Part shown: piece by piece, positions 1 through 64,000 of the stretch | Layout of the letters: every line of letters starts with the position of its first letter | Numbering within the stretch: the first letter of the stretch is position 1 | DNA from: Halovivax gelatinilyticus | GTDB lineage: Archaea > Halobacteriota > Halobacteria > Halobacteriales > Natrialbaceae | NCBI RefSeq assembly: GCF_024300625.1 | Contig: NZ_CP101322.1 | Coordinates: forward strand, 137,992 to 201,991 | Direction: 5' to 3' | Length of the DNA: 64,000 nt | Made by a program: the position numbers and the translations under genes | Notes under the pieces: generated by a model | The model's input: the letters and a program-made list of their open reading frames with translations, nothing else | Told to the model about the DNA's origin: nothing | The model's database searches: none

Positions 1-628
1 AGTGGGATTGTTCGTCCACGGCGACATCGTATCGGCGCTCGGCAACGAGTACGCCCACCTGTTCGTGGATGCGTTCGACCGCCGTCACCACGAACCCGGC
101 TTCGGTCATCGCCCAGACGAGGTGTCCGACCGTCGACGGATCGTCGACTGACGGATCGTAGAACGGTTCGTCCGGGTCGGGTTCGCCGAAGAACATCACG
201 TCGCCCAGGACGAATCGGTTCGGCTCGAGCGAAGCGATCACGTCGATCGCCTCTCGCTTTTCGGCGTCGTCGAGGTGGTGCATGGCGAAGTTTGAGACGA
301 CGACGTCTACGTCGTCGTCGAACTCGGGCGCCCTGAACGTACCGTAGCCGAACGAGACGTTCCCGAGGTCACGTTCTTCGGCCTTATCGCGCGCCCGCTC
401 CATCATTCCCTCGCTAACGTCGCGACCGACGACGCGCGAGGCGTCCGGTGCGAGCGCGAGCGCGATGGCGCCCGTCCCGGTCCCGATGTCGAGAATCGTC
501 GCACCCTCCGACCGGGCGTGATCGATCACCGTATCCGCACACGCGCGGTATTCCGGCGTCTTCGAGTCGTCGTACGCCGCCGCCTGTTCGTCGAACCGCT
601 CGGCGTGTTCCTCAACGCTCCGTTTCAT
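1..628 (-). CDS. Class I SAM-dependent methyltransferase, 3' end beyond window
   Basis: The frame is open from the ATG at 628 to the left edge, giving about 209 residues without a stop, so the C-terminus lies outside. Motif I of the Rossmann methyltransferase fold is plain (ILDIGTGTGAIALALAP, near residues 45-61), with VVSNFAMHHLDD as the later motif IV region. The ATG lies inside the end of rnp3 (a 17-base overlap), so the two genes are cotranscribed and probably translationally coupled. In other haloarchaea, from general knowledge, this methyltransferase sits between rnp3 and rnp2/psmA, which suggests an RNA-related substrate. The substrate is not shown by the sequence. Confidence 0.85.
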   Translation of the reverse strand, partial: MKRSVEEHAERFDEQAAAYDDSKTPEYRACADTVIDHARSEGATILDIGTGTGAIALALAPDASRVVGRDVSEGMMERARDKAEERDLGNVSFGYGTFRAPEFDDDVDVVVSNFAMHHLDDAEKREAIDVIASLEPNRFVLGDVMFFGEPDPDEPFYDPSVDDPSTVGHLVWAMTEAGFVVTAVERIHEQVGVLVAERRYDVAVDEQSH

Positions 629-1313
629 ATCGACCCCGTTCGACCCCCGGTTCAATGAAAGACTCGGACTGGATGCGTCGGTTCTTCGTCGCGAGCCGAC
701 CCCACTCGGCGAGTCCGTCCTCGATCCACGACGCGGACAGTCCGATCACGTCGCCGAGTGCGGCGAGTTCCCGAGGAGCCCTGAGTTCGAGATGCGATCC
801 CGGATTCACGCTCACCACGTACGGGGCCTCGTAGTAAGAGACGATCTCGTGTAATTTTTGGAGAGCGGCCAGCGCCCTGACTCGTCGTCCGCCGCTCGAC
901 CGCACGACGGGCCCGAGGTCGAATTCGATGCGAACGTCGTTTTCGACCGCCGCCTTGGCCATCACGTGGTTTACGTCACCCTGGCCGGCCATCGGCCTGG
1001 TGAGCACGTCGACCTTCTCCGTTTCGACGGCGAATCGGTTCATCGTGGGCGACCCGCCAACGACGGTGACGACGGTGTGATCCGGCCGGACGTTTCCGAC
1101 GGACCCGCTCGCCGTCTCTGGCGAGTCGGCGTCGATCTCGATGCCGTCGACGACATCGAGCGAGTGCGCCTCACCGAGCGGCTCGATTCGACCGACGGCG
1201 TCCGACGAAGGAGAACGAACGACAATACCCTCGTAGCCGTACGTCGCTGCCGTCTCTAGCACTGTAGCGAGTGACTCCTCGTCGCTCGGGTCGGTTGAGA
1301 CGGCCTCGTACAT
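612..1313 (-). CDS. rnp3: Ribonuclease P protein component 3 (Rpp30)
   Basis: A 233-residue protein of the RNase P p30 family, a TIM-barrel-like protein subunit of the archaeal RNase P holoenzyme that matures the 5' end of tRNA. The start MYEAV and the early motif GYEGIVVRS are typical of the family, as is the later stretch VRIEFDLGPVVRSSGGRR followed by a helix beginning RALAALQKLHEI. The ATG at 1313 gives the normal family length. It heads a minus-strand pair with the methyltransferase, which overlaps its last codons. Confidence 0.9.
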   Translation of the reverse strand: MYEAVSTDPSDEESLATVLETAATYGYEGIVVRSPSSDAVGRIEPLGEAHSLDVVDGIEIDADSPETASGSVGNVRPDHTVVTVVGGSPTMNRFAVETEKVDVLTRPMAGQGDVNHVMAKAAVENDVRIEFDLGPVVRSSGGRRVRALAALQKLHEIVSYYEAPYVVSVNPGSHLELRAPRELAALGDVIGLSASWIEDGLAEWGRLATKNRRIQSESFIEPGVERGRYETER

Positions 1314-1417
1314 ACCTCACGATCGGACGCGACCACCTTGGATATTTCTTATTCGGCCGAGCCGAACGGACGGACCGACGGTTCGATAGGGTCACACAAA
1401 TTGTGGACTCATCCCGG

Positions 1418-1467
1418 GATGAGTGACTTCGACGATGAGCGATCCCAGCGATGAGTGACTTCGACGA
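1418..1467 (+). repeat. 18-bp direct repeat with 32-bp period
   Basis: The same 18 bases (gatgagtgacttcgacga) occur at 1418-1435 and 1450-1467. Each copy holds an ATG and would encode MSDFDD or MSDFDE. From the second copy an ORF of 30 codons runs to a TGA at about 1543; from the first it stops after 11 codons. The 1314-1550 gap otherwise holds no gene that I can support. This may be a slippage product or the decayed start of a small gene. Confidence 0.5.
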
Positions 1468-1550
1468 GGAGGAGTCCTCGACGAGACGCCTCGAGGCCAA
1501 CTCCCAACTGGTGATGAAAGCGAGAAGAACGGACCGTGCGTGAACGCAGC

Positions 1551-2372
1551 CTAGTTAAGCATACTCTGGGCGACGGTCGCGAGCTGACCGTTGTCCGCCT
1601 CGGCGAGTCGATCGTCGCCGATCTTGAGTCGCAGGCGCGGACGGCCGACGTCGATCGGGACCTTCTCGGTGTCGATCAGACCCATGTCCTCGAGTTTCGT
1701 CTTCGTTCGGCTGAACGTCGCTTTCGACGCGATGCCGACGTCCTCGCCCCACTTGCTGATGTCGTAGAGCAGCGCTTCGTTCCGGGCGGCGACGAGGAGC
1801 GAGATCGTGACCTCGTCCAGTCCGTCTCCGTCACCGCGGGCCGTCTCGAGCGAGCCCAGGATTGTCGTGAAGTCCTCTTCGGCCTCCGGACTGATCTCAT
1901 CTGACAGCGTGTCTCGGACGCGCGTGATCGGCGGGGTGCGGAGACTGAACGACGCCGCATCCTCCCAGCGGTTCGCGTACGTCTCGGTGGTCGCCTCGAC
2001 GAACTCGTCGTCGTCGGCGACGAGTCCGCCGACGCGGTCTGCCGCGTGGACGATCGCGACGACGGATTCGTCCGTGATGAACAGCGAATTCTCCGGCGCT
2101 TCCTCGAGGGTGCGCAGTTCGAGCGAACCGGCGTCGATCAGATCAGCCGCGTTGCTCGCGACGATGAAGTCGTCCATGACTTCTTTGAGGGTTCGCTCGT
2201 CGGCGAGCATGTGAACCGTCGGCAGGTCGTCGTACTCGATCGCGACGTTCACGAAATCCTCGATGGCGTCGCGCGAGGGGTTGACCATGTAAATGTCACC
2301 AGTAGTATCTTCTAGGACGGTTTTCACGATATCGTCAATTTGCCTGTTCAGTAAATTTGAGTTCGGTGCCAT
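1551..2372 (-). CDS. tbsP: TbsP-type (DUF5821) transcriptional regulator
   Basis: A 273-residue soluble protein that begins MAPNSNLLNRQIDDIVKTV. Its first two thirds resemble the haloarchaeal DUF5821 regulators (VNPSRDAIEDFV, LEEAPENSLFITDESVVAIVHA). The last 80 residues form a winged helix-turn-helix (ALLYDISKWGEDVGIASKATFSRTKTKLEDMGLID). From family knowledge, TbsP in Haloferax acts with TrmB in control of central carbon genes. Its target here is not visible. It is monocistronic, with an AT-rich promoter region just upstream (2373-2420). The symbol is assigned by family resemblance only. Confidence 0.72.
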   Translation of the reverse strand: MAPNSNLLNRQIDDIVKTVLEDTTGDIYMVNPSRDAIEDFVNVAIEYDDLPTVHMLADERTLKEVMDDFIVASNAADLIDAGSLELRTLEEAPENSLFITDESVVAIVHAADRVGGLVADDDEFVEATTETYANRWEDAASFSLRTPPITRVRDTLSDEISPEAEEDFTTILGSLETARGDGDGLDEVTISLLVAARNEALLYDISKWGEDVGIASKATFSRTKTKLEDMGLIDTEKVPIDVGRPRLRLKIGDDRLAEADNGQLATVAQSMLN

Positions 2373-2840
2373 ACAGAAGTAAAAGAGATCCCATTACTTA
2401 ATTTTGATGGCCGGTCTCAAGCCGCAAGGCCGCACGAAGAACCAATGAAGGCAACCACGGCATTGGTTCCCAGAAACCACCCGTAAATTCCATCGGTAAG
2501 TCGCTAGAGACTACGCGCCATTATGCAGAAATCGAGTCAAAACCGCGACGGGGGCTCACCAGTTTCGTTCATCTACGTAACACATTCAGGTACCTTTATA
2601 ATAATTACGGCCAAACTGGCGGGTTGCATGGGTGGCAAACACTGTCACGTGCTCGAGACGGTCATCGAGTGCGTTCGGAGTTTGAGTCGCAGGAAAACAG
2701 GTATCGTCGTACGCACACCATCGGGGAGACGGCGGAAAACGACGGCTGCGGACACTTGGCCAACACTCCCCCGGATCGAGGCGAAGCGAGTGAGTTCCTA
2801 CGGCGGCCCCTGATTCATCCTGAACGTCGTCAGTCACACA
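2373..2840. other. Gap between tbsP and CHAT gene; one weak small ORF
   Basis: These 468 bases lie upstream of tbsP and downstream of the CHAT-domain gene. The AT-rich part near 2380-2420 probably carries the tbsP promoter. A second AT-rich element (ctttataataatt, about 2594-2606) is followed about 25 nt later by an ATG at 2628 that opens a 61-codon plus-strand ORF ending at 2813. That spacing fits a leaderless gene, but the peptide (MGGKHCHVLETVIECVRSL and on) resembles nothing I know and turns basic and low-complexity towards its end. I do not call it a gene. Confidence 0.4.
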
Positions 2841-4937
2841 CTAGACGCGAAGCGTCGGCCACAGATCCTGCGACCAGTAGAGGTCCCCGTCGTAGATGAC
2901 GGGCGCCTCCGATTCGGTGAGAAACGTAACGAGTTCCTCGCGGTCGAGAACGAAGTTCGACTCGTTTCCACAGAGCGAGGCGTACTCGTTTCCGGCCGTA
3001 TGTGGGAAGTAATAGGACCCAGTCGCTTGCGTCGAGTAACACTCGAGAGTCAACAGATACCGGTCGTCCTCGAGTCGTTCCAGGGCGATCGTTGTCGGCG
3101 TCCGATGATCACCCTGGGTCAACGTGTGGGTCCCGTCCCCGACGACGGCGTAATCTTTCCCCATCATGATACGCCGCCGAGCCAACCCCATTGCCCGTTC
3201 GATGCTGAACCCGTTTACCAGCAGCTTCGCGAACGTTGAGCCGACTTTGATCGCGTGATCGTTCAAGACCTGTGTGAACGTTACCGCGCCAGCGACACTC
3301 CCCTTCGTGAGTAACTCTGTACCCTCGTGGAACGATCCACATGCGTTCAGAAAGAACGTCTCGACGCCGCACGTATCGAGACTTTTCGCCGAGAAGTAGC
3401 CGTCCGGACATCGAAGTCCGTCGCTCTCGCAGTGGCCGATATAGTGAACGAAGTCGATGGGAGACTCGAAGATATCGCGCAACTCCGTGACCGTACAGCC
3501 TTCGCGCACACGTACATCTATCGATAGTTCTTCCGACCGGTCGTGATAGATGTCGTAAACGTCCGCATGTTCGCCCGCCATCTCCGGATCGTTCAGGACG
3601 ACACAGATCGTCGTCTCGTCGCTCGGCGTGTCAAGAAACTCGAGTCGATTGTAATATGCCTCCTGTGAGCATTTGAAAACGTCGATGGGAACCCCATCGG
3701 CGAGCCATCCGTGAGCTTTCGCGCTCCGTAATTCCGGTTTAACGATGTCTACAGACGAGACCTCGCCGCCCATCGAGCGCGTCCGTTGTGGAGGGTCAGC
3801 CAACCGGCCGACGGGATTCCCGCGGTAGAAATCCTCGAGTGACCGCTCAACCAGCTCGGATCCGTCAAGTTCCGACGTTCGAGGGGTAAAGCAAAGACTC
3901 ATTCGATCGAGCAAGAACGGGATCGCTTCGGCCCGGCGTGGACTCGGCTCGACGTACATCGCGAGGTGCCACTCCGGAAGGCGGTGTTCGATCGCCTCGT
4001 ACGGAACGTCGAGGTAGGCGTCGAGTCGTTCGGCCGGCGTTGCATCGTACAACCGTTTCGCATCGAGTTCGAGGACGTCGAGCAATCGGAGTTCCGAGAG
4101 GTTCGTCCCGTAGGGGCCAGCGTTTCTGACGAGACAATCGAGAAAGAACGTCTTTCGCAGCAAGCGTTCGACGTCGCGTTCGAGCCCCGTTGGCCCGAGT
4201 GTCAGTTCTCGGCCGGTATCCGTCAACCTGAGTATCGGGTGTTCGACGGTGGCCGTCACCACGTCAGCTTGCAGATAATACGCAAGCGGTGCGGTCACGA
4301 ATACGGCCTCGAACTCGTTCGGCAGCTGCAGTTCGATCCCAGAACACCGCGACCGTTGCGACGCGAGATGATCGGGGATCTCTAACGTTTCGCCGAGTTC
4401 GATCAACGGCGGGTGACCGCGAAGCGTGGGGTAGGTTCGGTCTGGACTGCTCGTTTTGTGCGACGACGAAAGGTGCGAGACCGCCCGCGCGAGGCCGGCG
4501 GGCGTCTCCGGAACCGTGATCGTCCCGGTCGGGAACTCGTGTCGGCTCCGAAAACCGAGCACGATCGGCAGTCGGTCGGGAAACGAAACGATGACCGACT
4601 CGAAGTCGGCGGTTCGCTCGATTCGTACGGGCCCCGCAACCCGAATGTACGTCTTGATCTCCGTGTCGACATCGATGAGATACTCGCCGCGAGGGAGCTC
4701 CAGGGGCTCTCCGCCGGGGCCGAGTTCGTAGTGGGCGTCGGACTCGGTCGATCGCGCGTAGACGACCGCGTGGGGGAATCGAAGTTCCGAGGCTGTCGCC
4801 TCTAAGACCGCGTCCACCGGGCGCGAGACCGCCACATCGGAGTCACGTACCGCACTGAGATTACCCGAGACCGGGAGTTCCGTGCTGTCCGTGTCGACGA
4901 TGTGGAGGTGATCGGGCCCCACCTCCCACTCGATCAT
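2841..4937 (-). CDS. CHAT-domain caspase-like protein
   Basis: A 698-residue protein starting at the ATG at 4937 (MIEWEVGPDHLHIVD); the open frame continues upstream only into glyA, so that extension is spurious. Residues 1 to about 400 are beta-rich and then helical, with no family I recognise. The C-terminal third has the pattern of a CHAT (caspase HetF associated with TPRs) peptidase: FVHYIGHCESDG with His502, then FFLNACGSF with Cys533, then the alanine/glycine-rich strand SVAGAVTF, and a closing VVGDGTHTL that resembles the GDPTLRL end of CHAT domains. His502 and Cys533 are the predicted catalytic dyad. I see no transmembrane segment. It is divergent from glyA across 121 bases. Its biological role is unknown. 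Confidence 0.8.
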   Translation of the reverse strand: MIEWEVGPDHLHIVDTDSTELPVSGNLSAVRDSDVAVSRPVDAVLEATASELRFPHAVVYARSTESDAHYELGPGGEPLELPRGEYLIDVDTEIKTYIRVAGPVRIERTADFESVIVSFPDRLPIVLGFRSRHEFPTGTITVPETPAGLARAVSHLSSSHKTSSPDRTYPTLRGHPPLIELGETLEIPDHLASQRSRCSGIELQLPNEFEAVFVTAPLAYYLQADVVTATVEHPILRLTDTGRELTLGPTGLERDVERLLRKTFFLDCLVRNAGPYGTNLSELRLLDVLELDAKRLYDATPAERLDAYLDVPYEAIEHRLPEWHLAMYVEPSPRRAEAIPFLLDRMSLCFTPRTSELDGSELVERSLEDFYRGNPVGRLADPPQRTRSMGGEVSSVDIVKPELRSAKAHGWLADGVPIDVFKCSQEAYYNRLEFLDTPSDETTICVVLNDPEMAGEHADVYDIYHDRSEELSIDVRVREGCTVTELRDIFESPIDFVHYIGHCESDGLRCPDGYFSAKSLDTCGVETFFLNACGSFHEGTELLTKGSVAGAVTFTQVLNDHAIKVGSTFAKLLVNGFSIERAMGLARRRIMMGKDYAVVGDGTHTLTQGDHRTPTTIALERLEDDRYLLTLECYSTQATGSYYFPHTAGNEYASLCGNESNFVLDREELVTFLTESEAPVIYDGDLYWSQDLWPTLRV

Positions 4938-5058
4938 TCGGATGGGCCAATGGATTCGAGGGCAATTAGTTGTATCGAAGAACGGTCCAATTTTCGAACT
5001 GGTGGTGAATGAATCCGGGAAAGGTACACTTATGGACCGGCCGGGACCGGTATCGAAT
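4938..5058. promoter_or_regulatory. Divergent promoter region CHAT gene / glyA
   Basis: This 121-base spacer serves both genes. For glyA a TATA-like acacttatgg at about 5024-5033 is 26-30 nt before the ATG at 5059, so the glyA transcript is predicted to be leaderless. For the minus-strand gene an AT-rich aactaattg (reverse strand, about 4964-4972) is at a comparable distance from 4937. A GC-rich near-palindrome around ggaccggccgggaccggt lies at 5035-5052. Confidence 0.5.
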
Positions 5059-6306
5059 ATGGACCACGAGGTTACCCGTTCTGTCGACGAGGCGGTCGCA
5101 GAAGCACTCGAAGGGGAAGCCGATCGACAGCGATCGACGCTGCAGATGATCGCGAGCGAGAACCACGTGAGCGAGGCAGTTCTCGACGCGCAAGGAAGCG
5201 TGCTGACGAACAAGTACGCGGAAGGGTATCCCGGCGCCCGGTACTACGGCGGCTGCGAGTACGCCGACGAGGTTGAACGGCTCGCGATCGAGCGAGCGAG
5301 CGAGCTCTTCGGTGCCGACCACGTAAACGTCCAGCCCCACTCCGGCACGCAGGCGAATCAGGCCGTCTACTTCTCGATGCTGGAACCGGGCGATAAGATC
5401 CTCTCGCTCGACTTGAACCACGGTGGCCACCTGAGTCACGGTCACCCGGCCAACTTCACGGGCCAGCTCTACGAGGTCGAACAGTACGAAGTTAACCCAG
5501 AAACCGGGCTGCTCGATTACGACGGGCTCGCCGACCACGCCGCCGAGTTCGAACCGGACATCATCGTCTCGGGATACTCGGCGTACCCCCGAGAGGTCGA
5601 GTGGACGACGATCCAGTCGGTGGCAGACGAGGTCGGCGCGCTCCACCTCGCCGACATCGCACACATCACCGGACTCGTCGCCGCCGGCGTCCACGCCTCT
5701 CCCGTCGGTATCGCGGACTTCGTCACCGGAAGTACGCACAAAACCATCCGCGCCGGTCGCGGTGGCATCGTCATGTGTCGGGAAGAGTACGCCGACGACA
5801 TCGACGCGGCCGTCTTCCCCGGCGGGCAGGGCGGTCCGCTCATGCACAACATCGCCGGTAAGGCCGTCGGCTTCAAAGAGGCGCTCCAGCCCGAGTTCGA
5901 AGCGTACGCGGAACGAACCGTCGAGAACGCGAACGTCCTGGGTGAAACGCTCGCCGAGCACGGATTCTCGCTGGTCTCCGGCGGAACCGACAACCACCTC
6001 GTCCTCGTCGACCTGCGCGAGTCGCATCCGGAGACTTCCGGGGGCGACGCCGAAGACGCCCTCGAGGCCGCGGATATCGTCCTCAACGCGAATACGGTCC
6101 CCGGCGAGACGCGCAGTCCGTTCGATCCGAGCGGGATCAGAGTCGGAACGCCAGCGCTCACGACACGCGGGTTCGACGCGGACGATACGCGTCGCGTCGG
6201 CGAACTTATCGCGCGCGTTATCGACGCACCGTCGGACGAAGCGGTCCGATCCGACGTTCGAGACGAAGTGGCGGCGCTCTGTGAGGCCAATCCGCTCTAC
6301 GAGTAA
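5059..6306 (+). CDS. glyA: Serine hydroxymethyltransferase
   Basis: A 415-residue PLP enzyme that interconverts serine and glycine and charges tetrahydrofolate with a one-carbon unit. The family signature is clear: STHKTIRAGRGG with the PLP lysine at about residue 228, HSGTQANQAVY in the PLP phosphate region, and ADIAHITGLVAAG. The ATG at 5059 is chosen over a start at 4942, because the extra 39 residues would cover the promoter and are not part of the family. folD lies 0.7 kb downstream on the same strand, so the two make a one-carbon neighbourhood. Confidence 0.95.
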   Translation: MDHEVTRSVDEAVAEALEGEADRQRSTLQMIASENHVSEAVLDAQGSVLTNKYAEGYPGARYYGGCEYADEVERLAIERASELFGADHVNVQPHSGTQANQAVYFSMLEPGDKILSLDLNHGGHLSHGHPANFTGQLYEVEQYEVNPETGLLDYDGLADHAAEFEPDIIVSGYSAYPREVEWTTIQSVADEVGALHLADIAHITGLVAAGVHASPVGIADFVTGSTHKTIRAGRGGIVMCREEYADDIDAAVFPGGQGGPLMHNIAGKAVGFKEALQPEFEAYAERTVENANVLGETLAEHGFSLVSGGTDNHLVLVDLRESHPETSGGDAEDALEAADIVLNANTVPGETRSPFDPSGIRVGTPALTTRGFDADDTRRVGELIARVIDAPSDEAVRSDVRDEVAALCEANPLYE

Positions 6307-6394
6307 CCGCCCACACCGCTCGTATTCGCGAGATCCAGTTCCGCGACAGTCCGTGTAGCATCACTCGGAGCCCCTCAATTTACTCAGAGGCGAT

Positions 6395-6835
6395 TTACGA
6401 GTCGAGCTCATCGCTCGGATGGTCCTCAGTCGAGGGGTCGAGTTCGTCGCTCGAACGGTAGGCCGGTTCCAGTTCGTCGATGAGGACGTCAGTCGAGGCT
6501 CGGAGATCGGAGATAGATCCCGCGTCGATCGAGACCAACACCCCCTCGGTGTCGCTCGTGGCGACGTGAATCACCGTCGCCTCTTCGAAGGCCCGGACGG
6601 TGCACAGCAGATCGCCGTGTGCGTAGAGTGAATTCAGGTGAGGTCGGTCCATGGCCTCCAGACGGAGGGTTCGAAAGACCCGCTGGTAGTCGCCATCGTC
6701 GTACTTCGCGGCGACGTCGTCGCGGATGAAGTGGACGGTGAACCCGGACGAGTCGTAGTACGCCAGGCTCCGAAGCCGGTCTTCGTACCACTCGAGCGTG
6801 ACCTCGGCCAGGGATTCGATATGCGCTTCGATCAT
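6395..6835 (-). CDS. Conserved hypothetical haloarchaeal protein
   Basis: A 146-residue acidic protein starting MIEAHIESLAEVTLEWYEDRLRS. It appears to be a small alpha/beta domain (residues 1-120) with a charged, disordered tail (SSDELDPSTEDHPSDELDS). A TATA-like gatttaaggg on the minus strand lies about 26 nt before the ATG, which supports the start and a leaderless transcript. It sits antisense between glyA and folD. I cannot assign a function. Confidence 0.7.
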   Translation of the reverse strand: MIEAHIESLAEVTLEWYEDRLRSLAYYDSSGFTVHFIRDDVAAKYDDGDYQRVFRTLRLEAMDRPHLNSLYAHGDLLCTVRAFEEATVIHVATSDTEGVLVSIDAGSISDLRASTDVLIDELEPAYRSSDELDPSTEDHPSDELDS

Positions 6836-7008
6836 AGCAACCCTTCGAACTATTACCCCTTAAATCGATACCAGTTCCCCGTACATCGATACCAGCCGTC
6901 GGCGTCGGATGTCGGGTATCTGGTTTGACCGGGTCGGGTTACCCCTCTTCGAAACCAGTGGACCGGCCTTCGATACTATCTTTACCGTCGAAATCTGTCG
7001 TTCGACCG

Positions 7009-7902
7009 ATGACAGAACTTATCGACGGGAAGGCACTGGCGCGCGAGATACGGGGACAGCTCCGCGGTGCCATCGAGACGCTCGCGGACGCGGACTCGAG
7101 ACCGGGGCTCGCGACCGTCTTGATGGGCGACGATCCGGCGAGCCAGACGTACGTCAACATGAAACAACGTGACTGCGAGGAAGTCGGTATCGACGGACGC
7201 CACGTCGACGTCGACGGAGATGCACCCGCAGAAACGCTCTACGAAACGATCGAGGACCTAAATGCCGACCCCGACGTCCACGGGTATCTCGTGCAGGATC
7301 CGGTCCCCGACCACGTCGACTACCGGGAGGTGATCCGCCGGATCGCCCCGGAAAAGGACGTCGACGGATTCCACCCGGAGAACGTGGGCCGCCTGGTCGC
7401 CGGTGACGCGCGGTTTCGTCCCTGTACGCCACACGGCGTACAGAAACTGCTGGAAGCCGCCGACGTCGAGACGGAAGGCGCAGACGTCACGATCGTCGGC
7501 CGATCTCGCATCGTCGGGAAACCGCTGGCGAACCTCCTGCTCCAGAAGGCCCCCGACGGGAACGCGACCGTCACCGTCTGTCACTCACGAACCGAGAATC
7601 TCGCCGAAAAGACGCGCCGAGCGGACGTCTTGATCGCCGCCGTCGGCGTCCCCGAACTGATCGACGCCTCGATGGTCGGAGACGGGACGGTCGTCATCGA
7701 CGTCGGCATCAACCGGGTCGACGCCGACACGGAGAAGGGCTACGAACTCGTCGGTGACGTCGATTTCGACGGTGTCAAAGAGCGTGCGAGCGCGATAACG
7801 CCGGTTCCCGGTGGCGTCGGTCCGATGACGCGCGCAATGTTGCTCTACAACACGGTGAAAGCCGCGAGCGAACAATCGGGTGTGCCAGTCGAGTTACCGT
7901 AA
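7009..7902 (+). CDS. folD: Bifunctional methylenetetrahydrofolate dehydrogenase/cyclohydrolase
   Basis: A 297-residue protein that converts methylene-THF to methenyl-THF and then formyl-THF. FolD hallmarks are TYVNMKQRDCEEVGI (the catalytic YxxxK region is at its start), GYLVQDPVPDH, the nucleotide-binding VTIVGRSRIVGKPLANLL and the terminal TPVPGGVGPMTRAML. The ATG at 7009 follows a TATA-like ctttaccg by about 27 nt, while an in-frame start 28 codons upstream would lie before that promoter. It pairs functionally with glyA. Confidence 0.95.
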   Translation: MTELIDGKALAREIRGQLRGAIETLADADSRPGLATVLMGDDPASQTYVNMKQRDCEEVGIDGRHVDVDGDAPAETLYETIEDLNADPDVHGYLVQDPVPDHVDYREVIRRIAPEKDVDGFHPENVGRLVAGDARFRPCTPHGVQKLLEAADVETEGADVTIVGRSRIVGKPLANLLLQKAPDGNATVTVCHSRTENLAEKTRRADVLIAAVGVPELIDASMVGDGTVVIDVGINRVDADTEKGYELVGDVDFDGVKERASAITPVPGGVGPMTRAMLLYNTVKAASEQSGVPVELP

Positions 7903-8062
7903 CCAGTCATCGCGTCTCATCCGTCGCGCGTCGGTTGACCCGTCCTCGAACGGCGTCACCGTCGCGCGTCGATCGGCCAATTGCTCGAACGACCGCTGCA
8001 CCCGCGGCCCCGTCTCGTGCGTCGAACACAGCTATTTCACGTTCGCAGCCCTTGGCGTACAC

Positions 8063-8680
8063 ATGAGCGACGAATCTATCCCGGTCAGTAGCGCAGTCCC
8101 CAACAGTCCGATGCGAACCACGGGAACGGATCACGTCACGATCTGGGGGTCGAACGCCGAGGACACGATCGAATTCTATCGAGACTTCCTCGGAATGCCA
8201 CTCGTCCTTCGGCAACCGAATCTCGACGACCCATCCCAGACGCACTTGTTCTTCGATACCGGAGACGGACGGATCCTCACGTTTTTCGTCGGCGATCGAC
8301 CGTCGAATCCTAGTCCGCAGCGCGGCGGCGTCGGATCCGTCCACCACCTCGCGTTCCGATTCGAACCGGAACGCTTCCAGGCGGTGATGGACGCCCTCGA
8401 CGAGGCCGGCCGTAGTTACAACGTCTTCGACCGGGGGATATTCCAGTCGCTGTACACCCACGACCAGGACGGACTCGTCATAGAGTTGGCGACGGACAAG
8501 TACGAAATTCCCGACGAGCGGCGGGCGGAGGTGCTGGCGACCACCCAACGGATCCGCGAAGAAGACGGCGCGGAGTACGCGAAAGAGCGCCACCTCGAAG
8601 CCGCGCTAGCGGAACTCGACATCGAGGTGACCGCTCACGAATTGCCCGACGCGGTCAGTGGCGTTGGCGGCGTCGAGTGA
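8063..8680 (+). CDS. VOC-superfamily (glyoxalase/dioxygenase-like) protein
   Basis: A 205-residue protein of the vicinal oxygen chelate fold. It has HVTIWGSNAEDTIEFYRDFLGMPLV in the first betaalphabetabetabeta module, HHLAFRFEPERFQAVMDALDEAG in the second, and a metal-ligand-like LVIELATDKYEI at the end. The putative metal ligands are His, His and Glu. The C-terminal 45 residues are a helical tail. The ATG at 8063 is used because a TATA-like ctatttcac lies about 30 nt upstream; a longer open frame would start inside the end of folD. The substrate is unknown. Confidence 0.8.
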   Translation: MSDESIPVSSAVPNSPMRTTGTDHVTIWGSNAEDTIEFYRDFLGMPLVLRQPNLDDPSQTHLFFDTGDGRILTFFVGDRPSNPSPQRGGVGSVHHLAFRFEPERFQAVMDALDEAGRSYNVFDRGIFQSLYTHDQDGLVIELATDKYEIPDERRAEVLATTQRIREEDGAEYAKERHLEAALAELDIEVTAHELPDAVSGVGGVE

Positions 8681-8695
8681 CCCAACCACGGTCGT

Positions 8696-9400
8696 TCATT
8701 CGAGACGGTCGAGTTCGCGACTGACTGCGGAAAGCGACGTCGTTTCGCCACGCAAGACGTCGGCGAGCGAGCGACAGGCAGAGAGCAGGTGTTCGGCTTC
8801 GAGCGGTTCGACGTCGCCGTCGAGGTGGTCGACGCGAACGGCGTGTGCGTCGATCGATTCGAACAGCTCGTAGACGTCCTGATCGATCGATTCATTCCAG
8901 GACCGCACGTCGCGCCGGTAGTCGCGGACGGCGCGCGAAACGGCCAGGCCACGAGCGTTTCGTATCGATCGGGCTACGTCGGCCACCGGAGGGCGTTCAC
9001 CCTCGTCGACCGAGCGCACCAACGACAGCAGGTAGAGGCGTTGCCCATTGGTGAGCGACGGCTTCGCCGTCGCGTACGTGGCCGCGTACCTGAGTTCGAG
9101 GGCACCGACGTACGTATCGTCCAATTCGAGGAGCGATCCGTCGGAGACGAACCCGCGACGGCCCACGTAGCGCCGACAGGATTTCGCAGCTCGCTGGCTC
9201 AGTTCCCGTATCGGGTGGTCGTCGATTTCGCGCCGAACCGCCGAGAGGTCGAGCGGCGTCGGGGAATCGGTGTGGACTCGGCGGTCTCCACGGCCGACGC
9301 TCCGGAGGCTGCCACACGCCGGACAGGCGATTTGACCGGTTTCCGCGTACGACCATCGGGTTCCACACTCCCGACAGCGACGGTCCCCACGGACGTTCAT
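8696..9400 (-). CDS. Zinc-ribbon helical protein of haloarchaea
   Basis: A 234-residue protein. The N-terminus carries a zinc ribbon (CRECGTRW then CPACGSL), like the N-terminal ribbon of TFIIB-type proteins. The rest is helical and Arg/Asp rich (ELSQRAAKSCRRYVGRRGF, GLAVSRAVRDYRRDVRSW). The start at 9400 (MNVRGDRRCREC) puts the first Cys pair close to the N-terminus; an earlier start at 9427 is also open. It faces the VOC gene tail to tail with 15 bases between. A nucleic-acid-binding role is plausible, but the function is not known. Confidence 0.7.
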   Translation of the reverse strand: MNVRGDRRCRECGTRWSYAETGQIACPACGSLRSVGRGDRRVHTDSPTPLDLSAVRREIDDHPIRELSQRAAKSCRRYVGRRGFVSDGSLLELDDTYVGALELRYAATYATAKPSLTNGQRLYLLSLVRSVDEGERPPVADVARSIRNARGLAVSRAVRDYRRDVRSWNESIDQDVYELFESIDAHAVRVDHLDGDVEPLEAEHLLSACRSLADVLRGETTSLSAVSRELDRLE

Positions 9401-9456
9401 GTGCGAGGACACGGACGGGAGCGTCAAAGGCTCACCGACACGCGACGCTAGATCGC

Positions 9457-10464
9457 CTACCGGCGAACGACGAAGGCGAACGTCCCCACGCCGCCGACGA
9501 CGATCGTCAACCAGTAGGTGCTCACGCGGTAGATCAGCGCGACCGAAAGGGCGGCGGCCGGTTCGAGCGATCCGAGGAGCATCAACGATGCGGTGACGAA
9601 GCCCTCGACCCCGCCGAGTCCGCCGGGAGCGGGTACGAACGAGCCGAGCTTACCGAACGCGACGGCGATGACGACCACCGGGAGCGCCAGTTCGTGGCCG
9701 AGCGCGAGGCCGCCGAAGTAGACGGGTAACATGAGAAACAACATTCCGAGGTGGGCATACAGCGCGCCGTAGGCGACGATCCGTCGGTCCGTCGCCAGAA
9801 GGTCGATCGACTGGTAGAAGTTATCGAGGCGGTCACGTACCGCCGCCGGCGAGAGTTTCTCTCCGAATTCCGTGGTGAGGCGATCGACCGGGCCCCGGAC
9901 GAGTCCGGCGACGCCGAGCACCAACCGATAGACGATCACCGGCTGTCTGACGACCACGTACGCCAGAACGGACAGCGTGACGAAGAGGCCGACGAACGCA
10001 AAAATGTAGTTCAGTATGTCAGCCCCGAGCGTGCCCGAGAACACGATCCATCCGATGGCGATGAACCCGAAGGTGTAGTACGGGATGTAGTTGAAGACGT
10101 CCGCCGAGAGGATGCCAGCCAGTCCGTCTTCGTACGCCATATCCGCGTCGCGAGCGACCAGATAGGCGACGAACGGTTCGGTCGCAACCTGCCCGTAGGG
10201 CGTGACGTACTTGATGAACATCGCAGAGAGGAAGACCCCGGCGACGTGAACGCCAGACATCGTCTCGTCGATCGTCCGAAGAAACTGCCCCCAAACCATT
10301 CCCCTGAACGTCAGTGCCAGTACGCCAGAGCAGACGCTGATACCGAGCAACAGCGGATCCGCGCCGGCGAGATCCGCGGCGACCTCCTCGTGGCCAACTA
10401 GTACGATCAGGGTGGTAAGGAGGATGGTGGCGATCAGGAACCCCAGGACGATCCGTCGCTTCAC
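9457..10464 (-). CDS. UPF0104 / lysylphosphatidylglycerol synthase TM-domain-like flippase
   Basis: A 335-residue membrane protein with about eight predicted helices, starting MKRRIVLGFLIATILLTTLIVL. It matches the flippase-like part of the AglD/MprF family: an early TFRGMVWGQFL, KYVTPYGQVATEPFVAYLVA, and the late signature SFVPAPGGLGGVEGF. The start codon is GTG at 10464. A TATA-like cataagatag (minus strand) lies about 30 nt upstream, which supports it. Family members are linked to lipid or glycolipid translocation or dolichol-linked transfer. No catalytic MprF acyltransferase domain is present. Confidence 0.8.
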   Translation of the reverse strand: MKRRIVLGFLIATILLTTLIVLVGHEEVAADLAGADPLLLGISVCSGVLALTFRGMVWGQFLRTIDETMSGVHVAGVFLSAMFIKYVTPYGQVATEPFVAYLVARDADMAYEDGLAGILSADVFNYIPYYTFGFIAIGWIVFSGTLGADILNYIFAFVGLFVTLSVLAYVVVRQPVIVYRLVLGVAGLVRGPVDRLTTEFGEKLSPAAVRDRLDNFYQSIDLLATDRRIVAYGALYAHLGMLFLMLPVYFGGLALGHELALPVVVIAVAFGKLGSFVPAPGGLGGVEGFVTASLMLLGSLEPAAALSVALIYRVSTYWLTIVVGGVGTFAFVVRR

Positions 10465-10684
10465 GCGCCAACGGTTGCATCGTACCTACAACTATCTTAT
10501 GAAAGCCCGTTGACGCAGAGAAAGCCGTCAAAAGTAGACCGATCCCGCCATATACCAGTGAAAATTAAACAAAAGTCGACGAGTGGGCGTGGCGTGTGGA
10601 TTTATTTGACGTATTGTAATAGAGATAAAAGATGGAAACTCACCCCAGACGACCCCACCGTCGTTGCTTACTCGGCGAAACGTC
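10465..10684. other. AT-rich intergenic region without a gene
   Basis: This stretch lies between the divergent UPF0104 gene and the frameshifted gene. The patch around 10550-10640 is clearly more AT-rich than its neighbours (tttatttgacgtattgtaat and on). A 68-codon frame here has unlike-haloarchaeal codon use and I do not believe it. Otherwise I see only the two promoters. Confidence 0.4.
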
Positions 10685-10690
10685 TTTATG
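10685..10690 (+). promoter_or_regulatory. TATA box for leaderless start at 10713
   Basis: TTTATG at 10685-10690 is centred 26 nt before the ATG at 10713, the usual distance for a haloarchaeal leaderless mRNA. This is the main reason to think that translation was meant to begin at 10713, which is not in frame with the long ORF downstream. Confidence 0.6.
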
Positions 10691-10712
10691 CTCGAGCGAT
10701 ACACCTTCTGTC

Positions 10713-11226
10713 ATGACGCGGAGTACGCAGGCTCCTGATCGAGAAATTCTCCGGTGAGTCCAGCTCTCGGACGGTCGAATTGCTCGTCGATGACTCGCTC
10801 GATGGGGAGACGGTGAAATTACACGTTGGAGAAACGACGCTAACGCTCACTCGCGTCGACGCACACCAGATACGCGCGGCGCTTCGTCGAGAATTGCCCG
10901 ACAGACGGGAGTTCGTCCGCACCGCCGGCACCCATCGCCCCGACGGTCGATACGTCGTCGAACGACGGCGGGCGACGAGCGGCGGCCACCGAAAGGTGTT
11001 CGACTCGTTCGACGACCTCGTCGGACTGTTTCGGTCGCTTCCCGACTCGATGCGGGTCGACGACATCGTGACGAAGGGACTCTCGGGTTCACGCAGGCAC
11101 GTCGTGCTCTGGCACTTCGTCGAGCACCCGGCGTTCGAGTGTTCGCTCCGATCGAAGCAGCCGCTTACGGTCGAAAAGCGCGTGGACCGAAAAGCGGATA
11201 CGGCACGGTCGGTCGACGACTCCTAA
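10713..11226 (+). pseudogene. Conserved hypothetical gene with apparent 5' frameshift
   Basis: The ATG at 10713 has an ideal leaderless promoter, but its frame gives only MTRSTQAPDREILR and a TGA at 10755. The long, well-coded frame is offset by +1. It can begin only at a TTG (10780), giving 148 residues, with a TGA at 10714-10716 closing it upstream. The main frame has a beta-hairpin start (GETVKLHVGETTLTLTRVDA), EFVRTAGTHRPDGRYVVERR, and near the end FDDLVGLFRSLP with RRHVVLWHFVEHPAFECSL, which looks like a genuine conserved haloarchaeal domain. Either one base is lost or gained near 10740-10756 (mutation or sequencing error), or translation starts at the rare TTG with a 70-nt leader. The function is unknown. 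Confidence 0.55.
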
Positions 11227-11332
11227 GGAGTTCGGTGTCATTGTGGCCGACCACGAGGGCTTAACAGTGACGAGCGAGTAGTTGTCCAAAGATGTTCCAG
11301 CCAATCGTGCGACTGTCTGCCAGGTGGTGGCT

Positions 11333-11479
11333 ATGAGAGACGAACAAGAAATCAGAGAACAATACGAGTTCCTAAGCGAGCAGTTAGACAGCGACGAGAT
11401 GAGACACGACGGAGTGAAGGAGATGTTTACGTACTATAAACGTGCCCTCGGCTGGGTTCTCGAAGAAGAATACATTTGA
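11333..11479 (+). CDS. Small acidic hypothetical protein
   Basis: A 48-residue ORF starting MRDEQEIREQYEFLSEQL and ending in GWVLEEEYI. It is predicted to be all helical, very acidic, and has haloarchaeal codon use. The internal ATG at 11333 is preferred because the upstream in-frame residues (from 11282) lack acidic character. It resembles small helical proteins seen elsewhere in haloarchaea. No function is known. Confidence 0.55.
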   Translation: MRDEQEIREQYEFLSEQLDSDEMRHDGVKEMFTYYKRALGWVLEEEYI

Positions 11480-11740
11480 GCGTCCCCGATCCCTGCTAGC
11501 TTCGTACTGCGATGGTGACGACGGACCACGCGTCGATGTCTACAATCGCGTCGGCGGTGGATCGGGATGGGTGATTACCCAGCGCGATTGGCCACACGAA
11601 TACAGGTATAGAATGCGAGAAGAACTCTCTCTGTCCCGGTGGTAATGGCACTGACATCGGATGAGAGGGTTCGACGGTTCATCGTCCATAGTATCACTAA
11701 AGTGAATTAAAACACCAACTGACCGGATGCTGTCGGTACA
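11480..11740. other. Gap with a possible coding remnant
   Basis: Bases 11513-11645 on the plus strand encode a haloarchaeal-looking stretch (DDGPRVDVYNRVGGGSGWVI and on to LSLSRW) with no good start codon of its own. It may be the tail of a lost gene. The rest of the gap, including an AT-rich patch near 11690-11715, shows nothing I can name. Confidence 0.35.
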
Positions 11741-11746
11741 TTTAAG
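11741..11746 (+). promoter_or_regulatory. TATA box of candidate ncRNA
   Basis: TTTAAG at 11741-11746 in an AT-rich setting predicts transcription from about 11768-11771, exactly at the base of the first hairpin described for 11768-11862. No start codon follows at leaderless distance. Confidence 0.5.
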
Positions 11747-11767
11747 TAGAGCCCCGGGCATTTGTCA

Positions 11768-11862
11768 CGTGACGCTTCGCTTGGAGGGCCGAAGCGTCAG
11801 CGGGGACCAATTCAGGGCGGCAAACGGCTCCGCGACCCTTTTCAGGTCGCGGGGCCGTTTTC
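11768..11862 (+). ncRNA. Candidate structured small RNA with two hairpins
   Basis: Two strong hairpins follow a TATA box. Hairpin 1: 11770-11779 pairs with 11790-11799 (10 bp, core GACGCTTCG/CGAAGCGTC), with a 10-nt loop containing GGAGG. Hairpin 2: 11824-11837 pairs with 11845-11858 (14 bp with one G-T wobble, core CCGCGACC/GGTCGCGG), with loop CTTTTCA, extendable by A-T pairs and followed by TTTTCC. The second looks like a terminator stem or a stable 3' end. I do not recognise an Rfam family, and no credible ORF covers it. The next gene, padR, has its own promoter, so this is more likely an independent RNA than a leader. Confidence 0.5.
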
Positions 11863-12009
11863 CTGTTTCAACCAGTACAGTACCGAGTTGAGCGGAGCGA
11901 CTATCTGTCCGAATCGAAGAGTCAACGGTTCGAAACGACCGAGCCTCCGAGTGGGTCTAACCCGGAAAATTTATTAAATTCAGACAATAACTATCGCTGG
12001 TACATACCC

Positions 12010-12285
12010 ATGCACGACTTAACCGGGTTTCAACGCGACCTGCTCTACGTCATCGCGGGCAACGACGACCCGCACGGCCTCGCCATCAAAGAAGAACTGG
12101 AGGCGTACTACGAGACCGAGATCCACCACGGCCGATTGTACCCCAACCTCGATACGCTCGTCGATAAGGGTCTCATCGAGAAGGGCCAACAGGACAGGCG
12201 TACGAACTTTTACACGCTCACTCGACGCGGACTGCGTGAACTCGAAGCCCGCAGAGAGTGGGAACACAAGTACGTCGATCTGTAA
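12010..12285 (+). CDS. PadR-family transcriptional regulator
   Basis: A 91-residue single-domain winged helix protein: LTGFQRDLLYVIAGNDDPHG, LAIKEELEAYYETEIHHGRLYPNLDTLVDKGLIEKG and YTLTRRGLRELEARREW match the PadR N-terminal domain. It has only a short C-terminal helix, unlike the two-domain PadR proteins. The AT-rich aaaatttattaaatt at about 11966-11980 is the likely promoter of padR. Haloarchaea carry many such small PadR proteins, and the target here is unknown. Confidence 0.88.
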   Translation: MHDLTGFQRDLLYVIAGNDDPHGLAIKEELEAYYETEIHHGRLYPNLDTLVDKGLIEKGQQDRRTNFYTLTRRGLRELEARREWEHKYVDL

Positions 12286-12540
12286 CGCGTGCGGGCAATC
12301 ACGCACAATCACGGCCCTCGCGGGCGCGCGTCGTCACTCCCCCGGCCAGCGTAGTCACCCGTATCGAGCGTGCATGAAACGTCGACACTGACCGGATCTC
12401 GACGACGGACATCGTAGCTGAGTGATTTGTCGAAATGAGTCGATTCGCCCAGCGCCCACCGTGTACGGGTAGCCCGCGTTCCGTCGGTGACGGTGCCAGC
12501 ACAACGAACAATTTTAGCCACGTCGCTACGCATCTCCGGC
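12286..12540. other. Intergenic, no gene seen
   Basis: This is the space between padR and the aminotransferase. The frames that cross it are shadows of the aminotransferase. An AT-rich acaattttagcc at about 12508-12519 is the likely promoter, about 27 nt before the ATG at 12541. Confidence 0.5.
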
Positions 12541-13905
12541 ATGGATCGAAATTCGGTCGAACCCGAAATCAGCACCATCCCCGGAAAACGGGCCCAGAAA
12601 TGGGCCGAGTACCACCACCAGACCGCCGCTCCGAGCACGTACGTCTACGAGTTCGTCTGGGATACGACCGCGGACGCGACGGGGCCGTTCTGTACGGACG
12701 TCGACGGCAACGTCTTACTCGATTTCACCGGTCACGTCGCGGCCGCTCCGCTCGGATACAACAATCCGGCGATTCGGGAGAAGTTCGAGTCGTTCGATCT
12801 TCCGGACCCGACCAAGATCGCGGGCCAGGACTTCTACGTGAGCAGCGATTGGCCGCCCGAATCGAGCGACCGCCCAGGGCCGTCGGAACTGATGGAGCGG
12901 CTCACGTCCCTCACCGACCAGTACGACATGGATGCGGTATTTCTCTCTAATTCGGGAGCGGAAGCAGTCGAGAACGCGATCAAGATCTGCTACGCGCGCG
13001 GGGGCCACCGCGGCGTCACGACCGACGGCGCGTTCCACGGCCGAACGCTCGGCGCGCTCTCGCTCAACCGGTCGAAGGCCGTTCACCGAAAGGGCTACCC
13101 GGAAATTCCCGGGATAGTATCCGTCCCGTACCCGTCCACCGACGCTGATTACGAGAAACGCTGGGCTACCGACGGCCCGGGTGGCAACGTCCTCGCCGAC
13201 AAACTCGACCCGGAGCGCGGCGTCATCGACCCGGACGAAGTCGCCTACGTCATCCTCGAACCGATCCAGGGCGAAGGCGGCTACAGACCGGCCCACCCCG
13301 AGTTCGCCCGAGACATCGACGCCCTCCGCGAACGGTACGGAATCGCCGTCATCGCCGACGAGATCCAGACCGGCCTCGGCCGAACCGGCGAGTTCTGGGG
13401 GGTCGACCACCTGGATCTCACGCCCGACGTCATCACCTGCGCGAAGGGACTACGCGTCGGCGCGACAATTTCCCGCTCGGACGTCTTCCCCGAAGAAACC
13501 GGCCGGATATCCTCGACGTGGGGTGCCGGTGATCTGCTATCCAGCCTGCAGGGTGCCGTGACGATCGACGTCATTCGCGAGGAGAACCTGCTCGAAAACG
13601 CCCGCGTCCGCGGTCGGCAGCTCAGAGAGACCATCGTCGACGCCGACCTTCCAGGGGTCGTAGACGTGCGCGGTCCCGGTCTCATGATCGGCGTCGAGTT
13701 CGACGCCAAAGACCGGCGCGAAGCCGTCGTCGAGGCCGCGATGAAGCGCGGTCTTCTGACGCTCGGTTGCGGGTACAAGACGCTCCGACTGCTCCCGCCG
13801 CTCGACGTGACCGAGCGCGAGATCGAACTCGGCGCAACTCTGTTCGCCGAGGCCGTCGAAGCGGTGGGATCGGATCAAACCGTCACCGCAACCGGCAGCG
13901 AGTGA
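12541..13905 (+). CDS. Class III PLP aminotransferase (ornithine/GABA/acetylornithine type)
   Basis: A 454-residue class III aminotransferase. Marks are FLSNSGAEAVENAIKICYAR (phosphate site), GAFHGRTLGALSL, EPIQGEGGYRP, VIADEIQTGLGRTGEFWG with the PLP-contacting Asp, and CAKGLRVGATIS with the Schiff-base Lys. The ATG at 12541 begins MDRNSVEPEISTIPG and follows a TATA-like element. The subgroup resembles archaeal enzymes of broad specificity, including Pyrococcus amino-acid racemases and omega-aminotransferases, so the substrate cannot be named. It stands alone. Confidence 0.85.
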   Translation: MDRNSVEPEISTIPGKRAQKWAEYHHQTAAPSTYVYEFVWDTTADATGPFCTDVDGNVLLDFTGHVAAAPLGYNNPAIREKFESFDLPDPTKIAGQDFYVSSDWPPESSDRPGPSELMERLTSLTDQYDMDAVFLSNSGAEAVENAIKICYARGGHRGVTTDGAFHGRTLGALSLNRSKAVHRKGYPEIPGIVSVPYPSTDADYEKRWATDGPGGNVLADKLDPERGVIDPDEVAYVILEPIQGEGGYRPAHPEFARDIDALRERYGIAVIADEIQTGLGRTGEFWGVDHLDLTPDVITCAKGLRVGATISRSDVFPEETGRISSTWGAGDLLSSLQGAVTIDVIREENLLENARVRGRQLRETIVDADLPGVVDVRGPGLMIGVEFDAKDRREAVVEAAMKRGLLTLGCGYKTLRLLPPLDVTEREIELGATLFAEAVEAVGSDQTVTATGSE

Positions 13906-13952
13906 AGACGGGCGGTTCGCGATATTTTCGCGAGCGGCGAGAGACCGACTCC

Positions 13953-14276
13953 TCAGAACTGGTAGCGTCGTTCGTCGTCCAGTTGCGGATACTGATCGGT
14001 GCCGGTCATCTCGCCGTAGGTCATCCCGGAGAGGTACTCGTCGTACGTGACGTCGTACCCGGTCCGTAGCTGAAAGTCGAGACGTCCGGTGTCGACGGTC
14101 GTCTGAAAGAGCAGGTGGACGGCCCGTCGTAGCAGTTCGTCCGTCTCGTCCGGATCGAGCGCCGACTCGAGCAACGCGAGTTCGTTTCGCGTCTCTGCGT
14201 CCAGATCGACCGTCAACTCGGTTCCGAGCTCGCCGTAGGCCGATTCGATCGCCTCGGACAGTTCGTCGAGTCCCAT
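13953..14276 (-). CDS. Small conserved hypothetical protein
   Basis: A 107-residue acidic protein. Its N-terminal two thirds are predicted helical (MGLDELSEAIESAYGELG, LLESALDPDETDELLRRAVHLLF), and it ends in a polar segment (YDEYLSGMTYGEMTGTDQYP). It is divergent from mutY, with 119 bases between starts. No catalytic motif is visible. I do not recognise the family. Confidence 0.65.
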   Translation of the reverse strand: MGLDELSEAIESAYGELGTELTVDLDAETRNELALLESALDPDETDELLRRAVHLLFQTTVDTGRLDFQLRTGYDVTYDEYLSGMTYGEMTGTDQYPQLDDERRYQF

Positions 14277-14395
14277 ACCGGGTCTGTATCCGCCGGACGC
14301 AAATGGGTTTCGTGGTGCGCCGATCGGTACGAGCCGGCCGGCGCCACCGAGGACGAACCACCACGCCTAATGCACGAACGGCCCAAATCCCGTCG

Positions 14396-15322
14396 ATGAG
14401 CGCGGATTCCGGATGCGACCGGTTGCCCCCCGAAACGGACCAGATTCGAACGGCCCTCCGCGAGTGGTACGAGGACGAACACCGATCGTTTCCCTGGCGC
14501 GAGACCGACGACCCGTACGCGATCTTGGTCTGTGAGGTGATGAGCCAGCAAACGCAGCTCGATCGGGTCCTCGACGCCTGGAACGGGTTTCTCGATAGGT
14601 GGCCGACCGTCGACGAGCTCGCAGCGGCCGAGCGAGCCGACGTCGTCGGGTTCTGGAGCGAACAGCGACTCGGATACAACAACCGCGCCCGGTACCTGCA
14701 CGAAGCGGCCGAACAGGTCGTCGATCGCTACGACGGGTCGTTCCCAACGGACCCGCGCGAACTCCAGGAGCTGATGGGAGTGGGACCATACACCGCGAAT
14801 GCGGTCGCCAGTTTCGCGTTCAACAACGGCGACGCGGTGGTCGATACGAACGTAAAGCGGGTGCTCTACCGGGCGTTCGACGTCCCCGACGACGATGCGG
14901 CGTTCGAAGCGGTCGCTCGCGAGCTCATGCCGGCGAACTCCTCGCGGCTGTGGAACAACGCGATCATGGAACTCGGCGGAGTGGCCTGCGAGAAGAAGCC
15001 GCGATGTGACGAACGGGCGTGTCCGTGGCGCGCGTGGTGTCGCGCTTACGAGGACGGCGACTTCACCGCCCCGGACGTCCCGACGCAGCCCGCATTCGAG
15101 GGAAGTCGACGACAAATGCGTGGCAGAGTCATCGCGGCCCTGAAAGAACACGGAACGCAGCGTCTCGCCGACCTCGGGCCGCGGGTACGCGTCGATTACC
15201 GCGACGATGGGACGTACGGTCGAGAGTGGTTAGCCGGGCTGCTCGAAGACCTCGCTGAGGACGGCCTTGTCGACGTGCGAACGAGAAGCGACGGGGATCG
15301 AGTGGCACGACTCAAACGGTGA
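14396..15322 (+). CDS. mutY: A/G-specific adenine glycosylase (MutY)
   Basis: A 308-residue DNA glycosylase that removes A mispaired with 8-oxoG. The helix-hairpin-helix LMGVGPYTANAVASFAF is followed by VVDTNVKRVLYR with catalytic Asp150. A [4Fe-4S] loop with Cys198, Cys204, Cys209 and Cys215 follows. QQTQLDRV is the usual early motif. The C-terminus (about 235-308) is not the NUDIX-like 8-oxoG sensor of bacterial MutY but a short wHTH-like region (GRVIAALKEHGTQRLADLG, LLEDLAEDGLVDVR). The start at 14396 gives the compact N-terminus of the family. Confidence 0.9.
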   Translation: MSADSGCDRLPPETDQIRTALREWYEDEHRSFPWRETDDPYAILVCEVMSQQTQLDRVLDAWNGFLDRWPTVDELAAAERADVVGFWSEQRLGYNNRARYLHEAAEQVVDRYDGSFPTDPRELQELMGVGPYTANAVASFAFNNGDAVVDTNVKRVLYRAFDVPDDDAAFEAVARELMPANSSRLWNNAIMELGGVACEKKPRCDERACPWRAWCRAYEDGDFTAPDVPTQPAFEGSRRQMRGRVIAALKEHGTQRLADLGPRVRVDYRDDGTYGREWLAGLLEDLAEDGLVDVRTRSDGDRVARLKR

Positions 15323-15337
15323 TCGGTTCGCGAGGGG

Positions 15338-16012
15338 TCACCAGCCGGGAAGGGACCGGAGAAACCGATGCGTGCCGAGGAAGGAACCGCACCAGAGAAC
15401 GAAGATACCGGATATCACGACCGGGAGTTCGAGGTAGACGATGGATTCGCCGACCGAGAGGGACGTCGACGCCAGGGTCGGCCCGCCGTACCAGACGAGC
15501 CAGAGTAACGTCGCTGCGGCGAACCCGATGGCGATCGACGGGACGAGCACCGTCCCGACGGAGGGGACGCGACGCCGAGTTCGGTGGACCGGTGGGCACG
15601 TCGCCGAGACGACGTACCACTGTACGCCGAAGTACGAAACGAGACCGAACACGAGTAATACGGTGGCCGCGGCGATACCGACGGCAGATCCGACGCGTTC
15701 GGCCACGAGCAACCAGGCCACCCAGATACCCGCAAAGAGCACCCCGGTGGCGATCCGACGGGGGAGCGGCCGTTCGTTCGGGTGTCGTGCGGAGACGTTT
15801 TCGATGATGAGATTAGTTCGAATCAGCGCGCCGAAGACGAGGACGGTGAGACCCGCCAGCGCGGTGAACGGCCGACGTGGCTCGACGACCAACAGAGTGA
15901 ACCAACAACCGATCAGCGCTGCATCGCTCAGGGAGACGTAGAGTGCAACCCGGACGTCGGCGAGGCGTCTGCGCGTACGTCGCCCGAACCCCTGACGACG
16001 AATGACGCTCAT
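15338..16012 (-). CDS. Multi-pass membrane protein, unknown function
   Basis: A 224-residue protein with a basic N-terminus (MSVIRRQGFGRRTRRRLAD) and about six hydrophobic segments (LIGCWFTLLVVEP, FTALAGLTVLVFGALI, ATGVLFAGIWVAWLLVA, AAATVLLVFGLVSYFG, GTVLVPSIAIGFAAATLLWLV, VVISGIFVLWCGSFLG). The positive N-terminus suggests it faces the cytoplasm. The start at 16012 is chosen over 16279, because the extra 89 residues look like antisense-type translation. It is tail to tail with mutY. No family is recognised. Confidence 0.65.
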   Translation of the reverse strand: MSVIRRQGFGRRTRRRLADVRVALYVSLSDAALIGCWFTLLVVEPRRPFTALAGLTVLVFGALIRTNLIIENVSARHPNERPLPRRIATGVLFAGIWVAWLLVAERVGSAVGIAAATVLLVFGLVSYFGVQWYVVSATCPPVHRTRRRVPSVGTVLVPSIAIGFAAATLLWLVWYGGPTLASTSLSVGESIVYLELPVVISGIFVLWCGSFLGTHRFLRSLPGW

Positions 16013-16426
16013 ACGGGTTACACCTGGTCGAACGCCATCGTTACCCAGTCCTTTACCGAGCGAGACCAATTGCGCAGGGCGAAAGTCACCCGAGTAGCCC
16101 AAAGCGGATGTGTGATCGAACCGACCGATCCGGACGGCCCCAGCGACGAAGCGACCGTCCAACCGAGATCTGGTACCCGGTACCCGGTGAATTCGTCGGA
16201 TAAACCGAGTCTGTCGCGCGCATTGACGCGAGTGTATCGGTCGTCGTGAGAGAACGTCGGTGACGCTGACAGCGGCCAACGCCGCTCGCTCGATCCGTTC
16301 ACTGAAGAGTAACGTTCACCTACCGGATCGCGTGGATGGGTCAGTGAGACATTTCCAGTCGTCCGACGACGGGCCGTCTGCGAAACGTGGTACAAAACTA
16401 TTTACGCGGGTGGAATACCGGGGATT
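16013..16426. other. Divergent intergenic region, no supported gene
   Basis: These 414 bases separate the minus-strand membrane protein from the plus-strand gene at 16427. Two overlapping minus-strand frames cover it, but neither has a good start or an acidic product. A TATA-like cggtttatcc (minus strand, about 16195-16204) might drive the membrane gene with a long leader. The plus-strand actatttacgcg near 16397 serves the next gene. Confidence 0.35.
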
Positions 16427-16990
16427 ATGCCAGACGAAGCAGGGCCACGTTTGTCGGAGACGATCGTGAAGGAAGCAGTCGGCGTCGGACTCGACTCCCC
16501 GATGCGAGAGTCGATACTCGACGCCGTCGACGAAGCCGAAGGGAACCGTAGGCTCTCTGCGGTACCCCTCGTCGGTGGTGCGCTCGCAATCGGAGCGGGA
16601 ATCGGGTACGCGCTCGGAAAACAGGGCATCGACGAGTCGTCGATGGACGTCGAATCGCTCCCGATCGAGGATCCGAAACAGCTCGTCGACGACGAAGCGG
16701 TCGACGAAGAATCCGACGACGGCGGGGACGGAAGCCGCCTCCCCAGACTCATCGCGCTCGTCGCTGTCGTCGGAGCGATCGCCTACCTCAAGCGCCGCCT
16801 GAGCGGCGACGACGAAGGGTGGGAACCGATCGAAGAGATAGAGACGTCGATAGACGAGGGCACCTCGAGCGTCGTCTCCGAGATCGGCGACGAGAAGACG
16901 GCGGGCGAGCGAGTGGCACAGGAGGAGGACGACGCAGACGAAGCGGAGGCATCCGACGAAACGGCGGAGGCGGACGAAGACGAGGAGTGA
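16427..16990 (+). CDS. Acidic membrane-anchored protein, haloarchaeal
   Basis: A 187-residue protein. Residues 1-40 are amphipathic (LSETIVKEAVGVGLDSPMRE), a glycine-rich hydrophobic stretch lies near 45-65 (VGGALAIGAGIGYALGKQG) and a transmembrane helix near 104-121 (RLPRLIALVAVVGAIAYLKRR). The C-terminus is a strongly acidic tail that ends DEAEASDETAEADEDEE. A TATA-like ctatttacgc sits about 28 nt before the ATG. The pattern suggests a small membrane-bound structural or scaffold protein. The function is unknown. Confidence 0.65.
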   Translation: MPDEAGPRLSETIVKEAVGVGLDSPMRESILDAVDEAEGNRRLSAVPLVGGALAIGAGIGYALGKQGIDESSMDVESLPIEDPKQLVDDEAVDEESDDGGDGSRLPRLIALVAVVGAIAYLKRRLSGDDEGWEPIEEIETSIDEGTSSVVSEIGDEKTAGERVAQEEDDADEAEASDETAEADEDEE

Positions 16991-17088
16991 GCTGAGACAT
17001 CGTTGGTCGGTTCGATAGAGCCACGAGATCGTCGATTGAATCGGGCGGTACGATAGAGCTAAGGGATCGTCGCCGCCAGAGTTGATCG

Positions 17089-18180
17089 ATGGAGACGACT
17101 CATCGCGTACTGATCGGTGATTCACGCGAACTCGATGCGATCTGCGACGAGTCTGTCGAGCTGGTCGTAACGTCGCCACCGTATCCGATGATCGAGATGT
17201 GGGACGAGCTGTTCGTCGAACTCGATCCCGAGATCGGACGAGCGCTGGACGCTGGAGACGGCCGGGCGGCGTTCGACGCGATGCACGCCCAGCTCGGACG
17301 CGTCTGGGACGAACTGGAGCGCGTTCTCGTCGACGGCGGAATCGCGTGTATCAACGTCGGCGACGCGACGCGGTCGATCGACGGCTCCTTTCGCGTCTAT
17401 CCAAATCACGCGCGGATCCTCTCTGCGTTCGAATCGCGCGGCTTCGATCCGCTTCCCGACGTGCTCTGGCGAAAGCCGACCAACAGCGCGGCGAAGTTCA
17501 TGGGAAGCGGGATGCTCCCGCCGAACGCGTACGTGACGCTCGAGCACGAACACATCCTTATCTTTCGGAAGGGCGGCGAGCGTCGGTCCTACGAACCGGG
17601 GGCGGATCGGCGGTACGAGGCGGCGTACTTCTGGGAGGAACGAAATCAGTGGTTCTCGGACCTCTGGACGGCCGTCCGGGGCGAACTTCAGGAGCTAAAG
17701 GCCGAGGAGCTTCGCGAACGCTCGGCGGCGTTTCCGTTCGAGATCCCCTACCGACTGTGTTGCATGTACAGCGCGCACGGCGACACGGTTCTCGATCCGT
17801 TCTGGGGCACCGGGACGACGTCGCTCGCCGCGATGTGTGCGGGTAGACACTCGATCGGCTGTGAACTAGATCCCGGATTCGCCGACGTCTTCGCCGATCG
17901 GGTCGAGTCGGTACCGTCACTTTCGCGGTCGGTGACACGACAGCGCCTCGATCGTCACCGAGCGTTCGTCGCCCAGCGTCGCGACGACGGAAACTCGTTC
18001 TCTTACGACGCAACGCACTACGACGTCCCCGTGACAACAAAGCAAGAGCGCGAGATCAGGTTCTACGGGGTGACAGACGTCGAGACCGATCGGGACCGAT
18101 CGACCATCACGTACCGAACACGCCACGAACCCATCGACAGCGAGGAACTCGAACCAGAACGAGTTCCCGACTCGAACTGA
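17089..18180 (+). CDS. zim: Zim-type CTAG N4-cytosine DNA methyltransferase
   Basis: A 363-residue beta-class amino-methyltransferase: catalytic TSPPY at 28-32 and the SAM-binding motif DPFWGTGTT at 236-244, in the order (IV then I) of beta-class enzymes. LWRKPTNSAAKFMGSGMLPPN and LEHEHILIFRKGG are typical of N4-cytosine methylases. No restriction endonuclease gene is adjacent, so it is an orphan. Haloarchaea widely carry the orphan CTAG methylase Zim, and this protein looks like that family. The specificity is inferred, not shown. CTAG is scarce in the window, as expected for such genomes. Confidence 0.75.
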   Translation: METTHRVLIGDSRELDAICDESVELVVTSPPYPMIEMWDELFVELDPEIGRALDAGDGRAAFDAMHAQLGRVWDELERVLVDGGIACINVGDATRSIDGSFRVYPNHARILSAFESRGFDPLPDVLWRKPTNSAAKFMGSGMLPPNAYVTLEHEHILIFRKGGERRSYEPGADRRYEAAYFWEERNQWFSDLWTAVRGELQELKAEELRERSAAFPFEIPYRLCCMYSAHGDTVLDPFWGTGTTSLAAMCAGRHSIGCELDPGFADVFADRVESVPSLSRSVTRQRLDRHRAFVAQRRDDGNSFSYDATHYDVPVTTKQEREIRFYGVTDVETDRDRSTITYRTRHEPIDSEELEPERVPDSN

Positions 18181-18383
18181 GAAGCACAACGCCGGAGTAG
18201 ACGGGGTGAACCGGCCCGTACGCACTGTTTTCCACACCGAGTTGCAACGCTCCCTGCACCGATACGCCGCGAGTTATCTGTAATTCCGTCTCATCGAAAG
18301 TCGCTCGTGGCGTTCTTCTCCGGAACGTCAGTTTCACCGGAGACCGGTAAACAGTTAAGTGATGTGGTGCGCTATCAGGTCGC

Positions 18384-19115
18384 ATGGGAATAGCCGACAG
18401 TCTGGAGTTCGGTCACACGGATCGGGAGGCGATCTATCAGTACGTCGAGCGACACGGGACCGCCTCGATGGACGAACTGGAACGCGAACTCCCCGTCGAT
18501 CCGGGCGGGCTCAGACACCACGTCGCGATCTTGAAACGAGACGGGTACCTGACGGCAAAGGATGGTACCTACCACGTCGCCCTCGACGCCGGTGCCGAAG
18601 AGGAGTACCGAACGGACGAGTTCTCGTTTCACATCCGACCGGCTCGCCAGGAAGACCTCGCCGGGATCGTCGGGGCGATCCGGCAGGTCGCCGAGGAACG
18701 AACCTACATCGTCGCCGAGAGCGTCGCCGACGAGATCGACCACCAGAACGCCCTCCTCAGGCACAACGAGATCGAATCCCGGATGTTCTTCGTCGCGACC
18801 GTCGACGACGAGGTCGTCGGCTGGGTGCACCTCCACGCTCCCGAACTCGACAAGCTGACTCACACCGCAGAACTCACCGTCGGCGTCATCGAGGAGTACC
18901 GCAGCCACGGAATCGGTTCCCACCTCCTCTCTCGGGGGCTCGAGTGGGCCGGCTCGAAGGGATACGAGAAGGTGTACAACAGCGCGCCGTCGACCAACGA
19001 GGTCGCGATCTCGTTTCTCGAAGAACACGGCTGGGAGACCGAAGCCGTTCGAGAGGGCCACTACAAGATCGACGGCGAGTACGTCGACGAGGTCATGATG
19101 GCAGTCTCGCTCTAA
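18384..19115 (+). CDS. wHTH-GNAT fusion: N-acetyltransferase with N-terminal helix-turn-helix
   Basis: A 243-residue two-domain protein. Residues 1-68 form a winged helix (AIYQYVERHGTASMDELERE, GGLRHHVAILKRDGYLTAKDG). Residues 80-243 are a GNAT domain: FHIRPARQEDLAGIVG, VGWVHLHAPELDKLTHTAEL, and the acetyl-CoA motif TVGVIEEYRSHGIGSHLLSRGLEWA followed by EVAISFLEEHGW. A TATA-like cagttaagtg precedes the ATG by about 30 nt. The fusion suggests either a DNA-bound acetyltransferase or ligand-sensing regulation. The substrate is unknown. Confidence 0.8.
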   Translation: MGIADSLEFGHTDREAIYQYVERHGTASMDELERELPVDPGGLRHHVAILKRDGYLTAKDGTYHVALDAGAEEEYRTDEFSFHIRPARQEDLAGIVGAIRQVAEERTYIVAESVADEIDHQNALLRHNEIESRMFFVATVDDEVVGWVHLHAPELDKLTHTAELTVGVIEEYRSHGIGSHLLSRGLEWAGSKGYEKVYNSAPSTNEVAISFLEEHGWETEAVREGHYKIDGEYVDEVMMAVSL

Positions 19116-19329
19116 TCGACTCGGTCGCTCCTCAGGAGTTATTCACCAGCCCGGGGACAATTCGCTCGGAATGTACGCTCGCGGATGAATTACTCACACT
19201 GCATATGGAACCGTGAGGGCGGCCAACGGTGGCGTGTTTCGTTCGATCGAACGGGTAGACAGAGTTATCGACCCCGACCGAATGTCCTCGAACCGAAAGA
19301 CAATTCTCCGGTATCGAGTAACCTCCAGT

Positions 19330-20508
19330 ATGCTCTCGATCGCGCTTGCCGGAAAGCCAAACGCCGGCAAGTCCACGTTCTACACCGCGGCGACCATGGC
19401 CGAGGTCGACGTCGCCAACTACCCGTTCACGACGATCGACGCGAACCGGGGCGTCAGCTACGTCCGGACGTCCTGTCCATGTCTGGAGCGAGACGAACGG
19501 TGTAACAGCGACGACTGCCGGGACGGGAAGCGATACGTGCCCGTCGAACTGATCGACGTCGCCGGCCTGGTTCCGGGCGCCCACGAGGGCAAGGGGCTCG
19601 GAAACCAGTTTCTCGACGAGTTGACGAACGCCGACGTCATCGTCAACGTCGTCGACGCCTCGGGCGGAACGAACGAGAAAGGCGAACCCGTCGACGTCGG
19701 TTCGCACGATCCGATCGACGACGTCGACTTCATCGAGACCGAGATGGACATGTGGCTCGCCGGGATCGTCGACCGGAACTGGGAGGGAATCGAGCGCGCC
19801 TCGCGCTCGCCCGACTTCGACCTCGACGACGAACTCGCCGAGATGCTCTCGGGCTTTGGCGCCTCGCCGACCGACATCGCGACCATCCTCAGGGATCTCT
19901 CGTACCCGTCCGATCCGATCCAGTGGGACGACGAACACCGGGAGGCGCTGGCAACGGCGGTCCGCGAACGCACGAAACCGATCGTCGTCGCCGCGAACAA
20001 GATCGATCTCGCGCCGGCAGAAAACGTCGAACGCCTCCTCAAACTCGATAAACCCGTAATCGCGACCACCGCCGAGGGCGAACTCGCGCTGCGCAGAGCG
20101 GCTGACGCGGACCTGATCGCGTACGATCCGGGCGACGAAACGCTCGAGATATCCGGCGGGGTGAACGACGCCCAGCGAGAGGCACTCGACGGGCTCGCCG
20201 AGACGATGGACGACTGGGATGGCACCGGCGTGCAAGCAGCCCTGGATTACGCCGTCTACGACCTGCTCGACCACCTCACGGCCTATCCAGTCGAGGACGC
20301 CTCGAAGTGGTCCGACGGCAGCGGCAACGTCCTCCCCGACGCCTTCTTGCTACCGACCGGTTCGACGCCCGTCGATCTCGCGTACGAGGTTCACTCGGAC
20401 ATCGGCGACGGCTACCTCCACGCCGTCGACGCGAAGTCCGCTCGTGAGATCTCCGATAGCTACGAACTCGAAGAAGGAGACGTCATCAAAATCGTCTCGA
20501 CGGCCTGA
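19330..20508 (+). CDS. ychF: YchF/Ola1-type translation-associated GTPase/ATPase
   Basis: A 392-residue Obg-family protein. P-loop GKPNAGKSTFY is near residues 8-18, the switch FTTIDANRGVSYV follows, LIDVAGLVPGAHEGKGLGNQFL is the G3 region, and VAANKIDL is the G4 motif. The C-terminus is a TGS domain (FLLPTGSTPVDLAYEVHSD). The cysteine cluster SCPCLERDERCNSDDC after the switch is characteristic of archaeal members. The ATG at 19330 is chosen because the family starts directly at the P-loop strand (MLSIALAGKPNAG). Confidence 0.92.
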   Translation: MLSIALAGKPNAGKSTFYTAATMAEVDVANYPFTTIDANRGVSYVRTSCPCLERDERCNSDDCRDGKRYVPVELIDVAGLVPGAHEGKGLGNQFLDELTNADVIVNVVDASGGTNEKGEPVDVGSHDPIDDVDFIETEMDMWLAGIVDRNWEGIERASRSPDFDLDDELAEMLSGFGASPTDIATILRDLSYPSDPIQWDDEHREALATAVRERTKPIVVAANKIDLAPAENVERLLKLDKPVIATTAEGELALRRAADADLIAYDPGDETLEISGGVNDAQREALDGLAETMDDWDGTGVQAALDYAVYDLLDHLTAYPVEDASKWSDGSGNVLPDAFLLPTGSTPVDLAYEVHSDIGDGYLHAVDAKSAREISDSYELEEGDVIKIVSTA

Positions 20509-20538
20509 AGAGACGTCGATCCTGACACGCATCACCCC

Positions 20539-20952
20539 ATGACGCAGACGATCTCGATTACCGACTGTCAACCGAGCCAATTGCTGATCGATCGGACCAA
20601 ACTGGTCGACGTCCTCGCGTGGATGAATCCCGACGAACCGACCTACGATCCGATCACCGTCCACCGAACGGAGGCGCTCGACCGCCCGGAGCGCAAACGG
20701 AACCTGGCTCAGTACGTCTGCATCGACGGACACACGCGAGCGCTCGCCGTACACCTCTTCGGTGGCGACGATCTGTGCGTCGAAATCGTCGAACCCGACG
20801 AGTACGCGCCGCTCTACGCTCGCTGTGTCGAGTGGTGTCTCGACGCGCAGATCACGTCGCCGCGAGATCTCGTCGGTCGCGTCGTCGACGAAGCGACCTT
20901 CGAACGGCGCTGGATCGATCGCTGTACCGCGCTCGATCAACGATTGCGGTGA
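20539..20952 (+). CDS. Small ParB-like domain protein
   Basis: A 137-residue protein: QLLIDRTKLVDVLAWM, YDPITVHR, then YVCIDGHTRALAVHLFGGDD. The latter is a GH-R element like the ParB/sulfiredoxin nucleotide-binding pocket. There is no helix-turn-helix or dimerisation domain of chromosomal ParB. It begins 30 bases after ychF and is probably cotranscribed. Stand-alone ParB-like domains can be CTPase or kinase-like, but which holds here is not shown. Confidence 0.6.
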   Translation: MTQTISITDCQPSQLLIDRTKLVDVLAWMNPDEPTYDPITVHRTEALDRPERKRNLAQYVCIDGHTRALAVHLFGGDDLCVEIVEPDEYAPLYARCVEWCLDAQITSPRDLVGRVVDEATFERRWIDRCTALDQRLR

Positions 20953-21054
20953 CCGCCGGAATCGGCTCTCACGCTACGGGTCGATTGGGAGACTGTGGTG
21001 ACTCTCAGATAGGTTCGGCCGAAAACCGACAGACGCGACCGCAAAAATCGTCGA

Positions 21055-21339
21055 TCAGTCGATGTGGCCTTCCCGTCGAAGCTGCGTGGCGTCCTGGCTG
21101 GTGTAGCGCCACTCGATGGTCGCCTTCTCGTCCTGCCAGTCCCACGGTTCGGCGACGACTACGTCGTCCTCTTCGATCCACGTTCGGTACTTCATTCGGC
21201 CGGGAATTCGTCCCAGACGTTCGACGCCGTCTGCACAGCGGAGACGAACGTGATTGCCGCCGAGATGGTCGGTTACGACGGCGAATACTTCGTCGTTCGA
21301 GGGCATGCGGAGGTTCCGCCGCCCGGATTCTTCGCTCAT
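21055..21339 (-). CDS. eif1A: Translation initiation factor aIF-1A
   Basis: A 94-residue OB-fold S1-like protein. [27 protein letters not shown] and [37 protein letters not shown] are textbook aIF1A. It promotes correct assembly of the archaeal initiation complex on the small ribosomal subunit. The start at 21339 ([16 protein letters not shown]) has the short basic N-terminal tail normal for the family; 17 upstream codons are not conserved-like. Confidence 0.95.
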
Positions 21340-21445
21340 GAGTGTATTTGGACCGGACGCCGTATAAGTGGGAGGGAAGCATGCTATCATGGAACAATTT
21401 GCAGGAAGTAGCTCCAGAAGACGACACCTCCCGGCGCTCGGTCGC

Positions 21446-22306
21446 TCACCACAGGACGACCGTCGGTTCGAACCAGACCGCCGCGACGAGGACGGCGAGA
21501 AAGACGTAACAGCCCCGGATCAGCAACATCGTCGCAATCTGCGGACTCGCCCGTCGAGCGACGAACGCGACGGTCCCGAGCGCGCCGACGGCGAGCAGGC
21601 TTCCAGGGGGAAAGACACCGACTAACGCGAGCGCCGTCACACCGGCCAATCCGAGGGCCAGCAGGACGTAGGCGAGTCGAAACGCCCGATCGGACCCGAT
21701 GACGACGGCGACCGTGCGTTTGCCGATCGATCGGTCGTACCCGACGTCGGTCGAATCGTCGACGATCTTGATCCCCGTCAAGATTACGACGAAGACGGTC
21801 GCGAAACCGAGCGGGGTGAGGTCTATCGTAAGCGCCTGTACGTAATAGCCGCCGAGAAGGGCGAGTCCGATCCCGACCGGATACCCAAGCGTCGCCCCGA
21901 GCGGATGGACGTCGAGTTGTGGCGCGTGGTGGTAGGCGATCAGCCAGGTCGGGACCGTCAGCGCGACGGCGACGAGATCGACCCACACGGCGAGGGCGAT
22001 CGTCGAAACCGCAAAGACGACCGTTGCACCGACGAGGCCGGCGCGACAACCAGCGACCGTCAACGGGTGATCGTCGTCCTCCCCGCGAACGTGAAAGTCG
22101 ACGTAGCCGTCCTTGACATGAGCCGTGTAAACGGCCGCGAAGATCGCGACGGCGTGGGCGGTCGCCGTCGCGGGAGCGATCGATCCGGCCAGTATCGCAC
22201 CGAATAACGACGATGCCACGGGCGGAAGCATGAAGACTGGGTGGATCTGCGAGGCGAACGCGCCGAGGTCGGCGCGCAGTCCCGACCCGTGACGGGAGAC
22301 GGCCAT
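21446..22306 (-). CDS. UbiA-family prenyltransferase
   Basis: A 286-residue membrane protein with about eight helices. The first Asp motif is [16 protein letters not shown] (Asp66 and Asp70 in the position of NDxxDxxxD), and the second is [20 protein letters not shown]. These bind Mg2+ and the prenyl diphosphate. A TATA-like cagttatccc on the minus strand is about 28 nt before the ATG at 22306, so I prefer that over the in-frame GTG at 22321. The acceptor (quinone, lipid or carotenoid) cannot be told. Confidence 0.82.
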
Positions 22307-22448
22307 GACGAGACCCACCACGATCTGCGGGATAACTGTCGGGGTCGTCGCTCACGATGGCAAGCGAGACGAAGAAAACGGTGCGATACGCGAGACCCGG
22401 TACTGGCCCCGTGATTGAAAGCTGACCGAGGACTATATATCGGACCGC

Positions 22449-23570
22449 TTACTGCACGGCGCGCGTCGCCGAGCCGAGTATCTCGAGGGCCTCTTTTAAC
22501 TCTTCCATCGCCGTCGCGTACGAGATTCGCGCGTACCCGGCGCCGTTCTGGCCGAACGCCTCACCCGGAACCACGATGACGTCACGATCGATGACCTCGT
22601 CACACCAGCCGTCGGGAACCTCCGGCATCGCGTAGAACGCACCCTGCGGGGTCGGTACTCGCAAGCCGGCGTCTTCGAGTCCGTCGAGGACGACGTCGCG
22701 ACGCGCTTCGAACGAGGCGACCATCTCGTCGACGGTGTCCTGCGGGCCCGACAGCGCGGCCTCGGCCGCGTACTGGGCCGGGGCGGACGCACAGGCCTGG
22801 ACGTACTGGTGAACTCTGAGCATTCGCTCGATCCGGCGGTTCGACCCGACGACCCAGCCCAGCCGCCAGCCGGTCATCGAGTACGTCTTCGAACAGGCGC
22901 TGACGACGACGACGTTGTCCGTCGAGGCGAACTCCATCGGCGAGCGGTGTGTGCCGTCGAAGACGATGTGCTCGTAGACCTCGTCGGAGAGACAGAGCAC
23001 GTCGTGTTCGTCTGCGATCCGGGCGAACTCGCGCATATCGGCTTCCGATTGAACGGCACCCGTCGGGTTCCCCGGGCTGTTGACGATGAACGCCGCCGTC
23101 TCGTCAGTTATCGCCGCCTCGACGGCCGCCGGGTCGAGCGTGAGATCCTCGCGAAGGTCGATCGGTTTCGGGTCGCCACCAGCAATTCGCGTGAGCGCGT
23201 CGTAGGCGACGAACCCCGGATCGGGAAAGATGACCTCCTCGCCAGGGTCGACGTGTGCTTCGAGGACGAGGTGGAGCGCTTCGCTGCCGCCAGCCGTCGC
23301 GATCACGTCCGCCGGATCGATCGAAAGCCCGTACGTGCGGTCGTAGGCGGCAGAAATCGCCTCGCGAAGGGGCAAGATTCCCTTGTTCGACGTGTACGGA
23401 TCCGTCTCGTTCGCCTCGATCGCCTCGACCGCCGCGCGGGAGGCGTGTTCGGGCGTCGGAAAGTCCGGCTGACCGATCCCGAGATTGATGGCGTCGTCGC
23501 TCGCTGCCTCGAACACCTCTCGAATGCCGCTGATCGACACGGATTCGACTCGCGCAGAGAAGTCCGTCAT
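22449..23570 (-). CDS. PLP-dependent class I/II aminotransferase (aspartate type)
   Basis: A 373-residue fold-type I aminotransferase. Marks are NLGIGQPDFPTPEHA at the start, IATAGGSEALHLVLEA, FIVNSPGNPTGAV with the Asn of the PLP site, LSDEVYEHIVF, SACSKTYSMTGWRLGWVVG with the Schiff-base Lys, and the carboxylate-binding ARISYA near the end. Length and motifs fit the archaeal aspartate/aromatic aminotransferase group. The amino-acid specificity is not determined. Confidence 0.88.
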   Translation of the reverse strand: MTDFSARVESVSISGIREVFEAASDDAINLGIGQPDFPTPEHASRAAVEAIEANETDPYTSNKGILPLREAISAAYDRTYGLSIDPADVIATAGGSEALHLVLEAHVDPGEEVIFPDPGFVAYDALTRIAGGDPKPIDLREDLTLDPAAVEAAITDETAAFIVNSPGNPTGAVQSEADMREFARIADEHDVLCLSDEVYEHIVFDGTHRSPMEFASTDNVVVVSACSKTYSMTGWRLGWVVGSNRRIERMLRVHQYVQACASAPAQYAAEAALSGPQDTVDEMVASFEARRDVVLDGLEDAGLRVPTPQGAFYAMPEVPDGWCDEVIDRDVIVVPGEAFGQNGAGYARISYATAMEELKEALEILGSATRAVQ

Positions 23571-23667
23571 ACCAAAGCGGTGTCGCCCGACCCCGATAAC
23601 TGTTGATGTTGCCGGTCACTTCAGACGAAAAATGGCGCTCGGATGAGCGTAGAAACCGGGCGGGTAC

Positions 23668-24531
23668 TCAGTAGAACTCCCGAACCAGGTCCATCGCGCC
23701 CTCTGGCGCACCCTCCGGTACCTCGGACATGTCCCCCGTGACGCCGTGGAGTTCGTGATACGGGACGGAGTTTTCGTCCTGATAGATGATGCCCTGGTAC
23801 TCCTTGTCCGCGTCGAGGATGACCTCCTTGGCGGCGTCGGCGTCCGTCGGATCGTGGCCTTCCTCGTCTAAGTCGATCAGCGTGTCGCGGAAGTAGTCGT
23901 AGGTGTCGACGTCGTTGAACGTCACGCAGGGGCTGAAAACGTTGACGAAGCCGAAGCCGTCGTGCTCGATCGCCGCCTCGACGATCTCGGTGTGTCGCAA
24001 CGCGTCCGAGGCGAACGACTGAGCGATGAACGTCGCTCCGGAGGCGAGCGCGAGCGCGAGCGGGTTGACGGGTGGCTGCTGTGACCCGTCGGGCGTCGTC
24101 GACGTCTCGAAATCCGACCGCGAGGTCGGCGACGCCTGGCCCTTCGTCAGCCCGTAGATGCGGTTGTCCATGACGACGTAGCTCATGTCGACGTTTCGAC
24201 GAACCGCGTGAACGAAGTGGCCCGCGCCGATCGAGTAGCCGTCACCGTCGCCGCCGGCGACCATCACTTCGATGTCGGGACGGGCCATCTTCACGCCCGT
24301 ACCGACGGGCAACGCACGGCCGTGAACCCCGTGGAGTGCGTAGCTGTGCATGTAGGTCCCGATCTTTCCGGAACAGCCGATCCCCGCGACGACGAACGTG
24401 TTGTCCGGATCGTTTCCGGTGTTCGCGAGCGCTTTCATCATGCCGTTCATCGTCCCGAAATCGCCGCAGCCGGGACACCACGTGGGTTGCTTATCGGACT
24501 TGAAGTCGGTGAATCTGACGTCTGAGCTCAT
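23668..24531 (-). CDS. korB: 2-oxoacid:ferredoxin oxidoreductase beta subunit
   Basis: A 287-residue TPP-binding subunit. TWCPGCGDFGTMNGMMKAL and GIGCSGKIGTYMHSYALHGVHGRALP hold the cofactor-ligating cysteines and TPP contacts. MVAGGDGDGYSIGAGHFVHA is the TPP/Mg motif, and VMDNRIYGLTKGQASPT follows. It catalyses CoA-dependent oxidative decarboxylation of 2-oxoacids with ferredoxin. Size and partner length fit the 2-oxoglutarate enzyme (Kor) rather than the pyruvate enzyme (Por), but substrate choice is inferred. It overlaps korA by 4 bases (ATGA). Confidence 0.85.
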   Translation of the reverse strand: MSSDVRFTDFKSDKQPTWCPGCGDFGTMNGMMKALANTGNDPDNTFVVAGIGCSGKIGTYMHSYALHGVHGRALPVGTGVKMARPDIEVMVAGGDGDGYSIGAGHFVHAVRRNVDMSYVVMDNRIYGLTKGQASPTSRSDFETSTTPDGSQQPPVNPLALALASGATFIAQSFASDALRHTEIVEAAIEHDGFGFVNVFSPCVTFNDVDTYDYFRDTLIDLDEEGHDPTDADAAKEVILDADKEYQGIIYQDENSVPYHELHGVTGDMSEVPEGAPEGAMDLVREFY

Positions 24532-26285
24532 TGGGCTGGCACCTCCTCGGCGAGTCGCTCTTGGATCTGTGCGGCGAGTTCGTCCGCTTTGAACCGGACG
24601 CCGGTGTACTTGTTGATACGCTTGACGCGGGTGAGCGCGTCGTGTTCGATCAGGTTGGCGAACTGGCCGGTGGCGTTACACTCGACGACGATGACGTCGT
24701 TTGCGGCCTCGATCTCTTCGGTGAGGTCCGGCCGCGGGAAGATGTACGGAACCGAGAGGACACGAACGCTCACGCCGTCGTCTTCGAGGCGGTCGAGCGC
24801 CTCGACGAGGGCGCCCTCGTTCGAGCCCCAGGAGATGACGAGGTCGTCTGCGTCCGGATCGCCGAACTCACGGTACTCCCAGTCTTCTCGCTCGATCGCC
24901 GTCTCGACCTTCCGGTTGCGTTTGTCGACCTGCTCGACGCGGACGTCGGTGTCTTCGGTTCGTCGACCCAGTTCGTCGTGCTCGAGACCCGTCGACATGT
25001 GCGCCCCGTCGACCGTCCCGGGGATCGCCCGCGGGCTGATACCGTCGTCGGTGTTCGCGTGTGCGCGGAAGCGACCCTTCTCGTCTACCCACTCGTCTAC
25101 CTCCTCGTCGTCGACGAGCTTGCCGCGGTCGATCTCGACTGCGTCCATGTCGAACGCCTCCGGCGGGAACGTCTGCTCGGTGACCGCCATCGCGAGGTCG
25201 CCGACGAGATAGACCGGCGTCTGGTACGTTTCGGCCAGGTTGAACGCCTCGATCGTCTTCCAGAAGCACTCGTCGATCGTCGTCGGTGCGAGGACGAACC
25301 GGGGGATCTCGCCGTGGCCGCCGTACAGCAGCATGTTGAGGTCGCCCTGCTCTTGCTTCGTCGGCATGCCGGTCGAGGGACCAGAGCGCATGACGTCGAC
25401 GATGACCAGCGGCGTCTCGCTGGTCGCGATGAGGCCGAACGTCTCGGTCATCAGGTCGATACCCGGTCCGGACGTGGCGGTCATCGATCGGGCGCCCGCG
25501 CGAGCCGCACCGAGAGCCATGTTGATCGCCGATAGTTCGTCCTCGGCCTGGACGACGTGGCCGCCGAACTGTTCGATCCGCCCGGTGAGGTACTCCATGA
25601 CGGCGGTAGCAGGAGTGATCGGGTAGCCGGCGTAGAACTTACAGCCGGCGGCGATGGCGCCCATGCCGATCGCCTCGTCGCCGTTTAACAGCACGTAGTC
25701 GGCGTCGGTCGTCTCCATCTCGTAGCCGAGGTGAGAGAGGTCGTACTCCTCCGCGACGTACTCCTGTCCCAGGCGGGCGGCTTCCTTATTGTTCTCGACG
25801 ATTTTCGATCCTTTTCCGCCGAAGCGCTTTTCGAGTGCTTCGTCGAGGTACGCGACGTCGAAGCCGGTAATTTCACACGCCGCGCCGAGGGCGACGACGT
25901 TTCGCATGATCGCGCCACCGGCCTCCTCGGCCAGCGACTTGAGCGGAACGTCGACGGCGGTAATCTCCTCGGGGATCTCCGCTTCCCAGGAGCGTTCGCC
26001 GTCGTAGATCACTGCGCTACCCTCGTGCATTTCGTCGAGATTCTCGTCGATGGTGCGCTGGGTAAGCGCGACGAGAATGTCGAGGCGATCGACGACGCTC
26101 TGGACGTCATCGACGGACGTCCGGATCTTGTATGCGGTGTAGCCACCTCGGATACGTGACGCGAAATCCTTCGAGGTGAATACGTGCCGTCCGGCCCGGG
26201 CGAGTGCCTGGGCGAAGATCTTGCCGGTGGAATCTATTCCATCCCCGGCTTCGCCGCCGATGGCCCAGTTGAGATCTGCAGCCAT
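24528..26285 (-). CDS. korA: 2-oxoacid:ferredoxin oxidoreductase alpha (gamma-alpha fusion) subunit
   Basis: A 585-residue protein in which residues 1 to about 195 are the gamma domain (GGEAGDGIDSTGKIFAQALARAG, FASRIRGGYTAYKIR) and the rest is the alpha pyrimidine-binding part (GDEAIGMGAIAAGCKFYAGYPITPATA, MTATSGPGIDLMTETFGL, PSTGMPTKQEQGDLNMLLYG). This gamma-alpha fusion is the normal haloarchaeal arrangement. The gene is first in the korAB pair. A divergent ferredoxin-reductase-like gene begins 189 bases away. Confidence 0.87.
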   Translation of the reverse strand: MAADLNWAIGGEAGDGIDSTGKIFAQALARAGRHVFTSKDFASRIRGGYTAYKIRTSVDDVQSVVDRLDILVALTQRTIDENLDEMHEGSAVIYDGERSWEAEIPEEITAVDVPLKSLAEEAGGAIMRNVVALGAACEITGFDVAYLDEALEKRFGGKGSKIVENNKEAARLGQEYVAEEYDLSHLGYEMETTDADYVLLNGDEAIGMGAIAAGCKFYAGYPITPATAVMEYLTGRIEQFGGHVVQAEDELSAINMALGAARAGARSMTATSGPGIDLMTETFGLIATSETPLVIVDVMRSGPSTGMPTKQEQGDLNMLLYGGHGEIPRFVLAPTTIDECFWKTIEAFNLAETYQTPVYLVGDLAMAVTEQTFPPEAFDMDAVEIDRGKLVDDEEVDEWVDEKGRFRAHANTDDGISPRAIPGTVDGAHMSTGLEHDELGRRTEDTDVRVEQVDKRNRKVETAIEREDWEYREFGDPDADDLVISWGSNEGALVEALDRLEDDGVSVRVLSVPYIFPRPDLTEEIEAANDVIVVECNATGQFANLIEHDALTRVKRINKYTGVRFKADELAAQIQERLAEEVPAQ

Positions 26286-26473
26286 GTTCTAGCGGCCCTT
26301 ACCCGGGGGAGCAGAAAAGGGTTCTGAAACCCCCAGCACGCAGTTCCGAGAAAACGGCGTAGCGGCGGATGTACGGGCAGTGATTGCCGGATTCCTTCGT
26401 CCTACCGGTGACCAATCGCGTCGGCGTTCCTCGAGAGAGCAATCCCTTTGAGGGGGACGGCCCAAGCGACCGC

Positions 26474-27112
26474 ATGAACCGGACTTCGGTGACGGTCGCG
26501 GACGTGCGGGACGTCGGCCCCGAGACGATAGCACTGGAACTCGAAACGCCCGACGCGTTCGACGCGCTTCCCGGCCAGTTCGTGTTGCTACGGGCGAGCC
26601 CGGACGACGAGGAGATCGCCCGCCACTACACCCTCTCGTCACCGTCGGTCGACGAGCGATTCGAAGTGACCGTCGGCGTCGACCCGGACGGCGACCTCTC
26701 GCCGTGGCTCGCCTCGCGCGAACCGGGCGACACCGTCGATGTCGAGGGCCCGTTCGGCGAGATAACCTACGAAGGTGATCAGGACGTCGTCGCGATCGCC
26801 GGCGGGCCGGGGATCGGCCCCGCAGTGGCCATCGCCGAAGCAGCGCTAGAAGCCGGCCACACGGCAAACGTGATCTACCAGGACGCAGACGTGGCCCACG
26901 AAAATCGACTGGACTCGCTCGAGGCGGCCGGCGTCCCCGTGACGGTTCTCGACGACGGCGACGAGGAGGGACTCCACGCGGCGATCGACGACGCGGTCGA
27001 TCACGGTCAGATCTACGCGTTCGGCTTTGCGGCGTTCGTCCAGACGGTCGCCGACGCGATCGAGTCGGCCGGCGGCAATGCGGACGAAGCGCTCATCGAG
27101 AACTTCGGGTGA
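26474..27112 (+). CDS. Ferredoxin-NADP reductase-like FAD/NAD-binding protein
   Basis: A 212-residue protein. Residues 1-95 are the FAD-binding barrel, with RHYTLSSPS as the flavin motif, and residues 100-212 the nucleotide-binding half, with VVAIAGGPGIGPAVAIAEAAL. It is shorter than typical FNR. The ATG at 26474 is taken because the upstream in-frame codons (from 26384) run through the promoter region. Its position divergent from korAB, which reduces ferredoxin, suggests it may pass electrons between ferredoxin and a pyridine nucleotide. That is inference. Confidence 0.8.
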   Translation: MNRTSVTVADVRDVGPETIALELETPDAFDALPGQFVLLRASPDDEEIARHYTLSSPSVDERFEVTVGVDPDGDLSPWLASREPGDTVDVEGPFGEITYEGDQDVVAIAGGPGIGPAVAIAEAALEAGHTANVIYQDADVAHENRLDSLEAAGVPVTVLDDGDEEGLHAAIDDAVDHGQIYAFGFAAFVQTVADAIESAGGNADEALIENFG

Positions 27113-27185
27113 CCAACACCCGACCGATCGATTACGGCCACCTCTCGGTTACAGTTCCTCGATCGGCCTACTCTGACTCTCCCGG

Positions 27186-27581
27186 TTACAGCACTTCGAC
27201 CGGTCTAATTTCGAGTAAAACGCGTTCGGTTCGTATCTCGCTCGGGTACTCCGCGGTTCCGGTATACCGGCCGGCGAGAACGTCCGCGTGCTCGCGCGCG
27301 CCGTCGGTGGTGATCTCGTCAACCTCGCCAATCACGGAGAGGTAGCGATACGGATCGTCCGGGTCGACCATGCTCAAGCCGACCGACGGATTCGCGACGA
27401 CGTTTCGTTCCTTGCGCCGACCGCGTTCGGTGTTGACGAGTAACCGATTCGACTCCGAATCGTAGTCGATCCAGACCGGCGTCACGTGCGGCGACCCGTC
27501 GTCGGTAACTGTGGCGAAGTGAGCGAACGTCCGTTTCTCGAAGAGGTCGTAGAACGCCTCCGGGATAGTCGTCGATGCCAT
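27186..27581 (-). CDS. Pyridoxamine 5'-phosphate oxidase-family / F420-linked flavin-fold protein
   Basis: A 131-residue split-barrel protein: TIPEAFYDLFEKRTFAHFATVTDDGSPHVTPVWIDYD, then RKERNVVANPSVGLSMVDPDDPYRYLSVIGEV, matching the PPOX-class family. Haloarchaeal members are mostly F420- or FMN-binding. The start at 27581 (MASTTIPEAF) is the family start; the longer frame (27647) is not. The biological substrate is not known. Confidence 0.8.
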   Translation of the reverse strand: MASTTIPEAFYDLFEKRTFAHFATVTDDGSPHVTPVWIDYDSESNRLLVNTERGRRKERNVVANPSVGLSMVDPDDPYRYLSVIGEVDEITTDGAREHADVLAGRYTGTAEYPSEIRTERVLLEIRPVEVL

Positions 27582-27683
27582 TACGAGACACTCTCGGCCC
27601 GTTGCCTTATGTTCATGCACATGCGCCCGGCCGACACTACGAAACAAGTCAACGAGGTAAACAGTTATTACGTTAGTACTCGA

Positions 27684-28007
27684 ATGTTTCGTGTGAAACT
27701 AACGAACACCGAGACGATACCAGATGCCGAAATCGTCGAATCGCTCGGAATCGCCCGCGGAAACACGGTCGAAGCGAGAAACGTCGGGCGCGATATCACT
27801 CAGGGACTTCGAAACGTCGTCGGCGGCGAACTCAAGGCGTACTCCGATCTCCTCACGAAAGCGCGCGACGAGGCGATCGATCGGATGGCAGCGGACGCCG
27901 AAGAGATGGGCGCTGACGCGGTCGTCAACGTCAGACTCGAAACGTCGCAGATCACCAACGGCGGCTCCGAAGTGCTGGCCTACGGGACGGCGGTGAAGCT
28001 TCGGTAA
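27684..28007 (+). CDS. YbjQ/UPF0145 family protein
   Basis: A 107-residue protein. The family pattern is clear: IVESLGIARGNTVEARNVGRDI, GGELKAYSDLLTKARDEAIDRM, ADAVVNVRLETSQI. Bacterial members are described as pentameric and have been annotated as heavy-metal-binding without firm proof. The ATG at 27684 fits the length. AT-rich acagttattacg at about 27661-27672 may serve as its promoter. It is divergent from the PPOX gene. Confidence 0.88.
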   Translation: MFRVKLTNTETIPDAEIVESLGIARGNTVEARNVGRDITQGLRNVVGGELKAYSDLLTKARDEAIDRMAADAEEMGADAVVNVRLETSQITNGGSEVLAYGTAVKLR

Positions 28008-28113
28008 CCGCCGTCCACGCTCGACGGTACGGGTGTACGGCTTCGCCTGTCGCTGTCGCCGAGGGGACGGGCTCGACGGCGATGTACGATCGGCGACGGT
28101 CGTCAGCCCGTCG

Positions 28114-28497
28114 CTAGTGCTCGACGAACTCGACGAGGACGCCGCCCGTGTCCTTCGGGTGCAAGAACGCGACGTCGTGTCCCCACGCGCCCGGTCTGGG
28201 TTCTTCGTCGACGGGAGTGACGTCCAGCTCGCGGGCCCGCTCGATGGCGCCGGCGACGTCGTCCGTCTCGAAGGCGAGGTGGTGAATTCCCGGTCCGTGT
28301 TCGTCGAGATAGCGGGCGATGGTGCCGCCGTCTTCGGGTTCGAGCAGTTCGAGGTAGCCGTTTCCGACCTCGAGAAAGACGACGCGCATGCCGTCGAACG
28401 TCTCTTCGTGGGCGACGTCGAACCCGCACAGCTCGCCGAACAGCGTCGCCAACGCGTCGACGTCGTCGGTCGCGATCCCGGCGTGATCAAATTCCAT
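28114..28497 (-). CDS. mce: Methylmalonyl-CoA epimerase
   Basis: A 127-residue VOC-fold protein: FDHAGIATDDVDALATLFGELCGF, IHHLAFETDDVAGAIERARE, HPKDTGGVLVEFVEH. The metal ligands His (DHAGI), His (HHLAF) and Glu (LVEFVEH) are in place. It interconverts R- and S-methylmalonyl-CoA, the step before the mutase encoded at 30706-32370. It is separated from that gene by an opposite-strand ABC exporter, so the two are not one operon. Confidence 0.9.
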   Translation of the reverse strand: MEFDHAGIATDDVDALATLFGELCGFDVAHEETFDGMRVVFLEVGNGYLELLEPEDGGTIARYLDEHGPGIHHLAFETDDVAGAIERARELDVTPVDEEPRPGAWGHDVAFLHPKDTGGVLVEFVEH

Positions 28498-28674
28498 GGG
28501 AAACGGTCGGATGGCGGGTATTGAGAGTGTTGCGCTCTCGGGCCGGCTGGTATCTCCGGCGAGTACGACGACCCCGTTCAGCGATCGGAGACCGTCACCG
28601 CACCCGAGAGGTGGTCAACGTTACCGGAAGTCAGGCCCTTTTCAGTCACGGCCGTAAACGGCGCTATTCACGGC

Positions 28675-30606
28675 ATGACCGGGTCCGATCCGCACGGGAG
28701 TTTCGAGGATATTCGCGAGGAGGTAGCCGGCAATCCGATGTGGAAGCTGGCCGCGTACGCGACGCCGTACTGGCTTTCGCTCACGGTCGGATTCGTCTCG
28801 ACGATGATCAACCGCGCGGCGCGGCTGTTTCCCGCGCTCATGCTCGCAGCGGCGATCGACCTCGTCATCACCCAGACGGGCGGAACGGATCAGCTTCTGG
28901 CCGCCACCGGCCTCGTTCCGACCGAGCCGATACCCGAGGAGAACGTCGGCGAGCGATTGAACCTGCTCTACTACCTCGGCGCGCTCACGGTGGGTGCCTA
29001 CGTGATACAGGCGGTAACCCACTTCGGCGCGCGGTACTTCTTCCAGACCACCGCCCAGCGAATCCAGCACGACCTCAGACTCGACACGTACGATCACATG
29101 CAGCGGCTGTCGCTCTCGTTCTTCAACGACCACCAGACGGGCGGGATGATGGCGATCTTAAACAGCGACGTCAACCGGCTGGAGGAGTTCTTCAACAACG
29201 AACTTCGCCAGATCACGGAGGCGGTGATGATCTTTTCGCTCGTCGGCGGCTACATGCTCTATACGGCGCCCTGGCTCGGTTTACTCGTCCTCGCACCGGT
29301 CCCGATCATCGCGCTCGCGACGGCGAAGTTCATCGTCTGGATCGAACCGAAGTACAAGCGGATTCGCGAACTCGTCGCCCGGTTGAACACCAGACTCGCG
29401 AACAACCTCGGTGGCGCCCCTATCGTCAAATCGTTCGATCGATACGACGTAGAGAGCGACCGGGTCGCCACCCAGAGCCGGGGCTACCGAGACGAGAAGA
29501 TCGACGCGATTACGGTCAGGAAGGCGTTTTTCGCCTCGCTTCGACTGATCGTCGGCGCGATGTTCGTGGCCATCCTCGTCGTCGGCGGTCGCTCGACGAT
29601 CACCGCGGGCGGGCTCACCGCCGGCACGTTCGTCGTCTTCTTCATGTACCTCCGCGAACTCGACCGACCGATGACGCGAATCGGCAAGACGGCGAACAAC
29701 TACCAGAAGGCTAAATCGAGCGCCGAACGCGTCTTTGGCGTTCTCGAGACCGACGCCGACGTCCGTTCGCCGGCCGATCCGGTCCGTCCCGACTCGTTCG
29801 ACGGAGACGTCGCGTTCGACGACGTCAACTTCCGGTACGACGAGTCGGGTGAACAAATCCTCGATGGCGTCGACCTAGACGTCGACGCTGGCGAGACCGT
29901 CGGGTTCGCCGGGACGAGCGGATCCGGTAAGTCGACGCTCATGAAGCTCCCGATGCGGTTTTACGACGTCGACGACGGTTGCGTCCGCATCGACGGAACC
30001 GACGTGCGCGAGTACTCGCTTCAGACGCTCAGAGACAACATCGGTGTCGTCGAGCAGGACCCATACATGTTCTCGGGGACCATCTGCGAGAACATCGCAT
30101 ACGGCGACAGCGACCTCTTTCAGACGGTGCTCGAAGCGGACGGAGCGATTCCCGAACGTGTCCATAGGCGGATCGAGGAGGCGGCGGTCGCCGCGGGCGC
30201 ACATCGATTCGTACAGGATCTCCCCGATGGCTACGGCACCATGGTCGGCGAACGCGGCGTGAAGCTCTCCGGCGGTCAGCGCCAGCGCGTCTCGATCGCC
30301 CGGACGATCCTCAACGACCCGGACGTGATCGTCTTGGACGAGGCGACGAGCGACGTCGACACCGAGACCGAGTCGGTCATCCAGCGGAATCTGGAGGAAC
30401 TGACCGCCGACCGGACGGCGTTCGTCATCGCCCACCGGCTGTCGACGATTCGCGACGCGGACCGTATCGTCGTCATGGACGACGGCGAGGTAATCGAGAC
30501 CGGAACCCACGACGAACTCGTCGCCAACGAAGGTACGTACGCGGAGCTGTGGGCGTCCCAGACGCGCGACACCGCCGGGCACCGACCGATCGGCGCCGAC
30601 GATTGA
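28675..30606 (+). CDS. ABC exporter, fused transmembrane and ATPase domains
   Basis: A 643-residue half-transporter. Residues 30-345 hold about six transmembrane helices (type IV exporter fold, with YDHMQRLSLSFFNDHQTGGMMAILNSDV). The nucleotide-binding domain follows: GTSGSGKST (Walker A), LSGGQRQRVSIARTILN (signature) and VIVLDEATSDVD (Walker B), with AHRLSTIRDAD as the H-loop. It works as a dimer. Substrate may be lipid, drug or peptide, and no peptidase C39 domain is present. It is monocistronic, between mce and the mutase gene. Confidence 0.9.
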   Translation: MTGSDPHGSFEDIREEVAGNPMWKLAAYATPYWLSLTVGFVSTMINRAARLFPALMLAAAIDLVITQTGGTDQLLAATGLVPTEPIPEENVGERLNLLYYLGALTVGAYVIQAVTHFGARYFFQTTAQRIQHDLRLDTYDHMQRLSLSFFNDHQTGGMMAILNSDVNRLEEFFNNELRQITEAVMIFSLVGGYMLYTAPWLGLLVLAPVPIIALATAKFIVWIEPKYKRIRELVARLNTRLANNLGGAPIVKSFDRYDVESDRVATQSRGYRDEKIDAITVRKAFFASLRLIVGAMFVAILVVGGRSTITAGGLTAGTFVVFFMYLRELDRPMTRIGKTANNYQKAKSSAERVFGVLETDADVRSPADPVRPDSFDGDVAFDDVNFRYDESGEQILDGVDLDVDAGETVGFAGTSGSGKSTLMKLPMRFYDVDDGCVRIDGTDVREYSLQTLRDNIGVVEQDPYMFSGTICENIAYGDSDLFQTVLEADGAIPERVHRRIEEAAVAAGAHRFVQDLPDGYGTMVGERGVKLSGGQRQRVSIARTILNDPDVIVLDEATSDVDTETESVIQRNLEELTADRTAFVIAHRLSTIRDADRIVVMDDGEVIETGTHDELVANEGTYAELWASQTRDTAGHRPIGADD

Positions 30607-30705
30607 TCGAAGCCTGCCGGGACGAACCGTCCGATTCACTGCCGAAAACGCACTGAGTTAGCGGACCGAGTACCTAAGAAGTCACGTGAATACCGTCGTC
30701 CCGGC

Positions 30706-32370
30706 TCAGTATTCGCCGAACTCCTCGCGGAGGACGTCACAGATCTCGCCGACCGTCGCGTAGGCTTTCACGGCGTCGATGATGTAGGGCATGAGGTTGT
30801 CGTCGCCACGCGCAGCGTCACGTACGGCTTCGAGCGCCGCTTCGGCGGCCTCGTCGTCGCGGTCTTCGCGGGTCGATTCGAGCGCCTCGATCTGTCTGCG
30901 CTGGTCTTTCTCGGTGACTTCCTGGACGTCCATTTCTGGTTCTTCGTCCACCTCGAACTCGTTTACCCCGACGATGATCCGCTCGCCGGACTCTATCTCC
31001 TTCTGGCGGTCGAACGCCGTGTCCTGAATCTGGCGCTGGACCCACCGCGATTCGACCGCCTCAAGCATCCCGCCGCGCGCTTCGACCTCGTCTAAGAGGT
31101 CGTAGGCGTCGGCCTCCACCTCGTTGGTAAGACTCTCGACGTAGTAACTGCCTGCGAGCGGATCGATCGTGTCGGCGGCACCCGATTCGTGAGCGAGGAT
31201 TTGCTGGGTGCGAAGCGCCGTCCTGACCGACTGTTCGGTCGGCAGAGCGAGCGCCTCGTCCTTCCCGTTGGTGTGAAGGCTCTGGGTACCCCCGAGGACG
31301 GCGGCCAGCGCCTGGTAGGCGACGCGAACGACGTTGTTCTCGATCTGCTGGGCGGTGAGCATCGACCCCGCCGTCTGGGTGTGAAACTTGAGCTGCTTCG
31401 ACTTCGGGTTCTGCGCGTCGAATCGCTCGTCCATGACGTCGTGCCACATCCGACGGGCCGCGCGGAACTTCGCGACCTCCTCGAAGATGTTGTTGTGCCC
31501 GTTGAAGAAAAAGGATAGCTGCGGGGCGAACTCGTCGACGTCGAGTCCCGCGTCGACGGCCGCCTCGACGTACTCGATTCCGTTTCCGAGGGTAAAGGCG
31601 AGTTCCTGGGCGGCGGTCGCACCGGCCTCGCGGATGTGATATCCCGAGATGGAGATGGTGTTGAACTTCGGCGTCTCTTCGGCACAGAACTCGAAGATAT
31701 CGGTGATGATCCGCATCGACGGCTCTGGCGGGTAGATGTAGGTATTTCGCGCGATGTACTCCTTCAGGAGGTCGTTCTGGATCGTCCCGCGGAGTTCGCT
31801 CCGGTCGACGCCTTGCTCGTCGCCGACGGCGATGTACATCGCGAGCAGGACCGAAGCCGGCGCGTTGATCGTCATCGAGGTCGAGACCTCGTCGAGCGGG
31901 ATGCCGTCGAAGACGGTGAGCATGTCGTCGAGTGAATCGATCGCCACACCTGCCTTGCCGACCTCGCCGGCAGCCATCTCCGCGTCGGAGTCGTAGCCCA
32001 TCTGCGTCGGTAGGTCGAACGCCATCGAGAGACCGGTCTGTCCCTGATCCAGGAGGTAGTGATAGCGCTCGTTCGTGTCCTCCGGCGTCGAGAACCCGGC
32101 GTACTGGCGCATGGTCCACAGTCGGCCCCGGTAGCCAGTGGAGTAGACCCCGCGCGTGTACGGCGGCTCGCCCGGGAACCCCAGGTCCGTATCGTAGTCG
32201 AGGTCGCTCACGTCGCCCGGCGTGTACAGCCGGTCGACCGCCTGGCCGTTGGTGTCGGTCCTAAACTGTTCCTTTCGCTCGCCGAATCGATCCACGACCG
32301 GCTCGACGGTCTCCTCGCGCCACTCCGCGCGCGCCGAGCGGATGGACTCGAGGTCGTCGGCATCGAACAT
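30706..32370 (-). CDS. mcmA1: Methylmalonyl-CoA mutase large (catalytic) subunit
   Basis: A 554-residue TIM-barrel subunit. It opens with [20 protein letters not shown], followed by [58 protein letters not shown] and [20 protein letters not shown]. The C-terminal cobalamin-binding domain (DxHxxG) is absent, as expected in archaea where it is a separate protein; that partner is not in this window. It rearranges methylmalonyl-CoA to succinyl-CoA. The start at 32370 is used; the longer frame runs through the adjacent GNAT gene's region. Confidence 0.92.
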
Positions 32371-32486
32371 TATCCGAACTCTCGGGCGCCCGCGGCTTGA
32401 AAGTTGAGAATCGTCCGCGTGCGGATCGAACCCGACGAATCGGAAACGGGGAGATTCAGTCGCGTGCGCGCCGCCTCGAATCGGGT

Positions 32487-33071
32487 TTACCGTCCCGTAT
32501 CGTACTTGTACGTCGCCGTCTCCGGATCGATTCCGAACTCCTCGGCGGTGGTGTCGTCGGCCGGTTCGGGCTCCTGTTCGCTCGCTGCTTTGAACCGCTC
32601 TCGTAGGCGGTCGGGAACGACGAACCGGTCGACGGCGACGCGGTACGGGACGGCGTCCGGATCCGTCGACTCGCGTTTCGCCTCCAGCCGCGCCTCTAGC
32701 GCCGGTGGTAACGAATCGGCGTCTACCTGTCGGAACCCGAACTGTGCGAGATAGGCCCCGGAACCGGTGAGCGCGTAGACGTACTCGAAGCCCTGGTCGC
32801 CGGCGTACTCGATCAGCCGTTCGATCACGTGCGCGCCGACGCCCTGTTCGCGCCACGTTTCGAGGACGCCGATGCTCGTCAGTTCGCAGACGTCGGTGTC
32901 GTCGTCCTGTTTGTGGATTCGAATCCGGCCGAATCCGGCCTTTTCGTTCGAGAGTTCGTCGATGGCGACGACGTAGTCTCGCGAGCGGAACGCCGTGTCG
33001 TCGAGGCCCATCTCCTCGATCCGATCGAGCAACCAGACCTCTTCTCGGTTCTTCGCGTCCCGGACGTACAT
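32487..33071 (-). CDS. GNAT-family N-acetyltransferase
   Basis: A 194-residue protein. [21 protein letters not shown] opens it; the acetyl-CoA motif is [31 protein letters not shown], with a late [19 protein letters not shown]. The C-terminal 60 residues are charged ([19 protein letters not shown]). The start at 33071 (MYVRDAKN) is 27 nt after a T-rich TATA-like run on the minus strand. It lies directly upstream of the mutase gene on the same strand, with 116 bases between. The substrate is not known. Confidence 0.82.
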
Positions 33072-33193
33072 GGGCGGACGTAGGAGGTGTGACAAAAAAG
33101 CGTTTGTGGGATTTCGGAGGCCGACGGCGAGAGCGGTTCGGCCCCTGCGATGGAAAAATTCATCGGGACGTGTGGAAAATCACGACCCATATC

Positions 33194-35242
33194 ATGGAAC
33201 TCGATCCCATCGACGAGGTTGTCCACGAACCGTCGCCAGAATTCGCCGAGGCGACGAACGTCAGGCGGTTCATGGACGTCTACGACATCGCCGACTACGA
33301 CGAGTTGCTGACGCGGTCGACGTCCGCGGTGGCCGGCGTCGAGGCGTCCGGACTCGAGTGGTTCTGGGACGAACTCGTCGACTACCTGAACATCGACTTC
33401 GACGAGCCGTACGACGCGGTTCGCGACGACAACGAGACCCAGCGCGCCTCGATAGAAGCAAACGGTGAAGTCGTGAGCCGCGACGGTCCGCAGTTTACGG
33501 ATTGGTATCCCGGTGGACGACTGAACGTGGCGCACAACGTCGTCGACCGGCACGCCGCCGGGGATGGTGCAGACAATCTGGCGACCGTCTGGGAGGGCGA
33601 AGACGGCGAGGTCAGGGAGATGACCTACGCGGAGCTACGCGCACAGTCGAATCGCGTGGCGAACGCGCTCGAAGAACGAGGGGTCGACACCGGTGACACG
33701 GTCGGACTCTACATGCCGATGGTTCCGGAGGTCGTCTCGATACTGTACGGCTGTTTCAAGGTGGGTGCGATCGCCGTTCCGATCTTCTCCGGATTCGGCG
33801 TCGACGCGATCGCGACCAGAATCGAAGACGCCGCGTGCTCGGTGCTCGTAACCGGCGACGGCTTCTACCGCCGCGGGAGCCCGATCACGCTCAAGGAGTC
33901 GGCCGACGAGGCGATCGAGCAGGCTGGACACGTCGAGCACGTACTCGTCGTCGACCGACTGGGAGCGAGCGACGAGGGGAGCGAGATCGAGATTCCGTGG
34001 ACAGACGGACGCGACGAGTGGTGGGCCGACGCCGTCGAGCCTCAGTCCGACGAGTACGAGACGAAGTCGTTGCCGTCCGCCCAGGAGTCCATGCTGCTTT
34101 ACTCCTCCGGCACGACCGGCAAACCGAAAGGGATCGTCCACACCCACGCCGGAGTCCAGCTACAGTGTGCCAAAGAACTCCACTTCGGGTTCGATCTCAA
34201 ACCCGACGATCGGTTCTTCTGGGTGTCCGACATCGGCTGGATGATGGGACCGTGGACGCTGATCGGCGTCCACACGTTCGGTGCCACCGTCTTCATGTAC
34301 GAGGGTGCGCCGGATCACCCCGAACCGGATCGATTCTGGCAGATGATCGATCGTCACGATCTCACCCAGTTCGGCATCTCGCCGACGGCGATCCGCGCGC
34401 TTCGCAAGTACGGCGACGAGTGGGTCGACGGGCACGACCTCTCTTCGCTTCGGATTCTGGGCTCGACCGGTGAGCCCTGGGATCCGGAGTCGTGGCTGTG
34501 GTTCTACGAGCGCGTCGGCGGCGGGGAGTGTCCGATAATCAACATCTCCGGCGGAACCGAGATCTGCGGCTGCTTCCTCATGCCGATGCCGGACCAGCCG
34601 CTCAAACCGTGCACCCTCGGCGGACCGGGGCTCGGGATGGACGTCGACATCGTCGACGATACGGGCGAGTCCGTCGCCGACGAACACGAGCGCGGGTTTC
34701 TCGTCGCCCGCGACTCCTGTCCGTCGATGACGAAGTCGCTGTGGTCCGGCGACGAGCGCTATCTGAAGGAGTACTGGTCGACGTTCGACGACATGTGGGA
34801 CCACGGCGATTGGGCCCAGAAAGACGAAGACGGCTTCTGGTTCCTTCACGGTCGCGCCGACGACGCACTGAACGTCGCTGGCCGAAAGGTCGGCCCCGCC
34901 GAGGTCGAAGGTGCGCTCATCGACCACGAAGCGGTCAACCAGGCCGCCGCCGTCGGCGCGCCGGACGACACGACTGGAACCGCGGTGGTGAGCTACGTGA
35001 TCGTAGAAGACGACGTAGACGAGAGCGACGAACTCCGCGAGGAGCTCAGAGCGCAGGTTGGCGAGGAACTCGGAAAGCCGTTCCGCCCGCGCGAGATCCT
35101 CTTCGTCGACGAGTTCCCGAAGACCCAGTCGGGCAAGATCATCCGTCGAGCCATCGAAGCGACCTACACCGACGAGGACCTCGGGGACCTCTCGAGTATC
35201 GAGAACCCGGAGGCGCTCGACGCGCTCGAAGACGCAAGGTAA
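33194..35242 (+). CDS. Acyl-CoA synthetase (acetyl/propionyl-CoA synthetase-like, AMP-forming)
   Basis: A 682-residue ANL-superfamily ligase. The P-loop is MLLYSSGTTGKPKGIVHTHAG; INISGGTEICGCF and GDWAQKDEDGFWFLHGRADDALNVAGRKVGPAEVE are the A4-A8 motifs, and the C-terminal catalytic Lys is in PKTQSGKIIRRAI. It is similar to archaeal acetyl-CoA/propionyl-CoA synthetases. Beside the methylmalonyl-CoA genes, propionate is a reasonable substrate, but this is inference. The start at 33194 (MELDPIDEVVHE) is used; the earlier frame overlaps the GNAT promoter. Confidence 0.87.
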   Translation: MELDPIDEVVHEPSPEFAEATNVRRFMDVYDIADYDELLTRSTSAVAGVEASGLEWFWDELVDYLNIDFDEPYDAVRDDNETQRASIEANGEVVSRDGPQFTDWYPGGRLNVAHNVVDRHAAGDGADNLATVWEGEDGEVREMTYAELRAQSNRVANALEERGVDTGDTVGLYMPMVPEVVSILYGCFKVGAIAVPIFSGFGVDAIATRIEDAACSVLVTGDGFYRRGSPITLKESADEAIEQAGHVEHVLVVDRLGASDEGSEIEIPWTDGRDEWWADAVEPQSDEYETKSLPSAQESMLLYSSGTTGKPKGIVHTHAGVQLQCAKELHFGFDLKPDDRFFWVSDIGWMMGPWTLIGVHTFGATVFMYEGAPDHPEPDRFWQMIDRHDLTQFGISPTAIRALRKYGDEWVDGHDLSSLRILGSTGEPWDPESWLWFYERVGGGECPIINISGGTEICGCFLMPMPDQPLKPCTLGGPGLGMDVDIVDDTGESVADEHERGFLVARDSCPSMTKSLWSGDERYLKEYWSTFDDMWDHGDWAQKDEDGFWFLHGRADDALNVAGRKVGPAEVEGALIDHEAVNQAAAVGAPDDTTGTAVVSYVIVEDDVDESDELREELRAQVGEELGKPFRPREILFVDEFPKTQSGKIIRRAIEATYTDEDLGDLSSIENPEALDALEDAR

Positions 35243-35315
35243 CGCTGAGCACCACCGAACACTCTCCGCAGTACGACCGCGGATACTTTTATCACCGAGT
35301 TCGTACGGTCGAACG

Positions 35316-35963
35316 ATGACCGACAGGGAATCGCGTCCGCCATCCGCCGGAGGAGTGCCGACGGCGACTCGCCGCGATCTGGCGGATACTCCGACGGGAC
35401 CGGTGGCCGACCCGTCCACCACCCGTCGAAGGGTTCTCGTCTCCCTCCCGGCGATCACACTCGCCGGCTGCTTCTCGAACCCGGTCGACGACTCGGATGA
35501 GTCGGAATCCGACGTATCGGGGCCACCGTTCGAAGTGCGAACGATCGACGCGCCGGGGAGCGACGCCGGCGCGGTTTCTCTGCCCGAATCGGGAACGGTG
35601 ACCGTCTGTAACTTCACCCGGACGGCGTGTCCGACGAGCGAGAGTCACCTCGACGTCATCGGCCGGGCGTTCGATCGGATCGACGACGACGACCGAGTAC
35701 GGTTTCTCTCGCTCATCGAGTACGGTCGCGATCCGACGAGCGACGACGACGCGTTTGCCGACTGGTGGGCCGAACACGCCGGCGGCTGGCCGCTCGGGAT
35801 CGACGACGACCGCGTCGCGTTCTCCCATTACGAGATCGATCACACGCCCTCGACCGTCGTCCTCGGTGGTGACGGGACGGTCCTGCTCGATCGAACCGGC
35901 ACCGAAACGCCCGGCGACATCGTGAGAGCGGTCGACGAGGGACTCGACGCGATGGTGGAGTAG
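35316..35963 (+). CDS. Tat-exported lipoprotein with thioredoxin-like domain
   Basis: A 215-residue protein. A twin-arginine signal (TTRRRVLVSLPAITLAGC) ends in a lipobox with Cys52, so it is probably exported folded and lipid-anchored on the outer face. The mature part has a thioredoxin-like/SCO-like shape: TVTVCNFTRTACPTSESHL carries two cysteines eight residues apart, HYEIDHTPSTVVLGGDGTVLL gives the cis-Pro and following strand. A TATA-like tacttttatc lies about 28 nt before the ATG. The role (disulfide exchange or metal handling) is inferred only. Confidence 0.75.
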   Translation: MTDRESRPPSAGGVPTATRRDLADTPTGPVADPSTTRRRVLVSLPAITLAGCFSNPVDDSDESESDVSGPPFEVRTIDAPGSDAGAVSLPESGTVTVCNFTRTACPTSESHLDVIGRAFDRIDDDDRVRFLSLIEYGRDPTSDDDAFADWWAEHAGGWPLGIDDDRVAFSHYEIDHTPSTVVLGGDGTVLLDRTGTETPGDIVRAVDEGLDAMVE

Positions 35964-36028
35964 CGACGGCGTCGATCGACCGGAGTCGGCAGACGAGCGT
36001 GACCGAACGCGTTCAAATCGTCACAAGT

Positions 36029-36286
36029 CTACCCGCGTCGAATCGTCTCTACGTGTGCCCTTGATACGGGGCCGAGTTCGTCGAACGCGATTCGATTCCT
36101 TCGTCCGGACGCGTCTTCGATCATGGATTATAGGTCGTCGATGATGCGTTGAGGGTCGTCTTCCGGTTCGACGATTACTCGCCCATCCGCCTCGTGTATC
36201 TCGACTTCGCTCCCCGGCGTGAGTCCGAGTTGTTCTCGAACTCGTTTCGGTAGAACGATTCGCCCCTTCGCATCGACGGCGACCAT
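36029..36286 (-). pseudogene. AbrB/VapB-type antitoxin broken by an in-frame stop
   Basis: From the ATG at 36286 the frame reads MVAVDAKGRIVLPKRVREQL, a swapped-hairpin AbrB domain, and continues to PEDDPQRIIDDL, then a TAA at 36128-36130. In the same frame it goes on for 32 more codons (SMIEDASGRRNRIAFDELGP, ending HVETIRRG) to a TAG at 36029. Read through, the product is 85 residues, the usual length of haloarchaeal VapB-like antitoxins, and the second part looks like their toxin-binding tail. One GAA or CAA to TAA change would explain it. No PIN-domain toxin follows. Confidence 0.7.
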
Positions 36287-36287
36287 A

Positions 36288-36304
36288 TCCCACAATTGGT
36301 GGGA
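36288..36304 (-). promoter_or_regulatory. Inverted repeat before the AbrB start
   Basis: TCCCAC-AATTG-GTGGGA is a perfect 6-bp inverted repeat ending one base before the ATG at 36286. AbrB/VapB antitoxins normally autoregulate by binding such palindromes. Its intactness beside a truncated reading frame suggests that the break is recent or that the 52-residue DNA-binding part is still in use. Confidence 0.5.
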
Positions 36305-36428
36305 GTGAAACAGTTACGTCCGTACTGGTCCGACCCCGTCGATCAACCGCGAGCCATCAATCGTCCGAATCGTGACGACCCAACGGCGTGTCGAAGCAGG
36401 GGCTCTGTACCGACGCGACCGGACCGAA

Positions 36429-36794
36429 CTACTCGAGCAATCCGAGGTCCTTCGCGTGGCGTTCGAGTCGCGTATTGTTCCGGTAGTCCGATTCGGACAG
36501 TTCCGTCTTTACCACCGTGTACGTGTTCTCGGTGTTGTCGTAGCTGACGTACCCGAAGTTGAGTAATTCCCGACGGACGAGCACGTGATCGTCGAAATCT
36601 ACCGATAGGACGTCGTTCACGGCCGACTTCTCGTAGGTCTCACCGACGTCGAACCGATCGATGACGCGCGCTAACACGATCTGTTTCAGCGCGTCGTTTC
36701 TCGGCAGGCGACCGCGTTCGAGACACGCTGCGGCGTATTCGTCGGCGTCCCGATCGTACTGGAGGTCCATGTCACACCCAGCGGCGGCCAGCAT
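36429..36794 (-). CDS. DUF2087-like winged helix protein
   Basis: A 121-residue protein from the ATG at 36794 (MLAAAGCDMDLQYDRDADEY); another start at 36770 and a TTG at 36815 are possible. The core GRLPRNDALKQIVLARVIDRF and DVGETYEKSAVNDVL and LVRRELLNFGYVSYD match DUF2087, a winged-helix-like domain often joined to ArsR/MarR regulators in bacteria. Here it stands alone. A DNA-binding role is plausible but not shown. Confidence 0.7.
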   Translation of the reverse strand: MLAAAGCDMDLQYDRDADEYAAACLERGRLPRNDALKQIVLARVIDRFDVGETYEKSAVNDVLSVDFDDHVLVRRELLNFGYVSYDNTENTYTVVKTELSESDYRNNTRLERHAKDLGLLE

Positions 36795-36875
36795 TTCACT
36801 CTTATGATACGTCAATTGCGAACCGTATCGATCTCACGCGTTGCATACGACCACCCAGTGTCGGCGGCCACAACG

Positions 36876-36882
36876 CTATAAC
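36876..36882 (+). promoter_or_regulatory. TATA box of the aldehyde oxidoreductase gene
   Basis: CTATAAC at 36876-36882 lies 26 nt before the ATG at 36905, which predicts a leaderless mRNA and fixes the start. Confidence 0.6.
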
Positions 36883-36904
36883 CCTCCCGCGAGATGTTCC
36901 GCCC

Positions 36905-38569
36905 ATGCTTCACGCAACAGGGCCACTGTGCTCGGTCGACGTCGGCGACCGGACGAGTCGCCGGATCGAGATCGACGACGTCCTCCGTCGCACCGTCGGC
37001 GGGCGGGCGCTGGCGACCGCACTCGCACACGATCGCATTCCGTTCGACGCCGATCCGTTCGGGCCGGAAAACCGCGCCTACCTCTCGACGGGGCCGCTCC
37101 AGCAGTCGCAGATGTCGTTTACGGGCCGGATGAACATGACCGGCCTCTCGCCGCTGTCCGACGGACTCGCGTCGACGAACGCCGGCGGCTACCTCTCGCG
37201 CAACTTCGTCGCGACGGGAATCAGCGCCTGTGAGTTCGTCGGCGAGAGCGACGAACTCCTGGCTATTCACGTCACCGACGAGGGCGTGTCCTTCGAGGAA
37301 GTTCCCGAACTAGAAGGCGCGACCGTTCCGGAGTGTTCCGACTACGTCGCCGACGAACACGGCCTCGGCCCCGAACACTGCATCGCGATCGGGCCGGCCG
37401 GCGAGAACCTCGTCCGCTTTGCGAGCGTGATGACGTTCGACTCGCGGGCCTTCGGCCGGGGCGGACTCGGCGCCGTCCTCGGTTCGAAGAACATCAAGGT
37501 CGTCACCTTCGACGGTGACGCCGATCCGGACGTCACCGTCCCGGACGTCCAGCGCGAGATCCACCGGGAAGCAGCCACGTCGGACGATCGGATGAAACGC
37601 CAGGGGACGACCGGCGGGACGGAGTTCATCAACGACAACTTCTCGCTCCCGACGCGATACTTTCAGGAGTACGAGTTCGAGGACGCGGCCAGCATCGGTG
37701 GCAACGCCGTCGAAGAAAAGAAGTACGAGAAGGGCGCCTGTTCGGCCTGCGCCTACGCCTGTAAGCTCCCGACTCGCGACGAGGAGACCGGGCTCGAAAC
37801 GGAGGGCCCGGAGTTCGAGACGGTCTACTCGTTCGGCTCGCTCCAGGGCGTCGGCGACATCGTCGACGTCATGAAAGGCAACGACCTGTGCGACAGACTC
37901 GGGATGGACACCATCTCGGCGGGCGTGACCGTCGCCGCCTATCTCGCGAGCGAAGACGAGTTCGGCAACGCGGACCTCGCCCACGAGATCACCGAGAAGA
38001 TCGCCTACAGAGAGGGGATCGGCGACGACCTGGCCGAAGGCGTCGCACGCGTCCACGATCAGCTCGGCGTGGACGATTACACCGTCAAAGGCGTCGAGTT
38101 CGCCGCTCACGACGGGCGCGTTCTCCACGGGCAAGGGCTCTCCTACGCGGTGGCGAACCGCGGCGGCGACCACATGTACGCCGGGATGTTGAGCCTCGAG
38201 TACAGCGGCCAGCTCGACCCGGAGGGGACACTGGGGAAAGCCGAACAGCTCGTCGCCCGGGAGAACTACGCCGCGTTCCGGGACTCGGGCGTCGTCTGTT
38301 CGTTCGGGAGCGACTACGTCACCGACGAACGACTCGAGGTCCTGTTCGACGCCGACTACGACGACCTTATGGCCGTCGGCGCGGCCACCGTCGGTCGCGA
38401 ACGACACTTCAACAACAAGCGAGGAATCGACGCCGAGGATGACGAACTGCCCTACGAGCTTCCCGACCTCGAAGAAGCGATTCAAGAGTACTACGACGCC
38501 CGCGGGTTGAACGACGACGGAACGGTCCCGTCCGAAACGATCGAGACGGTTGCGCCGACTGCGGACTGA
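36905..38569 (+). CDS. Tungsten-containing aldehyde ferredoxin oxidoreductase family protein
   Basis: A 554-residue AOR-family enzyme. The [4Fe-4S] ligands are Cys279, Cys282 and Cys286 (CSACAYAC) with Cys465 in SGVVCSFG. GRGGLGAVLGSKNIKVV and PEFETVYSFGS are the pterin-binding stretches. It oxidises aldehydes, or a related substrate, to acids with ferredoxin as acceptor, using a bis-pterin tungsten cofactor. It is shorter than Pyrococcus AOR (about 605) and has its own strong promoter. No cofactor-biosynthesis gene is adjacent; a MoaD-like protein lies 3 kb downstream. Confidence 0.88.
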   Translation: MLHATGPLCSVDVGDRTSRRIEIDDVLRRTVGGRALATALAHDRIPFDADPFGPENRAYLSTGPLQQSQMSFTGRMNMTGLSPLSDGLASTNAGGYLSRNFVATGISACEFVGESDELLAIHVTDEGVSFEEVPELEGATVPECSDYVADEHGLGPEHCIAIGPAGENLVRFASVMTFDSRAFGRGGLGAVLGSKNIKVVTFDGDADPDVTVPDVQREIHREAATSDDRMKRQGTTGGTEFINDNFSLPTRYFQEYEFEDAASIGGNAVEEKKYEKGACSACAYACKLPTRDEETGLETEGPEFETVYSFGSLQGVGDIVDVMKGNDLCDRLGMDTISAGVTVAAYLASEDEFGNADLAHEITEKIAYREGIGDDLAEGVARVHDQLGVDDYTVKGVEFAAHDGRVLHGQGLSYAVANRGGDHMYAGMLSLEYSGQLDPEGTLGKAEQLVARENYAAFRDSGVVCSFGSDYVTDERLEVLFDADYDDLMAVGAATVGRERHFNNKRGIDAEDDELPYELPDLEEAIQEYYDARGLNDDGTVPSETIETVAPTAD

Positions 38570-38640
38570 ACGGCGCACCAACATCGCTTACGGCGTTACC
38601 GATTGTAATTCAACGGTGAACGAGGTGGGGTTTCTGGGAA

Positions 38641-38646
38641 TTTAAG
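38641..38646 (+). promoter_or_regulatory. TATA box of the S9 peptidase gene
   Basis: TTTAAG at 38641-38646 is about 27 nt ahead of the ATG at 38671, the leaderless spacing. Confidence 0.55.
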
Positions 38647-38670
38647 CCAATACGTCGAACGACTCGTAGT

Positions 38671-40545
38671 ATGACCAACACGCTTGCGACCGAGAACGCG
38701 ATCGAGGAACTCGCGAGACTGCCGACGCTCGCGCATCCGACAGCCGCTCCCGACGGGAGCGCCGTCGCGTGTTACTACGACGTAAGCGGTCGGAACGAGG
38801 TCCACGTCGTCGACGTGGAAACCGGCGAGCGTACGCAGTGGTCGGACGGCGACGTCCCGCGGAGTGCTCGCTGGTTTCTCGTCTGGGACGCCGACGGGGA
38901 GCGTATTTTCTACCACCGTGACGAGGGCGGCGACGAGCAAAACGACGTGTACGCGCTGTCGTCGGACGGTTCGACGGAACCGGTCGTCGAACTCGACGGG
39001 CAGGTCGTCATTCAGGGCGTCGGGGATGACGGGCGTACCCTCCTCGTCGGCTCGAACCGCGACGGCCAGATGAACCTCTTCCGACACGACCTCGTCGACG
39101 ACGAGACGACGAAGCTCACCGACTACGAGTTGAGCGTCTCGAGCGGGAATCTGTCTCCCGACTGCGACCGGATCGCCTACGCGGCCAACGAGACGGACGA
39201 TCTGACGAATCGAGACGTCTACGTCGCTGCCGTAGACGGTTCGAATCCACGGAAACTCGCCATCGGTGAGACGGGCGCCGAAGCCGCACCGATCGAGTGG
39301 AGCCCGGACGGGGACCGACTCCTCGTCAGCGACAACACGACCGACCTCGGACGCGTCGGCGTCTACGACCTCGAATCGGACGAGGTTACCTGGTACGAGG
39401 ACGGACAGTTCGAAGAGCGAGCGGTCACGTTCCTCGACGACGGCTCGGCGGTACTCGCGAACCGAACGCGGGACGTTCGTTCCGTTCCGATCGTCTACGA
39501 TCTGGACTCCGGAACGGCACGCGAACTCGACCTCCCGGACGGCGTCGCCACGCTCGGCATGTGGGGTGCGACGACCAGCGCGCTCGACGACGAGCGAATC
39601 GTGGTCCAGCACACCACGCCGACGACGCGGCCGGAGGTACTGGTATACGATCTGGCCGACGATGAGTACGAGGTCCTCGTCGAGGCCGAGTACGGCCCGT
39701 TCGATCCGTCTGATTTCGTCGATGCCGAGTACGTAACGTTCACCTCGGACGGGGTACCCGATACCCGAGCCGCGGCCGTCGAGCACGATCCCGCCGACGA
39801 ACTCGATATCGACGCGTTGTTCTACGACGCGGGCGAACGGCCATCGCCGCTTCTCGTAACCCCTCACGGTGGACCGCGAGCGCGCGATTCCAAGCGGTTT
39901 AGCCTTTACACGCAGGTACTGGCCTCGCAGGGATTCTCGGTCCTGCAGGTGAACTACCGGGGGTCGTCCGGCCGAGGGCGCGAGTTCGTCGAGCGGCTCA
40001 TCGACGACTGGGGCGGTTCCGAACAGGGAGACGTCGCGACGGGCGTCGAACACGTCCTCGAAACGCGCGAGTGGATCGACGAAAACCGCGTCGCCGTCTT
40101 CGGCGGCTCCTACGGCGGCTACTCCGCATACTGGCAGCTCGTCCAGTATCCCGACCTGTACGACGCCGGTATCGCCTGGATCGGCGTCACCGAACTCGAA
40201 GACATGCACGAGAACACCTTCGACCACTACCGGACCGGCCTCATTGAGAAGTACCTCGGAACGCCCCAGGAGAATCCGACGCTCTACGAGGAGCGCAGTC
40301 CAGTCACACACGTCGAGAATCTCGACGCGCCGCTGTTGATGGCCCACGGCGTTAACGACAACCGAGTGCCAGTGTCCCAGGCGCGTATCTTCCGCGACGC
40401 GCTCCTCGAGGCGGGCTACGTCGAAGGCGAGGACGGAGACTTCGAGTACGAGGAACTAAGCGACGAGGGTCACGCCTCCTCGGATCAGGAACAGAAGCTT
40501 CGGACGTTCCGACTGCTCGCGGACTTCCTCGACCGGCGCCTCTGA
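38671..40545 (+). CDS. S9-family serine peptidase (prolyl oligopeptidase/acylaminoacyl type)
   Basis: A 624-residue protein. Residues 30-350 form a beta-propeller (WD-like blades: LSPDCDRIAYAANETDDLTN, WSPDGDRLLVSDNTTDLG). Residues 370-624 are the alpha/beta hydrolase: nucleophile Ser480 in FGGSYGGYS, Asp563 in HGVNDNRVP and His601 in DEGHASS make the triad. No signal peptide is seen, so it is cytoplasmic. It probably trims peptides downstream of the proteasome. It lies 101 bases after the AOR gene with its own promoter. Confidence 0.9.
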   Translation: MTNTLATENAIEELARLPTLAHPTAAPDGSAVACYYDVSGRNEVHVVDVETGERTQWSDGDVPRSARWFLVWDADGERIFYHRDEGGDEQNDVYALSSDGSTEPVVELDGQVVIQGVGDDGRTLLVGSNRDGQMNLFRHDLVDDETTKLTDYELSVSSGNLSPDCDRIAYAANETDDLTNRDVYVAAVDGSNPRKLAIGETGAEAAPIEWSPDGDRLLVSDNTTDLGRVGVYDLESDEVTWYEDGQFEERAVTFLDDGSAVLANRTRDVRSVPIVYDLDSGTARELDLPDGVATLGMWGATTSALDDERIVVQHTTPTTRPEVLVYDLADDEYEVLVEAEYGPFDPSDFVDAEYVTFTSDGVPDTRAAAVEHDPADELDIDALFYDAGERPSPLLVTPHGGPRARDSKRFSLYTQVLASQGFSVLQVNYRGSSGRGREFVERLIDDWGGSEQGDVATGVEHVLETREWIDENRVAVFGGSYGGYSAYWQLVQYPDLYDAGIAWIGVTELEDMHENTFDHYRTGLIEKYLGTPQENPTLYEERSPVTHVENLDAPLLMAHGVNDNRVPVSQARIFRDALLEAGYVEGEDGDFEYEELSDEGHASSDQEQKLRTFRLLADFLDRRL

Positions 40546-40565
40546 TCGGTCTCCAGCTCCGTCGA

Positions 40566-41495
40566 TCAATCCGCATCGAGAGCCGCCTCGATTCGCGACT
40601 CGATGTCCGTCAACTCGTCACGTATCGCCTCACCTTCGTCGCCTTCGAGTTCCGTGAGTCGATCGCGCACGCCGGCGAGAAGATCGAATTTCTCACCTTC
40701 GTCCACGCCCGTCTTCTGCACGTAGACGCGTTCGTCGACGTCGAAAACCTCGCTCTCTTCTAGGTCGGTCACCGAGCACACCACGTCCAGTTTCGTCCGA
40801 TCGATGCCGAGAACCCACTCCCGCGGGATGGCCCGTTCGTCGAGCGCTTCGAAAACGGCTTCCTCCTCACGCACGGAGCGACGCTCGCGAACGGTCCGGC
40901 GCACCGTCCCGAACCGACCGTGCAGTTCCTGCTCCGGGCCGAGCCGGTCGAGTAACTCGTCACGAAACGTCTTCCGGAGACGGTTCGCCCCGTGCTGGAC
41001 GTCGGAACTAAGGACGTAACAATCGGTCACCGAGGTGGTGTCCATTCGATCCGTCGCTTCGACGTCCAGTCGGTCGAGATGCTCGGCCAGCAAGAGCGCG
41101 TCGTCGTGTACCCGTGTCGGCGCCGTCCGCGCATCGGCCGGGGAGACCAGGTACGGGCTCTCGCCGCCGCTCGCCGCGTCCGGATCGAACGCGAGGTACT
41201 CCCCGTCGACCGTCGCGACGGGCGAGAGCGACAGCACCGTCGCGTACGGTTCGACTCCGGGCTGGAGCGATCGGATGGAGATCGGGTGCTCGTCGAATCG
41301 CTCCGCGAGGACGTCGAACTGCTCGCGCCAGAGAGAGCGCTCCTCCCCGCTGTCGACGAAGCGAATCTCGACACAGTCGTCGGTCACGGACTCGATTTCG
41401 AATCGGCGACCGGAGACCGGCGTCTCCAGTTCGGATCCGGGTTCGAGGGCATCTAGCTGCTCGCTCACTACAGCCCAGCTCTCGGAGGAGTTCAT
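40566..41495 (-). CDS. Conserved hypothetical haloarchaeal protein
   Basis: A 309-residue acidic cytoplasmic-looking protein from the ATG at 41495 (MNSSESWAVVSEQLDALEPG). It has a beta-rich first third (ETPVSGRRFEIESVTDDCVEIRF), a middle with PYLVSPADARTAPTRVHDDA, and a helical C-terminus (LLAGVRDRLTELEGDEGEAIRDELTDIE). I recognise no family or catalytic motif. It is tail to tail with the peptidase gene. Confidence 0.6.
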   Translation of the reverse strand: MNSSESWAVVSEQLDALEPGSELETPVSGRRFEIESVTDDCVEIRFVDSGEERSLWREQFDVLAERFDEHPISIRSLQPGVEPYATVLSLSPVATVDGEYLAFDPDAASGGESPYLVSPADARTAPTRVHDDALLLAEHLDRLDVEATDRMDTTSVTDCYVLSSDVQHGANRLRKTFRDELLDRLGPEQELHGRFGTVRRTVRERRSVREEEAVFEALDERAIPREWVLGIDRTKLDVVCSVTDLEESEVFDVDERVYVQKTGVDEGEKFDLLAGVRDRLTELEGDEGEAIRDELTDIESRIEAALDAD

Positions 41496-41591
41496 ACCGA
41501 AACCGACGTCAAAATCGGGTAAAAGGCGTCCGCCGGCACGTCCCACTCCACGGCGCCGAAGGAGCCTCTGCTACCGTCTCCGCGTCCGCCC

Positions 41592-41867
41592 TCACCCGCC
41601 GTAGACCGATGGAACGAGCCGAAACGTCGCCGTCCCGTCGACCGGCGTCTCGAGCCCGTCGACGTGTCTGACGTCCCGTCCGTCCCGGGTGACGACGGTC
41701 TTTCCCGCGAGGTCGTCGCCGTCGACGAGTCGCCCCTCGAGCGAGGGATAGCTCGCTTCGAGGTCACGGAGTAACTCGCCGACCGTCTCGGCCGCCGTTT
41801 CGACGACGACGGTCTTCTCCCCGACCGACTCGCGAAACGGTCCGAAAAAGACGCACTCGACCTTCAC
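41592..41867 (-). CDS. MoaD/SAMP-like ubiquitin-fold protein
   Basis: From a GTG at 41867 the product is 91 residues: VKVECVFFGPFRESVGEKTV, the beta-grasp middle ETVGELLRDLEASYPSLEGRL, and the end FRLVPSVYGG. The terminal diglycine is the mark of sulfur carriers and archaeal small modifier proteins that are adenylated by an E1-like enzyme. ATGs at 41888 and 41894 would add 7-9 residues; the GTG places the first beta strand at the N-terminus as in the family. Whether it serves molybdopterin/tungstopterin synthesis or protein tagging is undecided. Confidence 0.78.
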   Translation of the reverse strand: MKVECVFFGPFRESVGEKTVVVETAAETVGELLRDLEASYPSLEGRLVDGDDLAGKTVVTRDGRDVRHVDGLETPVDGTATFRLVPSVYGG

Positions 41868-41990
41868 AGGAGCCAGGTGTACCTCCATCGGCATGTACGC
41901 TCCGATCGGTGGTCACGTCTACCGACGTTCTGTTTCTCCAGGGACCGAAAAAACGATGGATAGTGACCGATCGAGGAATTTCGATCGGAC

Positions 41991-42494
41991 TCACGACGGC
42001 GTGATCCGCTCCCAGAACGCCTTCATGTCCGAGGCCGTCGACATCGCCTCGAGTTCCCGGTAGGCCGACTCCTCTTCGTCGTGATTCGCTTCGAGCGGAT
42101 CGGTGATCGCGTCGTCGTACTCGAGTCGGTTGGCCATCATCAGGAGACCCTCGTAGCCCGTCATCTCTACGCGTTCGGTCGTCATCCCGCCGATCATGTA
42201 AGCCATATCCCGCATTCCGTCGTCGTCGATCGCGTCGTCCATCGACTCCCGTTCGCGTTTCATTCCGTCCACGACGGCGTCCTCGGTCGGCGCCGGCGTC
42301 GAGCCAATTTCGTCGAACACGGACTCCAGCCGGGAGACGTGTTCGCGCGTCTCGTCGCGGTGTTCGGCCAGGCCGTCGCTCAACCGGTCGTTTGACGCCC
42401 GCCGGGCCATGTGATCGAGTTCCTCGACGAGCTGGGTTTCGGCGTAGTACTGCTGTCGGAGCTTCTGTTCGAACATATCTTCGAGTGAGTGCAT
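41991..42494 (-). CDS. DUF892 ferritin-like protein (YciE/YciF type)
   Basis: A 167-residue four-helix bundle protein: MHSLEDMFEQKLRQQYYAETQLVEEL, EHRDETREHVSRLESVFDEIG, and YDDAITDPLEANHDEEESAY carry Glu and His at the di-iron positions of this family. Members are linked to stress response, but function is not firmly known. It lies next to the MoaD-like gene on the same strand, with 96 bases between. Confidence 0.82.
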   Translation of the reverse strand: MHSLEDMFEQKLRQQYYAETQLVEELDHMARRASNDRLSDGLAEHRDETREHVSRLESVFDEIGSTPAPTEDAVVDGMKRERESMDDAIDDDGMRDMAYMIGGMTTERVEMTGYEGLLMMANRLEYDDAITDPLEANHDEEESAYRELEAMSTASDMKAFWERITPS

Positions 42495-42612
42495 CGTCTA
42501 GTCACCTCGTCGAGTGAGCCACCCCGCATTCGCTTAGTCGGCACCCACGAACGTGCAAGCGTTTCCGGTGGTGAGCGTCGACAATCGACCGATCGAGGCG
42601 CGCCGTCGGCGT

Positions 42613-43371
42613 TCAATCCACGTCGATTCGAACCGAGTCCAGCGAGACGCGTCGATCCGCTCCAAAATCGTCGGGCCGATCCGTGACGACGACGTCGACC
42701 GGCGTCTCCGTTCGAACCGGGTCGAGGACGATCACACCGTCCGCGACGAGCGGGGCGAGCACGCCCGCCACGACCGTCCGCGGATCGGACAGCGGTGCGT
42801 CGACACCGACGTGCGTGCCGGCCTCCACGCCCCACTCCTCGACGACGGTGCGGGCCGAATTCATCGCCTCGCCGTGAGTGACCGAAGCGTCGTCGCGATC
42901 CGTCGGCCCGACCAGCGGCGCGCCGGGATCGATATCGACCGGTGGAAACGACGGGTTCTCGCTCCACAACCCGGCGTCGAGGTGGTGGACCTCCGGCGCG
43001 GGCGGCTCCCCGCCGTAGGCGACGCGCTGTGCGCCCGCGGAGAGGTCGTATCGGTCGAGTTCGTCGGCCGGCGCGACGAGCGTGCGCACCGACGAACCAC
43101 CATCGAGTGACTCTGGCGGGTCGAACCAGGTTCGCCCCTCGAGGAGGGCGGTTCCGAGAAACGAGAGAATAGCGAGCGGGCCCCCGCCGCCGACGCCGAC
43201 GGTTACGCCGCGGCGCACACCCGTGTGTCTGAGAAAGTTTCCGGCCTTCCAGGCGGTGGTACACACCCAGTGTCGATCGTACGACCGCCCGCTCCCGTCT
43301 ACGAGCGACGGGCGATCGGAACGCGATTTCCGGGTCAGCAATCCGTCGACCGTCGCCGTCTCACGCTCCAT
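42613..43371 (-). CDS. Truncated AMP-ligase-like protein
   Basis: A 252-residue protein that looks like the N-terminal part of an AMP-dependent synthetase without the catalytic rest: RSYDRHWVCTTAWKAGNFLRHTGVRRGVTVGV and PLAILSFLGTALLEGRTWFDPPE resemble the early ANL fold. The P-loop region is absent or degenerate, and there is no C-terminal lid or catalytic Lys. The coding sequence is intact with normal codon use, so it is probably an expressed non-catalytic protein rather than a fresh pseudogene. The role is unknown. Confidence 0.55.
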   Translation of the reverse strand: MERETATVDGLLTRKSRSDRPSLVDGSGRSYDRHWVCTTAWKAGNFLRHTGVRRGVTVGVGGGGPLAILSFLGTALLEGRTWFDPPESLDGGSSVRTLVAPADELDRYDLSAGAQRVAYGGEPPAPEVHHLDAGLWSENPSFPPVDIDPGAPLVGPTDRDDASVTHGEAMNSARTVVEEWGVEAGTHVGVDAPLSDPRTVVAGVLAPLVADGVIVLDPVRTETPVDVVVTDRPDDFGADRRVSLDSVRIDVD

Positions 43372-43471
43372 GCCTCGACTTCGAATCGCACCCGAAAAAG
43401 GTCGCGGATCTCCGCTCGCACCGTCGACGTGAGGCGACGACCGCCCCGGTGTCCATCACGTCCGTGACCGC

Positions 43472-44623
43472 TCAGAACGCGCGCTTGATCCGATCGAAAA
43501 AGCCGTCCTTGATCTCGATCTCGTCGCCGCCGGCTTCGGCGAACGCTTCGAGGGCGTCTCGCTGCTCGTCGTTCAACGACTCCGGAGTAACGACCTGCAC
43601 GGTGACGAACAGATCGCCCCGACCGCGCCCGCGAAGTCTCGGCATTCCCTTGCCCCCCAACCGCATCGTCTCCCCGCTTTGGGTCCCCGACGGGACATCG
43701 AACTCGACGGTGCCGTCGATCGTCGGAATCGAGACCGAGTCGCCGAAAACGGCTTGCGGGAACGAGATAGGGAGGTCGAAGTGGAGGTCGTCCCCGTCGC
43801 GTTCGAACGCGTCGTGATCGGCGATGGTGACGTCGATCAACAAGTTTCCAGACGGCCCGCCCTCGGGACTCGGCGCGCCTTCTCGCTCCATTCGGAGGGT
43901 CTGGCCGTCTCTGATACCCGGCGGCACGTCCACGGACAGCGTCACTTCGTCACGAACGTAGCCCTCGCCCCGACAGTCCTCACAGGTCTCGGAGTAGAGC
44001 GTCCCTTCGCCCTCACATCGTCTGCAGGTGGTCGTCTGCTGGACTCGCCCCAGCGGCGTCTGCTGGACCTGCGTCACCTGGCCACGACCCTGACACTCCG
44101 GACACGTCGTCGCGTCTGCGGAGGGCGGGTGGCCGTCTCCGTGACAGCTATCGCACTCGGTGGGCCGTTCGATCGAAAATTGTTTTTCGACGCCTTCGAA
44201 CGCCTCTTCGAGCGTGATCTCGAGGTCGGTTCTGAGGTCCCGGCCGGCGCGAGGGCGACGACGGCCGCCGGCCCCGCCGCCGAACACCTGTTCGAAGATG
44301 TCGCCCAGGCCGCCACCCATTCCACCGCCGAAGGGGTCACCTCCCATGCCGCCGAAGGGATCGCCGCCCGCCTGCCCGGCGTCGAATCCGTGCTTTTCGG
44401 CCTCCTCGAACCGGTCGTGACCCATTCGGTCGTACGCCGACCGCTTGTCTTCGTCGGTGAGGACCTGCTTTGCCTTCTGGATCTTCTTGAACTTCTCCTC
44501 GGCGTCGGGGTCGTCGCTGACGTCCGGGTGGTACTCGGTCGCTTTCTTCCGGTAGGCCTTCTTGATCTCGTCGGCGGAGGCGTCCGGACTCACCCCAAGT
44601 ACGTCGTAGAAGTCCTCGCTCAT
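43472..44623 (-). CDS. dnaJ: Chaperone DnaJ (Hsp40)
   Basis: A 383-residue type I DnaJ. The J domain is in residues 1-70, with HPD in EYHPDVS. A Gly/Phe-rich linker follows (GGDPFGGMGGDPFGGGMGGG). The zinc region has four CxxCxGxG-type repeats (CDSCHGDGH, CPECQGRGQ, CRRCEGEGT, CEDCRGEGY), then the C-terminal substrate domains. It stimulates DnaK ATPase. It is last in the grpE-dnaK-dnaJ series, 133 bases after dnaK. Confidence 0.95.
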   Translation of the reverse strand: MSEDFYDVLGVSPDASADEIKKAYRKKATEYHPDVSDDPDAEEKFKKIQKAKQVLTDEDKRSAYDRMGHDRFEEAEKHGFDAGQAGGDPFGGMGGDPFGGGMGGGLGDIFEQVFGGGAGGRRRPRAGRDLRTDLEITLEEAFEGVEKQFSIERPTECDSCHGDGHPPSADATTCPECQGRGQVTQVQQTPLGRVQQTTTCRRCEGEGTLYSETCEDCRGEGYVRDEVTLSVDVPPGIRDGQTLRMEREGAPSPEGGPSGNLLIDVTIADHDAFERDGDDLHFDLPISFPQAVFGDSVSIPTIDGTVEFDVPSGTQSGETMRLGGKGMPRLRGRGRGDLFVTVQVVTPESLNDEQRDALEAFAEAGGDEIEIKDGFFDRIKRAF

Positions 44624-44756
44624 TCGTTAACTCTCGATAACGCGCTCAAGCACTTCAAGGGAACGTTCTCGCGCGACAGTACCGCTCGGTCGAATCGTTC
44701 CCTAATCGAAACTCCGGTGGCTCACGGCCGACGCGGCGTCTTGTGGACTCCCGTCG

Positions 44757-46682
44757 CTACTCGGATTCGTCGTCCTCGTCGTCCTCGTCGTCGACCTCTT
44801 CGAAGTCCGCGTCGACGTACTCCTCTTCGGTCGCCTCGCCGGCGGCCGGACCGCCCGGTCCGGGGTTTGGTCCGTCGCCCATGCCGGCGCCGGCTGCGCC
44901 GCCGGCCGCACCACTCGCACCGCCGGCTCCGGCCGCGGCCGCCTCCTGGTAGATCTGCTTTCCGATCTCCTGGAGTTCCGTGCTCAGGTTCGTCGTCGCC
45001 TCTTCGATGTCCTCGGCGTCCGCGTCCCGGTCGTCGATCGTCGCCTCCAGGTCGTCGACGGCGTCCTCGATCGAACCGCGGAGGTCGTCGTCGATCTCGT
45101 CGTTCTCCTCGAGGAGAGTCTCGGCGCGCTGGATCGTCGCCTCAGCCGTGTTTCGCGCCTCGATGCGTTCGCGACGCTGCTTGTCCTCCTCGGCGTGCTC
45201 TTCGGCTTCGCGCTGGAGCTGGTCGATCTCCTCGTCGGAGAGTCCGGCGCCGCCTTCGATCGTGATCTCCTCAGAGGTTCCGGTCCCCTTGTCCTCGGCG
45301 GAGACGTTGACGATACCGTTCTCGTCGATCGAGAAGGCGACCTCGATCTTCGGCGTCCCGGCCGGCGCGGGCGGAATGCCCGTCAGGTGGAACTCGCCTA
45401 GCATCTCGTTTTTCTCGGCGATCTCTCGCTCACCCTGGAAGACCCGGACCTGAACGGACGTCTGGTTGTCCGCCGCGGTCGTGAAGATCTTCGACTCCTC
45501 GGTGGGAATCGTCGTGTTCTTCTCGATGAGTCGTTCGAACAGACCGCCTTTCACCTCGATACCGAGGCTGAGCGGCGTGACGTCGAGGAGGACGATGTCG
45601 TCGACCTCGCCGCCGAGGACGCCGCCCTGGATCGCCGCACCGAGCGCGACGGCTTCGTCGGGGTTTACGTTCTTCTGTGGTTCCTGACCCGTGAGCTCCT
45701 CGACCTTCGCGGCGACCTGTGGCATCCGGGTCGAGCCGCCGACGAGAAGAATCTCGTCGATGTCGTCCTCGTCGTAGCCGGCGTCTTCCATCGCCTGCTG
45801 GGTCGGCTCGACGGTGCGGTCGATGAGATCCGACGTGAGCGACTCGAACTTCGCCCGCGTGAGCGAGGCTTCGAGGTGGATCGGCCCGTCGTCGGTCGCC
45901 GTGATGAACGGCAGGTTGATCTCGGTCTCCTTTCGCGAGGAGAGTTCGATCTTCGCCTCTTCGGCGGCGTCCTTGAGTCGCTGGAGCGCCTGGCGGTCGT
46001 CGCGGAGGTCGATCTCGTGTTCTTCCTCGAACTGGTCAGCCAGCCAGTCGATGATCGCGTGGTCCCAGTCGTCGCCACCGAGGTCGTTGTCCCCGTTGGT
46101 CGCGACGACCTCGTAGACGCCGCCGCCGAGGTCCAGAATCGAGACGTCGAAGGTGCCGCCACCGAGGTCGTACACTAACACCGTCTGATCCGACTCGTCG
46201 TCGAGGCCGTAAGCCATCGCCGCCGCCGTCGGCTCGTTGATGATCCGCTCGACGTCGAAGCCGGCGATCTCTCCGGCGTCTTTGGTCGCCTGACGCTGTC
46301 GGTCGGAGAAGTACGCCGGGACCGTGATGACGGCCTTCTCGACGTCGTCGCCGAGGTAATCCTCGGCGTCGCGCTTTATCTTTTGGAGCGTCATCGCCGA
46401 GATCTCCTCGGGCGAGTACTCGTCGTCGTCGATCTCGACGGTGTACTCTTCTTCGCCCATGTGGCGTTTGATCGACGCGATCGTGTGCTCTGGGTTCTGA
46501 ATCGCCTGGTTCTTCGCGGGCTTGCCCACGAGTCGTTCGTCGTCGTCGGTGAACGCGACGACCGAAGGCGTCGTCCGGTCGCCTTCCGCATTGACGATGA
46601 TCTCCGGATCGCCACCTTCCATCACCGCGAACGCGCTGTTGGTCGTTCCCAGGTCGATGCCGAGAATCTTATTGCTTGCCAT
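44757..46682 (-). CDS. dnaK: Chaperone DnaK (Hsp70)
   Basis: A 641-residue Hsp70. The N-terminal ATPase domain has [35 protein letters not shown] and [13 protein letters not shown]; the substrate domain begins near residue 370 ([16 protein letters not shown]). The tail is a Gly/Ala-rich stretch ([20 protein letters not shown]) and an acidic end rather than the bacterial EEVKD-type end. The ATG at 46682 follows an unusual strong Shine-Dalgarno. GrpE is its nucleotide exchange factor and DnaJ its co-chaperone. Confidence 0.96.
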
Positions 46683-46755
46683 CACATCCTCCTTGTGAAC
46701 ACTTTGTTTTAAATCTTTGTGCGATAGGACGAGTTTACTTGGTTTTATTTGTATA
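46683..46755 (-). promoter_or_regulatory. dnaK promoter with Shine-Dalgarno
   Basis: On the minus strand, AAGGAGGA (46687-46694) lies 4-5 nt before the dnaK ATG. Most genes in this window have no such site. Two TATA candidates are present: ATTTAAAA at 46707-46714 would start the RNA at about 46685 and leave no room for the SD; AAATAAAA centred near 46747 would start near 46721 and give a leader of about 40 nt with the SD. The two may serve basal and heat-induced transcription. Confidence 0.5.
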
Positions 46756-47026
46756 CGGACCTAGCAGCCACTCACACCTTCGTTTTTCGCACCTGCCGAC
46801 CGCCGTCACACCGGGAAGTACGCTCGTGTCGTGGATGGTCCGGTTCGTCGAGTCGAGCGTGGCACCGTTCTGGGTCAAATTCAGCGTACTCACTGAGATG
46901 GCTCACCGAAGAACGCCACTGAGACGGCCCACCGAAGGATTCACCAATCCAAAGGGGGTCACGTCGCTGAACCGAGTGTACGAAACTGCGCTCACAGAAA
47001 AACGACCGTCGCCTCGACCGGGCGTC
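46756..47026. other. grpE-dnaK spacer, no gene seen
   Basis: This is the rest of the 344-base space between grpE and dnaK. Frames here are shadows or out of character (the plus-strand frame starting at 46676 covers antisense of grpE). I see no hairpin strong enough to call a terminator. Confidence 0.45.
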
Positions 47027-48478
47027 TCAGACTTCCTCCTCGTCGTCTGCGATCTCTCCGCCGAGTTCGATCGTTTCGTCGTCGCCCTCCTCGACCGTCC
47101 CGCCGAGTTCGATCGCGTCGTCGGCTTCCTCGGCAGCGTCGGCCGGACCATCGCCATCGGCTGGAGAGTCGGACGGTTCCGTCGCCGAGTCCGCTTCGGT
47201 CGCTCGATCGAACTCCCACGCATCCCCGTCGGGATCGCGGCCTTCAGCCCTGTCGGGATCGTCGCCTTCAGCCCCGTCGGGATCGTCGTCTTCGGTTCTG
47301 GCGTCGCCGTCAGGTGAATCGGCCGACGACGCACCGTCATCTGCGTCTTTCTCTCCCGACTCGGAGTCGGTCGACGTCACGTCGGGGTCGTCGTCAGCGT
47401 CCACATCGGTCACGTCCGACCCGTCCGTCTCCGCCACTTCGTCGGTTTCGTCGACGAGCGCCCCGTTGCTCACCGTCACCTTCGCGTTCTGGATCACCTT
47501 ATCGCCCATCTCGTAGCCGGGCGTGAACACCTCGGCGATCGAGCCTTCGGGCTCGTCGCTGTCCACTTTGACCATCACCTCGTGTCGCTGCGGATCGACC
47601 TCGCTACCAGGCTCCGGGTCGATCTCGATAACGTTCTCGTCGGCGAGGACGCGATCGAACTCGCGGAGCGTCATGTCGACGCCGTCTCTAAGCGACCCGG
47701 CGTCCGTGTGCTCCTCTTCGAGCGCGCGCTTGAGATTGTCGCGGACGCCGACGATGCGACCGACGAGATCCTCCGTCGCTCGCTCTTGAAGTTGCTTCTG
47801 GCGCTTTTTCGCCCGTTTCTTGTAGTTCTGGAAGTCGGCTTGCTTTCGCTTGAACGCCGATTCGAGTTCGTCGATCCGTTCGTCCCGCCCACCGAGTTCG
47901 GTCTCGAGGTCGTCGATGCGATCGTCCGCCCGCGCGAGTTCGGTTTCGAGTTCGTCGATTCGGGCGTCTCGCTCTCCCAGTTTCGCCTGCAGCGTCTCTA
48001 TCGTCTCCGCCTGTTCGTCGTTTCGCTCGCGACGGTCGGCCAGTTCCTGACGCTGGTGTGTCAGGGTTTCGTGTACCTCCTGTGCCGTTTCGACGACGCC
48101 CGTCAGCTCATCGGCGAGCGTCTCGTCGTACTCGGCGACTCGTTCGAGCAGTTCGCGCAGTTCTTCGGAGGAATCCGGCCCAGACCCCGTCGCTTCGTCG
48201 GCCGGATCGGCCGATTCCGCCGACGTCGGTTTCGCCTCTGGCTCGGGCGTGTCGTCGGACGCAGGCTCGGTCGGAGACTCTGGCGCCGCGTGGTCCCGGT
48301 CTGTCGTCGATTCGTCCCGGTCTGTCTCCAAGTCGTCTCGTCCGTCCCCCGTCTCCGTCCCGTCGTCCGATGCGTCAGCGTCGGACTCGACGGACGGCTC
48401 ACCCGATTCGTCCGTCTCGGGCCCGTCTTCCGGCCGAATCTCCGCGGCCGTCGAGTCCGCGCCCTCGTCATCGCTCAT
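47027..48478 (-). CDS. grpE: GrpE nucleotide exchange factor with long acidic tail
   Basis: A 483-residue protein, against about 180-250 for common GrpE. Residues 1-105 are acidic and disordered. A coiled coil runs from about 110 to 240 with heptad-like DARIDELETELARADDRIDD. The GrpE core is FQNYKKRAKKRQKQLQERA, VRDNLKRALEE, DPQRHEVMVKV and EVFTPGYEMGDKVIQNAKVTV. After it comes a tail of about 145 acidic residues with repeats (DDPDGAEG, DDPDRAEG, RDPDGDAW; IELGGTVEEGDDETIELGGE). It releases ADP from DnaK. A TATA-like cttttattt precedes the start at 48478. Confidence 0.93.
   Translation of the reverse strand: MSDDEGADSTAAEIRPEDGPETDESGEPSVESDADASDDGTETGDGRDDLETDRDESTTDRDHAAPESPTEPASDDTPEPEAKPTSAESADPADEATGSGPDSSEELRELLERVAEYDETLADELTGVVETAQEVHETLTHQRQELADRRERNDEQAETIETLQAKLGERDARIDELETELARADDRIDDLETELGGRDERIDELESAFKRKQADFQNYKKRAKKRQKQLQERATEDLVGRIVGVRDNLKRALEEEHTDAGSLRDGVDMTLREFDRVLADENVIEIDPEPGSEVDPQRHEVMVKVDSDEPEGSIAEVFTPGYEMGDKVIQNAKVTVSNGALVDETDEVAETDGSDVTDVDADDDPDVTSTDSESGEKDADDGASSADSPDGDARTEDDDPDGAEGDDPDRAEGRDPDGDAWEFDRATEADSATEPSDSPADGDGPADAAEEADDAIELGGTVEEGDDETIELGGEIADDEEEV
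47226..47297 (+). repeat. 24-bp tandem repeat in the grpE tail
   Basis: Three imperfect copies (47226-47249, 47250-47273, 47274-47297) share gtcgggatcg followed by a ccttcagcc-like part. The first two differ at only a few bases; the third has diverged at its end. On the coding strand each encodes eight residues of the DDPDxAEG type. In-frame slippage would lengthen or shorten the tail. Confidence 0.75.
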
Positions 48479-48497
48479 GTCGGGCTCAAGGAAGACC

Positions 48498-48512
48498 GGA
48501 AATAAAAGGATT
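48498..48512 (-). promoter_or_regulatory. grpE TATA region
   Basis: On the minus strand atccttttatttccg lies 20-34 nt ahead of the ATG at 48478, the usual TATA position. No clear heat-shock operator is visible. Confidence 0.5.
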
Positions 48513-48597
48513 GAGGTATGCACCGTTGTGGGTTCGAACGACCAGTAACGATCGTACGAAGCCCGTTACAAAATGAACCCGAACCGTCGTTCGATCG

Positions 48598-49302
48598 ATG
48601 AAAACTGCTGGCTCCGATCCGTCGACCAGAGTGGTCGTCGCACTCTCACTCGCGGTGCTCGTCACGTTCGTCGCCGCGATCGGGCTACTCTCGCCGGGGA
48701 TTTCGGATTCCACGCCGACCGGCTGGGGAGCGACCGACGCGTCGAACGACGACGAGGTAGTGTCGCTCGAACGGGACGCCGCGACCGACCTAGAAGAACC
48801 GAGCGACGGATCAGTCGATTCGGTCGAGACGCGTGATCGAGTCGACGACTCGATAGACCTCGAAGACGGGACGACCGTCGACGGCTCGCTGGTGCTGGGG
48901 ACCGTCACCGACGACGTCACCATAAGCGACGACGCCCGCGTGCGTGGCGATCTGGTGATCGACCGACTCGACGACGGAAGCCTGACGGTCGAAGACGACG
49001 GGCGAATCGACGGTTCGATACGCATCGACCGGCTCGAAGACGGCGACGTGACGCTGAGCGACACGGCTCACGTCGACGGCGACGTGGTTCTGGGAGACGT
49101 CGCTGAAGACGCAGCGGTGACGGTCGAAGACGACGCCGCTATCGGTGGCGACGTCGTCGTCGAAGAACTCGGTCCGGACGGCGAACTCGAAATCGATGAC
49201 GACGCCTCCATCGCCGGCGACCTGCACGTTCTTGCGCTCGACGCAGACGCCGAACTCGACGTCGATGAGGACGCCGTCGGGGGTGCTATCGTCCTCGGTT
49301 GA
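48598..49302 (+). CDS. Membrane-anchored beta-solenoid protein, bactofilin-like
   Basis: A 234-residue protein. Residues 10-32 are a transmembrane or signal helix (STRVVVALSLAVLVTFVAAI); residues 35-85 are acidic linker. From about 86 to the end there are six full turns and one partial turn of 22-23 residues with the pattern (D/S)DxxxVxGDLV(I/V), such as ARVRGDLVIDRL, GRIDGSIRIDRL, AHVDGDVVLGDV, AAIGGDVVVEEL and ASIAGDLHVLAL. This matches a beta-helix of the polymer-forming (bactofilin) type. The topology suggests that the solenoid is outside the cell. No partner is adjacent. Confidence 0.7.
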   Translation: MKTAGSDPSTRVVVALSLAVLVTFVAAIGLLSPGISDSTPTGWGATDASNDDEVVSLERDAATDLEEPSDGSVDSVETRDRVDDSIDLEDGTTVDGSLVLGTVTDDVTISDDARVRGDLVIDRLDDGSLTVEDDGRIDGSIRIDRLEDGDVTLSDTAHVDGDVVLGDVAEDAAVTVEDDAAIGGDVVVEELGPDGELEIDDDASIAGDLHVLALDADAELDVDEDAVGGAIVLG

Positions 49303-49568
49303 GTCCGTTCGGGCGACGGGAATCGTCCGAATCACCGAGATGGGAGCCGGATTTTCGACCCGCGCGTCGAGTTCGACGCAGGTCGTCGATGGGCCAGTAC
49401 AGGACCTGAATGCGGTCGTCCGGCACGCCGTCTGTCAGTGACACGATATCCACGCTGAGAGTGTCCTTCCAGCGTACGTGAGCGTCGATGATCGTAACTA
49501 GTTCCTACCGTTCCGTCTAGGATTCCATGAGATACTGATTTGGTCGTGGTCGTGGGCCCTAACTACGC
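49303..49568. other. Intergenic, no gene seen
   Basis: This is the space upstream of the binding-protein gene. The frame crossing its first half is an overlap of the solenoid gene. The AT-poor sequence gives no sharp TATA; catgagatactgattt near 49526-49541 is the best candidate, about 30 nt before the ATG at 49569. Two CTAG sites, rare in the window, occur here (about 49500 and 49518). Confidence 0.4.
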
Positions 49569-50834
49569 ATGAGAGACGATGAGACACTCGTCGATAGGCG
49601 AACCGTACTGATCGCAACTGGCGGCGGAATCGTGACCCTGGCCGGGCTCCAGGGAAGCGCTGGCGCGGCCCAGGATACCATCACGGTGACGGCCGTCTGG
49701 ACGGACGACGAAGAGGAAGATTTCCTCGCGGTCGTCGACCACGTCGAGGAGGAGACCGGCCTCGACATCGAGTACGCGCCGCGAGACACAGAAACGCTGT
49801 TGACGGAGACGTTGATGGATTACGAGGCCGGCATCGCGACCTCGGACGTCGTCGTGATGCCGATGGAAGGACGCGTCCGCCGAGACGGAGAGGCGGGACA
49901 CCTGGAACCGGTTGGCGATCTGTGGGACGAAGAGGAGTACTCCCCCGATCACGAGCAGGTGGCCGTCGGGGACGAAGTGTACGCCGCCCCGTTCGGCGGG
50001 GACATCAAACCCGGCTTCTGGTACCGCCCGTCGTTCTTCGACGAGCACGGGTTAGAAGAGCCCGACGATTACGACGGGTTCCTCGATCTGCTCGCGGAAA
50101 TCGACGAGATTGATGGGGTCGAGGCGCCGCTGGCCTCGGGTAACGGCGACGGCTGGCCGCTCAGCGACGTCACCGAGGCATTCATCCTCCGACAGGAAGA
50201 CGGCGCCCAACTCCAGGTTGACTTAATCGACGGCGAAGCGGACTTCACCGACGAACGCGTCGTCACCGCCTTCGAAGAGATCCAGGAGCTCCTCCAGGAA
50301 GGGTACTTCAGCGAAGTCCGAGACTTCGGGATCCAGTACGAGTTCTTCTGGGAGAACGAAACGCCGCTATATTTCATGGGGTCGTGGACGCCAGCGTTCG
50401 GCGCCATCGAGGACCCCGACGACCTGGATTACTTCCGGCTCCCCGGCGCGAACGCGATGGTGACGAGCATCAACTGGTTCACCATCCCCGCGTACGTCGA
50501 CGATCCCGACGCGGCCCGAGAAGCCGTCGAAGCGATCGTCTCCCCCGAGGGACAGGAGGCATGGACGGAGCGCGGCGGCTTCATTCCCACCGCGCTGGAC
50601 GTGCCCGACGACGCCTTCGAACTCGACATCATGGCACAGATATCGGAAGAGGCGGACGAGGTCGAACTCGTCCCCGACCTGGACGACGCGCTTGGCGATC
50701 CGTTCCAGGCGGAGTTCTGGTCGCAGCTGCTCGGGCTCTGGGCGGAACCGGACCAGGACGTCGAACCGATAGTGGAGGCGCTCGACGACGTGCTCCAGGA
50801 CACCGTTCAGAACGACGAAGTGGAAGACTCGTGA
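49569..50834 (+). CDS. ABC transporter substrate-binding protein, carbohydrate type
   Basis: A 421-residue extracellular solute-binding protein family 1 member. A Tat signal starts at DRRTVLIATGGGIVTLAG (Arg10-Arg11) and ends near AGAAQD. There is no lipobox cysteine, unlike most haloarchaeal binding proteins, so it may be released or held by other means. Family features: TITVTAVWTDDEEEDFLAVV, YAAPFGGDIKPGFWYRPSFFDEHGLEEP, YFMGSWTPAF and IVSPEGQEAWTERGGFIPT. Its transporter genes (51227-54397) are on the opposite strand, converging on it. Confidence 0.87.
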   Translation: MRDDETLVDRRTVLIATGGGIVTLAGLQGSAGAAQDTITVTAVWTDDEEEDFLAVVDHVEEETGLDIEYAPRDTETLLTETLMDYEAGIATSDVVVMPMEGRVRRDGEAGHLEPVGDLWDEEEYSPDHEQVAVGDEVYAAPFGGDIKPGFWYRPSFFDEHGLEEPDDYDGFLDLLAEIDEIDGVEAPLASGNGDGWPLSDVTEAFILRQEDGAQLQVDLIDGEADFTDERVVTAFEEIQELLQEGYFSEVRDFGIQYEFFWENETPLYFMGSWTPAFGAIEDPDDLDYFRLPGANAMVTSINWFTIPAYVDDPDAAREAVEAIVSPEGQEAWTERGGFIPTALDVPDDAFELDIMAQISEEADEVELVPDLDDALGDPFQAEFWSQLLGLWAEPDQDVEPIVEALDDVLQDTVQNDEVEDS

Positions 50835-51148
50835 GCGGATTCGACGGCGACGAAAGCGGTACTAGCACAGGCGGGAGCGACGGCGTCGTTCGCTCGATCG
50901 TCGTCGTCGGCCAGGAGATCCGACGCAGCAGCGCGAACGCCGTCGCCGTCGACGTCCTGTACGTGTTCACCACGGCCTTTTTCGCGACGCTCGCGGTCCG
51001 TGGAACCTGGCCCGCGCTCATCGCCGGGCTTCCGCTCGTCGTGATGCTGGCGTTCGCCTGGATGTCGTCCAGGTTGTTCCTGCTGACGAACCTGATCGGG
51101 GTCGGCCTCGCCGTGGTCCTGACGAGACTGGGCTACATCCCGCTGTGA
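50831..51148 (+). CDS. Small membrane protein coupled to the binding protein
   Basis: A 105-residue protein with a GTG start at 50831 that overlaps the TGA of the upstream gene (GTGA), so translation is coupled. A hydrophilic N-terminus (SGFDGDESGTSTGGSDGVVR) is followed by three hydrophobic stretches (VDVLYVFTTAFFATLAV, WPALIAGLPLVVMLAFAW and LLTNLIGVGLAVVLTRLG). I recognise no family. It could dock the non-lipidated binding protein at the membrane, but this is only inference from position. Confidence 0.65.
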   Translation: MSGFDGDESGTSTGGSDGVVRSIVVVGQEIRRSSANAVAVDVLYVFTTAFFATLAVRGTWPALIAGLPLVVMLAFAWMSSRLFLLTNLIGVGLAVVLTRLGYIPL

Positions 51149-51226
51149 GCGGTCGGCGAGCGAGCGGTCGGCTCCACCCATTTTTCGGCGCGGTCCGAGC
51201 CAGAAACGTCAGTCCAAACGAACACG

Positions 51227-52246
51227 TCAGTCCGCCACGGCGGCGACCATCCCGCGCTTGTAGTAGCGCTGGAGTACCAAGAACAGGATTACCGGAACGG
51301 CCATCGTGATGATCGAACCGGCCGCGATGAGTCCCCACTCGACTTGCACCCGACCGCGCATCAACGGCAGCGCCTGCGGCGCGAGGTACAGTTCGGGCGA
51401 ACGCATGAACACCAGCGGGAAGAAAAAGGCGTTCCAGACCCAGGTGAACTGGATGACCGCCACCGAGACGAGCGCCGGCGTCGACAGCGGCAGGATGATC
51501 GTCCGGAAGATCTGATAGCGCGACGCGCCGTCGATGCGCGCGGCTTCCTCGATTTCTCTCGGGATGCCGAGCAAGAAGTTACGTAAGAACAGGACGACCC
51601 AACCCAACCCCCAACCGATGTGGATCAAGATGAGCCCCATGTACGTATCGAACAGCCCGAACTCGTGGAGCGCGTTGTAATTGCCCATCGCGACGAGTTC
51701 CGGCGGCGCGGCCATCACCAGCAAGATGAGAAAGAACAGCGTCGTCTTCAGCGGGAACTCGAACCGGGCGAACGGGTACGCCGCCATCACCCCCAGGAGC
51801 ATGACGATGAGCACCGACGGGATGGTGACGATGAACGTGTTCCGGATCGCGCGGCTCATCGGAGCGGTCGAGTAGTCCCACGCCCGAGTGTAGTTTTCGA
51901 ACGTGATCGTCATCCCCTCCAGTTGCCACCAGCCGCCGATGATCTCCGAGAGCGGCCGGATCGAGGCCATAAACAGGCCGACGAACGGGACGATCCAGAG
52001 CAGGGCGATCGCGATCGCGACCGCGTACTTCAGAGCGCGTCGCTTCGTGGGGACAGCGTCGACCAGTCTGGTCCGCCACGCGACGTCGGCCTCCGGCGCC
52101 CTGTCGGGTATCTCGTGGGGTGCGAGATAGCGTCCGCCGTCGGTGAGCCGTTCCGCGTACGTCTCTTCGCCGCGCGGTTCAACCGCGTCGGGTGCGTCGT
52201 TCGGCCCTGGTGGATCGTTCGGGTCGGGTGCGTCGTTCGGTGCCAT
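51227..52246 (-). CDS. ABC transporter permease, MalG-like
   Basis: A 339-residue carbohydrate-type permease with six transmembrane helices from about residue 75. The cytoplasmic EAA loop is EEAARIDGASRYQIFRTIILPL. The first 65 residues are a hydrophilic extension with near-repeats (APNDAPDPNDPPGPNDAPDA), unusual for MalG. It lies two bases after the preceding permease gene on the same strand, so the two are translated together. Confidence 0.9.
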   Translation of the reverse strand: MAPNDAPDPNDPPGPNDAPDAVEPRGEETYAERLTDGGRYLAPHEIPDRAPEADVAWRTRLVDAVPTKRRALKYAVAIAIALLWIVPFVGLFMASIRPLSEIIGGWWQLEGMTITFENYTRAWDYSTAPMSRAIRNTFIVTIPSVLIVMLLGVMAAYPFARFEFPLKTTLFFLILLVMAAPPELVAMGNYNALHEFGLFDTYMGLILIHIGWGLGWVVLFLRNFLLGIPREIEEAARIDGASRYQIFRTIILPLSTPALVSVAVIQFTWVWNAFFFPLVFMRSPELYLAPQALPLMRGRVQVEWGLIAAGSIITMAVPVILFLVLQRYYKRGMVAAVAD

Positions 52247-52248
52247 GG

Positions 52249-53208
52249 TCAGTTCATTCGAGCGATGTACAGCGCGAGCGGGGCCACGATGATGAGTTGT
52301 ATTAGCGCCACGACCATCGCCATCCCGTAGTCGATCGACGGGCGGAACGCGGCCCGGTAGACCTCGATTCCGAGCACCGAGTAGGCGTGGTTCGGGCCCC
52401 CGGCAGCACCGCCCGCGGCGTAGACGATGTCGAACATCCGCATCACCCAGATGATGCCCATGATGACGACCACGGCGGTCACGGGTTTGACGAGCGGCCA
52501 AACGATGTCCCGGAAGCGTCGCCAGGACCCGGCGCCGTCGATCTTCGCCGACTCGATCACCGCGGGGTCGATCGCCGAGAGCGCCGAGCTATATAGCAGC
52601 ATGCTGAATCCGGTGTGGACCCAGATGCCGCCGACGATCAGCGCGTAGATGGCAACCTGCGGCGACTGCGTCCAGTTTCGCACCCACTGGTCCTGCCCGA
52701 TGACCCGGAGTAACTCGTTGAAGATCCCGGCCTGTGGATCGTAGATGAAAAGCAAGATCAGGCCGATGACGATCGGCGGAACGGTGAACCCGACGAAGAT
52801 CATCGAGCGGAGGATGCGCCGACCCTTCAGATCCGCGAACAGCATGGCTAATCCGAGACCCAGCAGGGTACTCGCGGGGACGTGAATGACGACCCAGAGC
52901 AGGTTGTGCGTCAGTGCCCCCATCGGATACCGAAACTCGCGCAGGTTCGACCAGTGGACGATGAGGGGGTCTCTGAGCGATCGAACCCAGTTGTCGAGCC
53001 CGACGAAGTCCTCTATCGAAAACGTATCCCACGAGTAGAAGCTCCCGATCACCGAGTAGACGATCGGTGCAATGGTGAAGATGGCAAACAGCGTCAGTCC
53101 CGGGAGCAAGAAGACCGCGATCGCGACGGCTTTGTCGGTATCGAAATCGGTCGGCAGGCTCAGCCCGGTACCGGCGTCGAAGTCCTCGATCTGATCTCGT
53201 AAGCTCAT
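52249..53208 (-). CDS. ABC transporter permease, MalF-like
   Basis: A 319-residue permease with about six helices. It begins MSLRDQIEDFDAGTGLSLPT; an in-frame ATG at 53220 is an alternative. The EAA loop is ESAKIDGAGSWRRFRDIVWPLV. Together with the MalG-like protein and the ATPase at 53222 it forms the membrane part of a sugar-type importer. The spacing to the ATPase gene is 13 bases. Confidence 0.9.
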   Translation of the reverse strand: MSLRDQIEDFDAGTGLSLPTDFDTDKAVAIAVFLLPGLTLFAIFTIAPIVYSVIGSFYSWDTFSIEDFVGLDNWVRSLRDPLIVHWSNLREFRYPMGALTHNLLWVVIHVPASTLLGLGLAMLFADLKGRRILRSMIFVGFTVPPIVIGLILLFIYDPQAGIFNELLRVIGQDQWVRNWTQSPQVAIYALIVGGIWVHTGFSMLLYSSALSAIDPAVIESAKIDGAGSWRRFRDIVWPLVKPVTAVVVIMGIIWVMRMFDIVYAAGGAAGGPNHAYSVLGIEVYRAAFRPSIDYGMAMVVALIQLIIVAPLALYIARMN

Positions 53209-53221
53209 TTCAGTGGGCAAC

Positions 53222-54397
53222 TCAGGCTACCAGCACACCACTCTCGTCGTACAGGTAGGCGTCTTCGTCGGCGAACGTCAGGTAGACCGGATCGTCGCGC
53301 TCGAGGTCGGTATCACTCACCTTGGCGTTGACCACCTGATCGTTTACCGAGACGTTGACCAGCACGTACTCGCCGAGCGGTTCGATCGTATCGACCGTGC
53401 CGGAAATTACGTTCCCATTCGTCGGTTTCTCGGTCCGTACATCGAGATCTTCCGGACGAACGCCGAGCGACAGCACGTTCGCTCCGGCCGGCTCCCCGTC
53501 TGCTTCGACGGGAACCGCTTGCGCGTCTCGATCGTCACCGCCGGCCTCCGACCGACCGCCGGCCTGAACGAGCTCTCGCTGGCGACTCTCCCCACCCGAG
53601 AGCGACCGGTGTTCGACGGTTCCCGCTTCGCCGATGTCGATCGATCCGTTTCGTCGCGTTCCCTCGAACAAATTCATCGGTGGCATGCCGATGAATCGTG
53701 CGACCCACGCCGTTCTGGGGCGCTCGTACAGTTCTTGTGGTGGAGCCAACTGTCTGATCGTCCCCCGGTCCATGACCGCAACCCGATCGGCCATCCCCAT
53801 CGCTTCCTCCTGGTTGTGGGTGACGTACACGGTCGTGATGTCGAGTTCGTTCTGGAGGCGTTTCAGCTCGATCCGCATCTCCTGGCGCAGTTTCGCGTCC
53901 AGGTTCGACAGCGGTTCGTCGAGCAGGAAGACCGACGGCTCTCGCACGATCGCTCGGGCCAGGGCGACGCGCTGGCGCTGCCCACCGGAGAGTTCCGCCG
54001 GCGGTTTGTCGACCTGATCTTCGATGTGTAACAGTTCCGTGGCCTCGGCGACCCGTTCGTCGCGATCGTCGGGCGCCATTCCGCGGACTTTCAGCGGATA
54101 TTCGATGTTCCCCTTGACCGTCATGTGGGGGTATAACGCGTAGTTCTGAAACACCATCGCGACGTTTCTGGCGCTCGGCGACCAGCCGTCGACGCGCTGG
54201 TCATCGAAGTAGATCTCGCCCTCCGAGGGTTGTTCGAGCCCGGCGATCAGTCGTAACGCCGTGGTCTTCCCACATCCGGACGGCCCGAGAAAGACGAGGA
54301 ACTCGCCGTCCTCGATGTCGAGATTCAGCTTGTAATTCGCGACGGTCTCGCCGCCGTCGTAATACTTGCTGACATCGTTCAACGAGATGTGGGTCAT
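53222..54397 (-). CDS. ABC importer ATPase, MalK/UgpC type
   Basis: A 391-residue ATPase. Walker A is GPSGCGKTT, the Q-loop VFQNYALYPHMTV, the signature ELSGGQRQRVALARAI, Walker B VFLLDEPLSNLDAKLR. The C-terminal TOBE part (NVLSLGVRPEDLDVRTE) carries an insert of about 50 residues near 255-305, with a second LSGGESRQRE string that is not a functional signature. The start at 54397 (MTHISLNDVSKYY) is the family start. It is first in the minus-strand operon behind the palindrome at 54434-54453. Confidence 0.93.
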   Translation of the reverse strand: MTHISLNDVSKYYDGGETVANYKLNLDIEDGEFLVFLGPSGCGKTTALRLIAGLEQPSEGEIYFDDQRVDGWSPSARNVAMVFQNYALYPHMTVKGNIEYPLKVRGMAPDDRDERVAEATELLHIEDQVDKPPAELSGGQRQRVALARAIVREPSVFLLDEPLSNLDAKLRQEMRIELKRLQNELDITTVYVTHNQEEAMGMADRVAVMDRGTIRQLAPPQELYERPRTAWVARFIGMPPMNLFEGTRRNGSIDIGEAGTVEHRSLSGGESRQRELVQAGGRSEAGGDDRDAQAVPVEADGEPAGANVLSLGVRPEDLDVRTEKPTNGNVISGTVDTIEPLGEYVLVNVSVNDQVVNAKVSDTDLERDDPVYLTFADEDAYLYDESGVLVA

Positions 54398-54433
54398 CGA
54401 TCCCAATGTAACGGTTCTCACCGGCATTAATGC
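54398..54433 (-). promoter_or_regulatory. Predicted 5' leader of the ABC operon
   Basis: TATA at about 54456-54462 predicts transcription start near 54432, which gives a leader of about 35 nt before the ATG at 54397. No Shine-Dalgarno is obvious in it. Confidence 0.4.
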
Positions 54434-54453
54434 TACCAAATTGTCATTTGGTA
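54434..54453. promoter_or_regulatory. Palindromic operator of the sugar ABC operon
   Basis: TACCAAAT-TGTC-ATTTGGTA is a perfect 8-bp inverted repeat with a 4-base spacer. It lies between the minus-strand TATA element (atatatcat at about 54454-54463) and the predicted start site. A protein bound here would block initiation, so a repressor is the natural reading. It does not match the TACT-N7/8-GAGTA motif reported for TrmB. Confidence 0.7.
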
Positions 54454-54463
54454 TGATATATCC

Positions 54464-54809
54464 GGTTGAACGCTCAGTTTCTAGTGACCGACGGCGATCG
54501 AGATGGGACCGGTCGACGGTGTAGACGAAGGCTATTTTTGTCGTTCATCCCGTGAAACGGCCGTTTTCGACACGTTCGACACAGTCACTGACGCCACTTA
54601 CTGCGAAGTAATCCGACGCCGCCGTTGTCGGTCTCCGATCAACCGTCCGTTACCGGAATGTACAACCGTTCATAGTTGTTCGCTGTAGTACAACCTTATT
54701 TGATTGTTCCATCGGCGTTTCGAGTCGGAGGTCGGTGTTAAACAACCCATAGATATTGTATTCTGAGTAACAACGCTTTTCCATTGTGGCTACGATCCAC
54801 GGACGAACG
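54464..54809. other. Divergent region upstream of satD, with repeats
   Basis: The region has no supported gene. The octamer GTACAACC occurs at 54660-54667 and 54688-54695, a 28-bp spacing, and GTTGT at 54675-54679 is inverted relative to ACAAC at 54662-54666. AT-rich DNA follows (aaacaacccatagatattgtattc, about 54740-54763), and a TATA-like gcttttcc sits 30-35 nt before the satD ATG. These could be regulator sites. Confidence 0.4.
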
Positions 54810-55487
54810 ATGACCGCAGAATCCGCCCCCGGTGGGGATCGGTACGTCGTCCTCGGCGACGTCGTCGACTCCAGATCGATAACAGAGCGAGATCGGTTTC
54901 GCGAGACGTTTGCCGAAGCGCGCGAACGAGTCGCCCGCCGGTACGAGTCGGCGTTCGTCGCCGGTCCGTCGGTGTTGAAGGGAATCGACGAGCTGGGCGG
55001 CGTCCTCTCGACGCTCGAACCCGTCTACGATATCGTCGTGACGCTACAAACCGCCCTCCATCCGCACGCGATCAGAATCGCCGTCGCGAGCGGCGAGATC
55101 TCGGTCGGCCCCGACGGCTCCGTCGCCCAGATGGACGGCGAGGCGTTCCACCGCGCGACGGAACTGTTAGAGGCGATCGAACGTGACGGACTCAGATTCG
55201 GACTCGACACCGGTACGCACCCGCTCGATACCGCGATCGCCGGCGAAATCAACCTCCTCGTCCACGTTCGCGAGTCGTGGACCGACCGCCAGCGGGAAGT
55301 CGTCACGCGCTACGAACGCGCGCCGACCCAGCGGGCCGTCGCCAGCGAGTTAGAAATCAGCCAACAAGCCGTCTCGAACGTCCTCCAGAGCGCGTCGTGG
55401 CCGCTCGTCGAGACGATCGAAGGACGGCTTCGTGAGACGCTGACCGATCACCCGGCCGATCGGGCCGCCGGGGGTGAACAGAGATGA
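54810..55487 (+). CDS. SatD-family protein
   Basis: A 225-residue protein. The first part has the SatD start RYVVLGDVVDSRSITERDRF and RIAVASGEISVGPDGSVAQMDGEAFHRATELL. The C-terminus is a helix-turn-helix (RYERAPTQRAVASELEISQQAVSNVLQSA). Bacterial SatD proteins are regulators or effectors near acid- or stress-related membrane proteins; the biochemical role is not settled. The ATG at 54810 is preferred to the GTG at 54786. The downstream gene overlaps by 4 bases. Confidence 0.78.
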   Translation: MTAESAPGGDRYVVLGDVVDSRSITERDRFRETFAEARERVARRYESAFVAGPSVLKGIDELGGVLSTLEPVYDIVVTLQTALHPHAIRIAVASGEISVGPDGSVAQMDGEAFHRATELLEAIERDGLRFGLDTGTHPLDTAIAGEINLLVHVRESWTDRQREVVTRYERAPTQRAVASELEISQQAVSNVLQSASWPLVETIEGRLRETLTDHPADRAAGGEQR

Positions 55488-55891
55488 TACCGGATGGCCT
55501 CCTGCCGGTCGTCGTCCCGAACAACGTCGTCACGGTCCTCGTGGTCCTTGGCGGCTACGGATTGTTGCTCGCGACCAGCGGCTGGGTCGTCAAACGGTCG
55601 CTCGCGTGGGCCGACGACGCTTACCCCGGATCGGTCACCGAGACGGATCGAGACATCGGTACGATCGTCGGCAAGACCGAGAACGTGTTGCTACTGACGT
55701 TCGTACTCGCGGGGGCGTACGCGGCGCTCGCGATCGTCTTCGCCGCAAAGAGCATCGTCCGGAGCGACGACATGAAGAACAACAGCCTCTTTTATCTCGC
55801 CGGGACGCTCGTCAACGTCACGTACTCCGTTGTCGTCGGCATCGCCCTTCGTCTTCTGCTCGGGGGCGGAATCGCCCAGCCGGTGTTCTAA
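55484..55891 (+). CDS. Small membrane protein paired with SatD
   Basis: A 135-residue membrane protein with about four helices (NVVTVLVVLGGYGLLLATSG, ENVLLLTFVLAGAYAALAIVF, LFYLAGTLVNVTYSVVVGIAL). It begins at an ATG overlapping the satD stop (ATGA), so the two are coupled. The pairing of SatD with a small membrane protein (DUF3307-like in bacteria) recurs in other genomes, from general knowledge; this protein's own family I cannot confirm. Confidence 0.72.
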   Translation: MIPDGLLPVVVPNNVVTVLVVLGGYGLLLATSGWVVKRSLAWADDAYPGSVTETDRDIGTIVGKTENVLLLTFVLAGAYAALAIVFAAKSIVRSDDMKNNSLFYLAGTLVNVTYSVVVGIALRLLLGGGIAQPVF

Positions 55892-55943
55892 CCGGCCGCG
55901 ATCGAAATCGATAGCCCTCACCGACGGAGTGTCCCGAAGGGAC

Positions 55944-56453
55944 TTACAGCTCTCGCCGTCGCCCCTTGGGAACGAGCGACCTGAGTTCGCCGTAGACGTA
56001 CAGACCGACGCCGATCGGTTCGGGCGAACCGCCCACCTCGTGAGACGCGATCAGGTAACCCCAGTCGCCGTCCCACTCTAGTTCCTGATCGTCGCCGGCG
56101 ACGAAGCGCGCGGCGGCGTCCGCGTCGAGGTCGATCACGCACGCCGTCGCGTGGTGTCCGAACCGCTGGACGAAGTCCGTCGTCGGCTTCCAGTGTTCCT
56201 GGCGCGTCCGCAGGCACGTCATGCCGATCGCCTCGATCTCGATCGGATCGGGCGCTTCGCCCGCGTAGATCCAGACCTTCCCGGCCCCTTTCTCCCAGAA
56301 CGTGAACTCGTCGAACGTCTCGGGCGGTATCGCGAACCGATCCTCGAAGTACTCGAGTACCTCCCGCCGGGAGACGCGACCCTCGACCGTCCGGTCATCG
56401 GGCGTCTCGGGCAGCCGATCGAACCGTCGTCCCACGTTCGACTCCTCGCCCAT
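55944..56453 (-). CDS. Partner protein of RNA m5C methyltransferase, PUA-like
   Basis: A 169-residue protein: VSRREVLEYFEDRFAIPPETF, FTFWEKGAGKVWIYAGEA, IEAIGMTCLRTRQEHWKPTTDFVQRFG, and LVPKGRRREL at the end. The arrangement resembles the N1-extension and PUA-like parts that flank the catalytic domain in RsmB/RsmF-type enzymes. Its ATG shares one base with the stop of the methyltransferase gene (TGATG). I infer that the two proteins act as one split enzyme on rRNA or tRNA. Confidence 0.6.
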   Translation of the reverse strand: MGEESNVGRRFDRLPETPDDRTVEGRVSRREVLEYFEDRFAIPPETFDEFTFWEKGAGKVWIYAGEAPDPIEIEAIGMTCLRTRQEHWKPTTDFVQRFGHHATACVIDLDADAAARFVAGDDQELEWDGDWGYLIASHEVGGSPEPIGVGLYVYGELRSLVPKGRRREL

Positions 56454-57361
56454 CAGTCGGTCACCTCGAGTTTCGCGACGAAGAACCCGCCGGTGTCGTT
56501 GTGGTGGGGGTAGATCCGAGCGGTTTCAGCGAGCGACGGATCGTACGTCTCGCCGTTCCACTCGGTCACCCCGGGCGCGTGATCGAGCGGTACATCGAGC
56601 GAAACCACCTCGCACGCCTCCTCGGCTACGACGTGATCGACCACCGCCTCGTTCTCCTCCGGCGCGAACGTACACGTCGAGTAGACGATCGTGCCGCCGG
56701 GCCGGGTCGCCTGGACGGCCCGCCGGAGGATCCCCTTCTGGATCCCGGCGACCGAGCGAACGTGGCCGAGCGACCACTCGTCGAACGCGTCGGGGTTCTT
56801 CCTGATCGTCCCCTCACAGGAACACGGAACGTCGACCAGCGCCCGGTCGAACGCGTCGAAGTCGAACGGCGAAAGCGAGAAGTTCCGCGCGTCGGCGTTC
56901 GTCACCGCAAGCGAGGTGGCCCCGAGGCGCTCGGCGTTGAACCGAAGCGCCGAGAGCCGACCGAGGTTGTTGTCGTTCGCCACGACCGTCCCGCGGTCGT
57001 CCATCAGCGCGGCGAGCTGGGTGGTCTTGCCCCCAGGCGCGGCGCAACTGTCCCAGATCCGCTCGCCGGGTCGCGGATCGAGGACGATCGCCGGAACGAT
57101 CGAGACCTCCTCCTGGCCGTGGGTGAACCCGTGAAACGACGCCCACGTCGATCCCGGCGAATCAGTCTCCAGCCGGAGGACGCGGTCGTCCCACTCGGCC
57201 TGCTCGAACTCGACGCCCTCCTCGGCGAGGACCGCCATCGCGCGCTCGGGCGTCGCCTTGATCGTGTTGACCCGGACGGTCGATCCGAGCGGGCGCTCGC
57301 AGGCGGCGACGAACGCGTCGAAGTCGTCGACGATCGACCGGTACCGCTCGAGTGGCTCCAT
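56453..57361 (-). CDS. NOL1/NOP2/Sun-family RNA (cytosine-5) methyltransferase
   Basis: A 302-residue methyltransferase. SAM-binding is WDSCAAPGGKTTQLAALM; the catalytic cysteines are in DVPCSCEGTIRKN (motif IV) and VYSTCTFAPEENE (motif VI). It lacks the C-terminal PUA domain of many family members, and the adjacent gene may supply that function. The start at 57361 (MEPLERYRSIVDDFD) is at the family position. The target RNA cannot be told. Confidence 0.88.
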   Translation of the reverse strand: MEPLERYRSIVDDFDAFVAACERPLGSTVRVNTIKATPERAMAVLAEEGVEFEQAEWDDRVLRLETDSPGSTWASFHGFTHGQEEVSIVPAIVLDPRPGERIWDSCAAPGGKTTQLAALMDDRGTVVANDNNLGRLSALRFNAERLGATSLAVTNADARNFSLSPFDFDAFDRALVDVPCSCEGTIRKNPDAFDEWSLGHVRSVAGIQKGILRRAVQATRPGGTIVYSTCTFAPEENEAVVDHVVAEEACEVVSLDVPLDHAPGVTEWNGETYDPSLAETARIYPHHNDTGGFFVAKLEVTD

Positions 57362-57545
57362 CTACCGGAGATTCAGCCGGGTCGCGCTTGTGGGTTTCGA
57401 AGTCCCGAAACGACGGAGGTCAGGACGGGACGAGCGGAACGGACGGCGGTGGGCGAGAGTCGTTCGAATCGCGGTTGCGACGTCGCCGAGAACCGAGTCG
57501 TGGTAAATCGAGAGACGTATGGTGGACGACGAACGGAGGGTGCCC

Positions 57546-58982
57546 ATGGAAACCGCCCTCCCGCTCGCGAACCGGTCGGCCACCGAACTCGCGGCTTCGA
57601 TCCGTCGCGGCGAGACGACGGCGACGGACGTCGTCGAGGCGCATCTCGACCGAATCGAGGCCGTCGACGAGACGATACACGCCTTCGTCACCATCACCGC
57701 CGACGCGGCTCGCGAGGCCGCCGCCGACGCCGACCGGGCCGTAGCGGAGAACGACGATCTCGGGCCGCTCCACGGAGTCCCGGTCGCCCTGAAGGACCTC
57801 GGCTCGACGAAAGCGGGCGTCAGAAACACGTGCGGCACGGCGCTGTTCGCAGACAACGTCGCCGACCGGACGTCGGCGATCGTCGAGCGGCTCGAAGCGG
57901 CGGGCGCGATCGTGATCGGGACGACCAACGCGCCGGCGTTCGGGCACAAGGGTACGACGACGAACGAACTGATCGGTCCAACCGCCTCGCCCGTCGATCC
58001 CGCACTCAACGCCGGCGGCTCCTCCGGGGGCTCGGCCGCCGCGGTCGGCGCCGGTATGGTGCCGATCGCGACCGGCAGCGACGCCGGCGGCTCGCTTCGC
58101 ATTCCCGCTGCCGGTTGCGGCGTCTACACCATCAAGCCGACGATGGGCGTCGTCCCCGACGACAAGCGACCCTCCACGTTCGGGCGATCGATCCATCACT
58201 CGACGAAGGGGCCGCTGGCGCGAACCGTCGCGGACGCCGCGGCGATGCTCGACGTGATGGCCGGCCCGCACCCGGCCGACCCGCACAGCGCCCCGATCGA
58301 AACGGAGTACGCGAAGGCACTCGACGACTCGATCGAGGAGTGGCAGATCGCCTACAGCCCCGATCTGGACGTCTTCCCCGTCGAAGAGCGCGTTCGATCG
58401 GTCGTCGAAGACGCCCTCTCCGCGTTCGAAGCGGCGGGTGCGACCGTCGAAACGGTCCGGCTCGGTCACGGGTATACGATGGACGAACTCGCAGACGCCG
58501 TCGTTCCGACGTTCACCACGGCCCTCTCCGATATGAACAGCAGACTCCGTGAGCGCCAGGGAATCGATCTTCGAGACCACGCCGACGAGGTCGCAGAAAG
58601 CCTCCTAGCGATGATCGACGCGGGCGAGACGTTCGACACCGCCGACGTCGCCCGAACCGGAATCGCCAGGACGGCGATGTTCGACGCCGTCCAGGACGTG
58701 CTCGTCGGGTCGGCGTACGACCTCCTGGTGACGCCGACGTGTGCGCGGACGGGAATCGCCCTCGACGGTGAGCTCGCGTTCGACGAGTGGGACTTCCCGC
58801 TCACCTGGCCGTTCAACTGGACCGATCACCCGGCAGCGTCGATCCCCGCAGGGACGACCGACGAGGGATACCCGGTCGGCCTCCAGCTCGTCGGCCGGCG
58901 ATTCGACGAGGCGAGGGTTCTGGCCGCGAGCGCCGCGTTCGAACGGCAGCGACCGTGGCCGACCCCGTACGAGGGAGTCTGA
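57546..58982 (+). CDS. Amidase, amidase-signature family
   Basis: A 478-residue amidase. The Ser-cisSer-Lys triad is visible: Lys in VALKDLGSTKAGV, the signature GGSSGGSAAAVGAGM and GSDAGGSLRIPAA with the nucleophile Ser. It resembles GatA, but no gatB or gatC is near, and GatA is normally encoded with them, so a general amidase is more likely. The ATG at 57546 is favoured because GGAGGG ends 6 nt upstream; an in-frame ATG at 57519 would add nine residues. Confidence 0.85.
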   Translation: METALPLANRSATELAASIRRGETTATDVVEAHLDRIEAVDETIHAFVTITADAAREAAADADRAVAENDDLGPLHGVPVALKDLGSTKAGVRNTCGTALFADNVADRTSAIVERLEAAGAIVIGTTNAPAFGHKGTTTNELIGPTASPVDPALNAGGSSGGSAAAVGAGMVPIATGSDAGGSLRIPAAGCGVYTIKPTMGVVPDDKRPSTFGRSIHHSTKGPLARTVADAAAMLDVMAGPHPADPHSAPIETEYAKALDDSIEEWQIAYSPDLDVFPVEERVRSVVEDALSAFEAAGATVETVRLGHGYTMDELADAVVPTFTTALSDMNSRLRERQGIDLRDHADEVAESLLAMIDAGETFDTADVARTGIARTAMFDAVQDVLVGSAYDLLVTPTCARTGIALDGELAFDEWDFPLTWPFNWTDHPAASIPAGTTDEGYPVGLQLVGRRFDEARVLAASAAFERQRPWPTPYEGV

Positions 58983-59059
58983 CGATCGGAGCGGCTCACG
59001 ACGTGCGTTTGCATACCGAGACCACACCCCTTACGCCGATCGAACCGTGAGAGACTGCT

Positions 59060-59899
59060 ATGACTCTCGATGAGACGATCGACGCGAGCGACTGTCCCAC
59101 GGCCTCCGGAATGCCGATGCTCGGGCTCGGAACCTGGCAGAACACCGATCCGGCCCAATGTGCGAAAAGCGTACAGACGGCCCTCGAGCTGGGCTATCGA
59201 CACGTCGACACGGCGCAGGCGTACGGCAACGAAGAAGCGGTCGGCGAGGGAATCGACCGATCATCCGTCGACCGGGAGTCGGTCTTTCTCGCGACGAAGA
59301 TCTGGACGGAAAACCTCGCACCCGAGGACGTGAAGACGACCGCCCGCGAGAGCCTGGACCGACTGGGCGTCGAATACGTCGATCTCCTGTACGTCCACTG
59401 GCCCGCCGGCGCGTACGATCCGAAGACGACGCTTCCCGCGTTCGAGTCGCTCGTCGACGACGACGTCACCAGGCGTATCGGCGTGAGTAACTTCCTCGCC
59501 GATCAGCTCGAAGCGGCCGTCGATCGCTGCGACGTTCCGATCTTCGCTAACCAGGTCGAACTCCACCCGCGCTTACAGCAACCAGACCTCCGCGAGACCT
59601 GCGAGCGCCTCGACGTCGAGATCGTTGCCTACTCACCGCTGGCGCGCGGCGACGTCTTCGACGAGCCGGTCCTCCAGGAAATTGCCACAGACCGTGGGGT
59701 CTCGCCCGCCCAGGTGAGTCTCGCGTGGCTCCGAGATGCCGGCATCACGGCGATACCGAAGGCCACGAGCGAAGATCACATCGCGGACAACTGGGGGTCA
59801 CTCGACCTCGAACTCGACGACGCGACGATCGACCGAATCGCCGACGTCGATCGCGGCGAACGCGTTGTCGATCCGGATTTCGGCCCCTGGAACCAGTGA
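59060..59899 (+). CDS. Aldo/keto reductase
   Basis: A 279-residue AKR. Catalytic tetrad: Asp in HVDTAQAYGNE, with Tyr in the same string, Lys in FLATKIWTENL and His in LLYVHWPAG. IGVSNFLADQLEA and VAYSPLARGDVFDEP follow, and AIPKATSEDHIADNW binds the NADP phosphate. The substrate is unknown. It is 77 bases after the amidase, but a separate promoter cannot be excluded. Confidence 0.9.
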   Translation: MTLDETIDASDCPTASGMPMLGLGTWQNTDPAQCAKSVQTALELGYRHVDTAQAYGNEEAVGEGIDRSSVDRESVFLATKIWTENLAPEDVKTTARESLDRLGVEYVDLLYVHWPAGAYDPKTTLPAFESLVDDDVTRRIGVSNFLADQLEAAVDRCDVPIFANQVELHPRLQQPDLRETCERLDVEIVAYSPLARGDVFDEPVLQEIATDRGVSPAQVSLAWLRDAGITAIPKATSEDHIADNWGSLDLELDDATIDRIADVDRGERVVDPDFGPWNQ

Positions 59900-59997
59900 G
59901 CCGCCGGCTCGCAGCGGATTGGTCGGCTTGACGCGTAATGATGGCGACGGAGAAATACACAGGAAAGTTTACGGTACGTCGGTCGCAGGAAACGGAT

Positions 59998-60762
59998 ATG
60001 TCTACCCACGCTGGAACGACGAACCGGGCCGGGCTGATCGGCGCGGTGAAGTTCGACCTCGCGAGGCTCCACGGCGCGTGGATGGAGGTATTCTTCCCCC
60101 GCCAGCGCGGGCGCGGCCACTCCGTCATGGGCAAGTGGAAGCCGGAGACGTTCCCGCAGGCGCTCGGCTACTACAGCTGGTACGTAGTCGGTGCCCTCGG
60201 GCTCTTCTTGCTGTACCCGCTCGCCGTGTTCGGCCTCGCGACCAGGTTCTACGCATCGAAACTCGACTCGACCGCAACCCGCCTCGGCATCGTCGGCGTC
60301 ACGCTCGTCGCAATCGTCGTCTGGGGACTGCTTTCCGTCCTGGCGTACTTCGAACTCCCCTGGAACTCGTTCCTCGCGATCGCCGCTGCGAGTAGCGTCG
60401 CCGTCGTCTCGACCACGCTCGCCGCCGTCTGTTCGAAATACGGCGGGCGCGCCGTCACCGTCCTCTTCGCGTATCCGTTCGCGATGACGGCGCTCTTCTT
60501 ACCGCCGGTCGTCGCGGCCCTCGTGACGCCGTCGCTCGAACCGCACGTGCTCGAACCCAGTTACGACTTCGCCGCGTGGCTGCTCGACAACGTGCTCTTC
60601 GTCGGGGGCGTCAACGAATTCCTGAGAGAGAGTTTCGATCTCGAGGGTGGGGCCTACGCCGCGATGTGGTTCGGCTTCGCCGTCTCTACCGGCTGGCTGT
60701 TCGGCCTGCTCGTCTCGCTCGCGAACCTCGTGCGCCCGTCGCCCGACGACGGAGACGAGTAG
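59998..60762 (+). CDS. Yip1-like multi-pass membrane protein
   Basis: A 254-residue protein with a cytoplasmic N-terminus containing an FFPRQRGRGHSVMGKWKPETF loop and about six transmembrane segments (LGLFLLYPLAVFGLATRF, GIVGVTLVAIVVWGLLSVL, FLAIAAASSVAVVSTTLAAVC, TVLFAYPFAMTALFLPPVVAALV, FGFAVSTGWLFGLLVSLANLV). The pattern fits the Yip1 superfamily. A TATA-like gtttacgg lies about 27 nt before the ATG at 59998, which favours it over 59938. The function is unknown. Confidence 0.68.
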   Translation: MSTHAGTTNRAGLIGAVKFDLARLHGAWMEVFFPRQRGRGHSVMGKWKPETFPQALGYYSWYVVGALGLFLLYPLAVFGLATRFYASKLDSTATRLGIVGVTLVAIVVWGLLSVLAYFELPWNSFLAIAAASSVAVVSTTLAAVCSKYGGRAVTVLFAYPFAMTALFLPPVVAALVTPSLEPHVLEPSYDFAAWLLDNVLFVGGVNEFLRESFDLEGGAYAAMWFGFAVSTGWLFGLLVSLANLVRPSPDDGDE

Positions 60763-60882
60763 TAGAAACCGAACGATTTCGTCAATCGAACCGGCCACCA
60801 TCACAGACGGTGCACGATTCACCGATACGCCGTCAGTTGCAGGCTGAAGACCGACCGACTTCCAGGACGTGAGGAGTGTGGA

Positions 60883-61359
60883 TCAGTCCTCGAGTTGCGC
60901 CTTCGTCCGCCGGTGACGGTCCCGGAAGACGAGTTCGAAAAACGGGTGTGCGATACCCGAGAGCCCGAGCGCACCCACCGCCGGTAGTTCGTAGTCCACG
61001 CGATCCGTGATTCGCGTCCCGCCGTCGACGGCCGTAAACCGGTGGGTGTGGATCCAGCGGTCGAACGGCCCCTCGACCATCTCGTCTCGAAACCACGCCG
61101 CATCCGTCCCGACCGCTCGATCCGTGATCAGCGCCGTCCACGAGCCCGCGGGAACGAATCCGAACGGGCTGAGCGATAGTTCGAGTCGCGAACCGACGCC
61201 GAGGTCGTCGGCCGAACCGCCAGCGGGAGCGACGACTCTGTCGACTTCGAGACCCATCCAGTTCGGCGTCACCGCCGTGAGCCCGTCGATCCCGGCGTGG
61301 AAGGCCCACACTCGATCGAAGGGAGCGTCGACCACGGTCTGGCGCTGATAGACGACCAT
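60883..61359 (-). CDS. SRPBCC-family (START-like) ligand-binding protein
   Basis: A 158-residue protein. VVDAPFDRVWAFHAGIDGLTAVTPNWMG, DEMVEGPFDRWIHTHRF and VDGGTRITDRVDYELPAVG give the Bet v 1-like/polyketide cyclase fold. It could bind a hydrophobic ligand. It starts 58 bases after the FAD oxidoreductase and on the same strand, so cotranscription is likely and a shared substrate possible. The start at 61359 (MVVYQRQTVVDAP) is used; the upstream 59 residues of open frame are basic and not part of the family. Confidence 0.8.
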   Translation of the reverse strand: MVVYQRQTVVDAPFDRVWAFHAGIDGLTAVTPNWMGLEVDRVVAPAGGSADDLGVGSRLELSLSPFGFVPAGSWTALITDRAVGTDAAWFRDEMVEGPFDRWIHTHRFTAVDGGTRITDRVDYELPAVGALGLSGIAHPFFELVFRDRHRRTKAQLED

Positions 61360-61417
61360 AGAACGTCGACACCGTCGAGCGCGAAATAACGCCACCGCCG
61401 AATCGATGACCGGAGCG

Positions 61418-62698
61418 TTACCCGCCGAGCGCGTCGATGACGGTATCAGCTGCCACTTGCCCGCTTTCGAGGGCTCCCTGGATCGACGACCATCGCGTAA
61501 AATCCCCCGCGAGATAGATCGGTCCCGCAGGCGCATCGGGATCCGGTAACGCGACGTGAGTCCCGGGCGGCTGTGCGAACTGCGCGAATTCGATCCGGTC
61601 TGTGTGGATCGCCGTGAGCGCCTCGAAATCCTCGCCGGGATACCACGAGGCGAGCGTTCGTCGGGTGTGTGAGGTGAGCGCCTCGTCGTCGGCGGGGACG
61701 TCCCCGAGGTACGTCGCTGCGAGTAACTGCCGGCCAGCCGGCGCGTATTCGGGCGCGACCGACGTCACGGGTGCGATCTGATTCGGCCCGTCGTCGGTCG
61801 CGTTGAGAAGCAGCCGGCCGCCCGTTTCGAGGTCGATTGCCGCCGGGAGCGAGTAGTACTGCGTCACGCAACCCCGCCCGGTCGTCGGGATCGACGCAAC
61901 GCCGGTAAGCGCGCGAGCCGTCGGCGGATCCGTCGCAACGATCGCCGCGTCAGCCGCGATCGACGTTCCTCCGAACTCGACCGTTACCCCGCCGCTGTCG
62001 TCGGCCCTGGACGCCTCGACGGACTGTACGAGCGTGTCGGTCGAAATCGTCGCTCCAGCCGCCCGTGCCGACTCGGCGAGTTGGGTCGGGATGGCGACCA
62101 TACCCCTGGCGGGGACGGCGATGTCGCCGTCGAGGACCATCTTCGCCGTGTACTCGAACACGGATGCGGCGGTCGAGAGGGAGCGATCCAGCGTGATACC
62201 ACCGTAGAACGGGCGGAAGAACGCGTCGATGAACGACCGGGAGAAGCCTCGATCGACCAGGTAGGTCTCGACGGACTGGTCCGGGCCGGGAAATATCTCC
62301 CGGGGCGAAGTGCCACGTAGGTGTCGCCACAGGTGGATCGTCCGGAGAAAGTCCGCAGGCGAGACGGCTGGGTTTCGAACGGACGCGACCACCCCCGCCG
62401 GATCACGTCGCGGATCGGATAGGATCGAACGGTGGCCCGGACGGGCGATCACGGCACCGGGCGTAAACGTCCGCAGATCGAGGGCGTCGTACTCAAGTGC
62501 GGACCGGGCAGCGGGATACCCGGTAAAGAACACCTGAAATCCGCGATCCAGGGTGAATCCATCGACGATTCGAGTGCGAACGCGGCCGCCGACAGACTCT
62601 CGCCGCTCTAGCACCTCGACCGAGAACCCGGCGGTCGCTAGCTGCCTGGCGGCGGACAGTCCCGCGAGGCCGGCTCCGACGATCACGACCGATGGCAC
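61418..62698 (-). CDS. FAD-dependent amine/phytoene-type oxidoreductase
   Basis: A 426-residue flavoprotein. VVIVGAGLAGLSAARQLATAGFSVEVLERRESVGGRVRT is the FAD ADP-binding fold of the protoporphyrinogen oxidase/phytoene desaturase/amine oxidase group, and the C-terminal IYLAGDFTRWSSIQGALESGQVAADTV is its second FAD motif. The start codon is GTG at 62698; a TATA-like cattttacg on the minus strand is about 25 nt upstream. The substrate is unknown; carotenoid or terpenoid chemistry is one possibility. Confidence 0.85.
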   Translation of the reverse strand: MPSVVIVGAGLAGLSAARQLATAGFSVEVLERRESVGGRVRTRIVDGFTLDRGFQVFFTGYPAARSALEYDALDLRTFTPGAVIARPGHRSILSDPRRDPAGVVASVRNPAVSPADFLRTIHLWRHLRGTSPREIFPGPDQSVETYLVDRGFSRSFIDAFFRPFYGGITLDRSLSTAASVFEYTAKMVLDGDIAVPARGMVAIPTQLAESARAAGATISTDTLVQSVEASRADDSGGVTVEFGGTSIAADAAIVATDPPTARALTGVASIPTTGRGCVTQYYSLPAAIDLETGGRLLLNATDDGPNQIAPVTSVAPEYAPAGRQLLAATYLGDVPADDEALTSHTRRTLASWYPGEDFEALTAIHTDRIEFAQFAQPPGTHVALPDPDAPAGPIYLAGDFTRWSSIQGALESGQVAADTVIDALGG

Positions 62699-62768
62699 AG
62701 TGTAGCCACCACCCCATCACGTAAAATGGACCCAGTGGTCCGAACGGAGAAACCGGAACCGTTCGGTC

Positions 62769-63740
62769 TTACATGTAGCCCAGATCGCGAAGGCGCTCCA
62801 TCAGGTCCTCTTTGTCCTGGGCGCGACCGGCGCGCTCGGTGGTGTGATCTAAGTCCTGCAGCCAGGCGGGTTCGTCGTCCGCCTTCTCGGTGCTCACCTC
62901 ACTGCCGAGCGAACGGAAGCCGGCGAAGTACTTCGGCGAGACCGGGATGTCGTCCTGTGAGAGACCGTTCGGCAAGTCCTCTACACCCTGCGGGACGTAG
63001 CCGTCGTCGGGGAACGCCGCGACGGTGTCGGGGACGACGTAGTGCCAGAAGGCGTCCCAGACGGCCGCCTCGTCGAACTGGATGATCGGGTGAACGCGAT
63101 CGTGGGGCGGGTAGATCTCGGGGTCGTGACGCGGCGAGAAGAACGTCTCGTCCGCGCGCGCTTCCTGTTCGTCCCAGCGGACCCCGGAGATGACGCCGTC
63201 GACGTCGTAGGTCTCCAGCGCGTCGTTCAGCGCGACGGTCTTCAGGAGGTGGTTGCCGGCGTACGTGTCGAGCAGGAACGGGAAGGTATCCTCGTCGTAC
63301 TCCAGGATGTTCTCGACGTGGTGCTGGTTGTGCGCCGAAAGTTCGGATATCGGGACGTCGTCGCCGGGCTGGAGGTCGTTCGCCTCGACGTACTCGCCGA
63401 TGTCGTCGTTACGCGCGTAGATGACTTCGAGCCCCCACTCGTCGGCCCAGCGGTCGACGAAGTCGTGGATCTCCTGGAAGTGCTGGAAGTGATCGATGAA
63501 GATCGCGGGCGGGACCGGAAGGTCGTACCGCTCTGCGACCTGCGTCACGAAGTACAACACGAGCGTCGAGTCCTTGCCGCCGGTCCACATCACCGCCGGG
63601 TTCTCGTAGGTCTCGAGCGCCGTCTTCGTCACGTCCGCCGCCTTCTCGATCTTCGCCTCGAGCGAGGGGTACGACTCGGGCGTCTCGTCCGTTCCATCCT
63701 CGTAGTCGACGTCGACTGCGACTGGTGTGTTCGTCGTCAT
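62769..63740 (-). CDS. PAPS reductase-family (adenine nucleotide alpha hydrolase) protein
   Basis: A 323-residue protein with a PP-loop-like NAD/ATP site VMWTGGKDSTLVLYFVTQVAERY and IFIDHFQHFQEIHDFVDRW, and later SGVRWDEQEARADETFFSPR. It is in the phosphoadenosine phosphosulfate reductase/sulfate adenylyltransferase subunit 2 fold group, but it lacks the paired Cys motifs of classical APS reductase. The ATG at 63740 follows an AT-rich element (ttaattacatctaattac, minus strand, about 63742-63759). Its role in sulfur metabolism is not shown. Confidence 0.82.
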   Translation of the reverse strand: MTTNTPVAVDVDYEDGTDETPESYPSLEAKIEKAADVTKTALETYENPAVMWTGGKDSTLVLYFVTQVAERYDLPVPPAIFIDHFQHFQEIHDFVDRWADEWGLEVIYARNDDIGEYVEANDLQPGDDVPISELSAHNQHHVENILEYDEDTFPFLLDTYAGNHLLKTVALNDALETYDVDGVISGVRWDEQEARADETFFSPRHDPEIYPPHDRVHPIIQFDEAAVWDAFWHYVVPDTVAAFPDDGYVPQGVEDLPNGLSQDDIPVSPKYFAGFRSLGSEVSTEKADDEPAWLQDLDHTTERAGRAQDKEDLMERLRDLGYM

Positions 63741-64000
63741 TGTGTAATTAGATGTAATTAAGCGGGGTAAAACCCCCGGTTGTCGGCACAACGTTCCAGG
63801 CGTACTCCCACCGGCGACGGAAAAAGGTCTGCTGGCGCGGTGCACGCGCTGAGAGCGGGCGAAAGGGCCGATTGGCGAGTGGGCCACGAGCGGTAACGGC
63901 GGGAGACGGCCGAAACAGTCGATTCACCGCCGACGCGAGCGAGATCCGATTCGAGTACGACTCCTGTCGGACGAACCGAACGTCCGACGCAAAGTACTTG
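63741..64000. other. Right edge, no gene seen
   Basis: These 260 bases start with the promoter of the PAPS reductase-like gene. The remainder is GC-rich (for example gagcgggcgaaagggccg near 63853) and has no open frame with acidic coding character. Beyond it the window ends. I see no RNA gene. Confidence 0.4.

Follow-up and report, generated by a model that had tools for sequence, protein, structure and literature searches.

Introduction

Which protein does the 698-residue open reading frame at positions 2841–4937 of the window (the whole 64,000-nucleotide stretch of Halovivax gelatinilyticus DNA analyzed here) encode, and is it related to the caspase-like activity of haloarchaea? Extracts of Haloferax volcanii strongly cleave LEVD, VEID, and IETD substrates, and the gene is not known (PMC3615174). 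An earlier note had read the frame as a CHAT-type, caspase-like protease with a His502/Cys533 dyad, and had linked it to the reported activity as a possible stress or death protease. Our analysis favors, as the reading we hold to be probable, a cysteine endopeptidase of CHAT-like type (clan CD, caspase fold) that carries a front of its own for sensing or docking.

The gene and its surroundings

The frame lies on the minus strand, with the ATG at 4937 and the stop codon ending at 2841, where the earlier note had placed it. It is not a chance frame, because 80 orthologues were fetched and every one carries both H502 and C533. The features of the locus are as follows.

1551–2372, minus strand: TbsP-type transcription regulator, conserved neighbor (Pfam TbsP_N, 1.2e-59; same gene in 76/78 loci)
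2841–4937, minus strand: gene for a 698-aa predicted cysteine protease, CHAT-like and divergent, from active subgroup A (open reading frame and translation; 80 orthologues)
2844–3104, minus strand: C-terminal beta-rich extension, residues 612–698 (model; active copies keep W688, which most inactive ones lack)
3120–3629, minus strand: predicted caspase-fold catalytic domain, residues 437–606 (AlphaFold2, fold search; Pfam CHAT on relatives)
3339–3341, minus strand: predicted catalytic Cys533 codon, in FFLNACGS (invariant in orthologues)
3432–3434, minus strand: predicted catalytic His502 codon, in FVHYIGH (invariant in orthologues)
3753–3863, minus strand: low-confidence linker, residues 359–395 (pLDDT below 50)
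3888–4538, minus strand: conserved alpha/beta domain, residues 134–350 (model, conservation, full-length structural alignments)
4539–4937, minus strand: N-terminal beta-sandwich domain, residues 1–133 (AlphaFold2 model of residues 1–358)
4938–5058, no strand: intergenic region shared with the divergent glyA, carrying a promoter-like CCGATACAACTAAC-type element (retained in many of the orthologous loci)
5059–6306, plus strand: glyA (serine hydroxymethyltransferase), conserved divergent neighbor (Pfam SHMT, E 8e-151; 76/78 loci)

The probable start of glyA at about 5059 leaves a gap of about 120 bp to the CHAT-like gene. The short region shared by the two divergent genes, described in the earlier note, is thus present and contains a conserved promoter-like element. 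The 14 bases CCGATACAACTAAC lie about 40 bp upstream of the ATG of the CHAT-like gene and are kept in many orthologous loci; judged from the sequence, they are likely the promoter element of this gene. The window subgroup is located between divergent glyA and tbsP in 76 of 78 loci, which points to a vertically inherited core gene and not a mobile one. Downstream of tbsP, RNase P p30 and methyltransferase genes were found (window 1–1313), and a proteasome alpha-subunit-like gene comes next in 41 related loci. We also agree with the earlier note that no effector gene adjoins the window copy: no conserved one was found, the neighbors being glyA, TbsP, and RNase P p30.

The family profile matched 271 of the 292 Halobacteria genomes. 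The family is absent from the other 21 and is therefore not essential throughout the class. In a phylum-wide draw outside Halobacteria, only four genomes matched, all from one family. Reading the sequence around these outside members (L176–L179) revealed an archaeal dnaG-like gene nearby and, for three of them, a dihydroorotase-like gene. One genome of the same order as the window (G124; L110, L131, L138, L144–L151) contained about a dozen family matches, several of them divergent.

Predicted fold of the catalytic domain and the front

Profile searches with the window protein gave no match to any Pfam (including CHAT, PF12770), NCBIfam, or PADLOC model. Pfam CHAT matched 18 of 54 orthologues weakly (best E 1.5e-5), and two relatives scored individually against it reached 20.4 and 23.9 bits, with a cut-off of 24. 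The same model yielded no match in the window's own genome at E values up to 1, so the family is far from it. The family profile had no match among PDB sequences at E up to 10.

The full-length AlphaFold2 model, built from the orthologue alignment, had a pLDDT of 85.8. Residues 437–606 show the caspase strand–helix order, and strands 494–500 and 525–531 directly precede His502 and Cys533. The top solved matches in Foldseek were SAVED-CHAT 8tl0 (E = 7.8e-8; roughly 20% identical across about 200 columns), followed by separase (1.8e-5) and gingipain (5.9e-5). VIA-align yielded Z values of 21 for gingipain, 18 for SAVED-CHAT, 17 for separase, 13 for Csx29, and 12 for caspase-7 and legumain. The caspase/CHAT-like C-terminal domain proposed in the earlier note is borne out at the level of prediction, with the clan CD sheet present in the modeled structure. 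As modeled, the window protein is a divergent CHAT-like clan CD caspase-fold protein, and not a textbook CHAT.

The N-terminal part, noted earlier as matching no family, indeed has no Pfam, NCBIfam, or PADLOC match; its model comprises the beta-sandwich (1–133) and the alpha/beta domain (134–350). Residues 1–358 modeled alone reached a pLDDT of 93. The best VIA match of the beta-sandwich was the galactose-mutarotase-like 3dcd with a Z of 9.4, barely above the level of unrelated models, and Foldseek on the front model returned no match below 1e-3. The best matches of the fold search, which barely covered residues 134–350, included no SAVED, TPR, or other named sensor fold. Apart from the catalytic residues, conservation is highest in the alpha/beta domain, where R167, P170, L218, Y221, D267, R271, Y308, and W323 are nearly invariant. 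Part of this domain aligns with the non-catalytic lobe of CHAT, separase, and gingipain structures; several VIA-aligned ranges with separase, DdvA, and Csx29 begin at residues 209–213, and that with gingipain at 322. The models suggest that residues 134–350 may be a degenerate second lobe, as in separase, gingipain, and similar proteins. That the front might be an independent module reused elsewhere was rejected: its matches in 41 genomes lie in frames with room for a CHAT-like tail, with the exception of two shorter frames, both in incomplete genomes.

Among known systems, CHAT proteins (PF12770, SAVED-CHAT 8tl0) share the caspase fold, the His–Cys dyad, and a weak but consistent profile match in the relatives. 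They differ in the N-terminal architecture; no SAVED or TPR part was seen here, and the members scored individually fall at or below the Pfam cut-off. For separase (C50) and gingipain (C25), the alignment spans the catalytic domain and part of the preceding lobe; however, there was no PDB sequence match, and neither securin-like nor secretion features were seen in the window protein. TPR-CHAT Csx29 (Craspase) has the CHAT-type catalytic fold in common (Z about 13), whereas the window protein model has no TPR repeats, its front is a beta-sandwich plus an alpha/beta domain, and the window-type neighborhood has no type III-E CRISPR locus (gRAMP/Cas7-11). Caspases, orthocaspases, and metacaspases (C14) resemble the family in fold (caspase-7 Z about 12) and dyad, but the window protein carries NACGS instead of QACxG or DxCxS and has no peptidase C14 Pfam match.

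Conservation of the predicted catalytic dyad

His502 and Cys533 are found at the positions and in the motifs given in the earlier note, followed by GDGTHTL, which begins at residue 600. That reading depended on the two residues being conserved in haloarchaeal homologues, and both are kept in 80 of the 80 named orthologues, as well as in the window protein. The orthologues came from a scan of named prokaryote genomes, with identities of roughly 39–71%. DFVHYIGH was among the search patterns, and circularity was checked on the 14 loci that lack this exact string and were found by other patterns; all 14 still carry H502 and C533.

The residue two positions before Cys533 is Asn531, and active copies display an NACGS or NACQS-type motif. 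Caspases have Gln at this position (QACxG), and metacaspases have Asp (DxCxS). Asn531 is unlike both, and therefore Asp-specific cleavage cannot be assumed.

Paralogues with and without the dyad

The earlier note overlooked the paralogues, some of which stand beside signaling genes. The genome of the window has at least six family genes including the window copy, four of them without the dyad: L002 has it intact, while it is lost in L003, L004, L005, and the short L008. In the wider paralogue set, 93 copies have both residues, 10 have neither, and one is doubtful; the few that retain a single dyad residue include L155 and L214 (His in L214). The tree indicated at least two independent dyad losses within haloarchaea, and one member outside Halobacteria also lacks both residues. 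N531, E456, F528, T553, and W688 mostly vanish together with the dyad. The alpha/beta domain residues R167, L218, Y221, D267, and W323 are retained in the dyad-less copies.

The genomic partners of the two kinds of copies differ. A GAF-histidine kinase gene adjoins 13 of 23 dyad-less copies (nine genomes, same strand) versus 0 of 35 intact copies (Fisher p = 3.6e-7), and a DUF7504 gene adjoins 14 of 35 intact copies (five with HalOD1) versus 0 of 23 dyad-less ones (p = 3e-4); these counts include related copies, which inflate the Fisher p-values. The presence of inactivated copies beside sensor kinases points to regulated proteolysis. In haloarchaea, the pairing of HalOD1 with a divergent KaiC-like domain has been described as a signaling architecture (PMC5847659). 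We infer that DUF7504 is this divergent KaiC-like domain; a search of DUF7504 against the PDB gave no match.

At individual loci, same-strand GAF-(PAS)-histidine kinase genes adjoin the dyad-less L159, L160, L209, L211, L213, L214, L216, L218–L221, and L224, and the active subgroup B copies L139, L141, L182, L222, L229, L237, and L244 lie immediately 3' of DUF7504 or HalOD1-DUF7504 genes. The window's own genome also contains a short CHAT-like remnant (L161:6028–7133). About 120 residues that resemble a degenerate receiver domain but give no Pfam hit precede it, and another short fragment of the family comes after it. Near a dyad-less paralogue of the same genome, a toxin–antitoxin-like pair with a PIN-type look was read from the sequence (L158:2937–3640).

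Alternative readings

The His and Cys residues could instead be structural or form a metal site (H498-x3-H502-C503-x6-C510) in a non-proteolytic scaffold. Subgroup A shows no variation at H498, H502, C503, or C510, and C510 is often retained in dyad-less copies, as a scaffold would have it. However, H498 is replaced by Gln in two dyad-intact copies outside Halobacteria, and C503 is variable in subgroup B. Only H502 and C533 therefore stay together, which makes His502 the catalytic candidate rather than His498. In addition, each of the two follows one of two consecutive strands, where the catalytic residues of clan CD are located, and we consider the scaffold improbable. Similarly small is the chance we give to an abortive-infection or anti-phage protease of the SAVED-CHAT or Craspase kind. 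The SAVED-CHAT filament is the closest solved fold by Foldseek, and some paralogues are carried on megaplasmids, but the window type resides on the chromosome and keeps its synteny in 76 of 78 loci. Moreover, the PADLOC models (2023 library) matched 0 of 54 relatives, and none of the annotated contexts seen showed a CRISPR, SAVED, or gasdermin gene.

A further reading makes the family the source of, or a relative of, the haloarchaeal LEVD/VEID/IETD-cleaving activity, with a role in programmed cell death. One genus of the genome set is identifiable as Haloferax by its plasmid-like contigs, which match plasmids of Haloferax at about 81%. Each of its 15 genomes has exactly one family member with an intact dyad, located beside a DUF7504 gene where the context was read. 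This single copy in 15/15 genomes fits the strong activity of Haloferax volcanii extracts, for which no gene is known (PMC3615174). On the tree, however, these copies belong to the second active subgroup (B) and not to subgroup A; the window's subgroup was not seen in the 15 genomes, so the window protein is not a candidate there. Asn531 differs from the Gln and Asp of the caspase and metacaspase motifs, and strong constitutive activity in growing cells suits a regulated CHAT protease poorly. We regard this reading as unlikely. For the window protein, the stress or death role and the link to the reported activity suggested in the earlier note gain no support here. Its subgroup is apparently missing in Haloferax, and Asn531 gives no cue for Asp cleavage. 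The hypermotility gene HVO_2248 (PMC7824242) was considered as this protein and rejected; its neighbors ura2 and apt3 differ from those of the Haloferax locus.

Discussion

The window gene most likely encodes a signaling cysteine endopeptidase, with a predicted activity that can be switched and is confined to a narrow range of substrates. Cys533, activated by His502, would cut a small set of substrates, and the front (beta-sandwich plus alpha/beta domain) would hold the catalytic domain off until a signal or partner binds. By way of the alpha/beta domain that they have in common with it, the dyad-less paralogues may serve as regulators or decoys coupled to kinases. The window copy has neither a kinase nor a HalOD1 neighbor, and its signaling role would be carried over by analogy with the paralogues. 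For this copy, a housekeeping or metabolic-state signal is a more likely trigger than phage infection. A bolder version, to which we assign a low probability, is that active proteases with HalOD1/DUF7504 and pseudo-proteases with GAF-histidine kinases share a docking domain and form switchable complexes, and that the single Haloferax copy is the archaeal caspase-like activity.

The caspase fold itself is not new, since the label "caspase family" or "CHAT domain-containing" is already given to a few plasmid copies by automatic annotation. The present analysis adds a CHAT-like family that is conserved among haloarchaea, lacks a Pfam or NCBIfam model of its own, and has a dedicated front as well as inactive sister copies associated with kinases. 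Such a pseudo-protease pattern is familiar from eukaryotes, and no description of it for archaea was found in the literature searched. In this family, the active site was lost repeatedly, the shared domain was kept, and the partner was swapped, with histidine kinases instead of DUF7504/HalOD1. The family also represents a widespread, dyad-conserved candidate for the archaeal caspase-like activity that has been reported without a gene.

What the first reader, a model, noticed from the sequence alone, without database searches (positions are those of the whole stretch)
36029..36286. VapB-like antitoxin cut by a single nonsense codon, with the toxin gone
The frame reads an AbrB domain, hits TAA at 36128-36130, and continues in the same frame with a tail that fits the C-terminus of haloarchaeal VapB proteins, ending at 85 codons. 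The inverted repeat before the start is intact. No PIN-domain toxin follows within the next 60 bases or in the next gene. This is a fresh relic of a toxin-antitoxin module, or a solo DNA-binding remnant kept as a regulator.
Basis: partly seen in the sequence, partly recalled or inferred. Interest (0 to 1): 0.55.

Follow-up and report, generated by a model that had tools for sequence, protein, structure and literature searches.

The report
Broken haloarchaeal antitoxin without its toxin
This is the worn-down remnant of an ordinary haloarchaeal toxin-antitoxin gene pair: the antitoxin gene has a stop codon in the middle, its last few codons and the toxin gene beside it are missing, and only the DNA-binding half and its operator remain intact, so it is a common kind of genomic relic.

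Summary
On the minus strand, ATG 36286 opens a 52-residue AbrB/MazE domain (PF04014, E 3.9e-14). It is cut by TAA 36128-36130, and the same frame continues 32 codons to TAG 36029-36031. A profile of the tails of 75 toxin-bearing relatives, this gene left out, finds those 32 codons at E 1.5e-8; the next best of 1399 open segments scores 0.57. Relatives occur in 97 of 391 class genomes. At 75 of 101 hits an intact VapC-like PIN gene follows. The window genome has no copy of that toxin.

The lesion is larger than one stop. All 75 toxin-bearing relatives run at least 6 codons past the point where this one ends, and 61 of 75 start the toxin 8 bases before the antitoxin stop. The promoter core scores below all 82 relatives with the operator. 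The operator itself is perfect and is its only exact copy in the genome.

Best reading: a decaying vapBC locus, the toxin end deleted. Retention as a regulator is possible but has no positive support. Such solo relics are common; interest is low.

The parts
36128..36286 (-). Truncated antitoxin reading frame: ATG 36286, AbrB/MazE swapped-hairpin DNA-binding domain, 52 residues, TAA at 36128-36130
   Evidence: PF04014 E 3.9e-14 on the open frame; family domain profile, own sequence left out, E 2.5e-28
36128..36130 (-). In-frame TAA where all 75 toxin-bearing relatives have a sense codon, 68 of 75 an acidic residue
36029..36127 (-). Former toxin-binding tail of the antitoxin, 32 codons, then TAG 36029-36031; lacks the last 6 or more codons that all 75 toxin-bearing relatives have. 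An in-frame ATG (36124) lies 3 bases after the TAA
   Evidence: tail profile E 1.5e-8, best of 1399 open segments
36288..36304 (.). Operator, perfect inverted repeat TCCCAC-N5-GTGGGA ending one base before the ATG
   Evidence: perfect in 74 of 75 toxin-bearing relatives; only exact copy in the genome
36305..36325 (-). Place where relatives have the archaeal BRE/TATA promoter core; here a poor match
   Evidence: best score 1.8 against a minimum of 1.95 and median of 10.3 in 82 relatives; 7.4% of random window places reach 1.8
35964..36028 (.). 65-base gap where vapC would lie; no trace of vapC; ends at the stop of a convergent thioredoxin-like gene

Best explanation
This is a degenerate AbrB-type vapBC toxin-antitoxin locus. 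In the intact family the antitoxin binds the TCCCAC-N5-GTGGGA palindrome, which lies between the TATA box and the start codon, and so represses its own operon; the C-terminal tail holds the PIN ribonuclease VapC (the operator and gene layout are shown here; repression and toxin binding are inferred from known AbrB/PIN systems). In this genome a deletion took the end of vapB and all of vapC. With no toxin left to neutralise, the tail and the promoter were free to decay; the stop codon cut the tail off the domain. What is left could at most make a 52-residue AbrB dimer that binds its own operator. The order of the events is inferred, not shown.
For: AbrB domain over the curated cut-off. Tail homology at E 1.5e-8. 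Full-length relatives in 97 of 391 class genomes, with an intact PIN-like toxin behind 75 of 101 hits, typically overlapping by 8 bases. The relatives' downstream gene is PIN-like: TIGR00028 E 2.9e-4, profile-profile match to this genome's own PIN proteins E 2e-5, probability 77%. No such toxin in the window's genome. The family operator is perfect here. C-terminal codons missing, promoter core weakest of 83. Parallel decay elsewhere: of 26 hits without intact VapC by my rule, two are frameshifted (L065, L089), four keep clear toxin fragments (L051, L122, L125, L127), L127 also has an internal TGA in vapB, and 16 have no trace. The tree puts this gene with another truncated, toxin-less copy (L129, support 100/86) beside toxin-bearing relatives, that outer grouping at 96/76.
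Against: No orthologue of the locus at the same place was found, so the deletion is inferred from the family, not seen against an intact strain: flanking genes have no syntenic match in the 5 genus genomes (own included) or in the fetched relatives' loci. Base composition by codon position is ordinary in domain and tail, and the tail's conservation is low but within the family's range; neither shows decay. The operator is intact, unlike in most toxin-less relatives.
Confidence: 0.85

Rival explanations
1. Solo regulator: the 52-residue AbrB domain is still made and used as a stand-alone DNA-binding protein, bound at its own operator and perhaps elsewhere, the tail being no longer needed.
For: Domain intact and operator perfect although the toxin is gone; among 26 hits without an intact toxin by my rule only 8 keep the operator with at most one mismatch. 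Another toxin-less copy, G144 (L122), keeps domain and perfect operator with the tail replaced. Solo antitoxins as regulators are proposed in PMC2701414 (passages read).
Against: Only one exact operator in the genome; one-mismatch operators no more frequent than in congeners without the gene (10 against 10, 5 and 8). Promoter core the weakest of 83. No conserved orthologue in the genus.
Confidence: 0.1
2. Sequencing or assembly error: the stop is false and the gene encodes an intact 85-codon solo antitoxin.
For: Single-codon difference; read data not available; genome completeness is 95.5% against 99% in the four congeners.
Against: None of the 12 AbrB and 16 PIN hits in this genome shows an internal stop in those family searches. 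Even without the stop the C-terminal end and vapC are missing.
Confidence: 0.07
3. Split antitoxin by re-initiation: translation stops at TAA and restarts at the ATG 3 bases on, giving a DNA-binding peptide and a separate 31-residue toxin-binding peptide that protects against incoming vapC.
For: ATG 36124 follows the TAA after 3 bases and its 31-codon frame is open. Kin are carried on plasmids, so a toxin could arrive. Anti-addiction by orphan antitoxins is discussed in PMC7354431 (passages read).
Against: The nearest relative by tree (L129) and G143 have Met at that codon without any stop, so the ATG is not a special adaptation. No toxin in the genome. The tail lacks its last codons.
Confidence: 0.02

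Closest known systems
Haloarchaeal AbrB-type VapB of the family found here, e.g. Haladaptatus halobius plasmid protein WP_227379569.1 (57.6% identity)
   Same: AbrB domain and tail over 97% of the query
   Different: The relative is intact and has a 153-residue toxin gene overlapping by 8 bases; here a stop, a shortened end and no toxin
G277 second copy (L129)
   Same: Nearest by tree, tail cut, no VapC
   Different: Cut by loss of the tail rather than by the same stop; operator absent and no ATG beside the domain
Orphan or solo antitoxins in bacteria (PMC7192599 and PMC2701414, passages read)
   Same: Antitoxin left without a toxin; PMC2701414 states that over 50% of genes in the largest families are solo
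   Different: Here the antitoxin itself is broken as well

Membership tests
AbrB/MazE DNA-binding domain (PF04014) | Profile match over the gathering score | tested here: met
   52.8 bits against 24.7
Haloarchaeal AbrB-type VapB family of this report | Conserved tail after the AbrB domain | tested here: met
   Tail profile E 1.5e-8 for the 32 codons after the stop
Haloarchaeal AbrB-type VapB family of this report | Uninterrupted frame to the family's C-terminal end | tested here: not met
   TAA inside; 6 or more C-terminal codons missing
Haloarchaeal AbrB-type VapB family of this report | Operator TCCCAC-N5-GTGGGA directly before the start | tested here: met
   Perfect
Functional VapBC toxin-antitoxin system | Adjacent PIN-domain toxin | tested here: not met
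   No VapC match in the window or in the genome
Functional VapBC toxin-antitoxin system | Neutralisation of the toxin and autorepression | not testable with these tools
   Needs experiment

The most novel reading that the evidence does not exclude
A 52-residue AbrB mini-protein, perhaps with a separately re-initiated tail peptide, is still expressed and kept as a stand-alone self-binding repressor or as protection against plasmid-borne vapC of the same family.
Probability: 0.06. Interest if true: 0.45.

Novelty: new member of a known kind. Interest (0 to 1): 0.18.

Why it matters
Little on its own: it is one more decayed toxin-antitoxin locus. As a by-product the comparison defines a widespread haloarchaeal AbrB/PIN family. 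Its operator is nearly invariant while the toxin is present (74 of 75 perfect) and mostly lost when the toxin is gone (at most one mismatch in 8 of 26). Its toxin scores below Pfam's PIN cut-off in the members looked at one by one, so it is easily missed.

Tried and rejected
Tried: a hidden vapC fragment downstream (none in any frame with stops read through); vapC elsewhere in the genome (none at E 0.001); synteny through the flanking genes (no match in the genus or in the fetched loci; the DUF2087 neighbour occurs in 7 of 391 genomes, and its loci there were not compared further); closer relatives in genome contigs (none), phages (none), viral contigs (six weak AbrB-domain matches only) and plasmids (best 57.6%); codon-position composition as a sign of decay (ordinary); a regulon of the operator (no excess); solved structures of the toxin (no match by single sequence at E 1 or by profile at E 0.01). 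No structure prediction was made.

Caveats on counts: the 391 class genomes are a sample drawn from a larger group. All 101 matches of that call were fetched and examined. Three were left out of the antitoxin alignment because my motif rule missed them and six out of the start-anchored operator list. 'Intact VapC' is my rule (start, LFDV-like motif, over 130 residues); L091 fails it on the start but matches the profile at full length, so 76 of 101 would be fair. L139 ends 198 bases past the gene at a contig edge and cannot be judged. The tree has few columns and many weak forks.

Full report
What is there. The gene lies on the minus strand. ATG 36286 opens a frame of 52 codons that ends at TAA 36128-36130; the same frame runs on for 32 codons to TAG 36029-36031. 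The first part is an AbrB/MazE swapped-hairpin domain (PF04014 E 3.9e-14; TIGR01439). Directly before the ATG, at 36304-36288, stands a perfect inverted repeat with 6-base arms and a 5-base centre. Downstream, 65 bases lead to the stop of a convergent thioredoxin-like gene; upstream on the same strand is a DUF2087 gene (the thioredoxin label rests on a sub-threshold Pfam match).

Is the tail real? I built a profile of the tails of the 75 relatives that carry a toxin, without this gene, and searched the 1399 open segments of 20 or more residues in the window. The stretch after the stop came first at E 1.5e-8; the next had 0.57. The domain profile gave 2.5e-28. So the part after the stop is a former VapB tail, not chance.

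The family. A search with the read-through protein found relatives in 97 of 391 sampled class genomes, 101 matches in all; only two contain an internal stop, this one (TAA) and G220 (TGA). I examined all 101 matches. In 75 an intact gene of about 155 residues follows, in 61 of these starting 8 bases before the antitoxin stop. That gene is a weak PIN-domain protein: 15.6 and 19.6 bits against Pfam's 23.6 for two members, 4 of 22 aligned members at E 0.01 or better, TIGR00028 E 2.9e-4, also below its cut-off, and a profile-profile match to this genome's own PIN proteins at E 2e-5, probability 77%. I call it VapC on that basis; no solved structure matched.

What is missing here. The VapC profile finds nothing in the window, E up to 10, stops read through, and a congener's VapC finds nothing in the window's genome at E 0.001. 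All 75 toxin-bearing relatives continue at least 6 codons past this gene's last column, so the loss reaches into the end of the antitoxin, where in relatives the two genes overlap. At the stop column all 75 have a sense codon, 68 an acidic residue.

Operator and promoter. The palindrome TCCCAC-N5-GTGGGA is perfect in 74 of 75 toxin-bearing relatives and has one mismatch in the other; among the 26 matches without an intact toxin by my rule, 5 are perfect (this one included) and 3 have one mismatch. In the genus the exact pattern occurs once each in the only two genomes with the gene and in none of the other three. With one mismatch allowed this genome has 10 places against 10, 5, 8 and 8 in its congeners, so I see no regulon. 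The BRE/TATA core that lies upstream of the operator in relatives scores 1.8 here, below all 82 relatives compared (minimum 1.95, median 10.3); 7.4% of random window places reach 1.8.

Age of the damage. Tail conservation is low but within the family's range: 7 of 95 relatives score lower in the tail and 13 of 95 in the domain; the residual of tail on domain is z -1.24. Codon-position composition is ordinary. This fits recent damage and cannot date it. The tree joins this gene with a second copy in G277 (L129; support 100/86), which is also truncated and without a toxin, beside the toxin-bearing G173, G177 and G373, that outer grouping at 96/76. L129 itself has no ATG beside the domain and no operator, so it looks like another relic.

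Decay is common in the family. Of the 26 matches that fail my rule for an intact toxin, one (L091) matches the VapC profile at full length, two are frameshifted (L065, L089), four keep clear fragments (L051, L122, L125, L127), three have only weak traces (L084, L088, L111), and 16 have none, this gene included; one of the 16 (L139) is at a contig edge. Some of the 16 are distant relatives that may never have belonged to the pair: L138, for example, is followed by a frame that reads like a different PIN protein (not tested).

Explanation. The best reading is a vapBC locus that lost its toxin and the end of its antitoxin by deletion, after which the tail took a stop and the promoter weakened. 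The operator and gene layout are shown by comparison; repression and toxin binding rest on established knowledge of AbrB/PIN systems; the order of events is inference.

Literature. Solo antitoxins are well known: over 50% of genes in the largest families (PMC2701414, passages read), 2253 orphan antitoxins in a Klebsiella study (PMC7192599, passages read), and their possible anti-addiction role (PMC7354431, passages read). My searches for haloarchaeal VapBC papers (listings only) showed no title on this family; I did not open the haloarchaeal papers listed, so I make no claim that it is unpublished.

Noticed in passing
L068:3533-3997 and the VapC set: The toxin of this haloarchaeal family scores below Pfam's PIN cut-off in the two members scanned one by one and is annotated 'hypothetical protein' on two Haladaptatus plasmids, so these pairs are easily missed.
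   Followed up: partly
L122 (G144:C1:1840788-1840952): Relative in which an internal deletion appears to join the AbrB domain to the last residues of VapC, with a perfect operator kept.
   Followed up: partly
L127 (G220:C20:52023-52274): Another broken relative: TGA early in the antitoxin and a shortened toxin behind it.
   Followed up: partly
36429-36815, minus strand: DUF2087 gene found in only 7 of 391 class genomes and in none of the four congeners; possibly acquired, like its antitoxin neighbour.
   Followed up: partly
G000 as a whole: Single-contig genome with 95.5% completeness where its four congeners have 99%; cause not examined.
   Followed up: no
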